Source: Lentzea tibetensis
Lineage (GTDB): Bacteria > Actinomycetota > Actinomycetes > Mycobacteriales > Pseudonocardiaceae
DNA: 64,000 nucleotides
Assembly (NCBI RefSeq): GCF_007845675.1
Contig: NZ_VOBR01000022.1
Coordinates: 62,001-126,000 of the forward strand
Direction of reading: 5' to 3'
Shown: positions 1-64,000 of the stretch, one piece after another
How positions within the stretch are numbered: the stretch's first letter is position 1
How the letters are laid out: every line of letters starts with the position of its first letter
Program-made: the position numbers and the translations under genes
The notes under the pieces: model-generated
Told to the model about the DNA's origin: nothing
What the model saw: the letters and a program-made list of their open reading frames with translations, nothing else
Databases searched by the model: none

Positions 1-248
1 GCGACCTCGGCCAGGTGCTTGACCCGCTGCGCGTCCACCTCGTCCGCCCCGCCGAGCGACAGCGACACGCCGTGGGGGAGCACCGGCACGCCGCGTTCCC
101 TCAGCAGGACAACGGACTCCGGGATGTGTCCGATGTGGATGTTCTCCGCGACGACCTCGACGAAGTCCACACCGGGCAGCCGCTCGACGGTGATGTCGAT
201 CTCCGAGCGCCAGCCGATGCCGACGCCCAGCCTGGGCAGCTCGCTCAT
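1..248 (-). CDS. DUF692 / MNIO family protein, N-terminal part (runs off left edge)
   Basis: Only the first ~82 residues are in the window; the frame is open to base 1. The start is the ATG at 248, with a GGGGGA ribosome site just upstream. The translation opens [12 protein letters not shown], then [12 protein letters not shown], then [11 protein letters not shown]. This is the N-terminal signature of DUF692 (UPF0276), the TIM-barrel family now called multinuclear non-heme iron-dependent oxidases (MbnB, TglH). The His of HGV and the acidic AEN motif fall where metal ligands sit in that family. Known members oxidise cysteines in small ribosomal peptides, often with a partner protein that could lie left of the window. 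It follows four TIGR04222-type genes with Cys-rich tails, 33 nt after the last stop, so it is probably the last-translated gene seen of one operon. Confidence 0.88.
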
Positions 249-281
249 CGGAGTCCCCCTTCGCCGCTGGCCGTGATCATG

Positions 282-1112
282 TCAGTCGCTGGAACTGCTG
301 CTGCTACAGCTGCTGCTGCTCGACGAGCAACTGCTGCTGCTGCAGCTGCTGGAGCTCGACGACGAGCAGCTGCTCGACGAACAGGAGCTCGAGCTCGACG
401 AGCACGAGCTGGCCGACGAGCAGCTGCTGCACGAACTGCCGCAGCTGGTCCCGCAGCTGCCGACGCCGGTGTCCTCGCGGACCCGCTTCTTGATCCTGCG
501 CACCGGGAGCATGCCGACCACGCTCGCGGTGAGGCCGAACATCGCGTAGACGGGCTGGTTGAAGATCTTGCCGCGCAGCCCGTACACGGCGACGGCCGTG
601 ACCCGGTCGAGCGCCGCGGCTCGTTTGACCACGCGCTTGCCCGCCCCGGTCAGGTGTCCCTTGCGACGGAGGAACACCACGCCCAGCACGGCGACCGCGA
701 CGGCGACGAGCAGGTAGGGGAGGAAGTTGTCCGCACCGAGGCCGATGACGAAGGTGAGGATGGCGATGATCCACGCCCACGGGTAGAGCGCGCCCTTGCG
801 CGGCTTGCCGATCAGGCGGCGCGCCAGCAGGTGCTGGCGCAGCGACTCGGTGGCCGGGCTGTAGGCGGTCGTCTTGGTGATCACGTCGAGGTTCTGCGGG
901 CTGATGCGCAGGGACGCGAGCATCTGCGCCTCCAGCGGCGTGGCGCCGTTGCCCGGCGTCTCGACCGCGCTGACGAGGCCCTGGCGGGAGATCCGGATCA
1001 GGCCGGCGTCGAGCAGCCGCGCCAGCGCGACCTCGCTCGCCCTGCCGGGTCCGCTGACCAGGAAGCCCAGTTCTTCCGGCGTGACCGTCGACGCCTGTGT
1101 CGAAGTCGTCAT
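282..1112 (-). CDS. TIGR04222-type membrane protein with Cys/Ser-only tail
   Basis: The start is the ATG at 1112. It overlaps the previous stop as TGATG and follows a GGAGGAGG ribosome site. The N-terminal ~45 residues carry the family signature (EELGFLVSGPGR, then ARLLDAGLIRISRQG). Two membrane spans lie near residues 145-185 (WAWIIAILTFVIGLG and YLLVAVAVAVLGVVF). A conserved GKRVV region follows. The last ~58 residues are almost only Ser and Cys: ten cysteines separated by 2-7 Ser/Gly/Thr and ending in Asp. Function is unknown. The tail looks like a substrate for post-translational modification or metal binding. The MNIO gene immediately downstream makes cysteine modification a reasonable inference. 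Confidence 0.85.
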   Translation of the reverse strand: MTTSTQASTVTPEELGFLVSGPGRASEVALARLLDAGLIRISRQGLVSAVETPGNGATPLEAQMLASLRISPQNLDVITKTTAYSPATESLRQHLLARRLIGKPRKGALYPWAWIIAILTFVIGLGADNFLPYLLVAVAVAVLGVVFLRRKGHLTGAGKRVVKRAAALDRVTAVAVYGLRGKIFNQPVYAMFGLTASVVGMLPVRRIKKRVREDTGVGSCGTSCGSSCSSCSSASSCSSSSSSCSSSSCSSSSSSSCSSSSCSSSSSSCSSSSSSD

Positions 1113-1870
1113 CAGTCTCCTCCTCCGCCGCCACAACCTCCGCCACCGCAGCTGCTACCGCCGCCGCAGCTACTACCACCCGATGAGCAACTGCTGCTGC
1201 CGCAACCACTCCCGCAGCTGCTGCCGCCGTCGTCGTTCGACTTCTTCTTGGTGCTGCGCGTGGGCAGCTGCCGGACGACATCCTCCGGTAGTTCGAAGAA
1301 CGCGGCGACCGGACGCCGGTTGATCCTGCCACGCAGACCGTGCACCGCGACGGCCTCGACCCGGCCGCGCGGCACGGCCTTCCTGACGATCCGCCTGCCC
1401 GCGGCCGTCAGCGGCTTCCTGGGCCGGAAGAACTGGGCCAGCACGACCAGTCCGGCCGCCGTCGCGATGAGCGGCACCATGTCGTTCGCCCCGATCACGA
1501 AGCCCACGCCGACGGTGATGATCGCGACCGTCCACAGCAGGGTGTTCAGCTTGCCGCCGCGCGTGCGGTTCACCAGCCCGCGGCCGACGAGGTGCTCACG
1601 CAGCGCGTCGGCGGCGGGACTGAACGCGACCGCCTTGGCGACGGTGCTGAGGTGGCCGTGGTGGCCGCTCATCACCTGTGCCTGCAACGGGGTCGGGTTC
1701 CAGTGCCCGCCGATGACGGTGATGACTCCCTGGCGGGAGATCCGGATGCGGCCGGCGTCGAGCAGGCCCGCGATCGCCGTCTCGGTGGCGCGGCCGGGGC
1801 CGCCGACCAGGTAGCCGAGCTCCTCGGGCGTCACGGCGCCCTTGGTCGCTTTCGTTGGGGAAGTCGTCAT
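1112..1870 (-). CDS. TIGR04222-type membrane protein with Gly/Cys/Ser tail
   Basis: I chose the ATG at 1870 because GAGGTGG lies 5 nt upstream. An upstream in-frame ATG at 1903 lacks this. The N-terminal domain reads VTPEELGYLVGGPGRATETA, then LLDAGRIRISRQG, the TIGR04222 pattern. Two membrane spans occur around LLWTVAIITVGVGFVIGAN and IATAAGLVVLAQFF. After a basic KKKSNDD stretch the C-terminal ~38 residues are Gly, Cys and Ser with seven cysteines. The pattern is glycine-rich near the end, unlike the serine-rich tail of the next gene. The stop overlaps the next start (TGATG), so the two are translationally coupled. A 104-nt gap separates it from the preceding operon gene. Confidence 0.85.
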   Translation of the reverse strand: MTTSPTKATKGAVTPEELGYLVGGPGRATETAIAGLLDAGRIRISRQGVITVIGGHWNPTPLQAQVMSGHHGHLSTVAKAVAFSPAADALREHLVGRGLVNRTRGGKLNTLLWTVAIITVGVGFVIGANDMVPLIATAAGLVVLAQFFRPRKPLTAAGRRIVRKAVPRGRVEAVAVHGLRGRINRRPVAAFFELPEDVVRQLPTRSTKKKSNDDGGSSCGSGCGSSSCSSGGSSCGGGSSCGGGGCGGGGGD

Positions 1871-1974
1871 CGCCACCTCACTGAGCCACTGCTCGCCAGT
1901 CACCCCGCCGGTGAACCAACCGTTTACTCGGTGATGCGCGATGCGTCGTTACGCGGAATGGTCCCGCGTCGCGG

Positions 1975-2856
1975 TCAGGCGTCGAAAATGTCTCCGATGT
2001 CGCTGAAGTCCGCATCGCCCAGCCAACTGCTCGCCAGCCACCCGCCGGCGAACCACCCGGCGGCCCAGACGACCCGCCGCGGTGGCGGATCGTCCTGGGG
2101 TGTGGCGCTCCTGCGGGGCCGCGGGAGCTGACTCTCAGACGCTTCGGTGGTGTCGATCCGTTCCACGGTCTGGCCGTCGAATGTGGCGGTCTGGACGACT
2201 TTTCTCGGTTTCCCCGGCTCGGGTGGCGCTGGGCGGCGCAGGCCGTAGCGTGCGGTGAGCTCGGCTGGTTCCACCGGCGCGAGTCCGATGGTGGCCGCCC
2301 ACAGCGCGTAGCTGCCCGCGCGCGTCAGCACCGGCGGTGGCGTGGCCAGCAGCCCGACGATCGCCGCCGCGGTCAGCAGGCCCGCGCCGACCGTCCACGG
2401 TGTCCAGTCGCCGTGCACGAAGAGCAGTGCGCCCAGCAGGAACAGCAGGAGCACCGCCGCGATCGCGCGCCGCAGCCGTCGTACTGGCGTGACCAGAAAG
2501 CCCTGGGTGAGCAGTGCGTGTCCGAGCCGTCGCACGGCGTCGCTGTCCGCGGTGGTCCGCACGACGTCGTCGACGCGGTGGCCGGCCAGCGAGAGCACGA
2601 CGGTCCCGATCGGACTGTCCGCCGGCTCGGCGGGTTCGACGGCGGCCAGCCGGTCACCGGCGAACTTCGCCCTGTTCTCCGACACGAGTGCCGCGACGGC
2701 GACCTCGGCCGCACGGGCCGGGCCGCCGCCGAGGTAGCCGACTTCCTCGTGGGACAACGGTTCCGCGCGCTCGGCGCCGCGGACCTCCTTGACGCGCAGG
2801 CCGAGCAGCACCGCCGCGAGCAGCGCGACCGCGTACGCGGCGACGAACAGGGTCAA
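1975..2856 (-). CDS. TIGR04222-type membrane protein lacking a Cys tail
   Basis: The likely start is the TTG at 2856, which overlaps the previous stop as TTGA after a GGTGGGGG stretch. An ATG at 2904 would overlap the upstream gene by 52 nt through its Gly/Cys tail. An N-terminal membrane span (LFVAAYAVALLAAVLLGL) precedes the TIGR04222 core (LSHEEVGYLGGGPARAAEVA). Two more hydrophobic segments lie mid-protein (AAVLLLFLLGALLFVHG and AGLLTAAAIVGLLA). Unlike its three siblings it has no Cys/Gly/Ser tail. It ends in a Trp/Gly-rich and acidic segment (WFAGGWLASSW, then DADFSDIGDIFDA). It may be a non-substrate scaffold of the same complex, or a divergent paralogue. Confidence 0.75.
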   Translation of the reverse strand: MTLFVAAYAVALLAAVLLGLRVKEVRGAERAEPLSHEEVGYLGGGPARAAEVAVAALVSENRAKFAGDRLAAVEPAEPADSPIGTVVLSLAGHRVDDVVRTTADSDAVRRLGHALLTQGFLVTPVRRLRRAIAAVLLLFLLGALLFVHGDWTPWTVGAGLLTAAAIVGLLATPPPVLTRAGSYALWAATIGLAPVEPAELTARYGLRRPAPPEPGKPRKVVQTATFDGQTVERIDTTEASESQLPRPRRSATPQDDPPPRRVVWAAGWFAGGWLASSWLGDADFSDIGDIFDA

Positions 2857-3755
2857 CCCCCACCGCCGCCGCAGCCGCCGCCGCAACCCCCACCGCCGCA
2901 ACAACTGCTGCTACCGCCGCCGCTGGAGCACGAGGAGGTGCTGGCGCCGCAGCTGCCGCCGACGTAGCCGGTCGTTCCGCCCGCCGGTGCGGCCAGCAGC
3001 GAGCTGCGCACCGTGAGGTCCGGGTAGGCGGCGAGGCCGCCCAGGGCGACCAGCCCGGCGGCCCCCGCGTACTCGACGGACGCCGGGCTGGTCACACCCC
3101 CTGTGGTGCCGCTGGCACGAGCTTCCTGGAGCACACGGTCCCCCTTGGACGTGCGCATGAGCTTGCCGCGGCGGGTGACGATGAAGATCAGCAACCCGGT
3201 GACGACCAGCTGGAGCGTCAGCCACCCGACGGGCGCGTCGATCGTGATTCCGTTGAACCAGCGGGCGATGCCGACCGCGAGCAGCACCCACAGCGGCAGC
3301 GCACCCCTGCGCAGCCGCGAACGAACCTCGTCGCGGTCGATCACCAGTCCCGCCTCGACCAGCCGCGTGCCGATCGACGTCACGGCGTGGTGCTCGGCGA
3401 CCTTCGGGACGAGCAGGTAGATGGTGCGGTTGGTGTACCGCTGCGCGTCTTCGACGACGGCCTGGTCGACCGGGTTCACCACCGGAACCCCGGTCACCTG
3501 CACCGCGCCACGCCGCGACGTGCGCAGTGCCTCAGCGGCGAGCAGCCGGGCGAGCGACGCCTCGACCACGCGCCGCGGTCCTCCGGCCAGATAAGCCAGT
3601 TCGTCGAGATCCAGGGTGCGCACCGGCTGGCTGTTTCCCGAGCGGGCGCGCACCCGGACGATGATCGCGAACACCACGAGCGCGGCGAGCGCGATCCAGT
3701 AGAGCTCGAGGAACTCCGGACCCGACAATCCCCAAGGACGCTCCACGTGGTCCAC
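2853..3755 (-). CDS. TIGR04222-type membrane protein with Cys/Gly tail, first of operon
   Basis: Starts at the GTG at 3755; a GTG at 3746 is an alternative. One N-terminal membrane span (LYWIALAALVVFAIIV) precedes the conserved core (LDLDELAYLAGGPRRVVEA, then ARLLAAEALRTSRRG). Two further spans follow (LPLWVLLAVGIARWF and LQLVVTGLLIFIV). The final ~36 residues are Gly/Ser/Cys-rich with seven cysteines, including a CC pair, and end in five glycines. Function unknown. It overlaps the next gene by 4 nt (TTGA). The three-span layout matches the next gene, while the last two family members in the operon lack the N-terminal span, so two sub-types alternate in one operon. Confidence 0.82.
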   Translation of the reverse strand: MDHVERPWGLSGPEFLELYWIALAALVVFAIIVRVRARSGNSQPVRTLDLDELAYLAGGPRRVVEASLARLLAAEALRTSRRGAVQVTGVPVVNPVDQAVVEDAQRYTNRTIYLLVPKVAEHHAVTSIGTRLVEAGLVIDRDEVRSRLRRGALPLWVLLAVGIARWFNGITIDAPVGWLTLQLVVTGLLIFIVTRRGKLMRTSKGDRVLQEARASGTTGGVTSPASVEYAGAAGLVALGGLAAYPDLTVRSSLLAAPAGGTTGYVGGSCGASTSSCSSGGGSSSCCGGGGCGGGCGGGGG

Positions 3756-3838
3756 CCCCTGACTGCCGTTGTGCGGTCAATGGTGTGGGGTGGACCACAG
3801 TGGGACAAGCGTTTTGAGGAAGCCTTAGGGTTGGCCGC

Positions 3839-3901
3839 TCAGCTCGACGCACCGCCGTCGCAGCCGCTGGATCCCTCGCCGTCCGTGCCCATGAACGTCA
3901 T
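3839..3901 (-). CDS. possible 20-residue Gly/Ser/Cys peptide upstream of TIGR04222 operon
   Basis: A 21-codon frame starts with ATG at 3901. GGGAGG lies 5 nt upstream, a strong ribosome site. The peptide begins MTFMGTDGEG and ends SSGCDGGASS, with one Cys in a Gly/Ser/Asp context. It lies 84 nt ahead of the first TIGR04222-type gene on the same strand. It could be a small peptide substrate of the neighbouring MNIO, a leader peptide, or chance. The good ribosome site and its position favour a real gene. Conservation upstream of homologous operons would decide. Confidence 0.42.
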   Translation of the reverse strand: MTFMGTDGEGSSGCDGGASS

Positions 3902-4000
3902 TGTCGCCTCCCAGGTTCTGTTCGGACCGGTCCAGTCTGCGTCACCGGTCTTCCCATGACCATCCTCTATGGATGAAGGGCAAGCGAACCTGCTTGTCCA

Positions 4001-4411
4001 CTATTCGGCAGGAACCAGCTTCAGGCTGATGCTGTTGATGCAGTACCGCTGGTCCGTGGGGGTGGGATAACCCTCTCCCTCGAACACGTGGCCCAGGTGG
4101 CTGTGGCACGTCGCGCATACCACTTCGACGCGGCGCATGCCCATCGACACGTCCTCGCGCAGCACCACGGCCTCACCCGCGAGCGGCGTGAAGAAGCTCG
4201 GCCAGCCGCAGTGCGATTCGAACTTGGCGTCGCTGCGGAACAGTTCCGCACCGCACGCCCGGCACTCGTAGACACCCTTCGTCTTGGTGTCCGTGTACTC
4301 GCCGGTGAACGCGCGCTCGGTGCCCGCCTTGCGCAGCACCTGGTACTCGGCGGGGTTCAGCAGTGTCCGCCACTCCTCGTCGGAGCGGACGACCTTGGGG
4401 GTGGTTTCCAT
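4001..4411 (-). CDS. msrB: peptide-methionine (R)-S-oxide reductase MsrB
   Basis: Reduces methionine-R-sulfoxide in proteins, using thioredoxin as electron donor in the cytoplasm. The ATG at 4411 follows GTAGGAG; a longer frame upstream has no better start. About 136 residues, normal for a one-domain MsrB. Two zinc-binding CxxC pairs are visible (CRACG and CATCH). Substrate-site motifs HCGWPSF and HLGHVF are present, and the catalytic Cys lies in RYCINS near the C-terminus. A small membrane protein gene follows upstream on the same strand, 59 nt away, without clear functional connection. Confidence 0.95.
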   Translation of the reverse strand: METTPKVVRSDEEWRTLLNPAEYQVLRKAGTERAFTGEYTDTKTKGVYECRACGAELFRSDAKFESHCGWPSFFTPLAGEAVVLREDVSMGMRRVEVVCATCHSHLGHVFEGEGYPTPTDQRYCINSISLKLVPAE

Positions 4412-4470
4412 GTCTCCTACAACGTCGTCGGCGCCCGCGGGCTTCCCGCGTGTGACCAGAAGATCAGGTT

Positions 4471-4761
4471 TCAGAAGATCAGCACGATGATGTCGCCGAG
4501 CGCGAACCACACCGACAGCACGACGCCCAGCAGGATGAGCCCGACCACGAGCACCGCGATCAGGCGGCGGTGACCGGTCGTGCGGTTCGCGGACTCCGCG
4601 AAGTCCTGCACGCCCGCCAGGTAGCCCTCGACCGTGTAGCCGGGGTGCTCCCGCTCCATGCGGTCGAGGTGCTCCGCGAACTCCTTGGCCTCGGGGTCGT
4701 GCGGGTCGAGGCCGATCAGGTCGTCGGTGAACCGGTCGTGCTCATCCGGCTGCTTGGCCAT
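4471..4761 (-). CDS. small membrane protein, unknown function
   Basis: 96 residues starting MAKQPDEHDRF. The first ~65 residues are polar and acidic, rich in Asp, Glu and His. They are followed by one long hydrophobic segment (LIAVLVVGLILLGVVLSVWFA) and a short hydrophobic end, which suggests a tail-anchored membrane protein with a cytoplasmic N-terminus. I recognise no family. It is on the same strand just upstream of msrB and may share its transcript. High-GC codon use matches the neighbours. Confidence 0.7.
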   Translation of the reverse strand: MAKQPDEHDRFTDDLIGLDPHDPEAKEFAEHLDRMEREHPGYTVEGYLAGVQDFAESANRTTGHRRLIAVLVVGLILLGVVLSVWFALGDIIVLIF

Positions 4762-4885
4762 GTGCCACAGCGTAATGGGCGACCCGTTGGGTGCGGGTCA
4801 ACGGCAACGGAGAGTGTCGAAACGCCACCCGCCCGCCGGGCGCAGGGGGACTGCGCCCGCCGGGCGGGTGGGGGTGAAGATGCCG

Positions 4886-5060
4886 ACTGTCGACAGCCGG
4901 GTACTGAGGCCGATGGCTGTCGACAGTCGGCTGTCAGCAGCAGTGCCGGTGGAGAGGTGTCAACAGTTGGCTGTCGGCAGGTGCCGCGATCGGCAAGTGT
5001 CGACAGTTGGCTGTCGGCGCGTGCGGCCCGCGTGGGCTGTCAACAGTTGGGTGTCAGCAG
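4886..5060. repeat. five-copy cluster of the TGTYGACAGTYGG element
   Basis: The 292-nt gap between the small membrane gene (starting 4761) and the asparaginase-like stop (5054) holds five degenerate copies of a short unit, near 4886, 4917, 4957, 4997 and 5037. Each carries TGTCGACAGT or TGTCAACAGT. In four of the five this is followed by GG, then GTGTC or CTGTC and A/GGCAG. Spacing is 30-40 nt. The core is a near-perfect palindrome. The last copy overlaps the 3' end of the asparaginase-like gene. I see no gene here. The same core recurs elsewhere in the window. Confidence 0.75.
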
Positions 5061-6004
5061 GCGACCGGGAGCGGAAGCGCGGGCCGGACCGCGCCGACCG
5101 TCCGCCCGTGCCCGAGTACGGGCACGGTGGCCAGCTCCAGCACGCCCTCGACGTCCGCGCCGAGCAGGCGCAGCGCCTCGACGACCACGACGGCGCGGGC
5201 GCGCGTCGAGCCGTCGGCGATCTTCAGCGCGACCGCGGAGCCGTCGGGCAGGCCGATGGCGTAGACGCCCTCAGCGCCGTCCTTGGCGACCGCGCCGGGG
5301 ATGGCGCGCATCAGGGTGGTGACGTCGCGGCCGGTGCCGCCGACCCATTCGGGGTAGGTGTTCATCGCCGTGGCGACGCGGTGCTCGAGGGTGCCGGGCC
5401 GCGCGCTCGCGAGCTTGCCGAACGCCCTGGCCAGGCCGTTGAGGCTGATGCCGAAGATCGGGGCGCCGCAGCCGTCGACGCCGAGCGCGCCGACCGGCTC
5501 GCCCGCGAGGTCCTCGATGGTCTGCTTGGCCGCCTGCTGCAGCGGGTGCTCCGGGTTGAGGTAGTCCTCGGTCGACCAGCCGTTCTTCACGCAGGTCAGG
5601 AGCATCGCGGCGTGCTTGCCGGAGCAGTTCATGTACTTGGGCTCCGCAGCGCGGCCGAGCGCGAGGTGCCGCTTCTGGGCCTCCTCGCCGAGCGGGAGGT
5701 CGGCGGTGCACTGGAGAGCGGACTCGTCGAGGCCTGCCATGGCCAGGATGCGGTGCACACCCTCGACGTGGAAGTCTTCTCCGGAGTGGCTCGCACACGC
5801 GAGCGCCAGCAGCTCGCCGTCCAGCTCGAGGCCGCTGCGCAGCATCGCGAGGGCCTGGAGGGGCTTGTTCGATGAGCGGGGGAACGTCACCAGGTCGGGC
5901 CTGCCGACCTCGAACTTGGTGCTGTCGTTGAACGCGACAAGGGTGCCGTGGTGCACCGACTCCAGGAAATCGCCTCGCCAAACCTCGGCCACGACCTCGT
6001 GCAT
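5054..6004 (-). CDS. asparaginase II-like protein
   Basis: 316 residues from the ATG at 6004, preceded by GGGAGGAGG. The translation starts EVVAEVWRGDFLESVHHG, then SSNKPLQALA, CASHSGEDFH, MNCSGKHAAML and GVDGCGAPIF. These are the hallmarks of the Asparaginase_II family (PF06089), a cytoplasmic serine-hydrolase-like family distinct from classical L-asparaginase. The expected activity is hydrolysis of asparagine or a related amide; the substrate is not certain. It is divergent from a FadR-type GntR regulator. A 14-bp perfect palindrome lies in the shared promoter region, so that regulator probably controls this gene. Confidence 0.88.
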   Translation of the reverse strand: MHEVVAEVWRGDFLESVHHGTLVAFNDSTKFEVGRPDLVTFPRSSNKPLQALAMLRSGLELDGELLALACASHSGEDFHVEGVHRILAMAGLDESALQCTADLPLGEEAQKRHLALGRAAEPKYMNCSGKHAAMLLTCVKNGWSTEDYLNPEHPLQQAAKQTIEDLAGEPVGALGVDGCGAPIFGISLNGLARAFGKLASARPGTLEHRVATAMNTYPEWVGGTGRDVTTLMRAIPGAVAKDGAEGVYAIGLPDGSAVALKIADGSTRARAVVVVEALRLLGADVEGVLELATVPVLGHGRTVGAVRPALPLPVAC

Positions 6005-6026
6005 GCGCCCTCCTCCCGTAACTGCC

Positions 6027-6040
6027 AACTGTCGACAGTT
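6027..6040. promoter_or_regulatory. 14-bp palindrome between asparaginase-like gene and gntR
   Basis: AACTGTCGACAGTT is a perfect palindrome in the 78-nt divergent promoter region. It could be an operator for the GntR-type regulator. The same TGTCGACA core also occurs in unrelated places in this window, so it may instead be a copy of the dispersed element. Confidence 0.45.
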
Positions 6041-6082
6041 TACAGTTTTTCTTGGACTACCGTCCAGCTCTTGGAGACCGAT

Positions 6083-6730
6083 GTGACACAGCCCCTGCAC
6101 CTGTCGCTCGCAGGCCAGGCTCTCGACGCACTGCGCGAGCTGGTGCTGACCGGTGAGATCCTCCCCGGCGCCCGCGTGAACGAGGTCGAGGTCGCCAACC
6201 GCCTCGGGATCTCCCGAGGCCCGCTGCGGGAAGCGATCAGGGGACTCGCCGCCGAGGGGCTCGTCGAGCTCGTCCCGCACAAGGGCGCTCGCGTGCCGTT
6301 CGCCGACGCCGCCGAGGTGCGCGCGCTGTTCGAGCTGCGCACCGCGCTGGAGTGCGAGGCCGCCAAGCTCGCCGCCACCAGGCGGACCGAGCAGGACCTC
6401 GACCGGATGCGGGCGGTCTCCAAGGAGTCGCGGAAGAACTACCACGCGGGGGTGAAGTTCCCGCACCGGCTCGACCTGGCGTTCCACCAGGCGCTGCTCG
6501 AGGCGGCGCGCAGCCCGCACATCGCCGAGCAGGTCCGGCTCGTGCAGCAGAAGGTCATCCTGACGCGCACCGGTCTGCCGGACGACCCCCAGCATCAGCA
6601 CGGGTCGCTCGACGACCACGACGAGCTCATCGAGCTCATCGAGCAGCAGGACTGGGAGAAGGCCGCTCAGATCATGCGCCGACACCTGTCGCGGACGTGC
6701 GCCCAGATCATCAAGAGCCTGCCCGACTAG
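6083..6730 (+). CDS. GntR-family transcriptional regulator, FadR subfamily
   Basis: The start is the GTG at 6083, with GGAG 8 nt upstream; the ATG at 6081 is out of frame. 215 residues. The N-terminal winged helix is clear (LAGQALDALRELVLTGEI, then VANRLGISRGPLREAIRGLA). An all-helical FCD ligand domain follows, with ELRTALECEAA, the acidic helix around DLAFHQALLEAA, and HDELIELIE with the terminal RRHLSR. FCD domains bind carboxylic-acid ligands through a metal. The likely target is the divergent asparaginase-like gene. Its 3' end overlaps the 3' end of the convergent MaoC-like gene by 4 nt. Confidence 0.88.
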   Translation: MTQPLHLSLAGQALDALRELVLTGEILPGARVNEVEVANRLGISRGPLREAIRGLAAEGLVELVPHKGARVPFADAAEVRALFELRTALECEAAKLAATRRTEQDLDRMRAVSKESRKNYHAGVKFPHRLDLAFHQALLEAARSPHIAEQVRLVQQKVILTRTGLPDDPQHQHGSLDDHDELIELIEQQDWEKAAQIMRRHLSRTCAQIIKSLPD

Positions 6731-7428
6731 ACAGCCTTCCCGACGAGGACGACGCGGTCGGTGCGGGTGCGGAACTCGCCGGTCCGCCAACAGTCGACTG
6801 TCAACAGTTGGCCGGGGTAGACGGGTGCGGTGAATCGACAGTCGACTGTTGACAGTTCGATGTGCCGCAGCGTGATGCCCAGGGTGCACAGGCCGTGCAG
6901 GATCGGCCGCGAGAAGCCGGCTCGCCGGGCGAACTCGGGGTCGGCGTGCATCGGGTTGACGTCGCCGGTCTCGCGGTAGCGCAGCGCCTGGTCGTCGCTG
7001 GTCTGGAACGTCCACGTCGTGTCCGGCGCACGGTCGGGAACGGTGAACGCGGGCGACTCACCGCGCGGTCCGCCGAACCCGCCCTCGCCCTTGACGAAGC
7101 ACGACGACCGGGTGCTGAAGTACGGGGTGTCCCAGGTGCTGACGACCAGCGCGCCGGAGCCCTTGTCGAAGATGTCGGTGACTGTCCTGGTCACCGGCAT
7201 CGTGCCCGCCGCGGGCAGCGGCCGGTGCAGCACGAGCGACTGCGTCGCGTGCAGCACCTGCGTCATGTCCGCCCCGGTGAGCCCGAGCTGCGGCCCGCCG
7301 TGCTGGGCGAGCGTGATCGGGAACGCGGGGGAGTCGCCGCCGACCGCGGCGGCGTACACCTCGGCGTCGCCTGCGGTCCACGACTGTTCGCGGACCTCGA
7401 CGACGCCGAGGATCGAGTGGTCGAGCAT
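6727..7428 (-). CDS. MaoC-like double-hotdog (R)-enoyl-CoA hydratase
   Basis: 233 residues from the ATG at 7428, overlapping the upstream acyl-CoA dehydrogenase stop (TGATG). The second hotdog has the hydratase-2 motif: RETGDVNPMHADPEFA, then GFSRPILHG, with Asp and His at the catalytic positions. The first half is a degenerate hotdog, as in eukaryotic-type double-hotdog hydratases. It should hydrate 2-enoyl-CoA produced by the two dehydrogenases upstream. Oddly, two copies of the TGTCGAC element lie within the coding region and encode the segments LSTVDC and LLTVDC near the C-terminus. Confidence 0.82.
   Translation of the reverse strand: MLDHSILGVVEVREQSWTAGDAEVYAAAVGGDSPAFPITLAQHGGPQLGLTGADMTQVLHATQSLVLHRPLPAAGTMPVTRTVTDIFDKGSGALVVSTWDTPYFSTRSSCFVKGEGGFGGPRGESPAFTVPDRAPDTTWTFQTSDDQALRYRETGDVNPMHADPEFARRAGFSRPILHGLCTLGITLRHIELSTVDCRFTAPVYPGQLLTVDCWRTGEFRTRTDRVVLVGKAV
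6788..6859. repeat. two TGTYGACA element copies inside a coding region
   Basis: Around 6788-6813 the sequence holds CAGTCGACTGTCAACAG, and around 6836-6859 CAGTCGACTGTTGACAG. Both lie within the MaoC-like gene without breaking the frame. They encode Thr-Val-Asp segments about 16 residues apart. Confidence 0.7.
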
Positions 7429-8597
7429 CAGCCCAGCGTGCCGGTCACCTTGGAGTGGCCCTTGAGCAGGTTGCGGGCGATGGTGCGGCGCTGGATCTCG
7501 TCGGTGCCCTCGTAGATCCGCAGCAGCCGCAGCTCGCGGTACCACCGCTCGATCGGCAGCTCACGCGTGTAGCCCATGCCGCCGTGGATCTGCAGCACCC
7601 GGTCGACGATCTCGTTGGCCTTGATGCCGCCGTAGAGCTTCGCGATGGACTGCGCCTGCCGCGAGTCCGCGCCCTGGTCGACGAGCCACGCCGCGTGCAG
7701 CACGAGCCAGCGCAGCGCCTCGATCTCCATCGCGGAGTCGGCGATCATCCACTGGATCGCCTGGTACTCGGCGATCGGCTGGCCGAACGTCACGCGGTTC
7801 TTGGCCTGCTCGATCGCCATCTCCACCAGACGTTCGACCGAACCCAGCGCACGCGCGGGCAGCAGGTACCGGCCCTGGCCGATCCACTGCATGGCCAGCT
7901 CGAAACCGCGGCCCTCCTCGCCGAGGATGTTCTCGTGCGGCACCCGCACGTTGTCGAACACCAGCGCCGCCGGACCCCACTGGCCCATCGTCGGGATCGG
8001 CTCGGACTTCCAGCCCATGTCGCGGTCGACGAGGAAGCACGTGACGCCGCCGTTGGCGCCCTTCTCCTTGTCCGTCACGGCGAACACCATGACGAAGTCG
8101 GCCTCGTTGCCCTGCGTGATGAACGTCTTCTCGCCGTTGATCACCCACTCGTCGCCCTCGCGGACGGCCGACGTGCGGATGGCCTTCGCGTCCGAACCCG
8201 CACCGGGCTCGGTGATCGCGAAGCACGAGATGCGCTCGCCGGAGATCGTCGGCACGAGGTAGCGCTGCTTCTGCTCGTCGTTGCCGTGGAACAGGATGTT
8301 GTCCGCGTAGCCGCCGAAGCGGAACGGCACGAACGTGCGGCCGAGCTCGGCCTCGATCAGCGCGGTCATCATCGCGCCCAGTCCCATGCCGCCGTACTCC
8401 TGCGGCGTCAGCACACCGAAGAAGCCGGCCTGCTTCGCCTTGTCCTGCAACGCCTTGAGCTCGTCGCGCGGCAGTCCCTGCTGGCCCGCGCGCTCGCGGC
8501 GCAGCACCTCGGGCTCGAGCGGGACGATCTCCTTGCGCACGAACGTCCGGACCCAGTCCCGGATCTCCTTCTGCTCCTCGTCGAGCGTGAAGTCCAT
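7428..8597 (-). CDS. acyl-CoA dehydrogenase
   Basis: 389 residues from the ATG at 8597, with GGAGGGG 6 nt upstream. It has the complete FAD-dependent acyl-CoA dehydrogenase fold. N-terminal helices start LDEEQKEIRDWVRTF. The middle beta domain carries CFAITEPGAGSDA and WVINGEKTFIT. The C-terminal helical domain has QIHGGMGYTRELPIERWYRELRL (split across the FAD-binding region), then RIYEGTDEIQR. It oxidises an acyl-CoA to the 2-enoyl form, passing electrons to ETF. The chain length cannot be read from sequence. It lies between a second dehydrogenase and a MaoC-like hydratase in one minus-strand operon. Confidence 0.92.
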   Translation of the reverse strand: MDFTLDEEQKEIRDWVRTFVRKEIVPLEPEVLRRERAGQQGLPRDELKALQDKAKQAGFFGVLTPQEYGGMGLGAMMTALIEAELGRTFVPFRFGGYADNILFHGNDEQKQRYLVPTISGERISCFAITEPGAGSDAKAIRTSAVREGDEWVINGEKTFITQGNEADFVMVFAVTDKEKGANGGVTCFLVDRDMGWKSEPIPTMGQWGPAALVFDNVRVPHENILGEEGRGFELAMQWIGQGRYLLPARALGSVERLVEMAIEQAKNRVTFGQPIAEYQAIQWMIADSAMEIEALRWLVLHAAWLVDQGADSRQAQSIAKLYGGIKANEIVDRVLQIHGGMGYTRELPIERWYRELRLLRIYEGTDEIQRRTIARNLLKGHSKVTGTLG

Positions 8598-8609
8598 GTG
8601 CCCCTCCGT

Positions 8610-9755
8610 TTACACGAACGCGTTGATGCCCGTCAGCGCACGGCCGATGAGCAGTTTCTGGATCTGGCTCGTTCCCTCGTAGAGGGTGGTGACGCGGGCG
8701 TCCCGCAGGTACTTGCCCACCGGGTACTCGTCGATGTAGCCGTAGCCGCCGAACACCTGGATCGCGTTGTTCGCCACGCGGACCGCGGCCTCGCTCGCGT
8801 ACAGCTTCGCCATCGACGCCTCCGTGCCGAACGGCTCGCCCCGGTCGGCGAGGTCGGCGACGCGCCACGTCAGCAGACGCGCGGCGTCGGTGTCGACCGC
8901 CATGTCCGCGAGAAGTTCCTGCACGAGCTGGAAACCGGCGATCGGTTTGCCGAACTGCTCGCGTTCCTTCGCGTACTTGAGACTCGCTTCCAACGCACCC
9001 CGCGCGGCGCCGACGCAGCCCGCGGCGACGGACATCCGGCCCCGGTCGAGCGCGGCCATGGCCAGCTTGAAGCCCTCGTGGCTGATGACCGCGTCGTCCG
9101 GCACGCGGACGTTCTCCAGCGTGATCTCCGCGGTCGCCTGGCCGCGCATGCCGAGCTTGCCGTGGATCTCGTTCGCCTCGAAGCCCGCGGTGCCGGTCGG
9201 CACGAGGAACGCGCTGATGCCGCGCGGTCCCGGGCCGCCGGTGCGCGCGAAGACCAGCGCGACGTCGGCCCACGTTCCGTTGGTGATGAACACCTTGCGG
9301 CCGTTGATCACCCAGTCGTCGCCGTCGCGGACGGCCTTCGTGACGAGACTGCCCGCGTCCGACCCGGTACCGGGCTCGGTGAGCGCGAAGCAGCCGACCT
9401 GCGTGCCCGCGGTGAGGCCGGGCAGCCACCGGCGCTTCTGCTCTTCCGTGCCGTGCTTGAAGATCGTCTTGGCGATGAGGCCCAGCGACACGGAGATGAT
9501 GCCGCGCACCGCCGAGTCACCCCGCGCGATCTCCTCGAGCACCAGGCAGTAGGCCAGGTTGTCGCCGCCGGAGCCGCCGTACTCCTCGTCGATGCCGAGC
9601 CCGAGGAACCCGACCTCGCCCAGCGCGGGCACCAGGTCGCGGTCGATCGCCTCGTCGCGGTCCCACCTGGTCGCGTGCGGAACGATCCGCTCGTCGGTGA
9701 ATCGCCGCGCGAGCTCCCTGAGCTGGCGGTGCTCGTCCGAAATGCGCAGATCCAC
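8610..9755 (-). CDS. acyl-CoA dehydrogenase, first of operon
   Basis: 381 residues from the ATG at 9755. Standard family motifs are present: CFALTEPGTGSDAGS, WVINGRKVFITNG, and FGGYGYIDEYPVGKYLRDA with RVTTLYEGTSQIQ and the terminal helix. It catalyses flavin-dependent alpha,beta-dehydrogenation of acyl-CoA. It is paired with a second dehydrogenase 12 nt downstream and a MaoC-like hydratase, giving a short fatty- or branched-acid beta-oxidation unit. The divergent TetR-type gene and the inverted repeat between them suggest repression relieved by an acyl-CoA or related ligand; that is inference. Confidence 0.92.
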   Translation of the reverse strand: MDLRISDEHRQLRELARRFTDERIVPHATRWDRDEAIDRDLVPALGEVGFLGLGIDEEYGGSGGDNLAYCLVLEEIARGDSAVRGIISVSLGLIAKTIFKHGTEEQKRRWLPGLTAGTQVGCFALTEPGTGSDAGSLVTKAVRDGDDWVINGRKVFITNGTWADVALVFARTGGPGPRGISAFLVPTGTAGFEANEIHGKLGMRGQATAEITLENVRVPDDAVISHEGFKLAMAALDRGRMSVAAGCVGAARGALEASLKYAKEREQFGKPIAGFQLVQELLADMAVDTDAARLLTWRVADLADRGEPFGTEASMAKLYASEAAVRVANNAIQVFGGYGYIDEYPVGKYLRDARVTTLYEGTSQIQKLLIGRALTGINAFV

Positions 9756-9780
9756 TCGGCCTCCCGTAAACCGAACGGTG

Positions 9781-9795
9781 TTAGGTATAACCTAG
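9781..9795. promoter_or_regulatory. inverted repeat, likely TetR operator
   Basis: TAGGT-ATA-ACCTA is a 5-bp-arm inverted repeat in the 45-nt gap between the acyl-CoA dehydrogenase operon and the tetR-type gene. It resembles a -10 element for the plus-strand gene, 6-7 nt before its ATG, so regulator binding would block transcription there and probably in both directions. Confidence 0.55.
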
Positions 9796-9800
9796 CCCAC

Positions 9801-10403
9801 ATGCCGCGGCCAAGCACCCCGTTGCTGAGCGGGACCCGTATCCGCGAGGTGGCGCTCGACATCATCGACCGGGACGGGCTCGACGGCCTCTCGATGCGGA
9901 AACTGGCCGCTGAGCTGGGCGTTCGCGCCGCGTCGCTGTACGGGCACGTCGCCACGAAGGACGACCTGCTGCACGAGATCGCGAACGAGGTGCTGGAACG
10001 GGTCGACGTCACCGGCTTCGCGTCAGGCGACTGGCGGCAGGGCCTGGTCAGCGCCGCGCGCTCCTACCGCGCCGCGCTCGCCGCGCACCCGAACATCGTG
10101 CCGTTCCTGGCGTACGGCCCGGCGCGGCGCGACTCGTCGTTGCAGCGGCTCGACGTCGTGCACGGCGCGCTGGTCACGGCGGGCTGGTCGCGCCGCGAGG
10201 CCACGATGATCGCGGCCGGCCTGATGTACATCGTGTTCGGCGCCGCGCTGAGCACGTTCTCCAGCGGCTTCTCCACCGATCCCTCGGTGTACTCCGGCCG
10301 CTACCCCCACCTCGATCGCGCGCACCTGCTGCCCGCCGTCGCGGCGGAGCTCGACCACGACAGCTTCGAGCTGACGCTCGCGGCGTACGTGCGAGGACTC
10401 TAG
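9801..10403 (+). CDS. TetR/AcrR-family transcriptional regulator
   Basis: 200 residues from the ATG at 9801. The N-terminal helix-turn-helix is clear: REVALDIIDRDGLDGLSMRK, then LGVRAASLYGHVATKDDLL. The C-terminal region resembles the TetR_C ligand domain (QGLVSAARSYRAALAAHPN, and FSTDPSVYSGRYPHL near the end). It is divergent from the acyl-CoA dehydrogenase/MaoC operon and the likely repressor of it and of itself. There is almost no leader before the ATG, so it may be translated from a near-leaderless mRNA. Confidence 0.88.
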   Translation: MPRPSTPLLSGTRIREVALDIIDRDGLDGLSMRKLAAELGVRAASLYGHVATKDDLLHEIANEVLERVDVTGFASGDWRQGLVSAARSYRAALAAHPNIVPFLAYGPARRDSSLQRLDVVHGALVTAGWSRREATMIAAGLMYIVFGAALSTFSSGFSTDPSVYSGRYPHLDRAHLLPAVAAELDHDSFELTLAAYVRGL

Positions 10404-10413
10404 GCTGCTTTGG

Positions 10414-11424
10414 GTGGCGACCAAGGCGATTGAGCTGACCGTTGGTGATCGCGTGGTGCGGGTGTCCAACCCGGACAAGGTGTACTTCCCCGAGCGCGGC
10501 ATCACCAAGCGGCAGGTGGTCGAGTACTACATCGCCGTGGCCGCGCCGCTGCTCGACGTCCTGCGCGACCGCCCGACGACCCTGAAGCGCTACGTCGACG
10601 GCGTCGAGGGCGAGGCGTTCTACCAGAAGCGCCTGCCCAAGGGCGCGCCCGAGTGGGTCGAGACCGCGCGCATCAAGTTCCCCTCCGGCCGTCCCGCGGA
10701 CGAGGTGTGCCCGACCGAGCCCGCCGTGCTGGCGTGGGCGGCGAACCTCGGCACGTTCGACTTCCACCCGTGGCCGGTCCGCCGTCCGGACACCGACCAC
10801 CCGGACGAGCTGCGCATCGACCTCGATCCCCAGCCGGGCACGGACTTCGCCGACGCCGTCCGCGTGGCGGGAGTGCTGCGCGAGGTGCTGGCCGACGCGG
10901 GGATGACCGGCTACCCGAAGACGTCCGGCGGCCGCGGCATCCACGTGGCCGTGCGCATCCGCCCGTCGTGGGACTTCATCGAGGTCCGCCACGCCGTGAT
11001 CGCGCTCGCCCGCGAGGTCGAGTCCCGCGCACCCGATCTGGCGACTTCGGCGTGGTGGAAGGAAGAACGCGGCGAGCGCGTCTTCATCGACTTCAACCAG
11101 GCCGCCCGCGACCGCACCATCGCGTCCGCGTGGTCGGTGCGCGGCACGCCGCGCGCGACGGTGTCCACCCCGGTCACCTGGGACACGTTGTCCACTGTGG
11201 ACCCCGACGACTTCGACGTGCTCACCGTGCCGAAGTACCTGGAGTCGCACGGGAACCCGCACGCGGACCTGGACTCCGAGGCGTTCGGGCTGGAGACGTT
11301 GCTGGAGTGGTACGAACGCGACCCGCGCGGTGAGATGCCGTACCCGCCGGACTACCCGAAGATGCCGGGTGAGCCGATGCGCGTGCAGCCCTCACGGGCC
11401 AAGAAGCCTGCTGAGGGCGACTGA
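10414..11424 (+). CDS. LigD-type DNA polymerase domain (NHEJ primase-polymerase)
   Basis: 336 residues from the GTG at 10414. TAGGCT 7 nt upstream suggests a leaderless mRNA. This is the stand-alone polymerase (PolDom) part of bacterial LigD. Visible motifs are RVSNPDKVYFPERGITK, the metal-binding DLDPQPG in LRIDLDPQPG, YPKTSGGRGIHV, and FIDFNQAARDRTIASAWSVR. It adds nucleotides, preferably ribonucleotides, at DNA ends during end joining with Ku and a ligase. The ligase and nuclease domains are absent. A separate LigC-type ligase is encoded at 29387. No Ku gene is in the window. Confidence 0.93.
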   Translation: MATKAIELTVGDRVVRVSNPDKVYFPERGITKRQVVEYYIAVAAPLLDVLRDRPTTLKRYVDGVEGEAFYQKRLPKGAPEWVETARIKFPSGRPADEVCPTEPAVLAWAANLGTFDFHPWPVRRPDTDHPDELRIDLDPQPGTDFADAVRVAGVLREVLADAGMTGYPKTSGGRGIHVAVRIRPSWDFIEVRHAVIALAREVESRAPDLATSAWWKEERGERVFIDFNQAARDRTIASAWSVRGTPRATVSTPVTWDTLSTVDPDDFDVLTVPKYLESHGNPHADLDSEAFGLETLLEWYERDPRGEMPYPPDYPKMPGEPMRVQPSRAKKPAEGD

Positions 11425-11442
11425 CCTCGAACTGGCCGCGGC

Positions 11443-12075
11443 TCACGCCTTCTCGAAGCGAACGCAGCAGAACCCTGGCGCAGGCGCCAGGCGCGGCGTG
11501 AAGCGAGTGTTGCCGAGCACGCCTTCGAGCAGGTGCAGGTTCATGCCGCACACCAGGTCCGTGTGCTCCTGGGCCAGCGCGTGGAACGGGCAGTTGCGCA
11601 ACGCGTAGCCGTCGCCGTCGGCCGCGGGCTCGAAGCCGTGCTCGGCGAGCACGGCCAGCGCCGCGTCCTCGTCCTTCGGTGCCAGCCGTGCGCCGAACTC
11701 GCGTGCGCACCGGGCGAGCGCGGCGCTCGGTGACTCGCCGGTGCGCTCCGCCTCCTCGACGGCCGTCGCGAGCAGGCTGCCGACCAGGTCGTAGCGGCGC
11801 TCGGGCAGGTTGACGCGCACCTCGTTCGGCGACCGCCGGTACAGCTTCGCCGGACGGCCCGCGCCAGGACCGGTCCGTCCGCTGCGGCGCTCGTAGATGA
11901 CCTCCAGCAGGCCCTCGTCGGCGAGTTTGTCCAGGTGGAAGGCCGCTGTCTGGCGCGGAACGCCCAGTGCTTCCGCCGCTTCGTCCCTGCCGACGGCCTC
12001 GGCCTGCGCCACGACGAACTCGTACAGCTTGCGCCGGGTGGGCTCGTCGAGTGCGGCGACGGCGGCGATGTCCAT
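11443..12075 (-). CDS. SufR-like winged-helix regulator with C-terminal cysteines
   Basis: 210 residues from the ATG at 12075. The N-terminal winged helix (LDEPTRRKLYEFVVAQ, then ALGVPRQTAAFHLDKLADEG) is ArsR/SufR-like (COG2345). The C-terminal half has cysteines in NCPFHALA and DLVCGMN, 13 residues apart, and a late CC in PGFCCVRF. In SufR-type regulators such cysteines bind an iron-sulfur cluster, so redox or iron sensing is likely. It is divergent from a DoxX-like gene. An extended inverted repeat between them is a candidate operator. Confidence 0.82.
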   Translation of the reverse strand: MDIAAVAALDEPTRRKLYEFVVAQAEAVGRDEAAEALGVPRQTAAFHLDKLADEGLLEVIYERRSGRTGPGAGRPAKLYRRSPNEVRVNLPERRYDLVGSLLATAVEEAERTGESPSAALARCAREFGARLAPKDEDAALAVLAEHGFEPAADGDGYALRNCPFHALAQEHTDLVCGMNLHLLEGVLGNTRFTPRLAPAPGFCCVRFEKA

Positions 12076-12120
12076 GGCTCCGAGTGTAAAAGCAACGCGG
12101 CTTGACTAAACAACTGAGCT

Positions 12121-12154
12121 CCTTCTAACGTCAACACAACTTGATTTTAGAAGG
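12121..12154. promoter_or_regulatory. two-tier inverted repeat upstream of DoxX-like gene
   Basis: Outer arms CCTTCTAA (12121-12128) and TTAGAAGG (12147-12154) match perfectly. Inside them TCAA and TTGA form a second pair around a 6-nt centre. The right outer arm overlaps the ribosome site of the DoxX-like gene. TTGACT at 12102-12107 is a possible -35. It may be the operator of the SufR-like regulator or a leader hairpin that masks the ribosome site. Confidence 0.55.
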
Positions 12155-12161
12155 AGGAGTC

Positions 12162-12542
12162 ATGTCGACCACTGCTCTGCGGACCGACCCGGTGACCCAG
12201 GCGTTCCTGGCGCTCCGCACGGTCTTCACGGTCGCGCCCGTCCTCTTCGGGCTGGACAAGTTCGCGAACCTCCTGTGCGACTGGCCCGTCTACCTCGCGC
12301 CCTGGATCGACGGGATCGTGCCCGGCACGGCGCAGCAGGCGATGTACGCGGTGGGCGTGATCGAGATCGTCGCCGGGATCGTGGTCGCGTTGATGCCCCG
12401 GATCGGGAGCCTCGTCGTCGCGGCGTGGCTGGCGGGGATCATCGTCAACCTGCTGACCATTCCCGGCTTCTACGACGTCGCGTTGCGCGACTTCGGGTTG
12501 CTCGTGGGCGCCGTGGCGCTCAACCGCCTCGCCTCGCGCTGA
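12162..12542 (+). CDS. DoxX-like small membrane protein
   Basis: 126 residues from the ATG at 12162, with AAGGAGGAG upstream. Four hydrophobic segments are visible: AFLALRTVFTVAPVLFG, AMYAVGVIEIVAGIVVALM, IGSLVVAAWLAGIIVNLL and FGLLVGAVALNRL. These fit the four-helix DoxX/DUF-type fold. Family members are linked to redox and oxidative-stress membrane complexes. The exact role is unknown. It is divergent from the SufR-like regulator and probably controlled by it. Its stop overlaps a CTG that could be the start of the next, damaged gene. Confidence 0.75.
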   Translation: MSTTALRTDPVTQAFLALRTVFTVAPVLFGLDKFANLLCDWPVYLAPWIDGIVPGTAQQAMYAVGVIEIVAGIVVALMPRIGSLVVAAWLAGIIVNLLTIPGFYDVALRDFGLLVGAVALNRLASR

Positions 12543-13338
12543 CGACGGAAATCGATCGGCGAGCGGTCGGGACGCATACTTTCGCACCAGGTTCGCGGAG
12601 GGTTCGCTCCCGGTCTACGCGATCGGGGAAGACCTCGTCCTCAAGCTCTTCCCACCGGTGTACGGGGACGAAACGGACATCGAAGCGGCCGTGCTCCACG
12701 CGGTGCACGGCAAGCTGACCGTCCCCACCCCGAAGCTCCACGAAACAGGAGAGTTCGACGGCTGGGGCTACGTCCTCATGGAACGCATGAAGGGCACCCA
12801 GGTCACCAACCCGACCACGAGCCAGTGCGCGCAACTGGGAGAAGCGCTCCGTGCGCTCCACGAAATCGAGCCACCCCAACAACTCCCGGCACCGGACTGG
12901 CCGGAGTTCGTGGCCACCCAGACCGTCGGCTGCCAGCAGCGGCAACGGGACCGGGGCCTGACACCTGCTCTCCTGGACCAGATCCCGGACTTCCTCGCGA
13001 AGGTCGACCTGGGCACGCCGAAGATGGCCATGCTGCACACCGAGGTCATGAACGCCCACCTGGTCGAGCAGGACGGCGTGCTGACGGGCCTCTTCGACTT
13101 CGAGCCCAGCATGCGCGGCGCCACGGAGTACGAGTTCGTCTCGACGGGCATCTTCGTGGCGCGGGGCGACCCGGAGAAGCAGCGGGCCGTCCAGAGCGGG
13201 TACGGCAGCCGGCCCGACCCGGACGTGGTGATGGCGCACACGCTGCTGCACGTCTACAGCAACCTCCCGCGGTACCTGACGGTCATGCCGGGGGAGGCGA
13301 CGCTGGAGGGGCTGGCCCAGCGCTGGTTCGCAGGTTGA
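12539..13338 (+). pseudogene. aminoglycoside phosphotransferase-like gene without a usable start
   Basis: The frame ending at 13338 encodes an APH/choline-kinase-like protein. N-lobe motifs GSLPVYAIGEDLVLKLFPP and GWGYVLMERMKG are followed by a C-lobe with MLHTEVMNAHLV and LFDFEPSMRG. Here the usual catalytic HGDLH reads HTEVMN and the metal motif is DFE. The N-lobe begins before 12600, yet this frame has no ATG, GTG or TTG between its upstream stop (~12454) and 12658. A CTG at 12539 overlapping the previous stop opens another frame (TTEIDRRA) that would join by a one-base frameshift near 12560-12575. I read it as a frameshifted gene or a sequence error. Starting at the GTG at 12658 would lose the nucleotide-binding strand. 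Confidence 0.6.
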
Positions 13339-13404
13339 GGCCTCGCGCGTTGCGAGTTACCCCGGCTTGATCGCACAATGGTCATCTGCGAACCCGGAGG
13401 CACC

Positions 13405-13785
13405 GTGGACACGACGAAGGTGCGCGTGCTCATCGCGGATGACGACCGCAACATCGCAGGTGCGTTGTGCGCGTTGCTCGAGAACGAGCCCGATCTCTCG
13501 GTGGTGGCCGTCGCGTCGGACGTGGACGAGACGATCGCGCTGGCCGAGCTGCACGTCCCCGCCGTAGCCGTGCTCGACGTGCGGATGCCCGGTGGTGGTG
13601 GCGTGCACGCGGCACGGGAGCTGCGCAGGGTCGCGCCCGCGACCAAGCTGATGGCGTTCTCCGCCTACCTCGACGACGCGACGATCGCCGACATCATGGC
13701 CGCGGGCGTCAGCGAGTACCTGATCAAGGGCGCGCCGAACGACCAGATCGTCGCGGTCATCCGGCGGCTCGGGCTCAGCGCCTGA
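13405..13785 (+). CDS. stand-alone response-regulator receiver protein
   Basis: 126 residues from the GTG at 13405, with GGAGG 4 nt before it. It is a single receiver domain: acidic pair in VLIADDDRN, phospho-acceptor Asp in AVLDVRMPGGG, Ser/Thr switch near LMAFSAY, and Lys in YLIKGAP. There is no DNA-binding or enzymatic output domain, so it probably passes phosphate or acts by protein contact. It is convergent with the large hybrid kinase gene, which is a plausible partner. Confidence 0.85.
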   Translation: MDTTKVRVLIADDDRNIAGALCALLENEPDLSVVAVASDVDETIALAELHVPAVAVLDVRMPGGGGVHAARELRRVAPATKLMAFSAYLDDATIADIMAAGVSEYLIKGAPNDQIVAVIRRLGLSA

Positions 13786-13812
13786 GGCGGCTGAGGGCTC
13801 AGCGCCTGAGCC
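13772..13812. terminator. paired hairpins between convergent signalling genes
   Basis: GGCTCAG-CGC-CTGAG(CC) occurs twice, at 13772-13786 and 13796-13812. The second copy is a perfect 7-bp stem with a 3-nt loop. They lie at the tail-to-tail junction of the receiver gene (ends 13785) and the hybrid kinase (ends 13799), without a U-tract. They may work as a bidirectional terminator or may just reflect coding constraint. Confidence 0.35.
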
Positions 13813-16800
13813 AGCGGGCGATGCAGGACAGCAGCTCGGTGGTGTCGACCGGCTTCGTCACGTAGTCGGACGCACCCGATGCCAGCGACTTCTCCCGGTC
13901 GCCCTCCATGGCCTTCGCGGTCACCGTGATGATCGGCAGGTCGGCGAACCTCGGCATCTCGCGAATCGCCGCGGTCGTCGCGTAGCCGTCCATCTCGGGC
14001 ATCATCACGTCCATCAGGATCAGCTCGATGTCCGGTGCCGCCAGCAGCTCGTCGATGCCCTTGCGGCCGTTGGGCGCGTGCGTCACGACGAGACCGTTGA
14101 GCTCCAGCATGCCCGCCATCGCGAACACGTTGCGCGTGTCGTCGTCGATCAGCAGCACCTTGCGGCCCTGCAGCTCGGTGAACGAGGTGATCTCGACCGA
14201 CTGAGTGTCCTGTGTGGACGGAACGAGCGGCAGGATCAGGTCGTTGGCCGAGAGGTGCAGCGTGATCTGCTCGCGCATCTCGTCCAGTGACGTCAGCAGC
14301 TCGATCGGGCGGTTGCGCACGTGGGCCTGCAACAGCCGGTCCTGCGCGGCGCTGAGCTTCAGCGTCGCGTGCGCCAGCACCGGCAGCTCGAGTCCGGACT
14401 CGGTGAGCCGCTTGAGGAACGTCAGCGCCGTCGCGCCGGGCAGGCTGATGTCCAGCACCACGCACTGGTGCGGTCGCGCGGACAGCACCTCCAGCGCCTC
14501 GTCCGGGTTGGTGACCGTGGTGACGCCGACGTGCCCGTGCGTCTCGGCCAGGTCCGCCGCGACGCCGCGGGTGAGCATCGTGAGCAGGCCGTTGTCCGGT
14601 GCCTCCAGCACGAGCACCCGCTGGCCCGCCGGCGACGAGTCCTCGGGGAAGACCCGCCGCGGCGCGTCGCCGGTGCGCCGTTCCGGCTGGCCGAAGTGCG
14701 CGATCGGGATGTGCAGCGAGAACGTGCTCCCGCCGCCCAGCGCGGACTCCGCGCGGATCTCGCCGCCCAGCAGGTACGCGACCTCGCGGCTGATCGACAG
14801 GCCGAGTCCCGTGCCGCCGTACTTGCGCGACGTCGTGCCGTCGGCCTGCTGGAACGCGCCGAAGATCGAGTGCAGGTTCTCCTCGGCGATGCCGATCCCG
14901 GTGTCGGACACGGAGAACACGAGCGTCGAGTCGTTCAGGCTGACTCGCAGCCCGACCCGGCCCGCCTCGGTGAACTTCACCGCGTTGGACAGCAGGTTGC
15001 GCAGCACCTGCCGCAATCGCTGCTGGTCGGTCAGCAGCTCGTCCGGCACGTTCGGCGCCACCGTGACGTCGAACTCCAGCTCCTTCTCGGCGGTGAGCGG
15101 GCGGAACGTCGTCTGCACGTAGTCGAGCAGCTGACCGAGCGGGAACGGCTCGGGGTGGATGTCCATCTTCCCCGCCTCGACCTTCGACAGGTCGAGGATG
15201 TCGTTGATCAGCTGGAGCAGGTCGGTGCCCGCCGAGTGGATCACGTTGGCGAACTCGACCTGCTTGGGCGTCAGGTTGCGCGACGGGTTCTGCGCCAGCA
15301 CACCCGCCAGGATCAGCAGCGAGGTCAACGGCGTGCGCAGCTCGTGCGACATGTTCGCCAGGAACTCCGACTTGTACTTCGACGCCAGCGCGAGCTGCCG
15401 CGCGCGTTCCTCGATCTCCTGCCGCGCCTGCTCGATCTCGAAGTTCTTCACCTCGATGTCGCGGTTCTGCTGGGCCAGCAGCTCCGCCTTCTCCTCCAGC
15501 TCCGCGTTCGAGCGGCGCAGCTCCGCCTGCTGCGACTGGAGTTCGTCGGACCGCGCGCCCAGCTCGCCCGCGAGTCGCTGGGACTCGTCGAGCAGCGCGT
15601 CGTTGCGGGAGTTCGCGATGATCGTGTTGACGTTGACGCCGATGGTCTCCATCAGCTGTTCGAGGAAGTCGCGCTGCACCGGCGTGAACCGGGAGAACGA
15701 CGCCAGCTCGATCACGCCGAGCACCTGGTCCTCGAACGGGATCGACAGCACGATCAGGTTGACCGGTGTGGACGATCCGATGCTGGACGAGATCTTCACG
15801 TAGTCCGGCGGCGTCTGCTCCACCACGATCGGCTTCTTCGTCAGCGCGACCTGGCCGACGAGCGACTGGCCCAGCTCGAACTCCCTCGGCACCGAGCCGT
15901 CCTCCTGGTGCCCGTAGGACGCGATGAGGCCGAGCTTGCGGTCCTCGGTCAGGAAGAACGTGCCGTGCTGCGCGCCGACCAGCGGCGCCAGCTCGTTCAT
16001 GATCAGGCACGCGACCGCGCCCAGGTCGCGGTGGCCCTGCATGAGACCGGAGATGCGGGCCAGGTTCGTGTTGAGCCAGGCCTGCTCCTGGTTCGCCAGC
16101 GTCGTTTCGCGCAGCGACTGGACCATCGCGTTGATGTTGTCCTTGAGCTCGGCCACCTCACCCTGCGCCTCGACGGAGATGGACCGCGTGAGGTCGCCGG
16201 TCGCGACCGCGCTGGTGACCTCCGCGATGGCGCGCACCTGGCGGGTCAGGTTGCCCGCGAGGCCGTTCACGTTCTCCGTGAGGCGCTTCCACGTGCCGGA
16301 CACGCCCTCGACCTCGGCCTGGCCGCCGAGCCGTCCCTCGGACCCCACCTCGCGCGCCACGCGGGTGACCTCCGCGGCGAACGCGGACAGCTGGTCGACC
16401 ATCGTGTTGATCGTCGTCTTGAGCTCGAGGATCTCGCCGCGCGCGTCGACGTCGATCTTCTTCGTCAGGTCGCCCTGCGCCACCGCCGTCGTGACCTGGG
16501 CGATCGAGCGCACCTGGCTGGTCAGGTTGTGCGCCATGGAGTTGACGTTGTCCGTGAGGTCCTTCCAGGTGCCCGCCACGTTCGGCACCCGTGCTTGGCC
16601 GCCGAGGATGCCCTCGGTGCCGACCTCGCGCGCCATGCGGGTGACCTCGTCCGCGAACGCGGACAGCGTGTCGACCATGGTGTTGATCGTCTGCGCCAGC
16701 GCGGCGACCTCGCCCTTGGCCTCGACGTCGATCTTCTGCGAGAGGTCGCCCTTCGCCACGGCCGTCGCGACCTGGGCGATCGAGCGGACCTGGCTGGTCA

Positions 16801-18202
16801 GCTTGGACGCCATCACGTTGACGTTGTCGGTCAGGTCCTTCCACGTGCCGGACACGCCGCGCACGGTCGCCTGGCCGCCCAGCCGTCCCTCGGACCCCAC
16901 CTCGCGGGCCACGCGGGTGACCTCGTCCGCGAACGCGGACAGCTGGTCGACCATCGTGTTGATGGTGTCCTTGAGCTCCAGGATCTCGCCGCGCGCGTCG
17001 ACCCGGATCTTCTGCGTCAGGTCGCCCTTCGCGACCGCGGTCGTCACCTGGGCGATCGACCGCACCTGGTCGGTGAGGTTGTCCGCCATGAAGTTCACCG
17101 ACTCGGTGAGGTCCTTCCAGGTGCCGGACACGCCCTTCACGTCCGCCTGGCCGCCGAGGCGGCCGTCCGTGCCGACCTCGCGGGCGACGCGGGTGACCTC
17201 GTCGGCGAACGAGGAGAGCTGGTCGACCATGATGTTGATGGTGTTCTTCAGTTCGAGGATCTCGCCGCGGGCGTCGACGGTGATCTTCTGGGTCAGGTCG
17301 CCGCGGGCCACGGCCGTCGCGACCTGGGCGATGGAGCGGACCTGCGCGGTCAGGTTGCCGGCCATGAAGTTCACCGACGTCGTGAGGTCGCGCCACGTGC
17401 CCGCGACGCCGGGGACCTGCGCCTGACCACCGAGCGCGCCGTCCGTGCCGACCTCGCGGGCGACGCGGGTGACCTCGTCGGCGAACGAGGAGAGCTGGTC
17501 GACCATCGTGTTGATGGTGTTCTTGAGCTCGAGGATCTCGCCGCGGGCGTCGACGGTGATCTTCTGGGTCAGGTCGCCCTTCGCGACCGCCGTGGTCACC
17601 TGGGCGATGTTGCGGACCTGGTCGGTGAGGTTGCCCGCCATGAAGTTCACCGACGCCGTCAGGTCGCGCCACGTGCCCGCGACGCCCGGCACCTCGGCCT
17701 GGCCGCCGAGCCGTCCCTCGGAACCCACCTCGCGCGCGACACGCGTGACCTCGTCGCCGAACGCCGACAGCTGGTCGACCATCGTGTTGATGGTGATCTT
17801 CAGCTCGAGCATCTCGCCCTTGACGTCCACGGTGATCTTCTGCGAGAGGTCGCCCTTCGCCACCGCCGTCGCGACCTGCGCGATGTCGCGCACCTGGTCG
17901 GTCAGGTTGCCCGCCATGGCGTTCACCGAGTCGGTCAGGTCCTTCCACGTGCCGGACACGCCCGGCACCACGGCCTGACCGCCCAGCTTGCCCTCCGTGC
18001 CGACCTCGCGGGCCACGCGGGTGACCTCGGAGGTGAACCGGGCGAGCTGGTCGACCATGCCGTTGAAGACGGTCGCCATCTCGTCCATCAGCACGTCGTC
18101 GACCTGGGGCAGCCGGGTGCTGAAATCACCGTCGCGGACGGCCTTCAGACCACCCAGCAGCTGCTGGAGCCGGTCAGGAGCCTGTTGAGTTCTCTCCGCC
18201 AT
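13799..18202 (-). CDS. soluble hybrid histidine kinase with eight HAMP units
   Basis: 1467 residues with no membrane span. The N-terminal ~720 residues are tandem HAMP units of ~92 residues (seven copies of the TRxAREVG linker and eight GDxxxxx HAMP starts). A GAF domain follows (~730-880; [19 protein letters not shown]), then a coiled coil rich in Gln/Glu (~890-960). The HisKA box [16 protein letters not shown] holds the phospho-His, and the ATPase has [17 protein letters not shown] and GTGLGLSIS. One degenerate receiver (VVLDISLPG) and one canonical receiver ([20 protein letters not shown]) close the protein. The plan resembles fungal group III (Nik1) osmosensing kinases. Neighbouring kinase and receiver genes suggest a phosphorelay. 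The stimulus is unknown. Confidence 0.93.
16172..18130 (-). repeat. tandem ~276-bp repeats coding HAMP units
   Basis: The HAMP part of the kinase gene is made of about seven tandem DNA units of ~276 bp, in frame and highly similar to each other. They include near-identical stretches coding [11 protein letters not shown] and [19 protein letters not shown]. Such similarity allows unit gain or loss by recombination; the boundaries given are approximate. Confidence 0.85.
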
Positions 18203-18221
18203 GAGACCGTTCTCCTCGAGA

Positions 18222-19244
18222 TCAACCGCTGGGTATCCAGAACTCGACCGTCGTGCCGTCCAGTTCCGTGCTGCTCAGCGTGAGCCTGCCCCCGACCGCT
18301 TCCGCGCGCTCGCGCATGTCGACCAGCCCCAGGTGGCCCGGCCTGCCGGCGCTGACGAACGCGTCGTCCATGCCGATGCCGTTGTCCGACACGCACACCA
18401 GCACCCCGCCGTCCACAGCGGACAGGTCGACGTGCACCACGCTCGCCTGCGCGTGCTTGTAGACGTTCGCGAGCGCCTCCTGGACGATCCGGAAGATCGC
18501 CACGGCCGCGTCGTCGGACGGGCTGATGTCGTCGGACCGGACCACCGGCGCGATCGTCGATCCCGCGAACGCGTACTCGGCGTGGTCGCGGATCGCGGGG
18601 ATGAGTCCCTGCCGGTCCAGCCGGGGCGGCCGCAGGCGGAACACGAGTCCGCGCAGCCTGCCGATGGCCTCCTGGAGCGTCTCGTTCAGCGCGTCCGCTT
18701 TGTACCTCTGCTCGGGCGGCACCACGGGGGTCAGCATCTGCAGCCGCATCCCGATCGCCACCATGGACTGGATCGTGTCGTCGTGCAGGTCCCACGAGAT
18801 GCGCTGCCGCTCGGTCTCCTGCGCGTCCGCGATCCGCACGAGCAGCCTGCGCCGCTCGTCGAGCGCGAGGCTCAGATCCTGGGTGATCTTGCCGAACCCG
18901 CGCAGCACGCCGTCGTCGTCGTGCAGCGCGGTGATCGTCGCGCGCGCCCAGAAACGGGAGCCGTCGCGGCGGACCCGCCAGCCCTCGTCCTCGGCGTGAC
19001 CGCGCTCGGCGGCGATCCTCAGGTGCCGGTCCGGTGCGCCGTCCGCGATCCGCTCCGGCGGGTAGAACACCGAGAAGTGCCTGCCGACGATCTCGGCCGC
19101 CGAGTAGCCCTTGATCTGCTCAGCGCCCTGGTTCCACGTCGTGACCAGGCCTTCCGGCGACAGGGCGTAGATGGCGTACTCGTGCACCGACTGGACCATG
19201 AGGCGAAAGAGGGCCTCTTCGTACGGGGTGTCCGGTGTGCTCAT
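18222..19244 (-). CDS. PAS-domain sensor histidine kinase (NarL/DesK type)
   Basis: 340 residues from the ATG at 19244. A PAS domain (~10-130) has YAIYALSPEGLVTTWNQGAE, then GRHFSVFYPPE and WRVRRDGSRFWARATI. A HisKA_3 dimerisation box follows (ERQRISWDLHDDTIQSMVAIG, split here around the phospho-His of LHDD). The HATPase has VQEALANVYKHAQA and VSDNGIGMDD. No membrane span is visible, so it is cytoplasmic and its PAS domain may bind a small ligand or cofactor. It lies 10 nt after a receiver gene in the same direction and 19 nt before the eight-HAMP kinase gene, probably as one operon. Confidence 0.9.
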   Translation of the reverse strand: MSTPDTPYEEALFRLMVQSVHEYAIYALSPEGLVTTWNQGAEQIKGYSAAEIVGRHFSVFYPPERIADGAPDRHLRIAAERGHAEDEGWRVRRDGSRFWARATITALHDDDGVLRGFGKITQDLSLALDERRRLLVRIADAQETERQRISWDLHDDTIQSMVAIGMRLQMLTPVVPPEQRYKADALNETLQEAIGRLRGLVFRLRPPRLDRQGLIPAIRDHAEYAFAGSTIAPVVRSDDISPSDDAAVAIFRIVQEALANVYKHAQASVVHVDLSAVDGGVLVCVSDNGIGMDDAFVSAGRPGHLGLVDMRERAEAVGGRLTLSSTELDGTTVEFWIPSG

Positions 19245-19254
19245 GGAAGGGTGG

Positions 19255-19632
19255 TCATTCCGGTGAGGCGACGCGGAGGATCGCGGTCACGAGCTCGTCG
19301 AGGTTGTTGGACTTGAGCACGAGACCGTCGCCGCCCTCGGCGTCGATCCGCGCGACGGTGTCGTGGTCGGCGCTCGCGGTGGTGACCAGCACGGCGACGC
19401 CCGGCGCCGCGGCCTTGATCGACCTGATCGCGCCGATGCCGTCGCCGTCGGGCAGCCTGCGGTCGAGCACGACGACGTCCGGGTGCAGGCGCTTGACGAC
19501 GACGCGCGCCTCCTCGATGGAGCGGGCGCGCGTCACCACATCAGCCTCGGGGACGTCCTCGAACCACGCCTGGACGGCCTCGGCGAGCAGGTCGTGGTCC
19601 TCCACGAGAACCACCCGGACGGCAGCGTTCAC
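19255..19632 (-). CDS. single-domain response regulator
   Basis: 125 residues if it starts at the GTG at 19632, with GAGGGG about 9 nt before. It is a lone receiver: acidic pair in VVLVEDHDLLAEAV, phospho-acceptor in VVVLDRRLPDGDG, Thr switch at VLVTTASAD and Lys at LVLKSNN. No output domain follows. It is first in a three-gene minus-strand unit with two kinases. A much longer upstream frame exists, but it lacks receiver features and overlaps the divergent small gene. Confidence 0.8.
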   Translation of the reverse strand: MNAAVRVVLVEDHDLLAEAVQAWFEDVPEADVVTRARSIEEARVVVKRLHPDVVVLDRRLPDGDGIGAIRSIKAAAPGVAVLVTTASADHDTVARIDAEGGDGLVLKSNNLDELVTAILRVASPE

Positions 19633-19798
19633 TTCCAGCCCCCTCGGACGGCGGGTGGCGGAGTCGGCACTCAGTGTGCCACGTGAGAGCGTTGCAGACC
19701 CCTGCGCCAACCGGTTGGACCTTCCACGCCCGGTGCGCATGTTTCGTACCATTGAGGGACGGCCCGAATCGCGCGGGCGCGCGAGAGGAGGTCGCGAC

Positions 19799-19996
19799 AT
19801 GGCGGAACCGTACGTCGTCCGGTACGTCGGCGGTCCTCTCGACGGCAGGGTGGACTCACTGCCCTCACCACCGGAGGACCCGAAGTCCACGATCACGCAC
19901 GTGCATTTGCACGGCGGTCCCAAGATCGTGCACCACTACGACCTCTCCTACGCGGTCGAATACGGATGCGAATACCGCTTGCGTTCAGAGGACTGA
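19799..19996 (+). CDS. 65-residue protein, unknown function
   Basis: Starts at the ATG at 19799 after GAGAGGAGG. It reads MAEPYVVRYVGGPLDGRVD, then THVHLHGGPKIVHHYDLSY and ends YRLRSED. It is rich in His and aromatic residues, with no signal peptide or membrane span. I recognise only a general resemblance to small conserved actinobacterial proteins with a 'GGPLDG' start. It is divergent from the receiver gene at 19632, with a ~165-nt shared upstream region. The ribosome site is strong, so a real gene is likely. Confidence 0.7.
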   Translation: MAEPYVVRYVGGPLDGRVDSLPSPPEDPKSTITHVHLHGGPKIVHHYDLSYAVEYGCEYRLRSED

Positions 19997-20056
19997 GCAC
20001 GGCTCGGTTTCGAAACTCACCGTGGACAGTTGGCAACACGCCGTTTACCGTTCTCA

Positions 20057-20074
20057 TGTGAGAGCGCTCTCACA
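20057..20074. promoter_or_regulatory. 18-bp perfect palindrome, LacI/CebR-type operator
   Basis: TGTGAGAGCGCTCTCACA is a perfect palindrome 33 nt before the GH81 start. Its core TGAGAGCGCTCTCA closely resembles the CebR box (TGGGAGCGCTCCCA), which represses cellulose-use genes in actinomycetes and opens on cello-oligosaccharides. It should bind a LacI-family sugar repressor encoded outside this window. Confidence 0.8.
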
Positions 20075-20106
20075 CCGTTGTGGGAGCGTATCCACTGGAG
20101 GCTTCC

Positions 20107-22869
20107 GTGCGGTTTCCCCGTCCCCGGTTCACGGCATTCGTCGCCGCCGTCGCCGCTGCCGCCGCGATTCCGCTCGTGCTACCCGCCTCCGCGGGTGCCG
20201 TGGTGGTCGGCTCGGGCAGCTACGCCACCACCAGACCGGCGGGCACGGTCGGCCCCTCGAACAACGTCGGCCAGCCGGTCACGCCCAAGCTGACCGCGCG
20301 CGCGGCCGCGTCCGGCCGGGCCGTGCCCACCAACGACTGGTGGTCGTCGCTCGTCTGGCAGCGCTACCCGGCGAACACCCACTCCGAGAACATGTACCCC
20401 AACCCGTTCACCGCGCACGCCGCGGCGCAGGGGCTCGGGGTCGGCTACACCACGGCGCCGACGGTCACCGGCGACGGCCGGATGTACGAGATGCTGCACC
20501 GCGACGAGCTGTTCATCGGCATCAGCGGGCTGAACGCGCCGCGCACCGAGGTCGACAACTGGTCGGACTGGACGGTGACTCCACAGTGGAGCGACGGTGC
20601 GCGGACGTTGCGCACCACCATCGGCCACGGCCTGCCGTTCATCTACGCCGAGGCGACCGGTGGTCCGGCGCGGGTCGGCTTCAACGCACCCACCACGGTG
20701 TGGCACAACGCCCCCGGCGTGCTCGGCGTGACCGTCAACGGCCACGAGTACGCGATCTTCTCGCCGAGCGCGTGGTCGCTCGTGGGCACCGCGGAGGCCA
20801 CGTCGAACGCGGCGTTCTTCTCCGTCGCGGTGCTGCCGTCGCGTGACGCGCTGCCGCTCTTCCAGAAGTACGCGTTCTCGTTCGTCACCGACACCAAGGT
20901 CGCCTGGTCCTACGACTCGGCCGCCGCGCGGATGACCGCCACCTACACGGCCACGACGGTCGCGCGGCAGGGCACGCAGACCGGCACGCTCCAGGCGCTG
21001 TACCGGCACCAGTGGCTGAACTCGACCGACGCGACGACCGCGTACCGCTACACCTCGGCCCGCGGCGAGATGCGGCTGCGCGAGGGCGCGACCTTCACCA
21101 CCCGCAGCACGTTCAACGGCGTCCTGCCCGCCCTACCCCTGTCGCCGGGCGCCGACGCCAACCGTTTGCGGGCGGGGATCGACCAGGTGCTCGCCGAGGC
21201 GGACCCGTTCAAGGGCGCCGCGGACACGTACTGGACCGGCAAGGCGTTGTGGCGACTGGCCGCGCTCGCCCGCGTCGCCAACCAGATCGGCTACACGGGT
21301 GCGCGCGACCGGCTGATCACGCTGGTGCGCGACCGGCTCACCGACTGGCTCACCGCCGCCGACGGCGAGAACGGGCGGATGTTCGCCTACGACTCCACCT
21401 GGGACACGCTGATCGGCTACCCCGCCTCGTACGGCTCGGACGCCGAGCTCAACGACCACCACTTCCACTACGGCTACTACGTCCTGGCCGCGTCGGTGGT
21501 CGCGCAGCACGACGCCGCGTGGGCGTCCGACGCGCGCTTCGGCGGCATGGTCAAGCTGCTCGCCAAGGACGGCAACAACTACGACCGCGGCGAGACGCGG
21601 TTCCCGTTCCTGCGCATGTTCGACGCGTACGCCGGTCAGGGCTGGGCCTCCGGGCACTCGGGCTTCGCGCACGGCAACAACGAGGAGTCCTCGTCCGAGG
21701 GCATGATGTTCGCGACCGCGGCCGTCCTGTTCGGCGAGGCGGTCGGCGACAACTCGTTGCGCGACGCGGGCATCTACCTCTACACGACCCAGCAGGCCGC
21801 GATCGGCCAGTACTGGTTCGACAAGGACAACGCCGTCTTCCCGCCCGCCTTCCAGCACGACACGGTCGGCATCGTCTGGGGCGCGGGCGCCACGTACGGC
21901 ACCTGGTGGACCGCCAACCCCGAGGAGATCCACGGCATCAACATGCTGCCGATCACCGGCGGCTCGCTCTACCACGCGGCGTGGAAGGCCGACATCACCC
22001 AGAACATCACCGAGCTCCGCGCCAACAACGGCGGGACCGAGCAGGAGTGGGCCGACGTCATCTGGTCGTTCCTCGGACTCGCCGACCCCGCGCAGGCGCT
22101 CAGCCGCTACGGCGCGGGCGTCGAACCCGAGTGGGGCGACTCGCGGGCGCACACCTACCACTGGCTCACCTCGCTCGACCGGTTCGGCACCCCGGACACG
22201 ACCGTCACAGCCGACGTGCCGACGCACGCCGTGCTGACGAAGAACGGCGCGCGCACCTACGTCGCCTACAACGCCCGGCCCGCCGCGGTCACCGTGCGGT
22301 TCTCCGACGGGCAGACGTTGTCCGTGCCCGCGTCCTCGACGGCGTGGCGCGGTGCGGCGGGCACGGGCGTCGACTCCGGGACCGGGGGAACGCCGCCGAC
22401 GACCACCACCACTACAACGACCACCACGACGACCACGACTCCGCCGACGACCACGACCACCACCTCACCGCCGGGCGGCCGCAACGCCTTCGCCGCCATC
22501 GAGGCCGAGTCGTTCGACCAGCAGAACGGTGTGACGAAGCAGGGCACGTACATCGCGTCGATCGCCAACGGCGACTGGGCGTTGTTCCGCGGCGTGAACT
22601 TCGGTTCGGCGACGGCGCGGCAGTTCAGCGCACGGATCGCCAGCGGCGCGGCCGGCGGGGTGAGCGGCCTGGTCGAGGTCAGGACCGGCAGTCCGACCGG
22701 GCAGGTGCTCGGGTCGTTCGCCCTGGCCAACACCGGCGGCTGGGAGGCATGGCGCACCGTGCCCGGCAACGTCTCCGCGCTCACCGGCACCCAGGACGTC
22801 TACCTCACCTTCACCAGTGGCCAACCGGCCGACTTCGTCACCGTCGACTGGTTCACGTTCGGGCAGTAG
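20107..22869 (+). CDS. secreted GH81 endo-beta-1,3-glucanase with C-terminal CBM6-like domain
   Basis: Cuts beta-1,3-glucan (fungal wall, laminarin) outside the cell. The GTG at 20107 follows TGGAGG. The signal peptide is FTAFVAAVAAAAAIPLVL with an Ala-rich cleavage site near residue 35. The GH81 domain (~45-735) has TNDWWSSLVWQR, NDHHFHYGYYVLAA, the catalytic-region motif HGNNEESSSEGMMFA, and EIHGINMLPITGGSLYH. A Thr-Pro linker of ~30 residues (22398-22470) leads to a ~130-residue beta-sandwich that looks like CBM6 (AFAAIEAESFDQQNGV, DWALFRGVNFG, VDWFTFG). It probably shares a transcript with the DUF1996 gene 33 nt downstream. A LacI-type operator overlaps the promoter. Confidence 0.92.
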   Translation: MRFPRPRFTAFVAAVAAAAAIPLVLPASAGAVVVGSGSYATTRPAGTVGPSNNVGQPVTPKLTARAAASGRAVPTNDWWSSLVWQRYPANTHSENMYPNPFTAHAAAQGLGVGYTTAPTVTGDGRMYEMLHRDELFIGISGLNAPRTEVDNWSDWTVTPQWSDGARTLRTTIGHGLPFIYAEATGGPARVGFNAPTTVWHNAPGVLGVTVNGHEYAIFSPSAWSLVGTAEATSNAAFFSVAVLPSRDALPLFQKYAFSFVTDTKVAWSYDSAAARMTATYTATTVARQGTQTGTLQALYRHQWLNSTDATTAYRYTSARGEMRLREGATFTTRSTFNGVLPALPLSPGADANRLRAGIDQVLAEADPFKGAADTYWTGKALWRLAALARVANQIGYTGARDRLITLVRDRLTDWLTAADGENGRMFAYDSTWDTLIGYPASYGSDAELNDHHFHYGYYVLAASVVAQHDAAWASDARFGGMVKLLAKDGNNYDRGETRFPFLRMFDAYAGQGWASGHSGFAHGNNEESSSEGMMFATAAVLFGEAVGDNSLRDAGIYLYTTQQAAIGQYWFDKDNAVFPPAFQHDTVGIVWGAGATYGTWWTANPEEIHGINMLPITGGSLYHAAWKADITQNITELRANNGGTEQEWADVIWSFLGLADPAQALSRYGAGVEPEWGDSRAHTYHWLTSLDRFGTPDTTVTADVPTHAVLTKNGARTYVAYNARPAAVTVRFSDGQTLSVPASSTAWRGAAGTGVDSGTGGTPPTTTTTTTTTTTTTTPPTTTTTTSPPGGRNAFAAIEAESFDQQNGVTKQGTYIASIANGDWALFRGVNFGSATARQFSARIASGAAGGVSGLVEVRTGSPTGQVLGSFALANTGGWEAWRTVPGNVSALTGTQDVYLTFTSGQPADFVTVDWFTFGQ

Positions 22870-22902
22870 TCCGCCGCTCGCGACAGCATGAGAGGAGATC
22901 CA

Positions 22903-23844
22903 ATGCACGTGAAGGTACGCGCAACGATCGGTGCGGCGGCGGTGGCCGCGGCGGTCGCCGTGACCGGACTGATCATCTCGTACGAGCCGGTCAACGCGTC
23001 GAAGGTGTCCCACGCGGGACACGGGTTCGCCTACAGCCCGGAACAGGCGAAGGCGATCGTGGAACAGCAGCAGATCGGGATCTCGGCCTACGGGTCCGAG
23101 TTCCGGGTGACCTGCGCGGCCAGCCACCGCAGGCAGGACGACCCGATCGTCTTCCAGAACCAGGCGGGCGTGTCGCACATGCACGAGTTCTTCGGCAACC
23201 GCAGCACGAACGCGAACTCGACGCTGACGTCGCTGAAGGCGGCCACGACCAACTGCAACCCGGTGTCCGACAAGTCCGCGTACTGGGTGCCCACCCTGTA
23301 CAAGAACGGCCAGGCCATCGCGCCGGACTCGGTGACGATGTACTACCAGGGCATCCAGCCGCAGAACGCCACGGCGTTCCCGCAGGGCCTGCGGTACGTG
23401 GTCGGCAACTCCAAGGCGACGAGCCCGAACGACAACCCGGCCGCGCGGTGGTCCTGCACCACGCAGTCGCCGTCCGACCGGAACTTCCTGAACTGCCCGC
23501 CCGGCACCAAGGTGGAGACCTACCTGGACTTCCCGACGTGCTGGAACGGCAGGGACCTCGACTCGGCCAACCACCGCGACCACATGGCGTTCGCGCTGGG
23601 GCAGACCTGCCCGAGCACGCACCCCGTGGTCATGCCGAGGCTCGAGTTCCTGCTCACCTACCCGGTCAACGGAACCGGTCTCTCGCTCGGCGGGACGATC
23701 AACGGCGTCAACGTGACGTCCGCACCCGGCTACACGTTCCACGGTGACTTCATGAACGCGTGGGACCAGGCCGAGCTGCAGCGTCGAGTGACGAACTGCC
23801 TCAACACCGGCCGCAAGTGCGGCACGGACGGCAACCCGGTCTAG
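22903..23844 (+). CDS. secreted DUF1996 protein
   Basis: 313 residues from the ATG at 22903, after AGAGGAG. The signal peptide is RATIGAAAVAAAVAVTGLI. The mature part has the DUF1996 pattern: PIVFQNQAGVSHMHEFFGN, YWVPTLY, YYQGIQP, CWNGRDLDSANHRDHMAF and FHGDFMNAWD. Six cysteines suggest disulfides. His residues in SHMHEFFG and NHRDHM look like a metal site. Relatives are common in fungi and actinomycetes, with no established reaction. Its place next to a fungal-wall glucanase suggests a role in polysaccharide attack, which is inference. Confidence 0.88.
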   Translation: MHVKVRATIGAAAVAAAVAVTGLIISYEPVNASKVSHAGHGFAYSPEQAKAIVEQQQIGISAYGSEFRVTCAASHRRQDDPIVFQNQAGVSHMHEFFGNRSTNANSTLTSLKAATTNCNPVSDKSAYWVPTLYKNGQAIAPDSVTMYYQGIQPQNATAFPQGLRYVVGNSKATSPNDNPAARWSCTTQSPSDRNFLNCPPGTKVETYLDFPTCWNGRDLDSANHRDHMAFALGQTCPSTHPVVMPRLEFLLTYPVNGTGLSLGGTINGVNVTSAPGYTFHGDFMNAWDQAELQRRVTNCLNTGRKCGTDGNPV

Positions 23845-23920
23845 TTCGTTCCACCTCGGTTCGTTACACCGCCGTCCATTCCGGACTACCCGGGGTGGAC
23901 GGCGGTGGCATGATTCCACG

Positions 23921-24499
23921 ATGCACCGGATTCTGCTGGCGGTCGTGATCGCGGCGGTGGCGTTGTCCGCCGTGCGGCCGCACAGCTGGTTCACCTGGCT
24001 GCTGGAGGTCGCACCGATCCTCGTCGGCGTGCCGCTGCTCGTGCTGACGCACCGGCGATTCCGGTTGTCCACACTCGTGTACCTGCTGCTGACGTTCCAC
24101 GCGCTGGTGCTCGCGCTCGGCGCGCACTACACCTACGCGCAGGTGCCGATCGGGTTCTGGGGCGACCTCGACCGCAACTGGTACGACCGCTTCGCCCACT
24201 TCGTGCAGGGCTTCGTACCCGCGGTGCTGGCGCGTGAGATCCTGTTGCGCCGCACGCCGCTGCGGCCCGGCGGCTGGACGTTCACGTTGGTCACCGCGGT
24301 GTGCCTCGCGTTCAGCGCTGTCTACGAGTTGATCGAGTGGCTCGGAGCCGTGCTCGCGGGGGAGGCGGCGACGGATTTCCTGGGCACGCAAGGGGATGTG
24401 TGGGACACCCAGTGGGACATGTTCCTCGCGTTGTGCGGTGCGCTGGCCGCCCAGTTGATCTTGTCGCGGAGGCATGACCGAGAATTGTCGGTGCTGTAG
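23921..24499 (+). CDS. DUF2238 / YjdF-like membrane protein
   Basis: 192 residues from the ATG at 23921. Five or six membrane spans are visible: ILLAVVIAAVALSAV, EVAPILVGVPLLVL, LVYLLLTFHALVLALG, HFVQGFVPAVLAREILL, FTLVTAVCLAFSAVYELIEW and MFLALCGALAAQLIL. The family motif WYDRFAHFVQGF and the YELIEW/QGDVWDTQWDM charged residues match DUF2238 (YjdF). Function is unknown. It follows the DUF1996 gene by 76 nt and may be transcribed separately. Confidence 0.82.
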   Translation: MHRILLAVVIAAVALSAVRPHSWFTWLLEVAPILVGVPLLVLTHRRFRLSTLVYLLLTFHALVLALGAHYTYAQVPIGFWGDLDRNWYDRFAHFVQGFVPAVLAREILLRRTPLRPGGWTFTLVTAVCLAFSAVYELIEWLGAVLAGEAATDFLGTQGDVWDTQWDMFLALCGALAAQLILSRRHDRELSVL

Positions 24500-24548
24500 T
24501 GCAAGCTGAACCTCGTCGCGTACTGATTTGGCTTGGAGGGGTGTGGAC

Positions 24549-25232
24549 ATGGCGAAGAGGAGCGGGTTGTCGGCGGAGGACGTCGACGGCCTGCGTGCCC
24601 AGCTCGCGGAGGGCGGGCACCCCCTCGTGTGGTTCACCGCCGCCGCGGTGGGCATGGAGGCGGGCAAGTCGGCGAAGGTGCTGGCGTTCACCGAGCCGGA
24701 GGAGGGCGACTTCATCCAGGTGCGGCCGACCGGGTCGAAGGACGAGATCTCCTTCTCACCGGCCGAGCTGACGTGCGAGAAGCCGCCGCCGCGCAGGAAG
24801 GCACCCGTGGCGAAACCGGCGCCGGAGCCGAAACCGCAGGAGACTGTCGTCGAGTATCCCTACGTCCCGGAGGTTCCGGTGAAGACCGAGCCGAAGCCGA
24901 AACCCGTCGCACCCAAGGCGGAACCGCCCGCGCCGCCCGCGCGGCCCGCCAGGAAGCCGGCTTCGAAGGCACCGGACGTGACCGTGACGCTGGTGTCGAC
25001 GGCGGAGGGGGAGTGGACCGTCGAGGTGTTGCAGGGCACCAGGAAGACGGTGCGCCCGGTGTCCGTCGCGCCGGCCGCGGTGGCGCAGGCGGCGAAGCTG
25101 ATCCACCCCGAGGTGTCCGAGATCGTCGAGGGCGTGCTGAGCGCCGCTCGGGCGCAGCAGTTGGCGCGGGTGGAGCAGTTGCGCGCGGAGCTGGAGGCCG
25201 CGCAGAAGGCTCTGGACGACCTCGGGGCGTAG
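24549..25232 (+). CDS. DUF6319-like protein with Pro/Lys-rich linker
   Basis: 227 residues from the ATG at 24549 after GGAGGGG. The N-terminal ~80 residues form a small domain (LRAQLAEGGHPLVWFTAAAV, then FIQVRPTGSKDEISFSPAEL). An ~80-residue linker is rich in Pro, Lys and Ala. The C-terminal ~75 residues (VTVTLVSTAEGEWTVEVLQG, then KLIHPEVSEIVEGVLSAARA) end in a helix with coiled-coil potential. There is no signal peptide or membrane span. I believe it belongs to DUF6319, but that assignment is from memory. Role unknown. Confidence 0.65.
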   Translation: MAKRSGLSAEDVDGLRAQLAEGGHPLVWFTAAAVGMEAGKSAKVLAFTEPEEGDFIQVRPTGSKDEISFSPAELTCEKPPPRRKAPVAKPAPEPKPQETVVEYPYVPEVPVKTEPKPKPVAPKAEPPAPPARPARKPASKAPDVTVTLVSTAEGEWTVEVLQGTRKTVRPVSVAPAAVAQAAKLIHPEVSEIVEGVLSAARAQQLARVEQLRAELEAAQKALDDLGA

Positions 25233-25295
25233 TGCTCGGAGCCGAACGGCGCATTCGTATTTCCTATGTATCACAACGGTTTCCGCTCAATCTGA

Positions 25296-25327
25296 GAGGT
25301 GTGGGGCACCCGAATGCCCCACACCTC
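25296..25327. terminator. 13-bp stem-loop
   Basis: GAGGTGTGGGGCA (25296-25308) pairs perfectly with TGCCCCACACCTC (25315-25327) around a 6-nt loop. It lies 64 nt after the DUF6319-like stop and 24 nt before the next start. No U-tract follows. It may be an actinomycete terminator for the upstream gene or a leader structure of the next gene. Confidence 0.5.
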
Positions 25328-25351
25328 GTTGATCGGATTGAGGGGGATTGG

Positions 25352-26224
25352 ATGTATCGAAGAACGATCTTGGGTCTGGCCGCCGCGTTAGGGCTCGTGG
25401 CGGCCGCGACCGGACCGGTGGTGGCGGCTCCCGCGTCGCCGTCGCCGTTGTCCTTCGTGTCCCAGCTCGACCTCGAGTGCTTCAAGACCGACCCCTACAC
25501 ACCACCGCCGACCGTCATCAAGACGACCCACCTCAACCCCGTGCTGGTGCAGGCGGGTCTGCCGCCCGAGGTCGTCAAGCTCGGCAACCGGGAACAGCTG
25601 TGCGTCCCGGTGGACAAGAACTACCGGACACCGACGCCGGACGCCTTCAACTGGGTGCGGTTCGTCGACCTGTCCTGCTACCGGATCGAGGGGCAGCAGG
25701 TCGGCTTCCCGCTGAAGCTCGACCACCTCAACCCGGTGCTGCGCGACATGGGCGTGCCCGGCAACATCGTCAAGCTGGACCGGCCGGAGCAGCTGTGCGT
25801 TCCGGTCATCAAGAACAACGTCGTGCCGCCGGCCGAGGTGCTGCGCCTCGTGCGGTTCATCGACCTCAAGTGCTACTCCGCGCCGCCGCCGAAGGAGCTC
25901 GGCGTCGGTCTGGTGCTGAGGCAGCTGAACCCGGTGCTGGCGAACCAGCCGCCGCGGTTCGTGAAGGTCAGGGAGAACCGGCAACTCTGCGTGCCCGTGC
26001 GCAAGAACGACCAGCCGATCCCACCTGATGTGCTGAACGTCGTCCAGTGGATCGATCTGCAGAGGTACGACATCACCGCGCCGACGTTCCCGACGCCGGT
26101 GTCGTTGACGTTGCGGCACATCAACCCCGCTCTGGTGAACCTGCCCGCGGAACCGGTGCGGATCTTCGCATCGAACCAGCTGGCGCTTCCGGTGGCGAAG
26201 AACGGCAAGGTGCCGCCGGGCTGA
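25352..26224 (+). CDS. secreted protein with four ~62-residue repeats
   Basis: 290 residues from the ATG at 25352. The signal peptide is ILGLAAALGLVAAATGPVVAAP. The mature protein is four tandem repeats with the pattern [FW]xDLxCY, HLNPVL, V.L....QLCVPVxKN. The first three repeats have two cysteines each (DLECF/DLSCY/DLKCY and QLCVPV). The fourth has lost both together (DLQRY, QLALPV), which suggests an intra-repeat disulfide. No enzyme motif is visible. A surface or binding role is a guess. It is followed by the 32-residue Cys-rich peptide gene, and both share the 12-mer GGTTTCCGCTCA upstream. Confidence 0.8.
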   Translation: MYRRTILGLAAALGLVAAATGPVVAAPASPSPLSFVSQLDLECFKTDPYTPPPTVIKTTHLNPVLVQAGLPPEVVKLGNREQLCVPVDKNYRTPTPDAFNWVRFVDLSCYRIEGQQVGFPLKLDHLNPVLRDMGVPGNIVKLDRPEQLCVPVIKNNVVPPAEVLRLVRFIDLKCYSAPPPKELGVGLVLRQLNPVLANQPPRFVKVRENRQLCVPVRKNDQPIPPDVLNVVQWIDLQRYDITAPTFPTPVSLTLRHINPALVNLPAEPVRIFASNQLALPVAKNGKVPPG

Positions 26225-26356
26225 GTGATCGGGCCGCGTTGACGTACTGCTACGACTGATGGTTTCCGCTCAGCGATCGGGTGATGGGGGTTCCCACGCC
26301 TTGTGTCACGGCGGACCGTGGGGATCGGATGTCCGGTCGAACACGGGAGGCCCCAG

Positions 26357-26455
26357 ATGGTTGAGATCACGGTCGCGGAGACGGCTCACATGGGCGGCTG
26401 CGGCTGCTGCTCCGGATGCACGGGGCCGGGGTGCGGCTGTTGTTCGAGCTGCTAG
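26357..26455 (+). CDS. 32-residue peptide with eight cysteines (metallothionein- or RiPP-like)
   Basis: A short gene with ATG at 26357 and GGGAGG 6 nt upstream, ending at the TAG at 26455. The first 12 residues (MVEITVAETAHM) are polar without cysteine, like a leader. The last 20 hold eight cysteines in two similar blocks, GGCGCCSGC and GCGCCSSC, joined by TGPG. The blocks resemble metal-thiolate clusters of small bacterial metallothioneins and also Cys-rich cores of modified peptides. Copper or zinc binding is likely if unmodified. No maturation or export genes are adjacent: it lies between a secreted repeat protein and a hairpin. The MNIO gene of the same window is 26 kb away. Confidence 0.75.
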   Translation: MVEITVAETAHMGGCGCCSGCTGPGCGCCSSC

Positions 26456-26469
26456 ACCGTCAGGGTTTG

Positions 26470-26518
26470 CATGAGGGGAGCTTCCCCAGCGCTGACCGCT
26501 GGGAAAGCTCCCCTCATG
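26470..26518. terminator. strong bidirectional hairpin
   Basis: Arms of 22 nt (26470-26491 and 26497-26518) pair with one mismatch around a CTGAC loop, including GAGGGGAGCTT against AAGCTCCCCTC. It stands between the Cys-rich peptide gene on the plus strand and the convergent lipoprotein gene, 7 nt before the latter's stop, and can terminate both. Confidence 0.8.
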
Positions 26519-26525
26519 GCGTCTG

Positions 26526-28073
26526 TCACGGCGGGCAGACGGTGCCGTTGGTCGGGACCTTGGCGTCGATGAGGTAGTCGCGCGCGGCGTTGGTGGCGCA
26601 CGGAGACTGCGCGAGCGCGCCGTGCCCGCTGCCCTGCCAGCCCAGCAGCACGCCACCGGGCAGGCGCTGCGCGGCGCGTTCCGTGCCGGGCGCGGGCGTC
26701 ACCGGGTCGTCGGCCGTGCTGAGCACGAGGATGGGCGGCGCGCTCTTCAGCGGGTCCTGGCGCTGCAGCTGCGGCACCGGGAAAGGCCCGCAGCGCAACA
26801 ACATCCGCGCGAACAGGGCGCCGAACATCTTGTGCTTGTCCTGCCAGTCCTTGGAGAGCCCGGCGACCCGGTCCGGCGGGATGCGCGTCGCGGTGTCGTT
26901 GCACCCGGTCACCATGCCCGCGTCGAGGCGCGGCGGGTTCTCGTCGAGCTCGCTCACCAGCGGGTCGAGCAACGCGTTCAGGCCGCTGCCGTCACCGGCG
27001 CGCGCCTTCACGATCGCGTCGGACAGCGCGGGCCAGCGCGAGCGTTCCGAGAGGCCGGCGAGGATCGCGTGCAGCGCGGAACCCGGCGTCAGGTCGATGG
27101 TCGCGCCGCGGATCGGCGTGGTGCGCAGCTGGCCGATCAACGCGGTGACGTCCTCGCGCGGGTTGGCCAGTCCGCAGGAGCGGGCGGTGCAGTCGCGGGC
27201 GAACGCGTCGAGCGTCTGCTCGGCCGACGCGGCGCGGGACTCCAGCACGCCGACCGAGTCGAGCGTCGGGTCGGGCGCGCCGTCGAGCACCATGCGGCCG
27301 ATCTTGGTGGGGAAGCGGTTGGCGTAGGTCGTGAGCACCTTCGAGCCGTCGCCGAAGCCGATGGCGTTGAGCCGCTTCACGGCGAGGTGCTCGCGGAGCC
27401 GTTCGAGGTCGGCCGCGGCGCGCCAGCTGTCCAGCGCGGTGAGCCGGTTCTCCAGGTCGAGCACGCACTCCTGCGCGGCCTCGCCGACGGACACCACGAG
27501 GTCCGACTGCTCGGCGGCGGCCGGGTCGTACTCGACGATCTGCGCGCGCGTCTCGGCCGGGATGCACTGCACGCCGTCGGAACGCCCGGTGCCGCGGCGG
27601 TCCATGCCGATGAGCGTGTACGTGCTCAGCACCTCGGGCGGCAGCGACGCGGCGAGCCGCGCGGCCTTCAACGTGCCGGGCTCGCCGTCCGGGTCGCCGA
27701 TGACCACGAGCGGGTTGCGGCCCGTGCCGACGCGCAGCAGCGAGACGCCGATCGTGCCGCGGCCGGGCCTGCCGGGTGAGTCGAGGATCACCGACATCCG
27801 GGAGCACTGGTATTCGACGTCACCGGCCGGGGCCGTCGGGCCCATGCGCTCCTTGGTGGCGTCCGTGCACGGCGACCACTGGAGGATCGACTCCTCGCGG
27901 AACTCCTCCAGCGGCGGAACCGGCTGCGGCCCGGCGAGCTGCGTCGCGTCGAGCGGCTGGTTGTCCTCGCCTCTGACCGCGATGACCGGCCGGTCGGAGG
28001 GGCCGGCGCTGCACCCCGCGAGCACGCTCACCGCCAGCAGGACCATGGCAGCGCGACGCACGGGTTTCCTCAC
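26526..28073 (-). CDS. TAP-like alpha/beta-hydrolase lipoprotein, catalytic Ser apparently lost
   Basis: 515 residues from the GTG at 28073. The N-terminal RRAAMVLLAVSVLAGC is a lipoprotein signal with Cys at the lipobox, so it should be anchored outside the membrane. The hydrolase fold resembles tripeptidyl-aminopeptidase relatives: oxyanion-side GMDRRGTGRSDG, a C-terminal TAP-like domain with LVLSTADDPVTPAPG (acid) and GWQGSGHGAL (His). At the nucleophile elbow, where relatives have GxSYGT, the sequence is LNAIGFGDGSKVLTTYA: Gly replaces the catalytic Ser. It may be inactive, use the nearby Ser two residues on, or bind rather than cut peptides. Eight or more cysteines suggest disulfides. 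Confidence 0.85.
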   Translation of the reverse strand: MRKPVRRAAMVLLAVSVLAGCSAGPSDRPVIAVRGEDNQPLDATQLAGPQPVPPLEEFREESILQWSPCTDATKERMGPTAPAGDVEYQCSRMSVILDSPGRPGRGTIGVSLLRVGTGRNPLVVIGDPDGEPGTLKAARLAASLPPEVLSTYTLIGMDRRGTGRSDGVQCIPAETRAQIVEYDPAAAEQSDLVVSVGEAAQECVLDLENRLTALDSWRAAADLERLREHLAVKRLNAIGFGDGSKVLTTYANRFPTKIGRMVLDGAPDPTLDSVGVLESRAASAEQTLDAFARDCTARSCGLANPREDVTALIGQLRTTPIRGATIDLTPGSALHAILAGLSERSRWPALSDAIVKARAGDGSGLNALLDPLVSELDENPPRLDAGMVTGCNDTATRIPPDRVAGLSKDWQDKHKMFGALFARMLLRCGPFPVPQLQRQDPLKSAPPILVLSTADDPVTPAPGTERAAQRLPGGVLLGWQGSGHGALAQSPCATNAARDYLIDAKVPTNGTVCPP

Positions 28074-28136
28074 TCTCGATCGGGCTTCTCGGGGTGTGAG
28101 ATTCCCACGTGAAAGGTGAGACGGCCGTGAGTCAAG

Positions 28137-29051
28137 ATGGACCTCATGGTCATGGCTCACGCCTCGCCGGTCTCCGGTCCGGCCCCCGTACGCGGCTCGT
28201 CGGTCGCCGCTCGCGCACTGGGCGCGATCCCGCCGCCGGCGCTCGTGCTGCTGGGCATCGTGAGCGTCCAGGTGGGTGCCGCGTTCGCGAAGCAGCTCTT
28301 CGGCGTCGCCGGTTCAGCGGGCACCGTGACCCTGCGTCTGGTGTTCGCCGCCGTGATCCTGCTGGCGGTCTGGCGGCCGACGCTCCGGCTGCCGCTGCGC
28401 ACCTACGCGGTGATCATCGCGTACGGCGTGGTGCTCGGATCGATGAACCTGTTCTTCTACCAGTCGCTCGAACGCATCCCGCTCGGCGCCGCGGTGACCA
28501 TCGAGTTCCTCGGCCCGCTCGCCGTGGCCGTGTTCGGGTCGCGCCGCTGGCTGGACGGCGTGTGGGCGCTGCTGGCCGCGTCCGGCGTGCTGCTGCTGGC
28601 CCGCGCGGACGGCGGTCTGCTGTGGAGCGGTGTGCTGTTCGCGCTGGCCGCGGCTGCCTGCTGGGCGGCCTACATCCTGCTGGCGGCCAAGCTGGGCAGC
28701 GCGACGTCCGACGGCCAGGGCCTGGCGCTGGCGATGGTGTTCGGCACGCTGGTGGCACTGCCGTTCGGCGTCGGCTCCGCGGGGATGGCGCTGCTCGACC
28801 CGGTCGTGCTGGTGGTCGGCCTCCTGGTGGCGCTGATGTCGTCCGTCGTGCCCTACTCGCTGGAGCTGGAGGCGCTGCGGAAGATCCCGCCGCGCGTGTT
28901 CGGGATCCTGATGTCCATGGAGCCCGCGGTGGCCGCGCTCGCCGGGTTGGTGCTGCTCGGGGAGCAGCTGCGGCCCCTCCAGTGGGTCGCGGTGTGCTGC
29001 GTGGTGATCGCCTCCGTCGGGGCGACCCGGAGCGCGAGACCGGACGTCTGA
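28137..29051 (+). CDS. EamA/RhtA-type exporter
   Basis: 304 residues from the ATG at 28137; ATGs at 28146 and 28152 are alternatives. Ten hydrophobic helices form two EamA halves, e.g. LVLLGIVSVQVGAAFAKQLF, TYAVIIAYGVVLGSMNLFFY, PLGAAVTIEFLGPLAVAVFG, then VVPYSLELEALRKIPPRVFG and MEPAVAALAGLVLLGEQL. This matches the RhtA (threonine/homoserine efflux) branch of drug/metabolite transporters. The substrate is likely an amino acid or related metabolite. It is divergent from the lipoprotein gene and no operon partner is evident. Confidence 0.88.
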   Translation: MDLMVMAHASPVSGPAPVRGSSVAARALGAIPPPALVLLGIVSVQVGAAFAKQLFGVAGSAGTVTLRLVFAAVILLAVWRPTLRLPLRTYAVIIAYGVVLGSMNLFFYQSLERIPLGAAVTIEFLGPLAVAVFGSRRWLDGVWALLAASGVLLLARADGGLLWSGVLFALAAAACWAAYILLAAKLGSATSDGQGLALAMVFGTLVALPFGVGSAGMALLDPVVLVVGLLVALMSSVVPYSLELEALRKIPPRVFGILMSMEPAVAALAGLVLLGEQLRPLQWVAVCCVVIASVGATRSARPDV

Positions 29052-29160
29052 CCCTGTGGGAACCAAGAGGCGCGGTCCGGACGGCAGGAGATCGGCGCTC
29101 TTGACCTCGGCTGGTTGACGAGATCGTCGGCCGCGCCCGGCGGGCGCACCTGGACGCGGA

Positions 29161-29322
29161 GCTGTCGACTGTTGACAGCGCCAGGCGGGCCGAGGGGTGC
29201 GCTGTCGACTGTCGACAGCGGCAACGCAGGACACGCCGACCTTGTGAGTGGGCTGTCGACTGTTGACACCAGCGGCGCATGACAGGCGGGTTGCAGGGGC
29301 GCGCTGTCGACAGTTGACACCG
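29161..29322. repeat. second cluster of TGTYGACA elements
   Basis: The 335-nt gap between the EamA gene and the ligase gene has four copies near 29161, 29201, 29249 and 29302. Each has CTGTCGACTGTTGACA or a close variant (one is CTGTCGACAGTTGACA). Spacing is 40-53 nt. Apparent reading frames here are by-products of the repeat (recurrent Ser-Thr-Val-Asp-Ser). I see no gene or promoter. Confidence 0.72.
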
Positions 29323-29386
29323 GTCGTCCGCATCAGGCAGGTGACTCCGGCTGGCGAGCTGGTCGTCACCGATCTCCGGTGACCGC

Positions 29387-30454
29387 TCAGGCGTCCTTGG
29401 CCTTCAGCTCACCGCGCAACACCGCGGCCACGTCGTAGCGCGCCGGGATGTCGAGCTGGTCGTACTTGCACGACTCGGGCTCGCGGTCCGGCCGCCACCG
29501 CGCGAACTGCCCGTTGTGCCGCAGCCGAACCGGGTGCTCGCCCTCGGTCTGCGTGTAGTGGATCTCCAGCACGCGCTCGGGCCGCAACGGCACGTACTCG
29601 GCCTGCGCGCTGCGCCACCGGTTGATCTCGCCGGGGATGCGCTGGCCGGGCTGCGGTGCCGCCCACGGGTGGTCGTCCGTGGTGATCAACCCCGCCAGCT
29701 CAGCCGCGAGAGCGCGGCGTTCGGCCGCCTTGAAGGAGCCGACGACGCCGATGTGGTGCAGGAGGCCGTTGTCGTCGTAGAGGCCGAGCAGCAGTGAGCC
29801 GACGGCGGTGCCCGGCTCGGTGTCCTTGTGCCAGCGCAGGCCGGCGACGACGGCGTCGGCGGTGCGGGCGTGCTTCACTTTGATCATGGTGCGCTTGCCC
29901 GGCGTGTACGGGCCGTCGGCGGGCTTGCCCATCACGCCGTCCAGGCCCGCGCCCTCGAACAGGGTGAACCACTCGCGTGCCAGTTCCGGGGACGTCGTCG
30001 CCGGGGTGACGTGCAGAGAACCCAGAGCCAGCAGCTCGGCGCGGCGGGTCGTGGTGGGCTCGTCGAGCAGCACCCGGTCGCCCAGTGCGAGCAGGTCGAA
30101 CGCCACGAACGTCGCGGGCGTCTCCTCGGACAGCAGCGTCACGCGCGAGGCCGCGGGGTGGATGCGCTGGCCCAGCGCGTCGAAGTCGAGCTCGTCGTTG
30201 TGGGCGACGACCAGCTCGCCGTCGACGACCACCCGCGGCGGCAGGAGGCGGCGCATCTCCTCCTCGACCTCGGGGAAGTAGCGGTTCAGCGGCTTGCCGC
30301 TGCGGGACTGGAGCACGACTTCGTCGCCGTCGCGGAACACGACGCAGCGGAAGCCGTCCCACTTCGGCTCGAACAGCAGGCCGTCGTCGTCCGGGATCGC
30401 GTCGACGGCGGAGGCGAGCATCGGCTGCAGGGGTGGGGTCAGTGGCAGGTCCAC
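29387..30454 (-). CDS. ligC: ATP-dependent DNA ligase, LigC type
   Basis: 355 residues from the ATG at 30454. The nucleotidyltransferase motif I is EPKWDGFRC with the adenylated Lys. Other motifs are SRSGKPLNRYFPEV, VVDGELV, DGVMGKPADGPY and TMIKVKH. The C-terminal OB domain ends with CKYDQLDIPARYDVA. It seals nicks with ATP and serves accessory roles in end joining or base-excision repair. It is separate from the LigD-type polymerase gene at 10414. No Ku gene is visible here. It stands 18 nt downstream of a RibD-like gene on the same strand. Confidence 0.93.
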   Translation of the reverse strand: MDLPLTPPLQPMLASAVDAIPDDDGLLFEPKWDGFRCVVFRDGDEVVLQSRSGKPLNRYFPEVEEEMRRLLPPRVVVDGELVVAHNDELDFDALGQRIHPAASRVTLLSEETPATFVAFDLLALGDRVLLDEPTTTRRAELLALGSLHVTPATTSPELAREWFTLFEGAGLDGVMGKPADGPYTPGKRTMIKVKHARTADAVVAGLRWHKDTEPGTAVGSLLLGLYDDNGLLHHIGVVGSFKAAERRALAAELAGLITTDDHPWAAPQPGQRIPGEINRWRSAQAEYVPLRPERVLEIHYTQTEGEHPVRLRHNGQFARWRPDREPESCKYDQLDIPARYDVAAVLRGELKAKDA

Positions 30455-30471
30455 GGCCCCATCCTGCCTCC

Positions 30472-31185
30472 TCAGCTGGAATCACGCCCGGATTCACGCC
30501 GCTGGTAGCGCAGCATCAGCACGTCCGCGTCGTGCAGCACGGACCGCAGCTCCAGCGAACGCGGCGCGGTGACCATCGGCCCGTGCGCGATGCGTTCCGC
30601 GTCGCCGACGGCCAGCTGCGGCGACAGGGTCAGGTTCAGCTCGTCGACCAGGTCGTCGGCGACCAGCCTGCCGAACAGGGTGGGCCCGCCCTCGCAGTTG
30701 ACGTGTCGCAGGCCGCGCGAGGCCAGCTCGTCCAGCGCGCGGCGCAGGTCGACGGACGTCTCGCCGGCGACGATCACCTCGGCTCCCGCCGCCTTCAACG
30801 CGGCGTGGTCGGCCTGAGCGGTGGTGATGACGATCGGCGGCACGTGGGTGTCGGTGAACAGCGGCAGGTCCGGCGACAGCGAGCCCCGCGCGGTGACGAC
30901 CGCGATCGGCGGGACGGGGCGCCCGTCGACCGGCCGCACACCGCGGTAGGCCTCGACGATCACCGTCCCCGCGCCGACGAGCACCACGTCGCACAGCGCG
31001 CGGCCCAGCATGAAGACCTTCTTGTCCGCCGGGCTGCCGAGACCCTCGGACTTGCCGGACACGGTGACGGCACCGTCCACGCTGGACACGAAGTTCGCCT
31101 GCACCCAGCGGCGGTCCGGCGGAAACCGGTACAGCTCGGCGAGCATTGTGTCGGTCATCTCAGGCCGGGCTTCGGGCCACAACAT
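30472..31185 (-). CDS. RibD C-terminal-domain pyrimidine reductase family protein
   Basis: About 237 residues from the ATG at 31185; GTGs at 31191 and 31197 are possible. RibD-C/DHFR-like motifs are WVQANFVSSVDGAVT, VVLVGAGTVIVEAYRGVRP and RHVNCEGGPTLFGRLVADD, with NADPH-binding Gly residues. The family reduces the ribosyl side chain in riboflavin or related pathways, and in mycobacteria a stand-alone relative is linked to folate-pathway bypass. The exact substrate is uncertain. It is divergent from a ZapE-like gene with only ~30 nt between, so promoters overlap and both mRNAs may be leaderless. Confidence 0.83.
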   Translation of the reverse strand: MLWPEARPEMTDTMLAELYRFPPDRRWVQANFVSSVDGAVTVSGKSEGLGSPADKKVFMLGRALCDVVLVGAGTVIVEAYRGVRPVDGRPVPPIAVVTARGSLSPDLPLFTDTHVPPIVITTAQADHAALKAAGAEVIVAGETSVDLRRALDELASRGLRHVNCEGGPTLFGRLVADDLVDELNLTLSPQLAVGDAERIAHGPMVTAPRSLELRSVLHDADVLMLRYQRRESGRDSS

Positions 31186-31214
31186 CTGCACGAGCACGAC
31201 GTTAGGCTGCCCGC

Positions 31215-32207
31215 ATGCGCTTGTCCGACCGCGACCCCCAGGTCGGGGCAGACGAACTGGTCGACGCGATGGTCCCGCCACCTCGGTTCGACGACGTCAG
31301 CTTCGACAGCTACATCCCCAACCCGGACGAGCCGAGCCAGGCCGCCGCCGTCAAGGCGTGCCAGGCGTTCGTCGAACGGGTGGGCGCGCGGAAGAAGCGC
31401 TGGTCGCTGTTCGGCCGGTCGGAGGACGAGGGCAAGCCCGGCCTGTACCTCGACGGCGGGTTCGGCGTCGGCAAGACGCACCTGCTCGCGTCGATCTGGC
31501 ACTCGGTGCCCGGCCCCAAGGCGTACGGCACGTTCGTCGAGGTCACGAACCTCGTCGGTGTGCTGGGTTTCGTCGAGGCCGTCAAGCGGCTGAGCGAGCA
31601 CCGGCTGCTGGCGATCGACGAGTTCGAGCTCGACGACCCCGGCGACACGATGCTCGTCACGCGACTGCTCAAGGAGCTGACGGCGGCCGGCGTGTTCGTC
31701 GCGGCGACGTCCAACACGCTGCCGGACAAGCTCGGTGAGGGCCGGTTCGCGGCGGCGGACTTCCTGCGCGAGATCCAGACGGTGTCCGCGAAGTTCGACG
31801 TCGTGCGCGTCGACGGCCCCGACTACCGGCACCGCGGCCTGCCCGACGCGCCGCCGCCGATGTCCGACGGCGAGCTGACCACCCGCGCCGAGAGCATGCC
31901 GGGCGCCACGCTCGACGACTTCGACGAGCTGTGCGCGGCGCTCGCCCGCATCCACCCGTCGCGCTACGGCAGGCTCGTCGACGGTGTGACGGCCGTGCAC
32001 CTGCGCGACGTGAAGGCGGCGCCCGACCAGGCCGTCGCGCTGCGGCTCGTGGCGTTCGGCGACCGGCTGTACGACCGGGACGTCCCGGTCGCCGTGTCCG
32101 GCCGGCCGCTGTCCGACCTGTTCAGCGAGGAGATGCTGCGCGGCGGTTACCGCAAGAAGTACCTGCGCGCGGTGTCCCGCCTGGTCGCACTGTCACGACC
32201 GAGCTAG
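31215..32207 (+). CDS. zapE: ZapE/AFG1-like ATPase
   Basis: 330 residues from the ATG at 31215; TTAGGCT 7 nt before it looks like a -10, so a leaderless mRNA is likely. The P-loop is GLYLDGGFGVGKTHLL and Walker B is LLAIDEFELDDPGD. The arginine-finger-side ATSNTLPDKLGEGRF and the C-terminal SDLFSEEMLRGGYRKKYLRA are typical of the AFG1/ZapE family. In Escherichia coli ZapE acts at the division ring under stress, and in mitochondria AFG1 assists protein quality control. The role in actinomycetes is not settled. Confidence 0.9.
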   Translation: MRLSDRDPQVGADELVDAMVPPPRFDDVSFDSYIPNPDEPSQAAAVKACQAFVERVGARKKRWSLFGRSEDEGKPGLYLDGGFGVGKTHLLASIWHSVPGPKAYGTFVEVTNLVGVLGFVEAVKRLSEHRLLAIDEFELDDPGDTMLVTRLLKELTAAGVFVAATSNTLPDKLGEGRFAAADFLREIQTVSAKFDVVRVDGPDYRHRGLPDAPPPMSDGELTTRAESMPGATLDDFDELCAALARIHPSRYGRLVDGVTAVHLRDVKAAPDQAVALRLVAFGDRLYDRDVPVAVSGRPLSDLFSEEMLRGGYRKKYLRAVSRLVALSRPS

Positions 32208-32225
32208 GTCACGACCGAAGCCAGG

Positions 32226-33367
32226 TCACGACCAGGCCAGGTCGCGGCCGGCCTTCGCGTACCAGCGGTGCAGCTCGGCGTCGATGCGCTCCGAGTCCTC
32301 GGCCGACAGCACCAGCGACGGCTCCTGGTGCGGCCACGACTCGACGATCCGCGCCCGCAGCCCTGACGGCGGGTGGTGCGTCCACATGGACGCTTCCGCG
32401 ACGACGGACTGCTTGCGCAGCTCGGCGAGGTCGAGCCGGGTCCGGCACTCGACCGCTGCGGCGCGCCACTCGACCACACCCGGATGAGCGCGTCCGGCGG
32501 CCCTGGTCCGCCGCTCCGCAGCTTCCACCGCACCGCTGAGGTGGAACGACGCCACCAGGTCGTCCATGAGCGCGACGGTTCCAGCGGTCCCCGCCAGCCG
32601 GGCGGCGAGTGCGTCCGCGCAGTACTCGGCCCGCTGGTGGTCGCGCGACGCGATCGCCAGCAGCCCGGCCTGCGTCCACAGGCAGGCCTGCTGGGCCAGC
32701 CGCTGCAACGGTCGCAGCAGCGACTCGACGATCTCGAGCGCGATGTTGTCTCGCTCAACCCGGTCAGCGGGCTGCTCGGCTTCACCAGGTCGGCGAGCAC
32801 ACCCGGCGTGGACAACGCGGGCTGCGTGAGCAGGCTCCGCGCCGGGTCCGCGTTCACGAAATGCGCGAACTCGTGGGCCAGCAAGGCCACCCGCTGCTGC
32901 GGCGAGAGGATTCCCCACAGCGGCAAACCCAGGCACAACCTGCGGCGACGCCGCAGGCCGAACACTCCTGCAGCCGCGTTGAACTCGTAGTCCAGTGCGA
33001 CGTGGTGAGGTACCGGCGCGCCCGAAGCGCGTGCGACCCGGTCGATCAACTCGAACAGGGCAGGCGCGTCCGGGCGGTTCACGACCGCCCAGTCGGTCTC
33101 CATCCGGCCGATCCGCGGGCGCAACGTCCAGGCGAACGCGACGAGGAGGGTGCCGGGAACGATCCACAGCGAGGGGAAGTCCCGCGCCACGAGGCGCAGT
33201 CCGCTTGCCAGCACGACGCCGAGCAGCAGCACCAGCACGGCCGACGCGGCGACGAGCGCGACTCTGGCGGCGGTCCACTCCGGGCGACTCGGCGGACGGC
33301 CGGAGTAGGCGGTGAACTGGCGCGCGTTGAGCCGCAACGCGAGCCGTTTCGCGGATTCCCCAGTCAC
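32226..33367 (-). pseudogene. M48-type membrane metallopeptidase, one-base frameshift
   Basis: The N-terminal part from the GTG at 33367 has a membrane span (ALVAASAVLVLLLGVVLASG), a second span (IVPGTLLVAFAWTL) and the zinc motif LLAHEFAHFVNADPA. It runs in one frame to PSSPLTG, then goes out of frame. The rest (VERDNIALEIVESLL, the second metal ligand region RAEYCADALAARLAG, and the end RWYAKAGRDLAWS) continues in the next frame. The join lies around 32755-32775, consistent with one missing base. It is either a recent pseudogene or a sequencing error. Both halves look conserved and undecayed, so error or very recent mutation is likelier than old decay. Confidence 0.82.
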
Positions 33368-33436
33368 AAGAAGACAGTGTGCCGTGCGTTCGCCGTGGGT
33401 ATTCGGAATGAGAACTTCCCCCGAGAAAGGCGCCCG

Positions 33437-33688
33437 ATGCTGAGCGATGCCGAACGCCGCTCGCTGGACGAGATCGAGCAGCGGTTGTCCCTTGAAGAAC
33501 CTGACCTGGTCCGCGCGTTCACGGCCGGCCCCGTGCGCAACCCGTGGATGCACCACATAGTGATGCTCGTGTTCGGCGCGCTGGGCGCGTTGCTGCTCGC
33601 GATCGGAGCGCCGGGAATCGGCCTGTTGTGCCTGCTGGTAGCTGGTGCGGCCGCCGTGCTGCAACGTCATCCGCTGCGAATTCGTTAG
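33437..33688 (+). CDS. DUF3040 small membrane protein
   Basis: 83 residues from the ATG at 33437. It begins MLSDAERRSLDEIEQRL, the DUF3040 signature, then two adjacent hydrophobic segments (IVMLVFGALGALLLAIG and IGLLCLLVAGAAAVL) and a short basic tail. DUF3040 proteins are small, actinobacteria-specific and of unknown function. It is divergent from the frameshifted peptidase gene and 36 nt ahead of the ABC-F gene. Confidence 0.85.
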   Translation: MLSDAERRSLDEIEQRLSLEEPDLVRAFTAGPVRNPWMHHIVMLVFGALGALLLAIGAPGIGLLCLLVAGAAAVLQRHPLRIR

Positions 33689-33723
33689 GCGTTGCCGTCG
33701 CGAACCCGCAACGATGTCCCGTT

Positions 33724-35343
33724 GTGGGCTTCTTGGAGGCGAACGGCCTCGCGTACCGGCTTCCCGACGGACGTGAGTTGTTTCGCGATGTGTCGTTCAA
33801 AGTCGGCGGCGGGACGGTGGTCGCGCTCGTCGGCGCGAACGGCGTCGGCAAGTCGACGCTGCTGCGGTTGCTCTCGGGTGAGCTGACCCCGAGGGAGGGC
33901 AGCACGCAGGTGCAGGGCGGCATGGGCGTGATGCCCCAGTTCGTCGGCTCGGTGCGCGACGAGTCGACCGTCCGCGACCTCCTGCTCACCGTCGCTCCGG
34001 CGCGGCTGCGCAACGCCGCGCGCGAGCTGGACGCCGTCGAGCTCGCGATGATGGAGACCGACGACGAGCCCACCCAGATGCGGTACGCCGAGGCGCTCGT
34101 CGCCTGGGGCGAGGCCGGCGGCTACGACGCCGAGGTCCTGTGGGACACGGTGACCGTCGCGGCGCTCGGCATCCCGTTCGAGCGCGCCCGGTTCCGCGAG
34201 GTGCGCACGCTGTCCGGCGGCGAGCAGAAGCGGCTGGTGCTGGAGTCGTTGCTGCGCGGCCACGAGCAGGTGCTGCTGCTCGACGAGCCGGACAACTACC
34301 TCGACGTGCCGGGCAAGCGCTGGCTGGAGGACCGTCTCAAGGGGACGGACAAGGCCGTGCTGCTCGTCAGTCACGACCGGGAGCTGCTGGCCACCGCGGC
34401 GACGCACGTCGTCACCGTCGAGGCGCACAGCGCGTGGACGCACCACGGCTCGTTCGGCACGTGGCACGCCGCGCGCGAGGCCCGCATCGACCGGCTCGCC
34501 GAGCAGCACCGCCGCTGGGAGGAGGAGCACCAGCGGCTCAAGGACCTCGTGCGCACGTTGCAGCAGCAGGCGAAGGTCTCCGAGGTCATGGCGGCGAAGT
34601 ATCGCGTCATGTGCGGACGGCTGGAGCGCTACGAGGAGGCGGGACCACCGCCCGAGCTGCCGTCGGACGAGAAGGTGACGCCCCGGCTGCGCGGCGGCCG
34701 CACCGGTGTCCGCGCGATCACGTGCGAGCACCTCGAGCTGACCGGACTGATGAAGCCGTTCGACACGGAGATCTTCTTCGGCGACCGGGTGGCCGTGCTC
34801 GGCTCCAACGGCTCCGGCAAGAGCCACTTCCTGCGGCTGCTCGGCGGTGATCCCGTCGCGCACACGGGGAAGTGCCGCCTCGGGGCGCGCGTCGTGCCGG
34901 GGTTGTTCGCGCAGACGCACCAGCACCCCGAGTGGATCGGGCGCACCCTCGTCGACATCCTCTGGCACGGCGCCGACAACCGCTCGGGGCGTGATCGCGG
35001 CGCGGCGATGAGCGTGCTCTCGCGGTACGGGCTCGGCGCGTCCGGCGACCAGCGGTTCGAGAACCTGTCCGGCGGCCAGCAGGCCAGGTTCCAGGTGCTG
35101 CTGCTGGAGCTGTCCGGCGACACGTTGCTGCTGCTGGACGAGCCGACGGACAACCTCGACCTGGCGTCGGCGGAGGCGCTGCAACGCGCGCTGGACGAGT
35201 TCGAGGGCACGGTCGTCGCGGTGACGCACGATCGCTGGTTCGCGCGCTCGTTCGACCGCTTCCTGCTGTTCCGCTCGGACGGCGTGGTGTCGGAGGTGGA
35301 CGAGCCGGTGTGGGACGAGTCGCGCGTTCGCCGCGCCCGTTGA
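33724..35343 (+). CDS. ABC-F family ATPase
   Basis: 539 residues from the GTG at 33724, with two ABC domains and no membrane part. The first has GANGVGKSTLLRLL, LSGGEQKRLVLES and VLLLDEPDNYLD. The second has GSNGSGKSHFLRLL, LSGGQQARFQVLL and LLLLDEPTDNLDL. The inter-domain linker (~265-345) is charged and helical (LAEQHRRWEEEHQRLK), the arm that enters the ribosomal E site in this family. Members act as translation factors or protect ribosomes from antibiotics. Which applies here cannot be told from sequence. The second Walker A has Lys-Ser-His instead of Lys-Ser-Thr. Confidence 0.9.
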   Translation: MGFLEANGLAYRLPDGRELFRDVSFKVGGGTVVALVGANGVGKSTLLRLLSGELTPREGSTQVQGGMGVMPQFVGSVRDESTVRDLLLTVAPARLRNAARELDAVELAMMETDDEPTQMRYAEALVAWGEAGGYDAEVLWDTVTVAALGIPFERARFREVRTLSGGEQKRLVLESLLRGHEQVLLLDEPDNYLDVPGKRWLEDRLKGTDKAVLLVSHDRELLATAATHVVTVEAHSAWTHHGSFGTWHAAREARIDRLAEQHRRWEEEHQRLKDLVRTLQQQAKVSEVMAAKYRVMCGRLERYEEAGPPPELPSDEKVTPRLRGGRTGVRAITCEHLELTGLMKPFDTEIFFGDRVAVLGSNGSGKSHFLRLLGGDPVAHTGKCRLGARVVPGLFAQTHQHPEWIGRTLVDILWHGADNRSGRDRGAAMSVLSRYGLGASGDQRFENLSGGQQARFQVLLLELSGDTLLLLDEPTDNLDLASAEALQRALDEFEGTVVAVTHDRWFARSFDRFLLFRSDGVVSEVDEPVWDESRVRRAR

Positions 35344-35447
35344 GACATCCAAAGCAACGGTTGATCACCCTGCTGCCGTAGTGACGCCCGGTGTCGTGCT
35401 CCGTCAACCTCCGTAGTGGATCAACTACGCGAGGTTGCGGAGCACCC

Positions 35448-35957
35448 ATGCCGAAACTGTCTGTCGCTCTCTCTGGAGCGCTTCTGCTCACCGCGTTCGC
35501 CACGCCCGTGGCGTTCGCCGACCCCGTGGCGCTGGAGTGCGTGGGCGCGAAGAGCGCGAAGTACTCGCCCGGTCTCACGCTCGAGCCCCAGGAGCAGGCG
35601 ATCCTGCTGCACGCGACCTACGCGCCGTGCGCGGGCAACGGCGGCGTCACGTCGGCCACGCAGGTGCATCAGGTGACGAAGAACGCGTCCTGCCTGTCGG
35701 TGGGCGAGGCGAACCCCGGCACCGCCGACTTCACCTGGAACATCGGCGAGACCAGCACGTTCACCTACGAGGCGACGGTCGAGCGCCCGGCGGGCCAGCT
35801 CGTCACGACCAAACGGGGCACGTTCACGTCCGGCAAGTTCGCCGGTGCCGCCGTCGTCGAGGTCGCGGCGGGCGCGACGCCGAACGTGGCCGAGTGCCTC
35901 GCCGGCGGGATCAAGACGATCGACTCCACCATCACGCTGACGATCGTCCAGCAGTAG
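35448..35957 (+). CDS. secreted protein, unknown function
   Basis: 169 residues from the ATG at 35448. The signal peptide is SVALSGALLLTAFATPVAFA with cleavage after AFA. The mature part has four cysteines (LECVG, APCAGN, ASCLS, AECLAGG) and a pattern of beta strands with Gly and Thr, so it is likely a small disulfide-bonded extracellular beta-sandwich. I recognise no family. A hairpin-like CGTAGT-GGATCA-ACTACG lies about 20 nt upstream of the start and may be part of the promoter region. Confidence 0.72.
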   Translation: MPKLSVALSGALLLTAFATPVAFADPVALECVGAKSAKYSPGLTLEPQEQAILLHATYAPCAGNGGVTSATQVHQVTKNASCLSVGEANPGTADFTWNIGETSTFTYEATVERPAGQLVTTKRGTFTSGKFAGAAVVEVAAGATPNVAECLAGGIKTIDSTITLTIVQQ

Positions 35958-35984
35958 TTCACCTGCGTGGGCTAGAACTGGCGC

Positions 35985-36596
35985 GTGCAGGTCGACAACT
36001 ACTGCGAGCGGCTCGCTCCCGGACTGTGGGGTGAGCCGCTGAACGCGTTCACCAACATCGCGTTCCTGGTGGCCGCGGTGCTGCTGGCGCGCAGGCACGC
36101 GCCGCCGAGCGTGCGGGTGCTGCCGGTGCTGCTCGCGCTGGTGGGTCTGGCGAGCCTGTCGTTCCACACCATGGCGACCGAGTTCACCGGCTGGCTCGAC
36201 ACCGGGTTCATCGCCGTGTTCGTCCTCTACTACGTCGTCGGTTACGCGCACTGGTTCCACGGCGTGCGCTGGTCGCTCGCGTGGCTCGCGGCACCGGTGT
36301 TCGTCGGTTTCGCGTTCGCGATCGGACTGCTCGTGCGCGTCGGCCCGGCCATCTACCTGCCCGCGTTGCTGGTGATGATCGTGCTGACCGGGCTGGCGGA
36401 CGGCTACCGCGCGTGGTTCGCCGCCGCCGCGGTCGTGTTTGCCGTGTCGCTCACGCTGCGCACGGTCGACGAGCCGCTGTGCGCGCAGTGGCCTGCCGGC
36501 ACGCACTTCCTGTGGCACCTGCTGAACGCGGTCGTGCTGTACCTCGTGACCGCCGCGGCGATCACTCGATCAGCGCGGGCAGCGTCCCGTTCTTGA
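35985..36596 (+). CDS. ceramidase-like (CREST superfamily) membrane protein
   Basis: 203 residues from the GTG at 35985; CTAGAACT just before suggests a near-leaderless start. It opens VDNYCERLAPGLWGEPLNAFTN (read in two parts), the alkaline-ceramidase start. The putative zinc-site residues are SLSFHTMAT, WLD in GWLDTGF, and HFLWHLLNA. About seven hydrophobic helices fill the rest. Such proteins hydrolyse amide-linked lipids or act as related hydrolases; the bacterial substrate is unknown. Its 3' end overlaps the convergent DUF2252 gene by 35 nt. Confidence 0.83.
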   Translation: MQVDNYCERLAPGLWGEPLNAFTNIAFLVAAVLLARRHAPPSVRVLPVLLALVGLASLSFHTMATEFTGWLDTGFIAVFVLYYVVGYAHWFHGVRWSLAWLAAPVFVGFAFAIGLLVRVGPAIYLPALLVMIVLTGLADGYRAWFAAAAVVFAVSLTLRTVDEPLCAQWPAGTHFLWHLLNAVVLYLVTAAAITRSARAASRS

Positions 36597-37941
36597 CGAG
36601 GTCGACCAGCTCGGCGTGGTCGGCCTCGGTCTGGTCGGCGTAGTCGAACGCGTACCGGGCGAACGCCTCGTCGAGGTCGTCGCCGCCGGTGCCCTGGAAG
36701 TACCCGGCCAGCAGCCGCGGGTCGACCGACCGGCTGTGCGCCCGCGCCAGCAGTGCGCCCGCGAGGCGGCCGTAGTCGTCGAGGTCGTCGCGCTTGAGCG
36801 TGGTCGCGTCGATCTCGCCCTTGCGGTTGCGGAACTGCCGCACGATGTACGGGCGGTCCTCGATCGTCGTCCAGCCGAGCAGGATGTCCGTCTCGGCCTG
36901 CACGAGCCGCGCGCCGTGCACGATGCGCTTGCCCTCGTGCTTCGCGGGCTCGGCGGCGAGGAACGGCTCCAGCGCCGAGTGCCGCGCCTCCTTGGCCTGC
37001 AGCACCAGTGCCTCGTTGCCGTTGCCGTGCAACAGGATCAGGTAGTTGCGCAGGCCGACGCTGCCGGTGCCGACGACGCGGAACGCCACGTCCGACACGC
37101 CGTAGCGCATGATCAGGTTGCGGCGCGACTCGCGCAGCGTGTCCACGTAGGACGGCAGCGAGCCGACGACGGCGTCCCTGGTCTCGTCGGTGACGGTCGT
37201 GAACGTGGGCGGGTTCGTGATGAACCGCCACTGCTCGCCGTCGTGCGCCGTCCACTTGGCGGCGAAGCGCGCGCTGGTGTTCTTGCGCGACTTCTCCGCG
37301 GCCTTGCTGAAGTCCTTGAGCAGGTCGTCGGCCTTGACCTTGGACAGCACGGACTCGTCGCCGAGCGCGGTCCACGCGTCCATGAACGGGATCTCCGCGA
37401 GGTGCCGGATCGCGCTGCGGTACGCGCTCACCGCGTCCTCGGCGGCTTCGCGGCAGCCCTTCTCCGAGACGTCACCGGTGCGCCCGGCGAGCACGAGCGA
37501 CGTGACGAGCCGCTTGAGGTCCCACTCCCACGGGCCGGGCAGCGTCTCGTCGAAGTCGTTGATGTCCATGACGATCTGGCCCTCGGGCGTGCCGTACAGC
37601 CCGAAGTTCGCCGCGTGCGCGTCGCCGCACAGCTGCGCCTCGAGTCCACTCGACACACCGGCGGCGAGGTCGCCTGCCATGAGTCCCGCGCTGCCGCGGA
37701 AGAACGCGAACGGGTTCGCCAGCATGCGGCCGATGCGCAACGGGACCAGGTGCTCGAGCCTGCCCTCGTTGCTGATGTTCATGAACTCGAGCACGCTGGG
37801 CCGGTCACGTGCCAGGTGCGTCTCGCGGTGCGCCGCGAAGCTCACCTCGTCGCGCAGGGCACGACCCCGTGCGAGGACCTCGTCGGGCTCGGTCCACGTG
37901 CCCAGCGCGGCGGCGGCCTGCGCTCGCTTGCGTTCACCCAT
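36562..37941 (-). CDS. DUF2252 protein
   Basis: 459 residues if it starts at the ATG at 37941; a longer frame starts at 37989. It shows the DUF2252 pattern, a distant kinase-like fold: FFRGSAGLMAGDLA, LCGDAHAANFGLYGTPEG, DINDFDETLPGPWEWDLKRL, VGTGSVGLRNYLILLHG and YGRLAGALLARAHSRS. HAANFG and NDFD sit like kinase catalytic and metal motifs. The function is unestablished; the family is widespread in actinomycetes. The 3' end overlaps the ceramidase-like gene. Upstream is a 790-nt gene-free repeat region. Confidence 0.88.
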   Translation of the reverse strand: MGERKRAQAAAALGTWTEPDEVLARGRALRDEVSFAAHRETHLARDRPSVLEFMNISNEGRLEHLVPLRIGRMLANPFAFFRGSAGLMAGDLAAGVSSGLEAQLCGDAHAANFGLYGTPEGQIVMDINDFDETLPGPWEWDLKRLVTSLVLAGRTGDVSEKGCREAAEDAVSAYRSAIRHLAEIPFMDAWTALGDESVLSKVKADDLLKDFSKAAEKSRKNTSARFAAKWTAHDGEQWRFITNPPTFTTVTDETRDAVVGSLPSYVDTLRESRRNLIMRYGVSDVAFRVVGTGSVGLRNYLILLHGNGNEALVLQAKEARHSALEPFLAAEPAKHEGKRIVHGARLVQAETDILLGWTTIEDRPYIVRQFRNRKGEIDATTLKRDDLDDYGRLAGALLARAHSRSVDPRLLAGYFQGTGGDDLDEAFARYAFDYADQTEADHAELVDLVKNGTLPALIE

Positions 37942-38132
37942 GCGGATGATTCTGCCTGTGCCGGACGGGCCGTGAAGCCCGTCCGGCACATTTGTGACCT
38001 AGCGCGGAGGCCACAACACGCCGTCGCGAGGGGCAGTTCGCGACGTTTGCCCGGAACCGCCTGGCTTGGGTTGTGCTCGTGCGCCCGGCGTGTTCCGCGT
38101 TCTGCACCCGAGAGTTGCCTGTTCGGCAACTC

Positions 38133-38246
38133 CCGAAACTGTCGGTGTGCCGCGATACGCTTGGAGTGGGGACCTCGCGCCCCCCTTGGGGGGTTGTGGG
38201 GCCCCCGAATCCGAACGTAGTCGGCAGGTCTGACATTGCGGCGTCT
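38133..38246. repeat. direct repeat, left copy (~110 bp)
   Basis: This copy and the one at 38620-38735 share ACTGTCGGTG, GCGATACGCTTGGAGTGGGG, a C-run/G-run hairpin (CCCCCCTTGGGGGG here), CCCCGAATCCGA, CAGGTCTGACA and GCGGCGTC, in the same order and orientation. It lies in a 790-nt gap with no credible gene. It may be a dispersed structured element; the two copies bracket a minisatellite. Confidence 0.75.
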
Positions 38247-38619
38247 GCGAGCCCGGTCGGACCCGTATCCGCCTGAATTCGAGTCTGGCGCACCCACATC
38301 CGCCTGGATACGGGCTTCGCCGGACCCGCACCCGTCTGGATGCGAGCGTGGCGGGGCCTGCACCGTCTGGATGCGAGCTGGCTGGACCTTTGTATTCGCC
38401 TGCATGCGCCCGGCCGGACCCGCATCCGTCTGGACGCGGGCTTGGCCGGACCTGTATCCGTCTGGATGCGAGCCCGGCCGGACCCGCATCCGTCTGGACG
38501 CGGGCTTGGCCGGACCTTGTATCCGCCTGGATGCGGGCCCGGCCGGACCCGCATCGGTCTGACTGCGAGTCCGGCCGGACCGCATCTGCCTGAATGCGAG
38601 CCTGGGCGGCCCGCATCCG
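38247..38619. repeat. degenerate minisatellite (~30-40 bp unit)
   Basis: About ten to twelve imperfect units built on GGACCCGCATCCGTCTGGATGCGAGCC-like sequence (given in parts: GGACC[CT]G[CT]ATCCG and [CT]CTGGATGCG). Each unit contains the palindrome GCATCC-GTCT-GGATGC or a variant, so single-stranded forms would fold into hairpins. Long open frames on both strands are by-products of the base composition. No ribosome sites or conserved protein features are visible. Confidence 0.75.
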
Positions 38620-38735
38620 CCGGAACTGTCGGTGCCTCGCGATACGCTTGGAGTGGGGCGCCGAGCCCCCTTGGGGGCGCTTGAGACCCCCCGAATCCGA
38701 GCCTACGCAGCAGGTCTGACAGTCAGCGGCGTCAA
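38620..38735. repeat. direct repeat, right copy (~110 bp)
   Basis: Second copy of the element at 38133-38246, with GCCCCCTTGGGGGC as its hairpin. Its right end (GCGGCGTCAA) reaches into the stop codon of the rocD gene (38732), so the element borders or supplies the 3' end of that gene. On the rocD strand it could fold as a terminator-like structure. Confidence 0.72.
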
Positions 38736-39958
38736 CGGCCGAGTACGGCCGCAATCGCCTCGACGCCCATGTCGATCTCGTCACGCGTGATCACCAGCGG
38801 GGGAGCGACGCGCAGCGTGGTCGCCTGCGTCTCCTTGCACAGCACGCCCCGCGCGGCCAGCGCCTCGGACGCGACCCGGCCGACCGGGCCGCCCGGCGCG
38901 ATCTCGACACCGGCCCACAGGCCGCGACCGCGGACCTCGGCGACGCCGCGGCCGACGAGCGAGCCGAGCCGGGTGTGCAGGTAGCCGCCCAGCTCGCGGG
39001 AGCGCTCCTGGTACTCGCCGGTCGCCAGCAGGCGGACGACCGCGCGGCCGATGGCGCACGCCAGCGGGTTGCCGCCGAACGTCGAGCCGTGCTCGCCGGG
39101 GCGCAGCACGCCCAGCACCGCGCGGCTGCCGACGACCGCGGACACCGGCATGATGCCGCCGCCCAGCGCCTTGCCCAGCGTGTACAGGTCGGCGCGCACG
39201 CCCTCGTGGTCGAGCGCGAACAGCTCACCGGTGCGGGCGAGACCGGACTGGATCTCGTCGCAGATCATCAGGACGTTGTGCTCGTCGCACAGGCGGCGGA
39301 TGCCCGCGAGGTAGCCGGCGGGCGGAACCACGACACCAGCTTCGCCCTGGATGGGCTCGATCAGGACGGCCGCGGTGTTCGGGGTGATCGCCGACGCGAT
39401 CTCGTCCAGGTTGCCGTACTTCACGACCCGGAAGCCCGGCGTGAACGGGCCGAAGTCCTGGCGCGCGGTCTCGTCGGTCGAGAACGACACGATCGTCGTG
39501 GTGCGGCCGTGGAAGTTCGAGCCCGCGACGACGATCTCGGCGGTGCCCGACGGCACGCCCTTCACCTGGTACGCCCACTTGCGTGCGACCTTGATCGCGG
39601 ACTCGACGGCCTCCGCGCCGGAGTTCATCGCGAGCACCATCTCGGTACCGGTCAGCGTCGCCAGCTCACGGCAGAACAGGCCGAACTGGTCGTGGTGGAA
39701 CGCGCGGGACGTCAGCGTCACCTTGTTCAGCTGGTCGACGGTCGCGGCGATCAGCTCGGGGTGGCGGTGGCCGAAGTTCAGCGACGAGTACCCGGACAGG
39801 AAGTCCAGGTAACGGCGACCCTCGACGTCGGTGACCCAGGCACCCTCGCCCTCCGCGATGACCACCGGCAGCGGGTGGTAGTTGTGGGTGCTCCACTCCT
39901 CGTCGAGAGCGACGTACTCAGCACTTGTGGTGGTGTTGTGCTCGGCGATGGCGGTCAT
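38732..39958 (-). CDS. rocD: ornithine aminotransferase
   Basis: 408 residues from the ATG at 39958. A class III PLP aminotransferase: STHNYHPLPVVIAEGEGAWV, GYSSLNFGHRHPEL, MNSGAEAVESAIKVARKWAY, ICDEIQSGLARTGELFA and the PLP lysine in YTLGKALGGGIMPVSAVVG. The start region (TSAEYVALDEEWSTHNYHP, in parts) is diagnostic for RocD. It moves the delta-amino group of ornithine to 2-oxoglutarate, giving glutamate semialdehyde in arginine breakdown. A 20-bp palindrome lies just upstream and may be its operator. The rest of a rocADF set is not present here. Confidence 0.95.
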   Translation of the reverse strand: MTAIAEHNTTTSAEYVALDEEWSTHNYHPLPVVIAEGEGAWVTDVEGRRYLDFLSGYSSLNFGHRHPELIAATVDQLNKVTLTSRAFHHDQFGLFCRELATLTGTEMVLAMNSGAEAVESAIKVARKWAYQVKGVPSGTAEIVVAGSNFHGRTTTIVSFSTDETARQDFGPFTPGFRVVKYGNLDEIASAITPNTAAVLIEPIQGEAGVVVPPAGYLAGIRRLCDEHNVLMICDEIQSGLARTGELFALDHEGVRADLYTLGKALGGGIMPVSAVVGSRAVLGVLRPGEHGSTFGGNPLACAIGRAVVRLLATGEYQERSRELGGYLHTRLGSLVGRGVAEVRGRGLWAGVEIAPGGPVGRVASEALAARGVLCKETQATTLRVAPPLVITRDEIDMGVEAIAAVLGR

Positions 39959-39978
39959 GCAACAAGGCTAAGGCCCCG

Positions 39979-39998
39979 GACGGATGATTTCATCCGTC
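39979..39998. promoter_or_regulatory. 20-bp palindrome upstream of rocD
   Basis: GACGGATGA-TT-TCATCCGTC is a perfect inverted repeat with 9-bp arms, 20 nt upstream of the rocD ATG, probably over the promoter or leader. It fits an operator for an Lrp/AsnC-type arginine or ornithine regulator, but no such gene is adjacent; the divergent neighbour is a PPK2 gene. Confidence 0.6.
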
Positions 39999-40098
39999 GG
40001 ACATTGCATGTTGCCTATGTTTGTTGCACAAATTCACTGATCCGTGGCGATCCGTTGCGCAACAGGCGGACTCGACGGTGTATCGCTACTCTCCGCTG

Positions 40099-40920
40099 AT
40101 GGCGAAGAAGTCGGTTCGTGAAGCGCTTCGGTTCACCGCTGACCTGCCCGACGCGGCGGACAGGCCGATCGGTCCCAAGACCAAGAAAGAGGCCGCCGAC
40201 AGTCTCGCCGAGACCGGTGCGGAGCTCGACGACCTGCAGGAACGGCTCTACGCCGAGCACACCCGCGCGGTGCTGCTCGTGCTGCAGGGCATGGACACCT
40301 CCGGCAAGGGCGGCACGATCCGCCACGTCGTCGGGCTGGTGAACCCGCAGGGCGTGCACATCGCGTCGTTCAAGAAACCCACGCCGACCGAACGCAGGCA
40401 CCACTTCCTGTGGCGCGTCCGCAAGGTCCTGCCGACCGCGGGCCAGCTCGGCGTGTTCGACCGGTCGCACTACGAGGACGTCCTCGTGCCCAAGGTCGAG
40501 GGCCTGCTCACCGCCGCCGAGGTCCGCACCCGGTACCGCGAGATCAACGCGTTCGAGAAGGAGCTCGCGGACCAGGGCGTCGCGGTCGTGAAGTGCTTCC
40601 TGCACATCTCGCCGGAGGTGCAGAAGGAACGGCTGCTCGCCCGGCTCGACGACCCGACGAAGCTGTGGAAGTACAACCCGCACGACATCGACGTGCGCGC
40701 CAAGTTCTCGCAGTACCAGGCCGCCTACCTCGCGGCGCTGAAGAACTGCTCCGCGACGCCCTGGTACGTCGTCCCGTCCGACCGCAAGTGGTACCGCAAC
40801 TGGGCGGTCGGCAGGCTCGTGCTGGAGACCCTGCGCGACCTCGACCCGCAGTACCCGCCCGCGGCCTACGACCGCGACGCGGAGAAAGCCCGCCTCGTGG
40901 ACGCCGACCCGTTGCGCTAG
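40099..40920 (+). CDS. polyphosphate kinase 2 (PPK2) family protein
   Basis: 273 residues from the ATG at 40099; a longer frame from 40021 exists. Walker A is LVLQGMDTSGKGGTIRHVVG (Lys of SGKGG), Walker B is GVFDRSHYEDVLVP, and the lid region has FKKPTPTERRHHFLWRV. The C-terminal half has KYNPHDIDVRAKFSQY and YVVPSDRKWYRNWAVG. PPK2 enzymes phosphorylate nucleoside mono- or diphosphates with polyphosphate. The one-domain form with GMDTSGKGG often prefers ADP or AMP; the class cannot be fixed here. It is divergent from rocD. Confidence 0.9.
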   Translation: MAKKSVREALRFTADLPDAADRPIGPKTKKEAADSLAETGAELDDLQERLYAEHTRAVLLVLQGMDTSGKGGTIRHVVGLVNPQGVHIASFKKPTPTERRHHFLWRVRKVLPTAGQLGVFDRSHYEDVLVPKVEGLLTAAEVRTRYREINAFEKELADQGVAVVKCFLHISPEVQKERLLARLDDPTKLWKYNPHDIDVRAKFSQYQAAYLAALKNCSATPWYVVPSDRKWYRNWAVGRLVLETLRDLDPQYPPAAYDRDAEKARLVDADPLR

Positions 40921-41008
40921 ACGCAATCTTCGTTGCGCCTCTTGCCCGACCGTAGTGGTCTAGGCCAGTGTGGGCACCGCCGCCGACGAGTGCAGCGGAG
41001 GTGCGGAC

Positions 41009-42142
41009 GTGGTTGTGGACCGGCGACGTTTCCTGGGAGCCGTGGGTGTCGGAGCGGGGCTGTTGATGACCGGAGAGATCGCCGAAGCCCAGGAGACTGC
41101 GGCGCCTGGCAAGGCCACCAGAAAGGTGTACTTCGGCGCCTACACGACGTGGAGCGGCGGAGCCCAGGGTATCGGCATCGGTGCGTACGACTCGGCCACC
41201 GGCCAGCTCACGACCACCGGCGTGATCAAGGGGGTGACCAACCCGTCCTGGGTCGAGGAGTCGCGCGACGGCAGGTTCCTCTACGCCGTCAACGAGACTT
41301 CCGACGGCGCCGTCACCGCGATCAACGCCGCCACCGGCAAGGTGATCAACAAGCAGCCGACCGGCGGCGCGGACCCGTGTCACCTCGCGATCGACCCTTC
41401 CGGCAAGTTCCTGGTCACCGCGGACTACTCCAGCGGCAGCGTCACCGTCCTCCCGATCCGGCCGGACGGCGGGCTCGGCGCGCGCACGCACCTGGTGAAG
41501 CACAAGGGATCCGGCCCCGATCCGGACCGGCAGAAGACCCCGCACGCGCACCAGGTCGTCTTCGACCCGCAGGGCAAGTTCATCGCGGCCGTCGACCTCG
41601 GCGCCGACGCGGTCTTCACGTACACGCTGAGTCCGGAAGGCAAGCTGACGCCGGTCAACACCGCGAAGCTCAAGCCGGGCGCCGGACCGCGGCACATCGC
41701 GTTCCACCCCAACGGCAAGGTCGCGTACGTCGCCAACGAGCTCGACTCGACGATCGTCGTCTGCGCGTACGACAACGGGAAGCTGACGCCCGGCCAGGTG
41801 CTCAAGACCGCGCCGTCCTCGCCGGTGCGCAACTACCCGGCCGAGGTGTTCGTCTCACCGGATGGCCGGTTCGTGTACCTCTCCAACCGCGGTCACGACA
41901 GCGTCGCGGTCTTCTCGGTCGACGGTGCGACGCTCAAGCTCGTCGAGACGACCCCGGTCGGAGGCAAGTACCCCCGGCACATCACGCTGGACCCGACCGG
42001 GCGATTCCTGTTCGCCGCCAACCAGAACTCCAACCTGGTGACGTCGTTCGCCGTCGACAGCGCGACCGGCAAGTTGAAGGCGGCGGGCACGCCGCTGAAG
42101 ACCCAGATCCCGGTCTGCGTGACGCCCACACGTCTGGGTTAA
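41009..42142 (+). CDS. Tat-exported lactonase-family beta-propeller protein
   Basis: 377 residues from the GTG at 41009, with GGAGG 6 nt upstream. The N-terminus VVVDRRRFLGAVGVGAGLL is a twin-arginine signal (RRRFLG). The mature part is a seven-bladed propeller: KVYFGAYTTWSGGAQGIGI, NPSWVEESRDGRFLYAVNE, HAHQVVFDPQGKFI, GPRHIAFHPNGKVAYVANE and YPRHITLDPTGRFLFAANQ. This is the Lactonase (6-phosphogluconolactonase-type, PF10282) family. An exported member is unlikely to act on phosphogluconate; a secreted lactone or other sugar-acid is more plausible. Confidence 0.9.
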   Translation: MVVDRRRFLGAVGVGAGLLMTGEIAEAQETAAPGKATRKVYFGAYTTWSGGAQGIGIGAYDSATGQLTTTGVIKGVTNPSWVEESRDGRFLYAVNETSDGAVTAINAATGKVINKQPTGGADPCHLAIDPSGKFLVTADYSSGSVTVLPIRPDGGLGARTHLVKHKGSGPDPDRQKTPHAHQVVFDPQGKFIAAVDLGADAVFTYTLSPEGKLTPVNTAKLKPGAGPRHIAFHPNGKVAYVANELDSTIVVCAYDNGKLTPGQVLKTAPSSPVRNYPAEVFVSPDGRFVYLSNRGHDSVAVFSVDGATLKLVETTPVGGKYPRHITLDPTGRFLFAANQNSNLVTSFAVDSATGKLKAAGTPLKTQIPVCVTPTRLG

Positions 42143-42154
42143 CCCCCTTCAACC

Positions 42155-42170
42155 CCACTGTCCACAGTGG
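42155..42170. terminator. 16-bp palindrome between lactonase and SGNH genes
   Basis: CCACTGT-CC-ACAGTGG is a perfect 7-bp-arm inverted repeat in the 40-nt gap, 13 nt before the SGNH start. The loop is too short for a classic terminator. It could be an operator or cruciform site for the downstream gene. Confidence 0.35.
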
Positions 42171-42182
42171 TACTCCGGCGGT

Positions 42183-42926
42183 ATGACACTCTTCGCCGCC
42201 GCAGTTCTAGTGGGCACACTGCTCGTTCCCACCTCGGTCGCACCGGAGTACGTGGCACTGGGCGACTCGTACGCGTCCGGGGTGGGCGCGGGCGGGACCA
42301 AGGGCCCGTGCCGCCGCAGTGACAACGCCTACCCTGCGCTCTACGCCAAGGGCTTCCCCTCGTTCACCTTCGCCGCCTGCACCGGAGCCACGACGGCCGA
42401 CGTCGTCGGCACCCAGTCGAATAGCCTCACCCCGGCCACGACGCTCGTCACGGTCACCGCCGGCGGCAACGACCTCGGCTTCGTCGACGTCATGACCACC
42501 TGCACGCTCAGCGGTGACAAGTCGTGCGTCAAGCGCGTCAAGCGCGCCGAGACCTACATCCACGCGGAGCTCCCGAAGGCGCTCGACGCGACCTACGCGA
42601 AGATCAAGCAGCTGGCGCCGAACGCCCGGCTGGTCGTCGTCGGCTACCCGAGGCTGTTCGAGCCGAGCACCGACTGCCGCGCGCTGAGCCCGGCCAAGCG
42701 CACCGCCGTCAACGCCGCCGCGGACGTGCTGAACGACGCCACCGCCAAGGCCGCGGCCAACGCGGGTGCCACCTACGTCGACGTCCGCGCGAAGTTCTCC
42801 GGCCACGGCGTCTGTTCGGCCAGCCCGTGGATCAACGGCCTCGTCAGCCCGACGTCCCACTCCTACCACCCGAACAAGGCGGGGCAGCAGGGCTACTGGC
42901 AGGCCTTGACGGCGGCGGCTCCGTAA
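42183..42926 (+). CDS. secreted SGNH hydrolase (lipase/esterase)
   Basis: 247 residues from the ATG at 42183. A short signal peptide (LFAAAVLVGTLLVPTSVA) is followed by the SGNH blocks: VALGDSYASGVGAG (catalytic Ser), ACTGATTADV, VTAGGNDLGF (Gly and Asn of the oxyanion hole), and the His block SPTSHSYHPNKAGQQGYW. Six cysteines match the three-disulfide Streptomyces SGNH lipases. It should cleave ester bonds outside the cell. The stop lies within the ArsR operator, so readthrough transcription may affect the next operon. Confidence 0.9.
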   Translation: MTLFAAAVLVGTLLVPTSVAPEYVALGDSYASGVGAGGTKGPCRRSDNAYPALYAKGFPSFTFAACTGATTADVVGTQSNSLTPATTLVTVTAGGNDLGFVDVMTTCTLSGDKSCVKRVKRAETYIHAELPKALDATYAKIKQLAPNARLVVVGYPRLFEPSTDCRALSPAKRTAVNAAADVLNDATAKAAANAGATYVDVRAKFSGHGVCSASPWINGLVSPTSHSYHPNKAGQQGYWQALTAAAP

Positions 42927-42938
42927 GTTCACACTTAC
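42923..42938. promoter_or_regulatory. inverted repeat, likely ArsR-type operator
   Basis: GTAAGT-TCAC-ACTTAC is a perfect 6-bp-arm inverted repeat, 5 nt before the GTG of the ArsR-family gene and overlapping the stop of the SGNH gene. It is well placed for autoregulation of a short-leader mRNA. Confidence 0.6.
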
Positions 42939-42943
42939 CGTTC

Positions 42944-43249
42944 GTGGAGCCTTACCAAACGGCGCTCGCCGCGCTCGGCGACCCGACCCGCAGGCTGATC
43001 TTCGAACGGCTCGCGTCGGGCCCGCTCGCGGTCGGCCAGCTGGCGGACGAGCTCCCGGTGAGCAGGCCGGCGGTGTCCCAGCACCTGAAAGTCCTCAAGG
43101 AGGCCCGCCTGGTGCGCGACCGAGCGGTCGGCACCAGGCGCCTCTACAGCGTCGACCCGGTCGGCGTGCGCGCCGTCCGGGACTACATGGACGAGCTGTG
43201 GGGACGGGCGCTGGCCAACTTCGCCCGAGTGGTCGAGGAGGAGCAGTGA
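42944..43249 (+). CDS. ArsR-family transcriptional regulator
   Basis: 101 residues from the GTG at 42944. It is a compact winged helix: YQTALAALGDPTRRLIFERL, then LADELPVSRPAVSQHLKVLK and GTRRLYSVDPVGVRAVRDY. No metal-binding cysteines are visible. This is the metal-independent branch that is typically fused or paired with SRPBCC (AHSA1) proteins. It overlaps the SRPBCC gene by 4 nt (GTGA), so the two are co-translated. Confidence 0.9.
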   Translation: MEPYQTALAALGDPTRRLIFERLASGPLAVGQLADELPVSRPAVSQHLKVLKEARLVRDRAVGTRRLYSVDPVGVRAVRDYMDELWGRALANFARVVEEEQ

Positions 43250-43719
43250 CGGAGACGTTGAGCACCGAGGTGCACCGGTCGGTGACCGTGAACGCCACGC
43301 AGGAGCGCGCGTTCGACGTGTTCACCGGCAAGTGGCTGTCCTGGTGGCCGCTCGAACACCACATCGGCGCGACGGAGCTCGCGGACGTCGTGGTCGAGCC
43401 GGTCACCGGCGGCCGCTGGTACGAGGTCGGCACCGACGGCACCGAGTGCGACTGGGGTGCCGTGCTGGCGTGGGAGCCGCACGGCCGCATCGTGCTGTCG
43501 TGGCACCTCAACGGCGACTGGGAGTACGACCCCGATCCCGCGCACGCCAGCGAGGTCGAGGTGAGGTTCGTCGCCGAGACGCCGGACCGCACGCGCGTCG
43601 AGCTGGTGCACCGCAACTTCGAACGTCACGCGCACAAGCCGGACCAGGTGCGCGGCGGTGTCGGCGGCGAGGGCGGCTGGGGCACGATCCTCACCGGCTA
43701 CGCGGCGGCCTTCGTCTGA
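43246..43719 (+). CDS. SRPBCC (AHSA1-like) domain protein
   Basis: 157 residues from the GTG at 43246 (GTGA overlap with the arsR-type stop). The fold is helix-grip: VHRSVTVNATQERAFDVFTG, then WWPLEHHIG, GGRWYEVGTDGTECDWGAVL, RIVLSWHLNGDWEYDP and EVRFVAETPDRTRVELVHR. Such proteins bind hydrophobic small molecules. Paired with an ArsR regulator, it may sense or bind the inducer. Ligand unknown. Confidence 0.88.
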   Translation: MTETLSTEVHRSVTVNATQERAFDVFTGKWLSWWPLEHHIGATELADVVVEPVTGGRWYEVGTDGTECDWGAVLAWEPHGRIVLSWHLNGDWEYDPDPAHASEVEVRFVAETPDRTRVELVHRNFERHAHKPDQVRGGVGGEGGWGTILTGYAAAFV

Positions 43720-43771
43720 GCCGGGCGGAATTGGGTCGGCTCGGCGGGCCTGGGCGTGTGATCATGCGGGC

Positions 43772-44545
43772 GTGACAGGACTGCGCAGGATCACGGCCAC
43801 GAGGTACGTGACGCCGTTCCGCGAGGGCGGGTCGTTGCCCGGACTCATCGAGGCCGACGACCTCGGCATGTACGTGCTGAAGTTCCGCGGTGCGGGCCAG
43901 GGCGTGAAGGCGCTCGTCGCCGAGATCATCGTCGGCGAGCTGGCCCGCCGCCTCGGCTTCCGCGTTCCGGAGATCGTCCTCGTCGAGCTCGACCCCGAGC
44001 TGGCCAGGTCCGAACCCGACCAGGAGGTCCAGGAGCTGATCCGGGCCAGCGGCGGGCTCAACCTCGGCATCGACTACCTGCCCGGCAGCTTCGACTTCAA
44101 CCCGATCGTGCGCGACCCCGGCACCGAGCTCGCCACGAAGACGCTGTGGCTGGACGCGTTGACGCTCAACGTCGACCGCAGCTGGCGCAACCCGAACATG
44201 CTGCTGTGGCACCGCGAACCGTGGCTCATCGACCACGGCGCCGCGTTGTACTTCCACCACTCGTGGAGCCCGGACCGTCCGGCCACCAAGGACTTCCGCT
44301 TCGACGCCGCCGACCACACCATGCTGCCCAACGCCGCGAAGCTGTCCGAAGTGGACGCTGAGCTGGCCGCCGCCATCACGCCGGAGCTGATCACCGAGGT
44401 GCTCGCGCTGATCCCGGACGAGTGGCTGGCGCCGGACGGCGAGCCGGTGGAGGTCCGTGCCCGGTACGCGGAGTTCTTCGCCTATCGTCTTGCGCACCGC
44501 GAGTGGGTCGAGGCTGTGGAGGCCGTGCGTGTCGCACGTGTTTGA
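43772..44545 (+). CDS. HipA-like kinase family protein
   Basis: 257 residues from the GTG at 43772. It matches the stand-alone 'HipA family kinase' group: YVTPFREGGSLPGLIEADD, YVLKFRGAGQGVKALVAEII (nucleotide Lys in VLKFRG), LTLNVDRSWRNPNMLLWHRE (catalytic loop) and WLIDHGAALYFHH (metal Asp). It lacks the N-terminal HipA lobe of the persistence toxin. It overlaps the DUF3037 gene by 17 nt. The conserved pairing suggests a joint function, possibly phosphorylation of a protein target; the target is unknown. Confidence 0.82.
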   Translation: MTGLRRITATRYVTPFREGGSLPGLIEADDLGMYVLKFRGAGQGVKALVAEIIVGELARRLGFRVPEIVLVELDPELARSEPDQEVQELIRASGGLNLGIDYLPGSFDFNPIVRDPGTELATKTLWLDALTLNVDRSWRNPNMLLWHREPWLIDHGAALYFHHSWSPDRPATKDFRFDAADHTMLPNAAKLSEVDAELAAAITPELITEVLALIPDEWLAPDGEPVEVRARYAEFFAYRLAHREWVEAVEAVRVARV

Positions 44546-44915
44546 GTACGCGCTGCTGCGTGCCGTGCCGCGTCAGGAGCGCGGCGAGTTCATGAACGTC
44601 GGCGTCATCGTCTACTGCCCGAGCCTGGACTACCTGTGTGCCAGGACCCATGTGGACGGTGATCGACTGCTCGCGCTCGACCCGGCTTTCGACGTGGAAT
44701 TGCTCGAATCGAGCTTGAGCCAGCTCACATTCGCGTGTGCCGGGAGCACCGAGGCCGGGCCGGTATCGAAGACCACGCTGGGACAGCGTTTTCGCTGGTT
44801 GACGGCACCGCGCAGCACCACGATCCAGACCTCTCCGACGCACACCGGACTGACCGATGACCCGGAGCGGGAACTGAACCGCCTCCACCGCACGCTCGTC
44901 CTACTCGACAGGTAG
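44529..44915 (+). CDS. DUF3037 protein paired with HipA-like kinase
   Basis: 128 residues from the GTG at 44529, within the end of the HipA-like gene. It begins SHVFEYALLRAVPRQERGEF, then MNVGVIVYCPSLDYL and the C-terminal GLTDDPERELNRLHRTLV, matching DUF3037. No signal peptide or catalytic motif is visible. The family is often encoded directly after a HipA-like kinase and could be its regulator or substrate. Confidence 0.83.
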   Translation: MSHVFEYALLRAVPRQERGEFMNVGVIVYCPSLDYLCARTHVDGDRLLALDPAFDVELLESSLSQLTFACAGSTEAGPVSKTTLGQRFRWLTAPRSTTIQTSPTHTGLTDDPERELNRLHRTLVLLDR

Positions 44916-44991
44916 GTTCGCAACCTCCAGGCCGTCACCACGTCTGTAGGTGCAAGTCGAAGATGACGATCGAGATCGGGGTTGGCGAGAT

Positions 44992-46005
44992 ATGAGCGCT
45001 GGGTACCACCACGGTTACCAGCAACAACAGCGGCGCCCGATGCCGCCCGCGCGACGCAAGAAGCGCAGGCCGGGCCGTGTGATCCTGGTGCTGCTGCTGG
45101 TGTTGCTCGTGGGCGCGGGCGCGATGTGGCTCTACGTCGACTCCTCGCTGCGCAGAATCGACGCGCTCACCGAGTACGAGGGCCGTCCGGCCGACACCCC
45201 CGGCACGACGTGGTTGCTGGTGGGTTCGGACGCGCGCGACGACCTGACGCAGGAGCAGAAGGACGCGCTGGCCACCGGTGACGCCGCAGGGCGCCGCACG
45301 GACACCATCATGATGATGCACGTGCCGGACAACGGTGACGCGAAGCCGACGCTGCTGAGCATCCCGCGCGACTCGCTGGTGTCGATTCCGGGCAACGGCC
45401 GCAACAAGATCAACGCGGCGTTCGCGTTCGGCGGGCCGCAGCTGCTCGTGCAGACCGTCGAGGGCGCGACCGGCGTGCGCGTCGACCACTACATGGAGAT
45501 CGGCTTCGGCGGGTTCGCGGGCATCGTGGACGCCGTCGGCGGCGTCGACATGTGCCTCGACGAGCCCATCAAGGACCCGCTCGCCGGCATCGACCTGCCC
45601 GCGGGCTGCCAGGAGCTCGACGGTGCGCAGGCGCTCGGCTTCGTCCGGACCCGCGCGTTCGCGACGGCCGACCTGCAGCGCGTGCAGAACCAGCGCAAGT
45701 TCCTCGGCGCGCTGTCCGAGAAGGTCAAGAGCCCGGCCACGCTGCTCAACCCGTTCCGGGGCGTGCCGCTGATGTTCGCGGCCACCGACTCGGTGTCCGT
45801 CGGCCAGGACGACCACCTGCACCACCTGGTGTCGATGGGCCTCAACATGAGCGACGCCGTCAACGGCACCGTGCCCGTCGGCGGCACCCCGACGCTCCCC
45901 GGTGTCGGCTCGGTCGTCCAGTGGGACAAGGAGAAGGCGTCCGCGTTGTTCGACGCCATCGCCAAGGACCAGCCCGTGCCCGCGGAGCTGCTGGTAGCGA
46001 AGTAA
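44992..46005 (+). CDS. LCP (LytR-CpsA-Psr) family cell-wall ligase
   Basis: 337 residues from the ATG at 44992. A basic cytoplasmic N-terminus (PPARRKKRRPGR) precedes one membrane span (VILVLLLVLLVGAGAMWLYV). The extracellular LCP domain has TTWLLVGSDARDDLT, GRRTDTIMMMHV, LLSIPRDSLVSIPGNG, KINAAFAFGGP, YMEIGFGGFAGIVDAVGGVD and FVRTRAFATADLQRVQNQR. These include the Arg and Asp residues that bind polyprenyl pyrophosphate. It joins secondary wall polymers to peptidoglycan (or arabinogalactan to peptidoglycan in mycolic relatives). Tail-to-tail with a tiny minus-strand gene. Confidence 0.93.
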   Translation: MSAGYHHGYQQQQRRPMPPARRKKRRPGRVILVLLLVLLVGAGAMWLYVDSSLRRIDALTEYEGRPADTPGTTWLLVGSDARDDLTQEQKDALATGDAAGRRTDTIMMMHVPDNGDAKPTLLSIPRDSLVSIPGNGRNKINAAFAFGGPQLLVQTVEGATGVRVDHYMEIGFGGFAGIVDAVGGVDMCLDEPIKDPLAGIDLPAGCQELDGAQALGFVRTRAFATADLQRVQNQRKFLGALSEKVKSPATLLNPFRGVPLMFAATDSVSVGQDDHLHHLVSMGLNMSDAVNGTVPVGGTPTLPGVGSVVQWDKEKASALFDAIAKDQPVPAELLVAK

Positions 46006-46113
46006 CTAGTCGGACGCGGGCGCCGCTGCGGCGTCCGCGGAGGCGACACCGGCCTCCTGTGCGATCTCTTCGAGCTCGCGCAGGAGGTCGTCGTATATCG
46101 GCGTCAGTGACAT
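46006..46113 (-). CDS. possible 35-residue peptide
   Basis: ATG at 46113 with AGAGGGGGAG about 8 nt upstream, ending at the TAG at 46006, directly abutting the LCP stop. The sequence starts MSLTPIYDDLLRELEEIAQ, an acidic amphipathic helix, and ends in Ala/Ser/Asp. No cysteine or membrane segment. I recognise no family. The strong ribosome site and sensible amino-acid content favour a real gene. A RiPP-like leader peptide or a small regulatory protein are both possible. Confidence 0.5.
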   Translation of the reverse strand: MSLTPIYDDLLRELEEIAQEAGVASADAAAAPASD

Positions 46114-46210
46114 CGGGTAACTCCCCCTCTGAAGATCTTCCCCCGTTCAGGTGACGGAGCGTACTCCTCATTACCCCTCTCGATCTCTGGTTAATCACCC
46201 ACAACTGTGT

Positions 46211-46287
46211 CTGTCGGCTAACTGTCGGCTAAACACATGTGGTCAGGGCGGGGTGTGTGGGCGCGACACATGTCCACGCTGTGTCGC
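46211..46287. promoter_or_regulatory. repeat sites upstream of 3-hydroxybutyrate dehydrogenase gene
   Basis: CTGTCGGCTAA occurs twice in tandem (46211-46221 and 46222-46232). Further on, GCGACACA (46263-46270) and TGTGTCGC (46280-46287) form an inverted repeat with a 9-bp centre, 20 nt before the dehydrogenase start. These are candidate binding sites for the GAF/PucR regulator encoded at the end of the same operon. Confidence 0.5.
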
Positions 46288-46306
46288 TTCTCCTAGCGTT
46301 GACACC

Positions 46307-47044
46307 ATGACGAGTGTCACAGGTCACACCGCGCTGGTCACCGGAGCCGCCAGCGGCATCGGGCTGGCCACCGCCCGCGCGCTCGCCGCGGCGGGCGCCA
46401 AGGTGCACGTCGTCGATCTCAACGGGGACGCGGCCCGGCAGGTCGCGCACGAGATCGGCGGTACGGCGCACGTCGCCGACCTGGCCGCGTTCACGGTCGC
46501 GGACCTGCCGTCCGAGGTCGACATCCTGGTCAACAACGCGGGCATGCAGCACGTGGCACCGATCCACGAGTTCCCGCCCGAGGTCTTCTTCCGGATGCAG
46601 CAGGTCATGGTGACCGCCGCGTTCGTGCTGACCAGGCACTGCCTGCCGCACATGTACGAGCGCGGCTGGGGCCGCCTGATCCACATCTCGAGCGTGCACG
46701 GCCTGCGCGCCAGCGCCTACAAGTCCGCCTACACCGCGGCGAAGCACGCGATCGAGGGCTTCAGCAAGGTCGCCGCGCTGGAGGGCGCGCCGCACGGCGT
46801 GACGTCCAACTGCGTCGCGCCCGGCTACGTGCGCACCCCGCTGGTGGAGAACCAGGTGGCGTCCCAGGCGCGCCTGCACGGCCTCGCGGAGGAGGACGTG
46901 GTCGGCGAGATCTTCCTGCAGCGGACCGCGATCAAGCGGCTCATCGAGCCGGCCGAGGTCGCGTCCGCCGTGCTCTGGCTGTGCGACGCCGGTTTCGTGA
47001 CCGGCACGTCGCTCTCGATCGACGGCGGCTGGACCGCCCAGTAA
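46307..47044 (+). CDS. 3-hydroxybutyrate dehydrogenase (SDR)
   Basis: 245 residues from the ATG at 46307. Classical short-chain dehydrogenase: TALVTGAASGIGLATA (NAD site), ILVNNAGMQHVAP, HISSVHGLRAS, catalytic SAYTAAKHA (Tyr and Lys). The substrate-side pattern NQVASQARLHGLAEEDVV, then QRTAIKRLIEPAEVAS is typical of D-3-hydroxybutyrate dehydrogenases. It interconverts 3-hydroxybutyrate and acetoacetate. It is first in an operon with an MHS transporter, 25 nt downstream, and a PucR-type regulator, giving import, oxidation and control of a hydroxy-acid. Confidence 0.92.
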   Translation: MTSVTGHTALVTGAASGIGLATARALAAAGAKVHVVDLNGDAARQVAHEIGGTAHVADLAAFTVADLPSEVDILVNNAGMQHVAPIHEFPPEVFFRMQQVMVTAAFVLTRHCLPHMYERGWGRLIHISSVHGLRASAYKSAYTAAKHAIEGFSKVAALEGAPHGVTSNCVAPGYVRTPLVENQVASQARLHGLAEEDVVGEIFLQRTAIKRLIEPAEVASAVLWLCDAGFVTGTSLSIDGGWTAQ

Positions 47045-47069
47045 CCCTGCAACTGCCGAGGAGGAGTCG

Positions 47070-48377
47070 ATGGCATCGATCAAGAAGATCGTCGGCGCAT
47101 CAATGATTGGCACGACCGTCGAGTGGTACGACTTCTTCCTCTACGGCTCGGCCGCCGCACTGGTGTTCAACAAGCTGTTCTTCCCCACCGCGGACCCCTT
47201 GAACGGCACGCTGCTCGCGTTCACGACGTACGCGATCGGCTTCCTCGCCCGCCCGCTCGGCGGACTGGTGTTCGGGCACTTCGGCGACCGGCTCGGCCGC
47301 AAGAAGCTGCTCGTGCTGAGCCTGCTGCTCATGGGTGTCGCGACGTTCGCGATGGGCCTGCTGCCGACGTACGCGACGATCGGCGTCGGCGCACCGCTGC
47401 TGCTGACGTTCCTGCGTCTCGTGCAGGGTTTCGCGCTCGGCGGCGAGTGGGGCGGCGCGGTGCTCATCGTGTCCGAGCACGGTGACGCGAGCAGGCGCGG
47501 GTTCTGGGCGTCGTGGCCGCAGGCCGGTGTGCCCATGGGGAACCTGCTGGCCACCGCGGTGCTCGCGATCCTCGCCGCGGTGCAGACCGACGAGGCGTTC
47601 CTGTCCTGGGGCTGGCGCATCCCGTTCCTGCTGTCCGGCGTGCTCGTCGGCATCGGGCTGTGGATCAGGCTGTCCATCGCCGAGTCGCCGATCTTCCTGG
47701 CCGCGCAGGAGAAGGCGCTCGCGGAGAAGCGCGGCACCGAGAAGGCGCCGATCATCGACGTCCTGCGCCACCACCGGCGTGAGCTGTTGATCGCGATGGG
47801 CGCTCGGCTGGCGGAGAACGTCACCTACTACGTGATCACCGCGTTCATCCTGGTGTACATCACGACCACGCTGGGGCTCTCGCGTTCGGTCGGGCTCAAC
47901 GCCGTGCTGATCGCCTCCGCCGTGCACCTGGTGGCGATCCCCAGCTGGGGCGCGCTGTCCGACCGGCTCGGCCGCCGCACGGTCTACCTGTTCGGCGCGG
48001 TCGGCACCGGACTCTGGACGTTCGTGTTCTTCATCCTGCTGGACACCAAGAACTTCGCGCTCATCACGCTCGCGGCCACGGTCGGGCTCGTGCTGCACGG
48101 CGCGATGTACGGGCCGCAGGCCGCGTTCTTCTCCGAGCTGTTCGGGACGAGGGTCCGGTACTCGGGCGCGTCCGTCGGCTACCAGCTCGCGTCGATCGTG
48201 GCGGGTGCGCTGGCGCCGTTGATCGCGACCTGGTTGCTGAAGGAGTACGGCAGCACGACACCGGTGTCGCTGTACGTCGCGGGCATGTCGGTGCTGACGA
48301 CGATCGCCGTGCTGGCCTCCCGGGAGACCCGCGGGACTGACCTCGAACGAGAGGAACGTGTCAGCATGTCGGGATGA
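47070..48377 (+). CDS. MHS-family (MFS) metabolite:proton symporter
   Basis: 435 residues from the ATG at 47070 after GAGGAG. Twelve membrane helices. Family motifs are GTTVEWYDFFLYGSAAALVF, GHFGDRLGRKKLLVLSLLLM, LRLVQGFALGGEWGGAVLI and GALSDRLGRRTVYLFG. This is the metabolite:H+ symporter branch (ShiA, ProP, KgtP relatives). Given the 3-hydroxybutyrate dehydrogenase upstream, uptake of 3-hydroxybutyrate or acetoacetate is likely. Its stop overlaps the regulator start (ATGA), so the three genes are one unit. Confidence 0.92.
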   Translation: MASIKKIVGASMIGTTVEWYDFFLYGSAAALVFNKLFFPTADPLNGTLLAFTTYAIGFLARPLGGLVFGHFGDRLGRKKLLVLSLLLMGVATFAMGLLPTYATIGVGAPLLLTFLRLVQGFALGGEWGGAVLIVSEHGDASRRGFWASWPQAGVPMGNLLATAVLAILAAVQTDEAFLSWGWRIPFLLSGVLVGIGLWIRLSIAESPIFLAAQEKALAEKRGTEKAPIIDVLRHHRRELLIAMGARLAENVTYYVITAFILVYITTTLGLSRSVGLNAVLIASAVHLVAIPSWGALSDRLGRRTVYLFGAVGTGLWTFVFFILLDTKNFALITLAATVGLVLHGAMYGPQAAFFSELFGTRVRYSGASVGYQLASIVAGALAPLIATWLLKEYGSTTPVSLYVAGMSVLTTIAVLASRETRGTDLEREERVSMSG

Positions 48378-49975
48378 CGCGGCGACGTGAGGCCGAGTTG
48401 GCGGCGCTGTTCGAGACCGCATCCGAGCTGGCCGGGATGCGGGACCCGGAGGCGGTGCTGCACTCGATCGTGCGCCGGGCCCGTTCGCTGCTGAACGCGG
48501 ACGTCGCGTACCTGACGATGAACGACCCCGACGGCACCTACATGCGGATGACGGACGGGTCGATCTCCTCGCTGTTCCAACGGGTCCGGCTCGGGCTGGG
48601 GGAGGGGCTGGGTGGTCTGGTTGCGCAGACCGCCCAGCCCTACGCCACGTCCGACTACTTCGCCGACGCGCGGTTCAAGCACACCAACCCCATCGACTCG
48701 TCGGTGCGCGAGGAGGGGCTGGTCGCGATCCTCGGCGTGCCGCTGAAGCTGGGCGAGCGGGTCATCGGCGTGCTGTACGCGGCGGACCGGACGACCCGCG
48801 AGTTCCCGCCCGAGGAAGTCGCGCTGCTGTCATCGCTCGCCGACCACGCCGCCATCGCGATCGACACCGCGTCGCTGTTCGAGACGATCCGCTCGCACAA
48901 CCTGGCCATGCGCCGGGCCGAGGAGGCGCACGACCGGCTCACCGACCTGGTGCTGCGCGGCGGCGACGCGTCGTCCGTCGCGGCGGCGGCGGCCGAGCTG
49001 CTCGGCGGCGGGATCGCCGTGCACGACGAGGAAGGCGTCGAGCTCGCGCGCGTCGGCATGCCGGAGGGCGCGCCGCCCAACGCGGCCGTGCTGAGGTCGC
49101 GCACGACCGGGCGCGCGGTGCCGTACGACGGCTCGTGGGTGTGCGCGGTGCTCGCCGGGCGCGAGCTGCTGGGCACGCTGACCCTCGCGCGGCCGGACCT
49201 CGACGACGCCGACCGGAGGCTGTTCGAACGGGCGAGCGTCGTGACCGCACTGCTGTTGTTGTTGCGCCGCACCGTCGCCGAGGCCGAGAACAAGGTGCGC
49301 GGCGAGCTGATCACCGACATCCTGCACGCGCGCGACCCGCTCGGTCTGATCGCCCGCGCCCGCCGCATCGGGGTCGAGCTGACCGACGAGCACGTCGTCC
49401 TGGTGACCGACGGATCACTCGCCGCCGCAACGCACTTCGCGTCCGCGCACCGCGGGCTGGCCGGCGTGTGGGGGACCGATGTGGTGCTGGTCGTGCCGGG
49501 CACCTCGGCGACCGCCGTCGTGGACACGGCCGCCGCGGCGCTCGGCGCGACCGTCGGCGGAGCTGGCCCGGTGCTCGGGCCGGGCGCGGTGGCGACGGCG
49601 TTCGACGAGGCCCGGCGCTGCCTGCGCGCGTTGCTGGTGCTGGGCAGGGAGAAGAGCGGCGCGGTGATGACCGACCTCGGCTTCGTCGGCGTGCTGCTCG
49701 GCGACCGGGCCGACGTGACCGGGTACGTGCGGTCGGTGCTGGGGCCGCTGCTCGACTACGACGTGCGGCGCGGGACGGAGCTCGTGCACACGCTGCAGGT
49801 GTACTTCGCCAGCGGTACGAACCTCACGCGTGCCAAGGACTCGCTGCACGTGCACGTCAACACCGTGGTGCAGCGACTCGACCGGGTCGCGTCGTTGCTC
49901 GGGGAGGACTGGCAGTCTCCTGAGCGGCTGCTGGAGGTGCAGCTCGCCTTGCGGTTGTTGAGGGTCCTGGGTTGA
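48374..49975 (+). CDS. GAF/PucR-type transcriptional regulator
   Basis: 533 residues from the ATG at 48374 (ATGA overlap). The N-terminal GAF domain (~10-185) has LLNADVAYLTMNDPDGTYM and LVAILGVPLKLGERVIGVLY. A central region and the PucR C-terminal helix-turn-helix follow (LVHTLQVYFASGTNLTRAKD, then LHVHVNTVVQRLDRVASLLG). The GAF domain should sense a small molecule, likely the substrate of the operon. A decayed tandem copy of the last ~45 codons lies just downstream. Confidence 0.9.
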   Translation: MTRRREAELAALFETASELAGMRDPEAVLHSIVRRARSLLNADVAYLTMNDPDGTYMRMTDGSISSLFQRVRLGLGEGLGGLVAQTAQPYATSDYFADARFKHTNPIDSSVREEGLVAILGVPLKLGERVIGVLYAADRTTREFPPEEVALLSSLADHAAIAIDTASLFETIRSHNLAMRRAEEAHDRLTDLVLRGGDASSVAAAAAELLGGGIAVHDEEGVELARVGMPEGAPPNAAVLRSRTTGRAVPYDGSWVCAVLAGRELLGTLTLARPDLDDADRRLFERASVVTALLLLLRRTVAEAENKVRGELITDILHARDPLGLIARARRIGVELTDEHVVLVTDGSLAAATHFASAHRGLAGVWGTDVVLVVPGTSATAVVDTAAAALGATVGGAGPVLGPGAVATAFDEARRCLRALLVLGREKSGAVMTDLGFVGVLLGDRADVTGYVRSVLGPLLDYDVRRGTELVHTLQVYFASGTNLTRAKDSLHVHVNTVVQRLDRVASLLGEDWQSPERLLEVQLALRLLRVLG

Positions 49976-50110
49976 GACCGCTGGCCGCCGGTCAGCATCG
50001 TGGTGCGGCGGCTCGTCCGCGTCGCGTCGTTGCTCGGGGAGGGCTGGCCGTTCCGCGAGCGCCCACGGGCAGAGCGACCGGCGCCGCGTCCGCTGGAGGT
50101 TCGGGGCTGA
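49976..50110 (+). pseudogene. decayed tandem copy of the PucR regulator tail
   Basis: 135 nt starting right after the regulator's stop repeat its last 135 nt in the same frame and end in a matching stop. VVRRLVRVASLLGEGW corresponds to VVQRLDRVASLLGEDW, and the stops at 49975 and 50110 are 135 nt apart. The middle is diverged. It is antisense to the last ~38 codons of eccB, so eccB now ends inside the duplicated segment. Confidence 0.75.
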
Positions 50111-51482
50111 TGTTGTCGTAGGTGCAGACGGCTTTGCTGATGTCGAGCTGCGGCCCGCTCGGCAGCAGCCGGACGAGCGCTTCGGGGGCCTCGGGGATCC
50201 GGTTCGGCTTCAGCCGGTCGTCGGGCTCAGCGATGCCGAGCACCTGGGCCGTCGGCACGTTCGGGATGCCGTAGGTGATGCCGTGGTCGGTGACGAGCAC
50301 GATCGGGCCGACCCGCCCGCTGCGCACGACCGCCGCGCGGCCGGCCGGCATGACGAAGTCGTCGACCTTCTCGCCGGTGGGGCCGGTGGCGTTGATCGTG
50401 ATGCCCAGCGCGGGTGCGGTGCCGGTGAACAGGTTCGTGCCGGTCTTCGTCCACTCGACGCAGACCTTGTCCTCGTCGGCGACCGGGCGCGGTGGCATGT
50501 CCGGGTAGTGCGTCGTCTGCCGCCAGACGCCCAGTGAGTCCGTGGTCGTGCCCGGTGACTTCGGCGGCAGCGTGTCCGCGTTGCGCTGCCAGATCAGCGT
50601 CGCCACGGCCTCGGTGACCCGGTGCGTGGCGCCCTCCGCGACGACCCAGTAGCGCTTGCGGCCGTTGATCTCCTCGGTGCGGAACACCTCGCTCGCCTGC
50701 GGCACGGCCAGCTCGGGCACCTCGGGCAGCATGTTCAGCAGCGCGCTGCCGACCCGCTTCGGCTTGACGCCGTTGAGGTTCCACGCGGTGCGCAGCATCC
50801 GGCCGCCCTTGCCGATGCGCGCCCGCACGACCTTGCCGTCCTGCCGGTAGATCAGCTGGTCCAGCTCGTCCGGCCCGCGCACGAGCAGCACCTCGTCGTC
50901 CCCGAGCGGGATGCCCAGCTCCGGCCTGCGCACGTCGAGTCCGGCGAGGACGGTCGTGCGGCCCTCCGCCTCGCACACGCCCCAGGCGCCGTCCGCCGCG
51001 TCGAGCCGCTGCTCCTCGGTGGGCAGCAGCTCCGGGGCGTCCGGAATCCCCGTGCGGCGCCCCGTCTTCAGGCTCGTCTTGCGGAACGCCGACTCGTCCA
51101 CGACCGTCGGCTGTGCCGCCTGCTGGGTCCGCGGCCGCGGGTGCGCGCCCTCCAACTCCTTGCGCGCCAGCAGAAGCCGCGCCGACGCCAGGTTGAACGT
51201 CGGTGTCAGCTCGCCGTCCGCGACCAGGTACACCGCGCCCGTCTGCTTGCTGATCACGATGCCCACGCCCGGCAACGACGCCGCCGGGCGGGCCAGGCCG
51301 ATGACCAGGCCCGCCGTCAGGCCGACGATCGCGACCAGCAGACCGGCGAACGTCGCGCGGCGGTGCCTGGCCAGCACCTCTGTTCGCACCAGCGGATCGC
51401 GCTGGATCAGTGCGCTCTCGATCCGCTCGACCATGAAGCGGTAGCCCTGCACTTGGGTGTCCGAAGTGGACGTGACGCGCAT
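49992..51482 (-). CDS. eccB: type VII secretion protein EccB
   Basis: 496 residues from the ATG at 51482. EccB features: an N-terminal cytoplasmic QVQGYRFMVERIESALIQRD, one membrane span (FAGLLVAIVGLTAGLVIGLA) and a periplasmic beta-propeller-like domain with IVISKQTGAVYLV, FNLASARLLLA, GRKRYWVVAEGATHRVT and ITYGIPNVPTAQVLGIAEPD. It is a core, probably hexameric, ESX membrane component with ATPase claims in the literature. No other ESX gene is in the window, so it is orphaned or a second eccB. Its last ~38 residues (Arg/Ala/Pro-rich) are antisense to the decayed PucR copy and are not typical EccB sequence. Confidence 0.92.
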   Translation of the reverse strand: MRVTSTSDTQVQGYRFMVERIESALIQRDPLVRTEVLARHRRATFAGLLVAIVGLTAGLVIGLARPAASLPGVGIVISKQTGAVYLVADGELTPTFNLASARLLLARKELEGAHPRPRTQQAAQPTVVDESAFRKTSLKTGRRTGIPDAPELLPTEEQRLDAADGAWGVCEAEGRTTVLAGLDVRRPELGIPLGDDEVLLVRGPDELDQLIYRQDGKVVRARIGKGGRMLRTAWNLNGVKPKRVGSALLNMLPEVPELAVPQASEVFRTEEINGRKRYWVVAEGATHRVTEAVATLIWQRNADTLPPKSPGTTTDSLGVWRQTTHYPDMPPRPVADEDKVCVEWTKTGTNLFTGTAPALGITINATGPTGEKVDDFVMPAGRAAVVRSGRVGPIVLVTDHGITYGIPNVPTAQVLGIAEPDDRLKPNRIPEAPEALVRLLPSGPQLDISKAVCTYDNISPEPPADAAPVALPVGARGTASPPRATTRRGRAAAPRC

Positions 51483-51548
51483 GGCGCAGACGCTAGTGGA
51501 TGATCTTGAAACTACGTCTTTTTGATCACTCCATCGTGTGGAACCGTC

Positions 51549-53021
51549 TCACTTGGTGATCTCACTTGGTTGCGGCACAGCGTCTCCCGCGGCGGCGTCG
51601 CTGTTCCCGAAGGGGCGAGCGATCGCCATGTAGACACCGCCGACGACCACCACGAGCGCGCCGGAGAGCAGCACGACGTAGTTGTCGTACCAGGCCGCGT
51701 CCGGAGTGCGCGGCCAGCACATGTTGACCATCGCGGCCACGCCGTAGGCGAACGCGAGCACGTTGACCAGCAGGCCCCAGCGGCCCAGCGTGAACTCGCC
51801 CGACGGCACCCAGCCCTTCAGCCGGGCCCGCAGCGCCGCGAACACGACCATCTGGAACCCGAGGTAGATGCCGAGCGTCGCGAACGACACGATCTTGTTC
51901 AGCGCGTCGGTCGACAGCTTGGACGCGAACACGATCAGCACCGGCACCACGCCCGCCAGCAGCAGCGAGTACGGCGGGATGTGCCGCTTCGGCGAGAAGC
52001 GGGACAACGCCTTGTGCCCGAACAGCATCTTGTCGCGCGCGTACGAGTAGGTCAGGCGCGACGCGGCGGCCTGGAGCGACATCGTGCAGGACAGGAACGA
52101 GATCAGCACGACGCCGATCACGACCTTGTAGCCGACCGTGCCGAACGCGTTGGTCAGCACACCGGTCACCGGGTCGGTGTCCTCGCCGGAGATGACGCGG
52201 CCGAAGTCGGGCACCGCCAGCAGCAGCGAGAGGCAGGCGAACGTGGCCGCCGCGCCGCCGATGTAGATGGTGCGGCGCATGGCCTTCGGGATGACGCGGC
52301 CGGGGTCCTCGACCTCCTCGGCCGTGTCACCGCACGCCTCGAAGCCGTAGTACTGGTAGAGGCCGATGATGCCCGCCGCGAAGAACGCCGGCAGGTACGA
52401 ACCGCTGCCCGCGGCGCCGAAGCTGTCGAAGATGACGCCGATGTTGTGCACGCGGTTGTCGACCAGCAGCCAGATGCCGACGGCCAGCGCGCCGATGATC
52501 TCGGCGGCGAAGCCGAAGATCGCGGCCCACGACAGCACGCGCGTGCCCAAGTAGTTGATCAGGGTCGACACGACGACGACCGCGATCGCGCACAGCACCG
52601 TGTTGTTCACCGTCGCGGTGTAGCCCAGCAAGGTCGCCAGATAGGGCCCGGCGCCGTAGCTGACCGACGCGATCGTCACCAGCAGCGCCATCAGGTAGAC
52701 CCAGCCGGTCATCCACGCCCAGCGCTTGCCCCACAGGCGGCGCGCCCACGGGTAGACGCCGCCCGCCACCGGGTACTGCGCGACGAGTTCGCCGAACACC
52801 AGCGCGACCAGGAACTGGCCGACGCCCGCGACGACGAAGCTCCAGATCATCGGCGGGCCGCCGAGCGCGAGCGCCGTGCCGAACAGGGTGTACGTGCTGA
52901 CGACGGGCGACAGGTAGGTGAAGCCGAGCGAGAAGTTGGCCCAGGGACTCATGTCCCGCTTGAACTCGGACGTGTAGCCGAGATCGGCGAGGCGGTCCTC
53001 CGCGGACGCGGTGGCGGTCAT
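51549..53021 (-). CDS. APC-family amino acid/choline permease
   Basis: 490 residues from the ATG at 53021. Twelve helices of the APC superfamily: FSLGFTYLSPVVSTYTLFGT, GELVAQYPVAGGVYPWARRL (consensus TM2-3), QYYGFEACGDTAEEVEDPGR, and the C-terminal pairs. It is last in a minus-strand unit after betaine aldehyde dehydrogenase and choline oxidase-like genes, 1 nt after the latter. A choline, betaine or related amine substrate is therefore likely, but relatives also carry amino acids such as GABA and ethanolamine. Confidence 0.88.
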   Translation of the reverse strand: MTATASAEDRLADLGYTSEFKRDMSPWANFSLGFTYLSPVVSTYTLFGTALALGGPPMIWSFVVAGVGQFLVALVFGELVAQYPVAGGVYPWARRLWGKRWAWMTGWVYLMALLVTIASVSYGAGPYLATLLGYTATVNNTVLCAIAVVVVSTLINYLGTRVLSWAAIFGFAAEIIGALAVGIWLLVDNRVHNIGVIFDSFGAAGSGSYLPAFFAAGIIGLYQYYGFEACGDTAEEVEDPGRVIPKAMRRTIYIGGAAATFACLSLLLAVPDFGRVISGEDTDPVTGVLTNAFGTVGYKVVIGVVLISFLSCTMSLQAAASRLTYSYARDKMLFGHKALSRFSPKRHIPPYSLLLAGVVPVLIVFASKLSTDALNKIVSFATLGIYLGFQMVVFAALRARLKGWVPSGEFTLGRWGLLVNVLAFAYGVAAMVNMCWPRTPDAAWYDNYVVLLSGALVVVVGGVYMAIARPFGNSDAAAGDAVPQPSEITK

Positions 53022-53022
53022 G

Positions 53023-54501
53023 TCAGACCACCCCCTTGATCAGATCCGCGGCTCGTTCTCCGATCATGAGGACGGTGACCATCGGGTTCACCGTGGGCAT
53101 GGTCGGGAACACGGACGCGTCGGCGACGCGAAGCCCTTCGACGCCGATGACCTTCAGGTCGCTGTCGACGACCGAGCCGATCGCGCACGTGCCCGCCGGG
53201 TGGTAGACGGTGTGCGCGGCGCGGCGGCCGTACTCGGACAGGTCCTCGTCGGTCGTCACGGCCGGGCCGGGTGCGATCTCGCGCTTCAGCCACGACCGCA
53301 GCGGCTCCTGCTCGGCGACCTGCCGCGCGATGCGGAAACCGTCGACCAGGGTCTGCTCGTCGTAGCCGTCCGGGTTGGTGAAGTAGCCGAAGTCCAGCGC
53401 GGGCTTCTCGGCGGGATCCGAGCTGCGCAGCCACATCCGGCCCTTGCTGTGCGGGCGCGGGATGTTCGGCGTCATGCAGACACCGTGCTCGACTGTCGGG
53501 TAGCCGAGGCGTTCGGTGTTGGTGGTGAACGGGATCTGGTAGAAGTGGAACATCAGGTCCGGCCGCGGGTCGCTCTCGTCGCGGCGGATGAACAGGCCGG
53601 CGTCGGAGTCCATCACCGAGTTCGGCGGCAATGGACCGTTGGTCTCCCACACGATCACCGACTCCGGGTGGTCGAGCAGGTTCTCACCCACGCCCGGCAG
53701 GTCGTGCACCGGCGCGATGCCCAGCGCGGAGAGTTCGGACGCGTTGCCGATGCCGGACAGCATCATCAACCGGGGCGTGTCGATCGCGCCCGCGCAGAGC
53801 AGGACCTCCTTGCGAGCCGAGACCACACCCTTGTCGGTCACCACACCCGTCGCGCGGCCGTTGGAGACCACGATGCGCGACACCCACGTCTCCAGCAGCA
53901 GCGTGAGGTTCGGGCGGTCCAGGTTCGGGTGGATGTACGCCGTCGACGCGGACGAACGGCGGTTGTCGTTCTCCGGGTGGTAGGCGATGGAGAAGAACCC
54001 GACGCCGTCTTCGAACGGCTTCGCGTTGAAATCGTCCACTTCGGACACGTCCAGCGCCTGCTTCGCCGACGTCACGAAGTCCAGCGCGATCGGGTTCCTG
54101 TCCTTCTCGGCCACCGGGATGATGTTCAGCTGCACCCGGTCGTAGTACGGGCCGATGGTGTCCCAGTCCCAACCCGCGCCCCACTCGTCGAAGTCCTGCG
54201 GGAACGGGACGAAGCTGATCAGCGTGTTGTGCGACGAGCAACCGCCGAGCACGCGAGCGCGGGAGTGGCGGATGTGCGAGTTGCCGCGCGGCTGCTCCAC
54301 CGTCGGGTAGTCGTAGTCCAGCTCGCTGCCCAGCAGGTTGATCCAGTTGCGCAGGTCGAGCACCCGCTCGTCACCGAGGTCGGACGGGCCGCCCTCGATC
54401 ACCGCGACCGAGACGTCCGGGTCCTCGGACAGTCTCGCCGCGAGCACAGAACCGGCCGTGCCGCCTCCCACGATGACGTAGTCGTACACGGCTTCACTCA
54501 T
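53023..54501 (-). CDS. choline oxidase-like GMC oxidoreductase
   Basis: 492 residues from the ATG at 54501, overlapping the previous stop (TGATG). Dinucleotide motif YVIVGGGTAGSVLAARLSED. RVLGGCSSHNTLISF matches the choline-oxidase segment whose His carries the covalent FAD. Active-site HTVYHPAGTCAIG and the VNPM end also fit. The overall sequence follows Arthrobacter choline oxidase closely, so it should oxidise choline to betaine aldehyde (and perhaps betaine). A Ser at position +2 after the FAD-linked His is Thr here. Whether oxygen or a quinone is the acceptor cannot be told. Cytoplasmic. Confidence 0.88.
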   Translation of the reverse strand: MSEAVYDYVIVGGGTAGSVLAARLSEDPDVSVAVIEGGPSDLGDERVLDLRNWINLLGSELDYDYPTVEQPRGNSHIRHSRARVLGGCSSHNTLISFVPFPQDFDEWGAGWDWDTIGPYYDRVQLNIIPVAEKDRNPIALDFVTSAKQALDVSEVDDFNAKPFEDGVGFFSIAYHPENDNRRSSASTAYIHPNLDRPNLTLLLETWVSRIVVSNGRATGVVTDKGVVSARKEVLLCAGAIDTPRLMMLSGIGNASELSALGIAPVHDLPGVGENLLDHPESVIVWETNGPLPPNSVMDSDAGLFIRRDESDPRPDLMFHFYQIPFTTNTERLGYPTVEHGVCMTPNIPRPHSKGRMWLRSSDPAEKPALDFGYFTNPDGYDEQTLVDGFRIARQVAEQEPLRSWLKREIAPGPAVTTDEDLSEYGRRAAHTVYHPAGTCAIGSVVDSDLKVIGVEGLRVADASVFPTMPTVNPMVTVLMIGERAADLIKGVV

Positions 54502-55928
54502 CACGTGTCCCTTCGTGCGAACCAGTTCTGCGCGCTCGGCTTCAAGTTCTGGTAGACGTGCTTGGGCTCGCAGTACTCGTGCAGACCGGACGTGCCCAGC
54601 TCGCGGCCGATGCCGGAGCGCTTGAACCCGCCCCACTCGGCCTGCGGCAGGTACGGACCGAAGTCGTTGACCCACACCGTCCCGTGCCGCAAGCGCTTGG
54701 CGACGCGCTGCGCCTTGTCCAGGTCCTGGCTCCACACGCCACCGGCGAGGCCGTAGTCGGTGTCGTTGCCCAGGAACACGGCCTCGTCCTCGGTGGCGAA
54801 CTTCTCCACCGTGATGATCGGGCCGAACGTCTCGTCCTGCACCAGCTTCATGTCCCGCGTGCAGTCCGCGAACACCGTGGGGCGGAAGAAGAAACCGTTC
54901 GCGAGCTCCGGCTCGTCGGGACGCTTGCCGCCCGCGACCAGTCGCGCGCCCTCGCGCAGGCCGATCTCGACGTAGCCCTCGACTTTCGCCAGGTGCTCGG
55001 CGGACACCAGCGGGCCGCTCTCGGTGTCGTCGTCGAAGCCGTTGCCCAGCTTCACCAGATCCGTGCGGCGGGCGACCTCGGCGACGAAAGCGTCGTGGAT
55101 GTCCTCGTGCACGATGAGCCGCGTGCCCGCGGAGCACACCTGTCCCGCGTGGAAGAACGCCGCGGTGAGCGCGTAGTCGACGGCGGTTTCGACGTCCGCG
55201 TCGGCGAACACGATGTTCGGGTTCTTGCCGCCCAGCTCCAGCGCGACCTTCTTCACCGTCGTCGCGGCCGACACCATGATCCGCTGGCCGGTGGCGAGGC
55301 TGCCGGTGAACGACACCAGGTCGACGTCGCGGTGCTCGGACAGCGGCGCGCCCACCTCGGGGCCGGTGCCCAGCACGAGGTTCGCGACCCCGTCGGGCAC
55401 GCCCGCCTCGGTCAGCAGCTCGAACAGCTTGATGGTGGTGAGCGGCGTGATCTCGCTCGGCTTCGCGACGATCGTGTTGCCCGCCAGCAGCGCGGGCGCG
55501 ACCTTCCACGACATCTGCAGCAGCGGGTAGTTCCACGGCGCGATCAGCCCGCACACGCCGACCGGTTCGTAGTCGACGCGGCTGAGCACGTCCGGGCCCG
55601 CGCCCGGCACGATCTTCGGGTGCAGCAACGCGGCGAGCCCGCCGTAGTAGCGGAACACCGCGACCACGTCGTCGACGTCGATCCGGCTCTCGACGATCGT
55701 CTTGCCGGTGTCGAGCGTCTCCGTGCGCGCGATGTCCTCCTTGTCGCGCTCCAGGAGGTCCGCGACGCGGTTCAGGATCGCGGCTCGGTGCTCGGGGCTC
55801 GTGGACGTCCACGAGCCGTCGTCGAACGCGCGCCGCGCCGCCGCGATGGCAGCCAGCGCGTCAGCCGTCGTCCCCTCCTCCACCTCGGCGATCACGCTCT
55901 GGTCGAAGGGGTTGATGATCCGCCGCAC
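54501..55928 (-). CDS. betB: betaine aldehyde dehydrogenase
   Basis: 475 residues from the GTG at 55928 after GAGGGAGG. ALDH motifs: GLIAPWNYPLLQMSWKVAPA, AKPSEITPLTT, VSFTGSLATGQ, LELGGKNPNIVF (Glu), catalytic Cys in HAGQVCSAGTRL, and QDETFGPIITV. The context, with choline oxidase-like gene directly coupled, points to oxidation of betaine aldehyde to glycine betaine with NAD(P). It is 81 nt after the ferredoxin reductase stop; TATACC in that gap may be its own -10. Confidence 0.9.
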   Translation of the reverse strand: MRRIINPFDQSVIAEVEEGTTADALAAIAAARRAFDDGSWTSTSPEHRAAILNRVADLLERDKEDIARTETLDTGKTIVESRIDVDDVVAVFRYYGGLAALLHPKIVPGAGPDVLSRVDYEPVGVCGLIAPWNYPLLQMSWKVAPALLAGNTIVAKPSEITPLTTIKLFELLTEAGVPDGVANLVLGTGPEVGAPLSEHRDVDLVSFTGSLATGQRIMVSAATTVKKVALELGGKNPNIVFADADVETAVDYALTAAFFHAGQVCSAGTRLIVHEDIHDAFVAEVARRTDLVKLGNGFDDDTESGPLVSAEHLAKVEGYVEIGLREGARLVAGGKRPDEPELANGFFFRPTVFADCTRDMKLVQDETFGPIITVEKFATEDEAVFLGNDTDYGLAGGVWSQDLDKAQRVAKRLRHGTVWVNDFGPYLPQAEWGGFKRSGIGRELGTSGLHEYCEPKHVYQNLKPSAQNWFARRDT

Positions 55929-56009
55929 GGACGTCCTCCCTCAGGTGTGTCCACGTGGGACAATCGGGTATAGCCGGTCGTGCGGTACGTTAAACCGTGA
56001 GCGGCGTCT

Positions 56010-57095
56010 CTACAGGTTCCTGCGGAACCGGGTGAAGAGGCGAGCATTGCTCATAGCCAGTACGCCAACGAGCTGTTCACCCTCGTAGTAAGCAGTCACG
56101 AACTTGCGGTCCTCAATGGACCCGTCCTCGAGCCGCGCGTCCGCGCTGGCCCGCCCGGCGAACTGGATCCGCACGCCGTACTGGTCGGACCACACGTACC
56201 CGGTCGCCTTGTGCGTGCGCACCGTGCTGCCCGCCAGCAGGTTCGCGACGGCCACCTGCGCCTGCTCGGTCGCGCTGGTCCAGTGCTCCGCGCGGTGGCC
56301 CGCGTAGTTCGCGACGTCGCCGACGGCGACCACCTGCGGGACGTTCGTGACACCGCCCGCGTCGCACAGCACGCCGTTGCCTGTCTCAATTGGAGAGTCG
56401 GCCAGCCAGTCGATCGCCGGCCGGGTGCCGACGCCGGCGATCACGACGTCCGCGTCGAGCACGCGGCCGTCGGCCAGCTCGACGCCGCTGTTGACAGTCG
56501 ACACTCCCGCGCCGCAGATCAACCGGGTGCCGTGGTCGGCGTGCAGGCCGCCGCACGCGGTGCCCATCTCGGCGCCGAGCACGCGGGTCAGCGGTGCGTC
56601 GAGGGCTTCGACGACGGTGACGTCCTTGCCGAGCTGCCGGCAGCTGGACGCGACCTCCGCGCCGATGAACCCGGCACCGATGACGACGACCTTGTCGGCG
56701 CCCGCGACCTTGTCGCGGAGTACGACGGCGTCGTCGAGGGTGCGCAGGACGTGCGCGCCGGGGATCGTGCGGGGGACCGCGCCGGTGGCGAGCACGACAC
56801 CGTCGACTGTCAACAGTTGGCCGTCGCTGAGCTCGATGCTGCCCACTGTCGACAGTGTGCTGGCGCGGACGCCGAGCACCCACTCCGCGTCGAGCTTGCC
56901 GAGGTCCTCCGCGTCCGCGAGCGGCGTGTTCTCGATCTTGCCGAGCAGGAAGTCCTTGGAGAGCGGTGGCCGGTCGTACGGCTGGTGGACCTCATCTCCG
57001 ATGATGACCAGCCGTCCGTCGTAACCCTGCGCCCGCAACGCCTGCGCGGACCTGAGCCCGGCCAGCGAAGCCCCCACCACTGCAATAGTCCTCAC
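56010..57095 (-). CDS. FAD-dependent ferredoxin reductase
   Basis: 361 residues from the GTG at 57095, overlapping the Rieske ferredoxin stop (GTGA). Motifs: TIAVVGASLAGLRSAQALRA (FAD), VHQPYDRPPLSKDFLLG, VVVIGAGFIGAEVASSC (NAD) and VPQVVAVGDVANYAG (FAD). This is the oxygenase-coupled NAD(P)H ferredoxin reductase family (BphA4-like). It should feed electrons to the adjacent Rieske ferredoxin. Three TGTYGACA element copies lie within the gene (56480, 56803, 56844), encoding segments such as LSTVGS and LLTVDG. Confidence 0.9.
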   Translation of the reverse strand: MRTIAVVGASLAGLRSAQALRAQGYDGRLVIIGDEVHQPYDRPPLSKDFLLGKIENTPLADAEDLGKLDAEWVLGVRASTLSTVGSIELSDGQLLTVDGVVLATGAVPRTIPGAHVLRTLDDAVVLRDKVAGADKVVVIGAGFIGAEVASSCRQLGKDVTVVEALDAPLTRVLGAEMGTACGGLHADHGTRLICGAGVSTVNSGVELADGRVLDADVVIAGVGTRPAIDWLADSPIETGNGVLCDAGGVTNVPQVVAVGDVANYAGHRAEHWTSATEQAQVAVANLLAGSTVRTHKATGYVWSDQYGVRIQFAGRASADARLEDGSIEDRKFVTAYYEGEQLVGVLAMSNARLFTRFRRNL

Positions 57096-57409
57096 GCCAC
57101 ATCCCTGTTCGCCTCGGTGTCGACGTACACCACCCCATCCTGCACAAGAACGGGGTAGGTCCTCACCGATCTTTTGGCGGGCAGACACGTGGGCGCACCC
57201 GTGCGAAGGTCGAACGAGGACGCGTGCAACGGGCATTCCACGAAACAGCCCTCCAGCCAGCCGTCGGCCAGGGAGGCGTCCTGGTGGGTGCAGGTGTCGT
57301 CGATGGCGTAGAGGACGCCGTCGGCGTTGAACACCGCGACGGGCGGTGTTCCGTCGATCCGGATGGCCTCACCTGGGGGGAGGTCGGTCAGGGCGCAGGC
57401 GCGGATCAT
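57092..57409 (-). CDS. Rieske-type [2Fe-2S] ferredoxin
   Basis: 105 residues from the ATG at 57409, with GGAGG 6 nt upstream. Rieske ligands are CTHQDA and CPLHASSFD. The surrounding pattern (AIDDTCTHQDASLADGWLEG, then CFVECPLH) is typical of oxygenase ferredoxins. It is coupled by GTGA overlap to a ferredoxin reductase. The pair probably delivers electrons to the Rieske oxygenase at 61846. Divergent from the IclR gene across a ~110-nt region with repeated regulator-like sites. Confidence 0.92.
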   Translation of the reverse strand: MIRACALTDLPPGEAIRIDGTPPVAVFNADGVLYAIDDTCTHQDASLADGWLEGCFVECPLHASSFDLRTGAPTCLPAKRSVRTYPVLVQDGVVYVDTEANRDVA

Positions 57410-57447
57410 CGCGAGCCTCCGGTGCGTGATGCGGGACGCGTTCCGAA

Positions 57448-57521
57448 TGACGCAACACAATGTGCGGCTCGTGGCGCGTTGCGTCAATAGGCTGTTTTGG
57501 TTAGCGGTTACCGTTGCGTCA
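57448..57521. promoter_or_regulatory. three TTGCGTCA-type half-sites, candidate IclR operator
   Basis: TGACGCAAC (57448-57456) and GTTGCGTCA (57478-57486) form a 9-bp-arm inverted repeat. A third GTTGCGTCA (57513-57521) overlaps the IclR start codon. They lie in the divergent promoter region between the Rieske ferredoxin operon and the iclR-type gene, fitting autoregulation and control of both arms. Confidence 0.65.
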
Positions 57522-58291
57522 TGAGCAACTCCGACTCGGCAGCTCAAGTGCAGTCCGTGGACCGGGCCATCAGCGTGCTCGAACTCCTCGCGCAAGGCGA
57601 GGCGGGGATCACCGAAATCGCTGGTGAGCTGGGTGTGCACAAGTCCACGGTGTCCAGACTCGTGTCCGTGCTCGAGGCGCGGGGGCTGGTGGAGCAGCTG
57701 GGAGAGAGAGGCAAGTACGCGATCGGGTTCGGCGTCGTCCGGCTTGCCGGTGCCGCCACCGGGCGGATGGACCTCACCAAGCTGGGGCAGCCCGTCTGCC
57801 AGGCGCTCGCCGACGAGTTCGGCGAGACCGTGAACATCGCCGTCCACGACGCCGGCGTCGCCATCAACATCACGCAGGCGCGCGGGTCCGCGGCCGTGTC
57901 CGCGGTGAACTGGATCGGGCAGCGGACGCCTTTGCACGCCACTTCGTCGGGCAAGGTGCTGCTCGCGTTCCTGCCCGTCGAGGAGCGCAAACGGTTGGTG
58001 TCGATGCCGCTCGACTCCTACACCGCGCACACCCGCGTGGACGCGGACGCGCTGCTCATGGAACTGGAACAGGTCGAGGTCGACGGCTACGCGGCGTGCT
58101 ACGAGGAGCTGGAACTGGGCCTGCACGCCATCGCCGTGCCGATCCGCGGGCATCGCGGTGAGGTCGTCGCGGCGATGAGCGCTTCGGGGCCCTCGTACCG
58201 GTTGTCGGTCGAGCGCGTCGGACAGATCGTGCCGTCGATGGTGGCGGCCGCGGGGGACCTGTCCGCGCAGCTGGGGTACTTCGCGGGCTGA
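57521..58291 (+). CDS. IclR-family transcriptional regulator
   Basis: 256 residues from the ATG at 57521. N-terminal winged helix QSVDRAISVLELLAQGEAG, then IAGELGVHKSTVSRLVSVLE. The C-terminal GAF-like ligand domain has NIAVHDAGVAINITQARG, WIGQRTPLHATSSGKVLLAF and EELELGLHAIAVPIRGHRG. It sits between the two arms of the choline-to-glycine genes and probably controls both, with betaine, dimethylglycine or a related intermediate as ligand; that is inference. Confidence 0.92.
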   Translation: MSNSDSAAQVQSVDRAISVLELLAQGEAGITEIAGELGVHKSTVSRLVSVLEARGLVEQLGERGKYAIGFGVVRLAGAATGRMDLTKLGQPVCQALADEFGETVNIAVHDAGVAINITQARGSAAVSAVNWIGQRTPLHATSSGKVLLAFLPVEERKRLVSMPLDSYTAHTRVDADALLMELEQVEVDGYAACYEELELGLHAIAVPIRGHRGEVVAAMSASGPSYRLSVERVGQIVPSMVAAAGDLSAQLGYFAG

Positions 58292-58312
58292 CCTCTGCGC
58301 CGTTTGGAGGTC

Positions 58313-58369
58313 TTGACACGGAGGTGCGCTGGGCGCAACTTGTTGCAGATAGCGGAACGGGGTCCGTTC
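58313..58369 (+). promoter_or_regulatory. promoter with two palindromes before dimethylglycine oxidase gene
   Basis: TTGACA at 58313-58318 is a consensus -35. About 17 nt on, the perfect palindrome GCAAC-TT-GTTGC (58335-58346) covers the -10 position. A second palindrome, GAACGG-GGT-CCGTTC (58355-58369), follows. The first shares the GTTGC half with the IclR-side sites, so the same regulator may bind here. Confidence 0.6.
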
Positions 58370-58397
58370 TGCGCAACTGCGGCGAAGGGGTGTCCAG

Positions 58398-60740
58398 ATG
58401 CCTCGAGTGGTGGTCGTCGGAGCGGGGATCGTCGGCTGCGCGCTGGCCGACGAGCTCACTGAACGCGGCTGGACCGACGTCACCGTGCTGGACCAGGCCG
58501 ACTTGTTCGCCAAGGGAGGGTCCAGTTCGCATGCCCCAGGACTGGTCTTCCAGACGAACGCGTGCCGCAGCATGACCTCGTTCGCGCAGTACACCGTCGA
58601 GAAGTACACCGAGCTGGGGTGCTTCGAGTCGGTGGGTGGCATCGAGATCGCTACCAGCGAGGCACGCCTCCGAGACCTCAGCCGGCGCCACGGCTGGGCC
58701 ACCTCGTGGGGCGTGCCGAGCCGCCTGATCGACCCCGACGAGGTCGTCGGGCTGTACCCGTTGCTGGACGAGAAGAAGATCCTCGGCGGGTTCCTGATCC
58801 CCAGCGACGGGCTCGCCAAGCCCGTGCTCGCCGCCGAGACCCAGGCGCGGCGCGCGATCGAGCGCGGGGCGCGGTTCCTCGGCAACCAGAAGGTCGTCGG
58901 CGTGGAGACGCAGGGCGATCGCGTCACCGGCGTGCGCACCGAGACCGACACCTTCGAGGCGGACGTCGTCGTCTCGTGCGCCGGGATGTGGGGGCCGGTG
59001 CTCGGCGAGATGGTCGGGCTCACCGTGCCGCTCGTGCCGATGGCGCACCAGTACGCGTTCAGCGGGACCGTCGGCGAGACGCCGAAACCCATTCTGCGGC
59101 ACCAGGAAGCGGACCTGTACTTCCGCGCGCACGGAGACCAGCTCGGCATCGGTGCGTACGGGCACCGGCCGATGCCGATCAACGCGCACGACATCACCGG
59201 GTCCGAGCTGCCGTTCACCAAGGAGGACTTCGAGGAGTCCTGGACGCAGGCGATCGACGTGATCCCGTCGCTCGGCGAGGCGGGCATCGACCACGGGTTC
59301 AACGGGCTTTTCTCGTTCACCAGCGACGGGATGCCGTTGCTGGGTGAACATCCGTCGCTGCAAGGCTTCTGGGTGGCCGAGGCCGTGTGGATCACGCACT
59401 CCGCCGGTGTCGCCAAGGCGATGGCCGAGTGGATGATCGACGGGCAGCCGGAGCTGGACGTGCACTCGTCGGACCTCAACCGGTTCGAACGCCACCAGCT
59501 CGCGCCGGACTACGTGCTGGAGCGCAGCTGCCAGAACTTCGTCGAGGTGTACGACGTGCTGCACCCGTTGCAGTCCATGGACAGTCCGCGCCCGCTGCGG
59601 ACCAGCCCGTTCTACCGGCGGCAGCAGGAGCTGGGCGCGTTGTTCCTCGAGGCGAGCGGCTGGGAGCGGCCGCACTGGTTCGAGGCCAACGCGGACCTGC
59701 CCGAGGTGGCGGAGGTGCCGGACCGCAACGACTGGGCCGCGCGCTTCTGGTCACCGATCTGCGGCGCCGAGGCGCTGGTGACGCGCAAGCGCGTGGCGAT
59801 GTACGACATGACGGCGTTGAAGCGGCTGGAGGTCACCGGGCCGAACGCTTTGCGGTTCCTGGACGAGCTCACCACCAACAACCTGCGGCGCAAGCCGGGC
59901 GCCGTGGTGTACACGCTGCTGCTCGGCGAGGACGGCGGGGTGCGCAGCGACCTCACCGTCGCGCGGCTCGGGCCGGACCGGTTCCAGGTCGGCGCCAACG
60001 GCAACCTCGATCTCGACTGGTTCACCCGGCACCAGGAAGACGGCGTGTACATCAGGGACATCACGCCGGGCACGTGCTGCATCGGTCTGTGGGGCCCGAA
60101 AGCGCGCGACCTGATCGAGCCGATATCCACAGTGGACACCCGCAGGGGTTACTTCACCGCACAGGAAGCCTTCGTGGGCAACGTGCCGGTGACGGCGCTG
60201 CGCCTGTCCTACGTCGGCGAGCTGGGCTGGGAGCTCTACACGACGTCCGACATGGGCGAGAAGCTGTGGGACACGCTGTGGGAGGCCGGGCAGCAGCACG
60301 GCGTCATCGCGGCCGGACGCGGGGCGTTCAACAGCCTGCGGCTGGAGAAGGGCTACCGGTCGTGGGGCGTGGACATGACGACCGAGCACACGCCGTACCA
60401 GGCGGGGCTCGGGTTCGCGGTCAAGATCGACCCCGCGCGCGACTTCGTCGGCAGGAACGGGTTGGAGGAGCGGGAAGCCTCGCACAAGCTGACCTGTCTC
60501 GTGATCGACGACCCGTACCAGGTCGTACTGGGCAGTGAGCCCGTGTTCGTCGACGGGTACGCGGCCGGGTACGTCACCAGTGCCGCGTACGGCTACACGA
60601 CGGGCCTCAACATCGCCTACGCCTGGCTGCCCTACGGCACCGAGGGCGAGGTGGAGATCGAGTACTTCGGTTCGCGAGTGGCGGCGCGCGTGGCCGGGGA
60701 ACCCTTGTTCGACCCGCAGATGACCCGCCTCAGGAGCTGA
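58398..60740 (+). CDS. dimethylglycine dehydrogenase/oxidase (DAO plus GcvT domains)
   Basis: 780 residues from the ATG at 58398. The N-terminal FAD domain has [18 protein letters not shown] and [14 protein letters not shown], whose His is the covalent FAD anchor in Arthrobacter dimethylglycine oxidase. The C-terminal half is a GcvT-like tetrahydrofolate domain ([46 protein letters not shown], and [20 protein letters not shown]). It should demethylate dimethylglycine to sarcosine, capturing the methyl on folate. It is first of a three-gene plus-strand unit with sarcosine oxidase, whose start is 2 nt after its stop, and the Rieske oxygenase. Confidence 0.93.
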
Positions 60741-60741
60741 G

Positions 60742-61839
60742 ATGTACGACGTCATCGTCATCGGACTCGGCGGCATGGGCAGTGCCGCCGCCTACCGGCT
60801 GGCCCAGCGCGGGAAGAAGGTGCTGGGGCTGGAGAAGTTCACCCCGGTGCACGTCCAGGGTTCCAGCCACGGCGGGTCGCGCGTCACGCGCCAGGCCTAC
60901 TTCGAGGACCCCGCGTACGTGCCGCTCCTGTTGCGCGCACACGAGATGTGGGACCAGATCGAGCAGGACTCCGGTGAGAAGATCTTCCACCGGGTCGGCG
61001 GCATCATGGTCGGCACGCCCGAGTCGCGCACGGTCGCGGGCAGCCTGCGCAGCGCGCAGGAGTGGGGCCTGCCGCACGAGATGCTTGATGCGCAAGGGAT
61101 TCGTGCCCGGTTCCCGACGATGGACCCCAAGCCGCACGAGATCGCGCTGTACGAGTCGGGCGCCGGGTTCGTGGTGCCGGAGTCCTCGGTGGGTGCGCAC
61201 CTCAAGCTCGCCGAGAAGGCCGGCGCGGAGCTGCGGTTCGAAGAGCCCGTTACCCACTGGGAAGAGGGCAAGGTCGTCACGGCGCAGGGGACCTACCACG
61301 CCGACCAGATCGTCGTGTGCCCAGGCGCGTGGGCGCCGCGGCTGCTCGCGGACCTGGGCGTGCCGTTCGAGATCGAGCGGCAGGTGCAGTACTTCTTCAA
61401 GCCCAACGGCAACTTCGTCGACCACCCCGTCTACATCTGGGAGTTGGAGGAAGCCCGGCAGTTCTACGGCTTCCCCGCGGTCGACGGCGAGGTGAAGGTC
61501 GCGTTCTTCCGCGGCGGCGACCTCTGCACGCCCGAGACCATCGACCGCACCGTGCACGGCCACGAGATCCAGGCGATGACGGACTTCGTGCGGCAGCGGA
61601 TGCCGTTGCTGCCCGGCACCTTCCGGCGCGCGGCGACGTGCATGTACACCAACACGGCCGATGAGCACTTCGTGATCGCGCGGCACCCGGCGCACCCGTC
61701 GGTCGTCGTCGCGTGCGGCTTCTCCGGACACGGCTTCAAGTTCGTGCCGGTCGTCGGCGAGGTCCTCGCCGACCTCGTCGTGGACGGCGCCACGCGCCAC
61801 CCGATCGCCCTGTTCGACCCCGCCCGCCTGAGAGGCTGA
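60742..61839 (+). CDS. monomeric sarcosine oxidase
   Basis: 365 residues from the ATG at 60742. [20 protein letters not shown] (FAD), then [40 protein letters not shown] matches the monomeric sarcosine/N-methyltryptophan oxidase segment whose Cys carries covalent [20 protein letters not shown] ends the domain. It oxidises sarcosine to glycine with formaldehyde and hydrogen peroxide. Context between dimethylglycine and betaine enzymes supports sarcosine over other N-methyl amino acids. Confidence 0.92.
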
Positions 61840-61845
61840 ACGACC

Positions 61846-62958
61846 ATGACCGGGAGTCTCATCTCCACGTTGCCCGGCCGCTACTACACCGATCCCGCCA
61901 TCTTCGCCGCCGAGCAGGAGCGGATCTTCGAGGAGATGTGGTTCTGCGCCGTTCGCGGCGCGGACCTCCCGAACCCCGGTGACTTCCGCACCGTGCAGGT
62001 CGGCCGCGAGAGCGTGCTGGTCGCCCGGTCGCGAGACGGGTCGCTGAACGCCTTCCTGAACGTCTGCAGGCACCGCGGCGCGCGGCTGTGCGTCGAGGAG
62101 GCGGGGACGGTCAAGCGGGCCTTCCAGTGCCCGTACCACGCGTGGACGTACGCGCTGGACGGCAAGCTCATCGCCGCGCCGAACCTGACGTCGATGCCGG
62201 ACGTCGACCGCGTCGAGTACGGGCTGAGCCGCGTTCATCTGCGCGAGTGGCTCGGGTACGCGTGGGTGTGCCTCGCCGACACACCACCTTCATTCGAGAC
62301 CGATGTGTTCGGCGCCGTCGTGGAACGGCTCGGGTCGCTCGACGCGCTCGACGGGTACGACGTGGGGGAGCTGACCGTCGGCAGGCGGATCGCCTACGAC
62401 GTGAAGGCGAACTGGAAGCTGATCGTCGAGAACTTCATGGAGTGCTACCACTGCGCGACGATCCACCCCGAGCTGACCGAGGTGCTGCCCGAGTTCGCCG
62501 ACGGCTACGCGGCCCAGTACTACGTCGGCCACGGCGCGGAGTTCGGGTCCGGCATCAAGGGCTTCACCGTCGACGGCGGCGAGGGCTTCGAAAAGCTTGC
62601 GGCGCTGGAGGACGAACGCGACCGGAAGTACTACGCCATCACCGTCCGGCCGCAGGTCTTCGTGAACCTCGTGCCCGACCACGTGATCTTCCACCGGATG
62701 TTCCCGCTGGCGCCCGACCGCACTCTCGTGGAATGTGACTGGCTGTACGCGAAGGACGTGGTGGCGTCGGGGCGCGACGTGTCGCGCTCGGTGGAGCTGT
62801 TCCACCGGGTGAACGAGCAGGACTTCGACGCGTGCGAACGGTGCCAGCCCGCGATGGCCTCGCGCGCATACGCGCGGGGCGGCGTTCTCGTGCCGTCGGA
62901 ACACCACATCGGCGGGTTCCACAGCTGGGTCGTCGACCGACTGGGATCAGCCGACTAG
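61846..62958 (+). CDS. Rieske oxygenase, probable glycine betaine monooxygenase
   Basis: 370 residues from the ATG at 61846. The Rieske ligands are CRHRGARLC and CPYHAWTY. The catalytic mononuclear iron site is in ENFMECYHCATIHPEL (His, His) with a C-terminal acidic ligand. This fits GbcA/BmoA-type enzymes that demethylate glycine betaine to dimethylglycine with release of formaldehyde. It lacks its own reductase. The Rieske ferredoxin and FAD reductase of the divergent arm are likely partners, giving a three-component system unlike the two-component GbcAB of Pseudomonas. Substrate is inferred from context. Confidence 0.88.
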   Translation: MTGSLISTLPGRYYTDPAIFAAEQERIFEEMWFCAVRGADLPNPGDFRTVQVGRESVLVARSRDGSLNAFLNVCRHRGARLCVEEAGTVKRAFQCPYHAWTYALDGKLIAAPNLTSMPDVDRVEYGLSRVHLREWLGYAWVCLADTPPSFETDVFGAVVERLGSLDALDGYDVGELTVGRRIAYDVKANWKLIVENFMECYHCATIHPELTEVLPEFADGYAAQYYVGHGAEFGSGIKGFTVDGGEGFEKLAALEDERDRKYYAITVRPQVFVNLVPDHVIFHRMFPLAPDRTLVECDWLYAKDVVASGRDVSRSVELFHRVNEQDFDACERCQPAMASRAYARGGVLVPSEHHIGGFHSWVVDRLGSAD

Positions 62959-62999
62959 GGGATCGACTGAACAACACCAAGAGGGGAACTCTGTCGTCC

Positions 63000-63272
63000 G
63001 TGACGGAGCAGACAGACTTGTCGCTCCCTGACGGGGAGCTGGACTTCCTCCGCCGGCTGGAGCACCTCGCTCAGCGGGCGGAGCGGACGGCGCACAACAG
63101 GTCCAACATCGTCGGACCGCCGCCGTCGCAGGAGCACCTCGACATCCTCGCGGAGATCCGAGCGCTCACCGAATCGCACGTCGCGTACCTGCAGCGGTAC
63201 CGGCGGGCTGAGATCCCTCAGCCCGCCAGACCCGTCGACGACAGACTCAGCGTCGTCCCCGAACCATCTTGA
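63000..63272 (+). CDS. 90-residue protein, unknown function
   Basis: From the GTG at 63000, with GAGGGG about 13 nt upstream (spacing is long, so the start is uncertain). It reads TEQTDLSLPDGELDFLRRLE, then EHLDILAEIRALTESHVAYL, an acidic all-helical protein without membrane span. No family recognised. It is 41 nt downstream of the Rieske oxygenase and may be the last gene of that operon. Its 3' end overlaps the convergent secA2-like gene by 26 nt. Confidence 0.6.
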   Translation: MTEQTDLSLPDGELDFLRRLEHLAQRAERTAHNRSNIVGPPPSQEHLDILAEIRALTESHVAYLQRYRRAEIPQPARPVDDRLSVVPEPS

Positions 63273-64000
63273 CCAGGCCCTTCATCGTCTCTTCCAGGCC
63301 GGAACCGAACGGGTTGTCGTGGACCAGGTACGTCCAGGTCGACGACGGCCGCTTCACACCCGAGTCAGCCAGGTTGTAGCCGTCCGCGGTGATCGGGGCG
63401 GACGCGTAGGTGTCGGAAGCCAGCTCCCACGACTCCGGCACGATCTTGTTGAACGCCGGGATGGCCTCGCGGTGGAACTCGTCGAGCGGGTTCTGCCGCG
63501 CCAGCGCGCGCAGGTGGATGCCCTCGCGCAGGTCGGACAGGTACGTGAGGTGGTGCGTCCACAGGTCGTCGAGGTGGAACAGCGTGATCACGCGGCACGC
63601 GTGGATCAGCACCTCGTCGGACACGCCCTCGTGCTCGCCCTTGCCCAGCTTCTCGAACGCGACGTCCGTGCGCAGCACCTTGTCCCGGTGCTGGAGGATC
63701 AGGTCCCGCTGGTGCTCGATGAGCTTGTTGTAGCGCCAGGTGTTGCGGTGGATCTCCAGGTTCACGCCCTCGGCGACGCGCTGGGCGTGCTCGAACGTGT
63801 GCAGCGTGCCCTTGTCGGCCACCAGGCCGTCATCGTCCACAGCGGACGGTTCGTCGGCGTCCGGCGCGTACTGGGAGATCAGGTCGTCCTGCAACGACGC
63901 GAAGAACACCGAGCCACCGGGGTCGCCCTGACGGCCCGCGCGGCCGCGCAGCTGGTCGTCGAGGCGCGACGACGAGTGGCGGCCGGTGCCGACGACGTAG
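63247..64000 (-). CDS. secA2: SecA2-like preprotein translocase ATPase, C-terminal part
   Basis: Only the last ~250 residues are in the window; the gene continues past base 64000. The visible start includes GTGRHSSSRLDDQLRGRAGR (ATPase motif VI arginines), then QGDPGGSVFF. The helical wing and scaffold regions follow: TFEHAQRVAEGVNLEIHRNT, LFHLDDLWTHHLTYLSDLRE, RALARQNPLDEFHREA, and the end STWTYLVHDNPFGSGL. This layout, including the STWTYxVxDNP end and no C-terminal zinc motif, is like mycobacterial SecA2, the accessory SecA. It would export a subset of proteins through SecYEG. Confidence 0.9.
   Translation of the reverse strand, partial: YVVGTGRHSSSRLDDQLRGRAGRQGDPGGSVFFASLQDDLISQYAPDADEPSAVDDDGLVADKGTLHTFEHAQRVAEGVNLEIHRNTWRYNKLIEHQRDLILQHRDKVLRTDVAFEKLGKGEHEGVSDEVLIHACRVITLFHLDDLWTHHLTYLSDLREGIHLRALARQNPLDEFHREAIPAFNKIVPESWELASDTYASAPITADGYNLADSGVKRPSSTWTYLVHDNPFGSGLEETMKGLVKMVRGRR

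What the first reader, a model, noticed from the sequence alone, without database searches (positions are those of the whole stretch)
1..3901. MNIO enzyme downstream of four TIGR04222 membrane proteins with Cys-rich tails
The sequence shows an operon of four paralogous membrane proteins, coupled by TTGA and TGATG overlaps except for one 104-nt gap between the second and third. Three have C-terminal tails of 36-58 residues made almost only of Cys, Ser and Gly (7, 7 and 10 cysteines). The next gene is the N-terminus of a DUF692/MNIO protein. Known MNIOs (MbnB, TglH) convert peptide cysteines to oxazolone/thioamide or other products. I infer that the tails are membrane-anchored substrates, perhaps forming a copper- or iron-handling surface. 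The no-Cys paralogue may be a scaffold. Two sub-types, with and without the N-terminal span, occur side by side.
Basis: partly seen in the sequence, partly recalled or inferred. Interest (0 to 1): 0.88.

Follow-up and report, generated by a model that had tools for sequence, protein, structure and literature searches.

The report
Cysteine-tailed membrane proteins with MNIO enzyme
Four sister membrane proteins, three ending in cysteine-rich tails, sit beside an iron enzyme that probably remodels those cysteines; the pairing was already known, but here it proves to be a fixed unit with a partner protein, tails that probably face the cell interior, and a control site shared with an amino-acid importer.

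Summary
Window 282-3746 (minus) encodes four TIGR04222 membrane proteins with 10, 6, 0 and 6 tail cysteines; next comes a full MNIO/DUF692 gene and, outside the window, a 115-aa partner gene. The association is published: Antoine et al. 2025 (PMC12452194) describe TIGR04222-MNIO clusters and model this partner type from Saccharothrix. So it is a member of a known kind. Added here: (1) the partner follows MNIO in 80 of 80 related loci and is fused to it in 10 of 10 loci of another family (f5, Streptomyces-like); (2) enzyme and membrane proteins are both present (31) or both absent (27) in 58 of 60 family genomes, at a site between msrB and hemQ; (3) tail cysteines are spaced far more evenly than shuffled tails, and 13 of 15 relatives without intact MNIO have at most one; (4) charge rules, paralogues lacking the first span, homology to DUF2207 and an AlphaFold model favour cytosolic tails, against the published 'periplasmic' reading; (5) an operator-like element precedes the operon and recurs before an amino-acid ABC transporter gene. 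No chemistry is shown. In 6 of 8 f5 loci the linked TIGR04222 protein lacks a Cys tail, so tail modification is not the whole story.

The parts
2853..3746 (-). T4: TIGR04222 membrane protein, long form (N-terminal span), tail with 6 Cys; first gene of the operon
   Evidence: TIGR04222 144.1 bits; reading and tail; AlphaFold model, made with the alternative start at 3755
1975..2856 (-). T3: TIGR04222 paralogue, long form, no Cys; Trp-rich acidic C-terminus like copies in Lentzea sp. NBRC 105346, Umezawaea beigongshangensis and Saccharothrix
   Evidence: 66.8 bits; zero Cys; related C-termini by reading
1112..1870 (-). T2: TIGR04222 paralogue, short form (no N-terminal span), tail with 6 Cys
   Evidence: 70.4 bits
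282..1112 (-). T1: TIGR04222 paralogue, short form, Ser-rich tail with 10 Cys
   Evidence: 75.2 bits
1..248 (-). MNIO (DUF692, PF05114) gene, N-terminal part; the whole gene is L006:9433-10248 (271 aa)
   Evidence: PF05114 284.4 bits for the whole protein
3813..3829 (-). operator-like element CCTAAGGCTTCCTCAAA upstream of T4
   Evidence: pattern search; of 42 occurrences of a relaxed form in the 77 loci from which it was drawn, 40 lie in the 260-nt upstream regions
3747..3798 (-). leader inverted repeat: arm 3787-3798 pairs with arm 3747-3758, which covers the likely ribosome-binding site of T4
   Evidence: arms read; 11-bp stem; fold

Best explanation
A three-part module. (a) Membrane proteins anchored by a two-helix hairpin, with or without a first span, carry a cytosolic winged-helix-like domain and a disordered Ser/Gly tail with regularly spaced cysteines. 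(b) A cytosolic MNIO enzyme works with (c) a small helical partner of the PME-type 2 / MbnC kind. Most likely mechanism: MNIO plus partner oxidise several tail cysteines, at the cytosolic face, to ligands of the bufferin type (thiooxazole or similar), giving a membrane-tethered array that stays attached and is not exported. Shown by computation: the gene set, its conservation, fusion of (b) and (c) in relatives, joint presence and absence, cysteine spacing. Inferred: modification of the tails, their cytosolic side, the kind of product. Binding of copper or another soft metal is only a guess from the enzyme's closest named families.
For: Partner next after MNIO in 80 of 80 loci; MNIO and partner in one open frame in 10 of 10 f5 loci. 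Each of 77 scorable operons has at least one protein with 2 or more tail Cys; 782 of 909 cysteines in 182 proteins lie in tails; distance mode is 6, CV 0.364 against 0.808 shuffled. Joint presence in 60 family genomes: 31 both, 27 neither, 1 and 1 (the 31 include G048, whose MNIO is in pieces). Without intact MNIO, 13 of 15 relatives have at most one Cys in the last 80 residues: G017 (profile 2-183) and G502 (1-225) have none, G048 has one while its congener G004 with intact MNIO has four. Five unlinked second copies in f3 genomes have 0 or 1. Topology: K+R around the N-span 0.38 before, 3.56 after (after exceeds before in 98.4% of 123); hairpin before/loop/after 3.70/0.62/3.98 (123 long) and 4.57/0.30/4.37 (30 short). 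AlphaFold pLDDT 81.5: the third hydrophobic stretch forms helices of 7 and 8 residues, too short to span; tail disordered. DUF2207_C is hit by 20 of 64 members at E up to 1, best 1.1e-5; DUF2207 proteins are predicted with an inside Gly/Ser-rich C-part (passage of PMC10457818). Closest named MNIO model is BufB, 203.9 bits.
Against: In 6 of the 8 f5 loci with a TIGR04222 hit the protein has no Cys tail, although MNIO and partner are present. In those f5 loci a conserved 71-aa protein with 6 Cys lies upstream in 7 of 10; it looks like a zinc ribbon to me but was not tested and could be another substrate. Some unlinked copies in family f1 genomes have Cys tails (both in L040, L041, L043, L044, one of two in L045, L047); those genomes do hold an MNIO elsewhere. 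Two of the 15 relatives without intact MNIO keep 2-3 C-terminal Cys (L155, L158). A hydrophobic stretch of spanning strength follows the hairpin in 44% of long forms and 3% of short ones, in L130 at mean hydropathy 2.46; if it spans, those tails would be outside, as PMC12452194 says. Foldseek gave no PDB match below E 0.001 for either model. I found no metal-related gene or site, but searched for none specifically.
Confidence: 0.6

Rival explanations
1. The tails are exposed outside the membrane and are modified as membrane-bound bufferin-like copper traps (close to the published proposal, which leaves the modification and role open).
For: Periplasmic tails are stated from TM topology and AlphaFold models in PMC12452194 (passages). 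In 44% of long forms a further hydrophobic stretch could span.
Against: Charge pattern in 123 long and 30 short forms; short paralogues with the same kind of tail lack the first span and, in 97%, the extra stretch; the T4 model breaks that stretch into two short helices.
Confidence: 0.25
2. The tails are not enzyme substrates: they are plain thiol arrays (metal or redox buffers), and MNIO acts on another substrate, with TIGR04222 as anchor or scaffold.
For: f5 loci keep MNIO and partner with a no-Cys-tail TIGR04222 protein in 6 of 8, and a conserved 71-aa protein with 6 Cys lies upstream in 7 of 10. A low-Cys paralogue sits in up to 28 of 77 operons. Some unlinked copies have Cys tails.
Against: No CxC and few CxxC distances (metallothionein-like spacing is recalled) and the even spacing; few tail Cys where MNIO is missing or broken.
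Confidence: 0.2
3. The tails are low-complexity sequence made by repeat slippage, with no function.
For: Short imperfect tandem repeats in the T1, T2 and T4 tails.
Against: Mixed Ser codon classes; regular spacing and shared ends (52 of 152 tails end GGGCGG); all 77 scorable operons keep a Cys tail.
Confidence: 0.05

Closest known systems
TIGR04222-MNIO-PME-type 2 clusters (Antoine et al. 2025, PMC12452194)
   Same: Same families and gene neighbourhood; their PME-type 2 model A is a 115-aa protein of Saccharothrix sp. NRRL B-16314, a strain among our loci (L069).
   Different: They place the tails in the periplasm, predict PME-type 2 genes in 'at least 10%' of TIGR04222 clusters and say many lack a partner gene; their 11 passages on fusion name no MNIO-partner fusion. 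Here the tails are inferred cytosolic, and the partner is found in 80 of 80 loci and fused in 10 of 10 f5 loci.
Bufferins (BufA/BufB/BufC)
   Same: BufB is the closest named MNIO model; several Cys per substrate.
   Different: No DUF2282 match in the four window proteins; no DUF2063 match of the partner; membrane hairpin in place of a Sec signal peptide; below BufB's 310-bit cut-off.
Methanobactin MbnB/MbnC
DUF2207 membrane proteins
   Same: Homologous C-terminal half: the own-genome L005 protein matches TIGR04222 at E 2.9e-9, below its cut-off, and DUF2207_C at 7.3e-27.
   Different: DUF2207 has an extra N-terminal domain; the L005 protein has no Cys tail.

Membership tests
MNIO / DUF692 (PF05114) | Full-length domain match above cut-off | tested here: met
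   284.4 bits against 25, profile 1-262 of 263
MNIO / DUF692 (PF05114) | Multi-iron centre and oxidative activity | not testable with these tools
   Many His/Asp/Glu/Asn columns are invariant among nine relatives; which of them bind iron was not tested
TIGR04222 | Match above the 43-bit cut-off | tested here: met
   All four, 66.8-144.1 bits
PME-type 2 partner | Gene follows MNIO and lacks the DUF2063 signature | tested here: met
   80 of 80 loci; own protein no Pfam match at E up to 1; of 8 members scanned only one DUF2063 hint, E 0.13
PME-type 2 partner | Fold related to NGO1945, TglI or MbnC | tested here: inconclusive
Bufferin system | Bufferin precursor signature (DUF2282) | tested here: not met
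   No such match among the four window proteins at E up to 1
Bufferin system | BufB equivalog cut-off | tested here: not met
   203.9 bits against 310
RiPP-type modified substrate | Modified cysteines in the mature tail | not testable with these tools
   Needs mass spectrometry

The most novel reading that the evidence does not exclude
A protein-modifying MNIO system that decorates the cytosolic face of the membrane with a permanent array of oxidised-cysteine ligands, made under the same response regulator as an amino-acid (glutamate-type) importer, so that its role is nutrient- or envelope-linked and not copper export or secretion.
Probability: 0.2. Interest if true: 0.8.

Novelty: new member of a known kind. 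Interest (0 to 1): 0.5.

Why it matters
The characterised MNIO substrates that I recall are small peptides. If MNIO modifies the tails of resident membrane proteins on their inner side, the family includes true protein-modifying enzymes. The constant partner gene, the fused form, the fixed site with natural losses and the shared operator-like element make this testable in ordinary soil actinomycetes.

Tried and rejected
Neighbour genes as functional clues: a gene cluster that reads as msrB lies upstream in 68 of 80 loci, and clusters that read as hemQ and hemY lie in the flanks of 46 and 38 loci (names by reading, for the own genome PF01641 and PF06778). Rejected as synteny: in 18 of 18 family genomes without MNIO that I tested, of 28 without MNIO, hemQ and msrB are convergent neighbours (79 to 4519 bp apart, 16 of 18 under 1.5 kb), so the module sits in, or was lost from, that site. 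What fills the gap in those genomes was not read.

The PDB sequence search with the partner profile found only two ribosomal-protein matches, E 0.33 and 0.35. Foldseek against PDB gave nothing below E 0.001 for T4 or the partner. Metal regulons were not searched. The paper on GluR-GluK (PMC5573080) is not held; what I say of it comes from passages of the review PMC9739842. Papers: PMC12452194 by outline, passages and the whole of section 18, supplements not seen; PMC10457818, PMC4991794, PMC9739842 and PMC3140484 by passages; all others only as search listings. That MNIO-partner fusions and cytosolic tails were not found in print rests on searches and those passages only.

Rows dropped: of 81 loci including the own one, four were not scorable for tails (L068, L109, L113 at contig ends; L127 without a TIGR04222 hit), leaving 77. 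153 of 182 proteins had a clear hairpin and entered the charge counts; the segment finder is a plain hydropathy window. Start codons were chosen by a simple rule; 14 of 77 first-gene starts lack the conserved start pattern and some are surely wrong. The 80 loci are the best 80 of 466 confirmed, so close relatives dominate. The operator pattern was drawn from the same upstream regions that one search counts; one search is the more independent test, though its genomes overlap. Genome families f1, f3, f5, f78 are unnamed; 'Streptomyces-like' for f5 is my inference.
Full report
What is there. The window begins inside an operon on the minus strand: T4, T3, T2, T1 (all TIGR04222), then MNIO, then a 115-aa gene that overlaps the MNIO stop (GTGA; read). 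The MNIO is whole in the genome (L006:9433-10248, 271 aa; PF05114 284.4 bits) and is the only PF05114 match of that genome. T1, T2 and T4 carry 10, 6 and 6 cysteines, all in C-terminal tails of 59, 38 and 35 residues; T3 has none. The nearest named locus is Lentzea sp. NBRC 105346 (MNIO 93% identical).

How fixed is the set. An MNIO profile fetched 80 named loci, the best 80 of 466 confirmed. A profile of the small gene hits next after MNIO in 80 of 80, at 93 bits or more. TIGR04222 lies upstream in 78 of 80 at some score; L068 starts at a contig end and L127 has none. In loci of other families the partner is also there: separate in 7 of 7 TIGR04222-type loci read (L128-L131, L137, L166, L167; weakest L131, 32 bits) and in the same open frame as MNIO in 10 of 10 f5 loci (L132-L136, L138-L142); it was not found in three MNIO loci without TIGR04222 (L143-L145). 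A fusion is good evidence that the two work together. In 60 family genomes TIGR04222 (over cut-off) and MNIO are both present in 31 (G048 with MNIO in pieces among them), both absent in 27, and single in one each. In 199 genomes of the order the counts are 72 both, 13 TIGR04222 only, 3 MNIO only, 111 neither (tallied by hand); 12 of the 13 match only the first half of the profile. In 296 phylum genomes: 14 both, 1 TIGR04222 only, 5 MNIO only, 276 neither (at most 9 candidates per genome were scored, so misses are likely).

The site. In 18 of 18 MNIO-less family genomes tested, hemQ and msrB face each other at 79-4519 bp; in the own genome they are 14.7 kb apart with the module between. So the module seems to be inherited or lost at one place, and the hem and msr neighbours say little about function.

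The tails. Of 182 TIGR04222 proteins from 77 operons, 152 have at least two tail cysteines (mean 5.1 among these). Of 909 cysteines, 782 lie in tails. The residue after a tail Cys is Gly 527 times and Ser 233 times. Cys-Cys distance has its mode at 6; 4.6% are 3 or less, against 37.6% in shuffled tails (lowest of 300 shuffles 33.5%); no CxC occurs. This fits separately treated residues better than close metal-thiolate clusters (inference). Relatives without intact MNIO: 14 MNIO-less genomes (G017 and 13 from the order) and G048. Of these 15, 13 have at most one Cys in the last 80 residues and two have 2-3 (L155, L158). The three (nearly) full-length ones: L146 (G017) has a Gly/Ser/Asp tail with no Cys; L160 (G502) has no Cys and hardly a tail; L032 (G048), whose MNIO lies in separate frames, has one, while its congener L009 (G004) has four. 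These are few cases, not a statistic. The counter-evidence is real: 6 of the 8 f5 loci with TIGR04222 hits have no Cys tail. Their upstream neighbour reads like the peptidyl-tRNA-hydrolase-type 'adjamnio-II' arrangement of PMC12452194 (by reading, not by a family search), and further upstream a 71-aa protein with 6 Cys is conserved in 7 of 10. Unlinked copies differ: 5 of 5 in f3 genomes lack Cys tails, while six of the nine unlinked loci of f1 genomes (L039-L047) hold at least one Cys-tailed protein.

Which side. Positive residues flank the N-terminal span on its inner side (0.38 before, 3.56 after) and both ends of the hairpin, not its loop. Short forms have no first span, so their N-terminal domain should stay inside, and the hairpin brings the tail back inside. 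The AlphaFold model of T4 (64-sequence alignment, pLDDT 81.5, pTM 0.73) has a first helix 12-38, a helix-helix-two-strand domain that I read as winged-helix-like, the hairpin 141-171/177-195, then two short helices in place of a further span, and a disordered tail. The own-genome DUF2207 protein L005 matches TIGR04222 at E 2.9e-9, below the cut-off, and both DUF2207 domains; DUF2207_C is hit by 20 of 64 family members at E up to 1. PMC10457818 describes DUF2207 proteins, by prediction, with an outside N-part and an inside Gly/Ser-rich C-part (passage; printed 'intercellular'). I therefore favour cytosolic tails, firmly for short forms and less so for long ones, 44% of which have another hydrophobic stretch. 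PMC12452194 says periplasm.

Control. The element CCTAARNNTNNNTMAA occurs upstream of the first gene in 40 of 77 loci; 40 of all 42 occurrences in 1.96 million strand-bases lie in these 20 kb (the pattern was drawn from them). A stricter form gives 22 hits in 60 family genomes (reversed-pattern control: 4): 12 lie upstream of TIGR04222 genes (compared by hand), 8 before an ABC transporter ATPase gene of the polar amino-acid type, 2 elsewhere. Of these 8 genes only that of L169 was run against families (GlnQ-like, below cut-off); the others are alike by reading. In three of four such loci read further (L169, L171, L181) a response regulator is divergent from the ABC gene, OmpR-type in L169 by Pfam. 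A review passage says GluK/R of S. coelicolor senses glutamate and regulates the adjacent gluABCD (PMC9739842). That the regulator here is GluR is inference. In 13 leaders, all Amycolatopsis, the ribosome-binding site lies in a 13-18 bp inverted repeat; 24 of 63 leaders have a stem of 9 bp or more (mean 8.7 against 6.8 shuffled).

Verdict. The kind of system is in print; the additions above are computational. The step from 'gene module' to 'modified tail' is the unproved one.

Noticed in passing
window 3813-3829; L169-L171, L174, L175, L181, L186, L187 near position 1500: Operator-like element shared by the TIGR04222-MNIO operon and the promoter of an amino-acid ABC transporter ATPase gene; a response regulator is divergent from that gene in three of four loci read.
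   Followed up: partly
window 3747-3798 and Amycolatopsis leaders (e.g. L118, L120, L124, L126): Inverted repeats of 11-18 bp that would hide the ribosome-binding site of the first gene; possible translational control.
   Followed up: partly
L132-L136, L138-L142: MNIO and its small partner are one open reading frame in f5 (Streptomyces-like) genomes; in 6 of the 8 with a TIGR04222 hit that protein has no Cys tail; a conserved 71-aa protein with 6 Cys lies upstream in 7 of 10.
   Followed up: partly
L032 (G048): The MNIO gene lies in several separate frames and the linked TIGR04222 tail has only one Cys. Sequence error and decay cannot be told apart here.
   Followed up: no
   Followed up: no
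L148-L159: Relatives that match only the first half of TIGR04222, in MNIO-less genomes of family f78; some end in Gly/Asp/Trp-rich tails.
   Followed up: no
L005:613-2232: DUF2207 protein in the own genome, homologous to TIGR04222 in its C-terminal half.
   Followed up: yes
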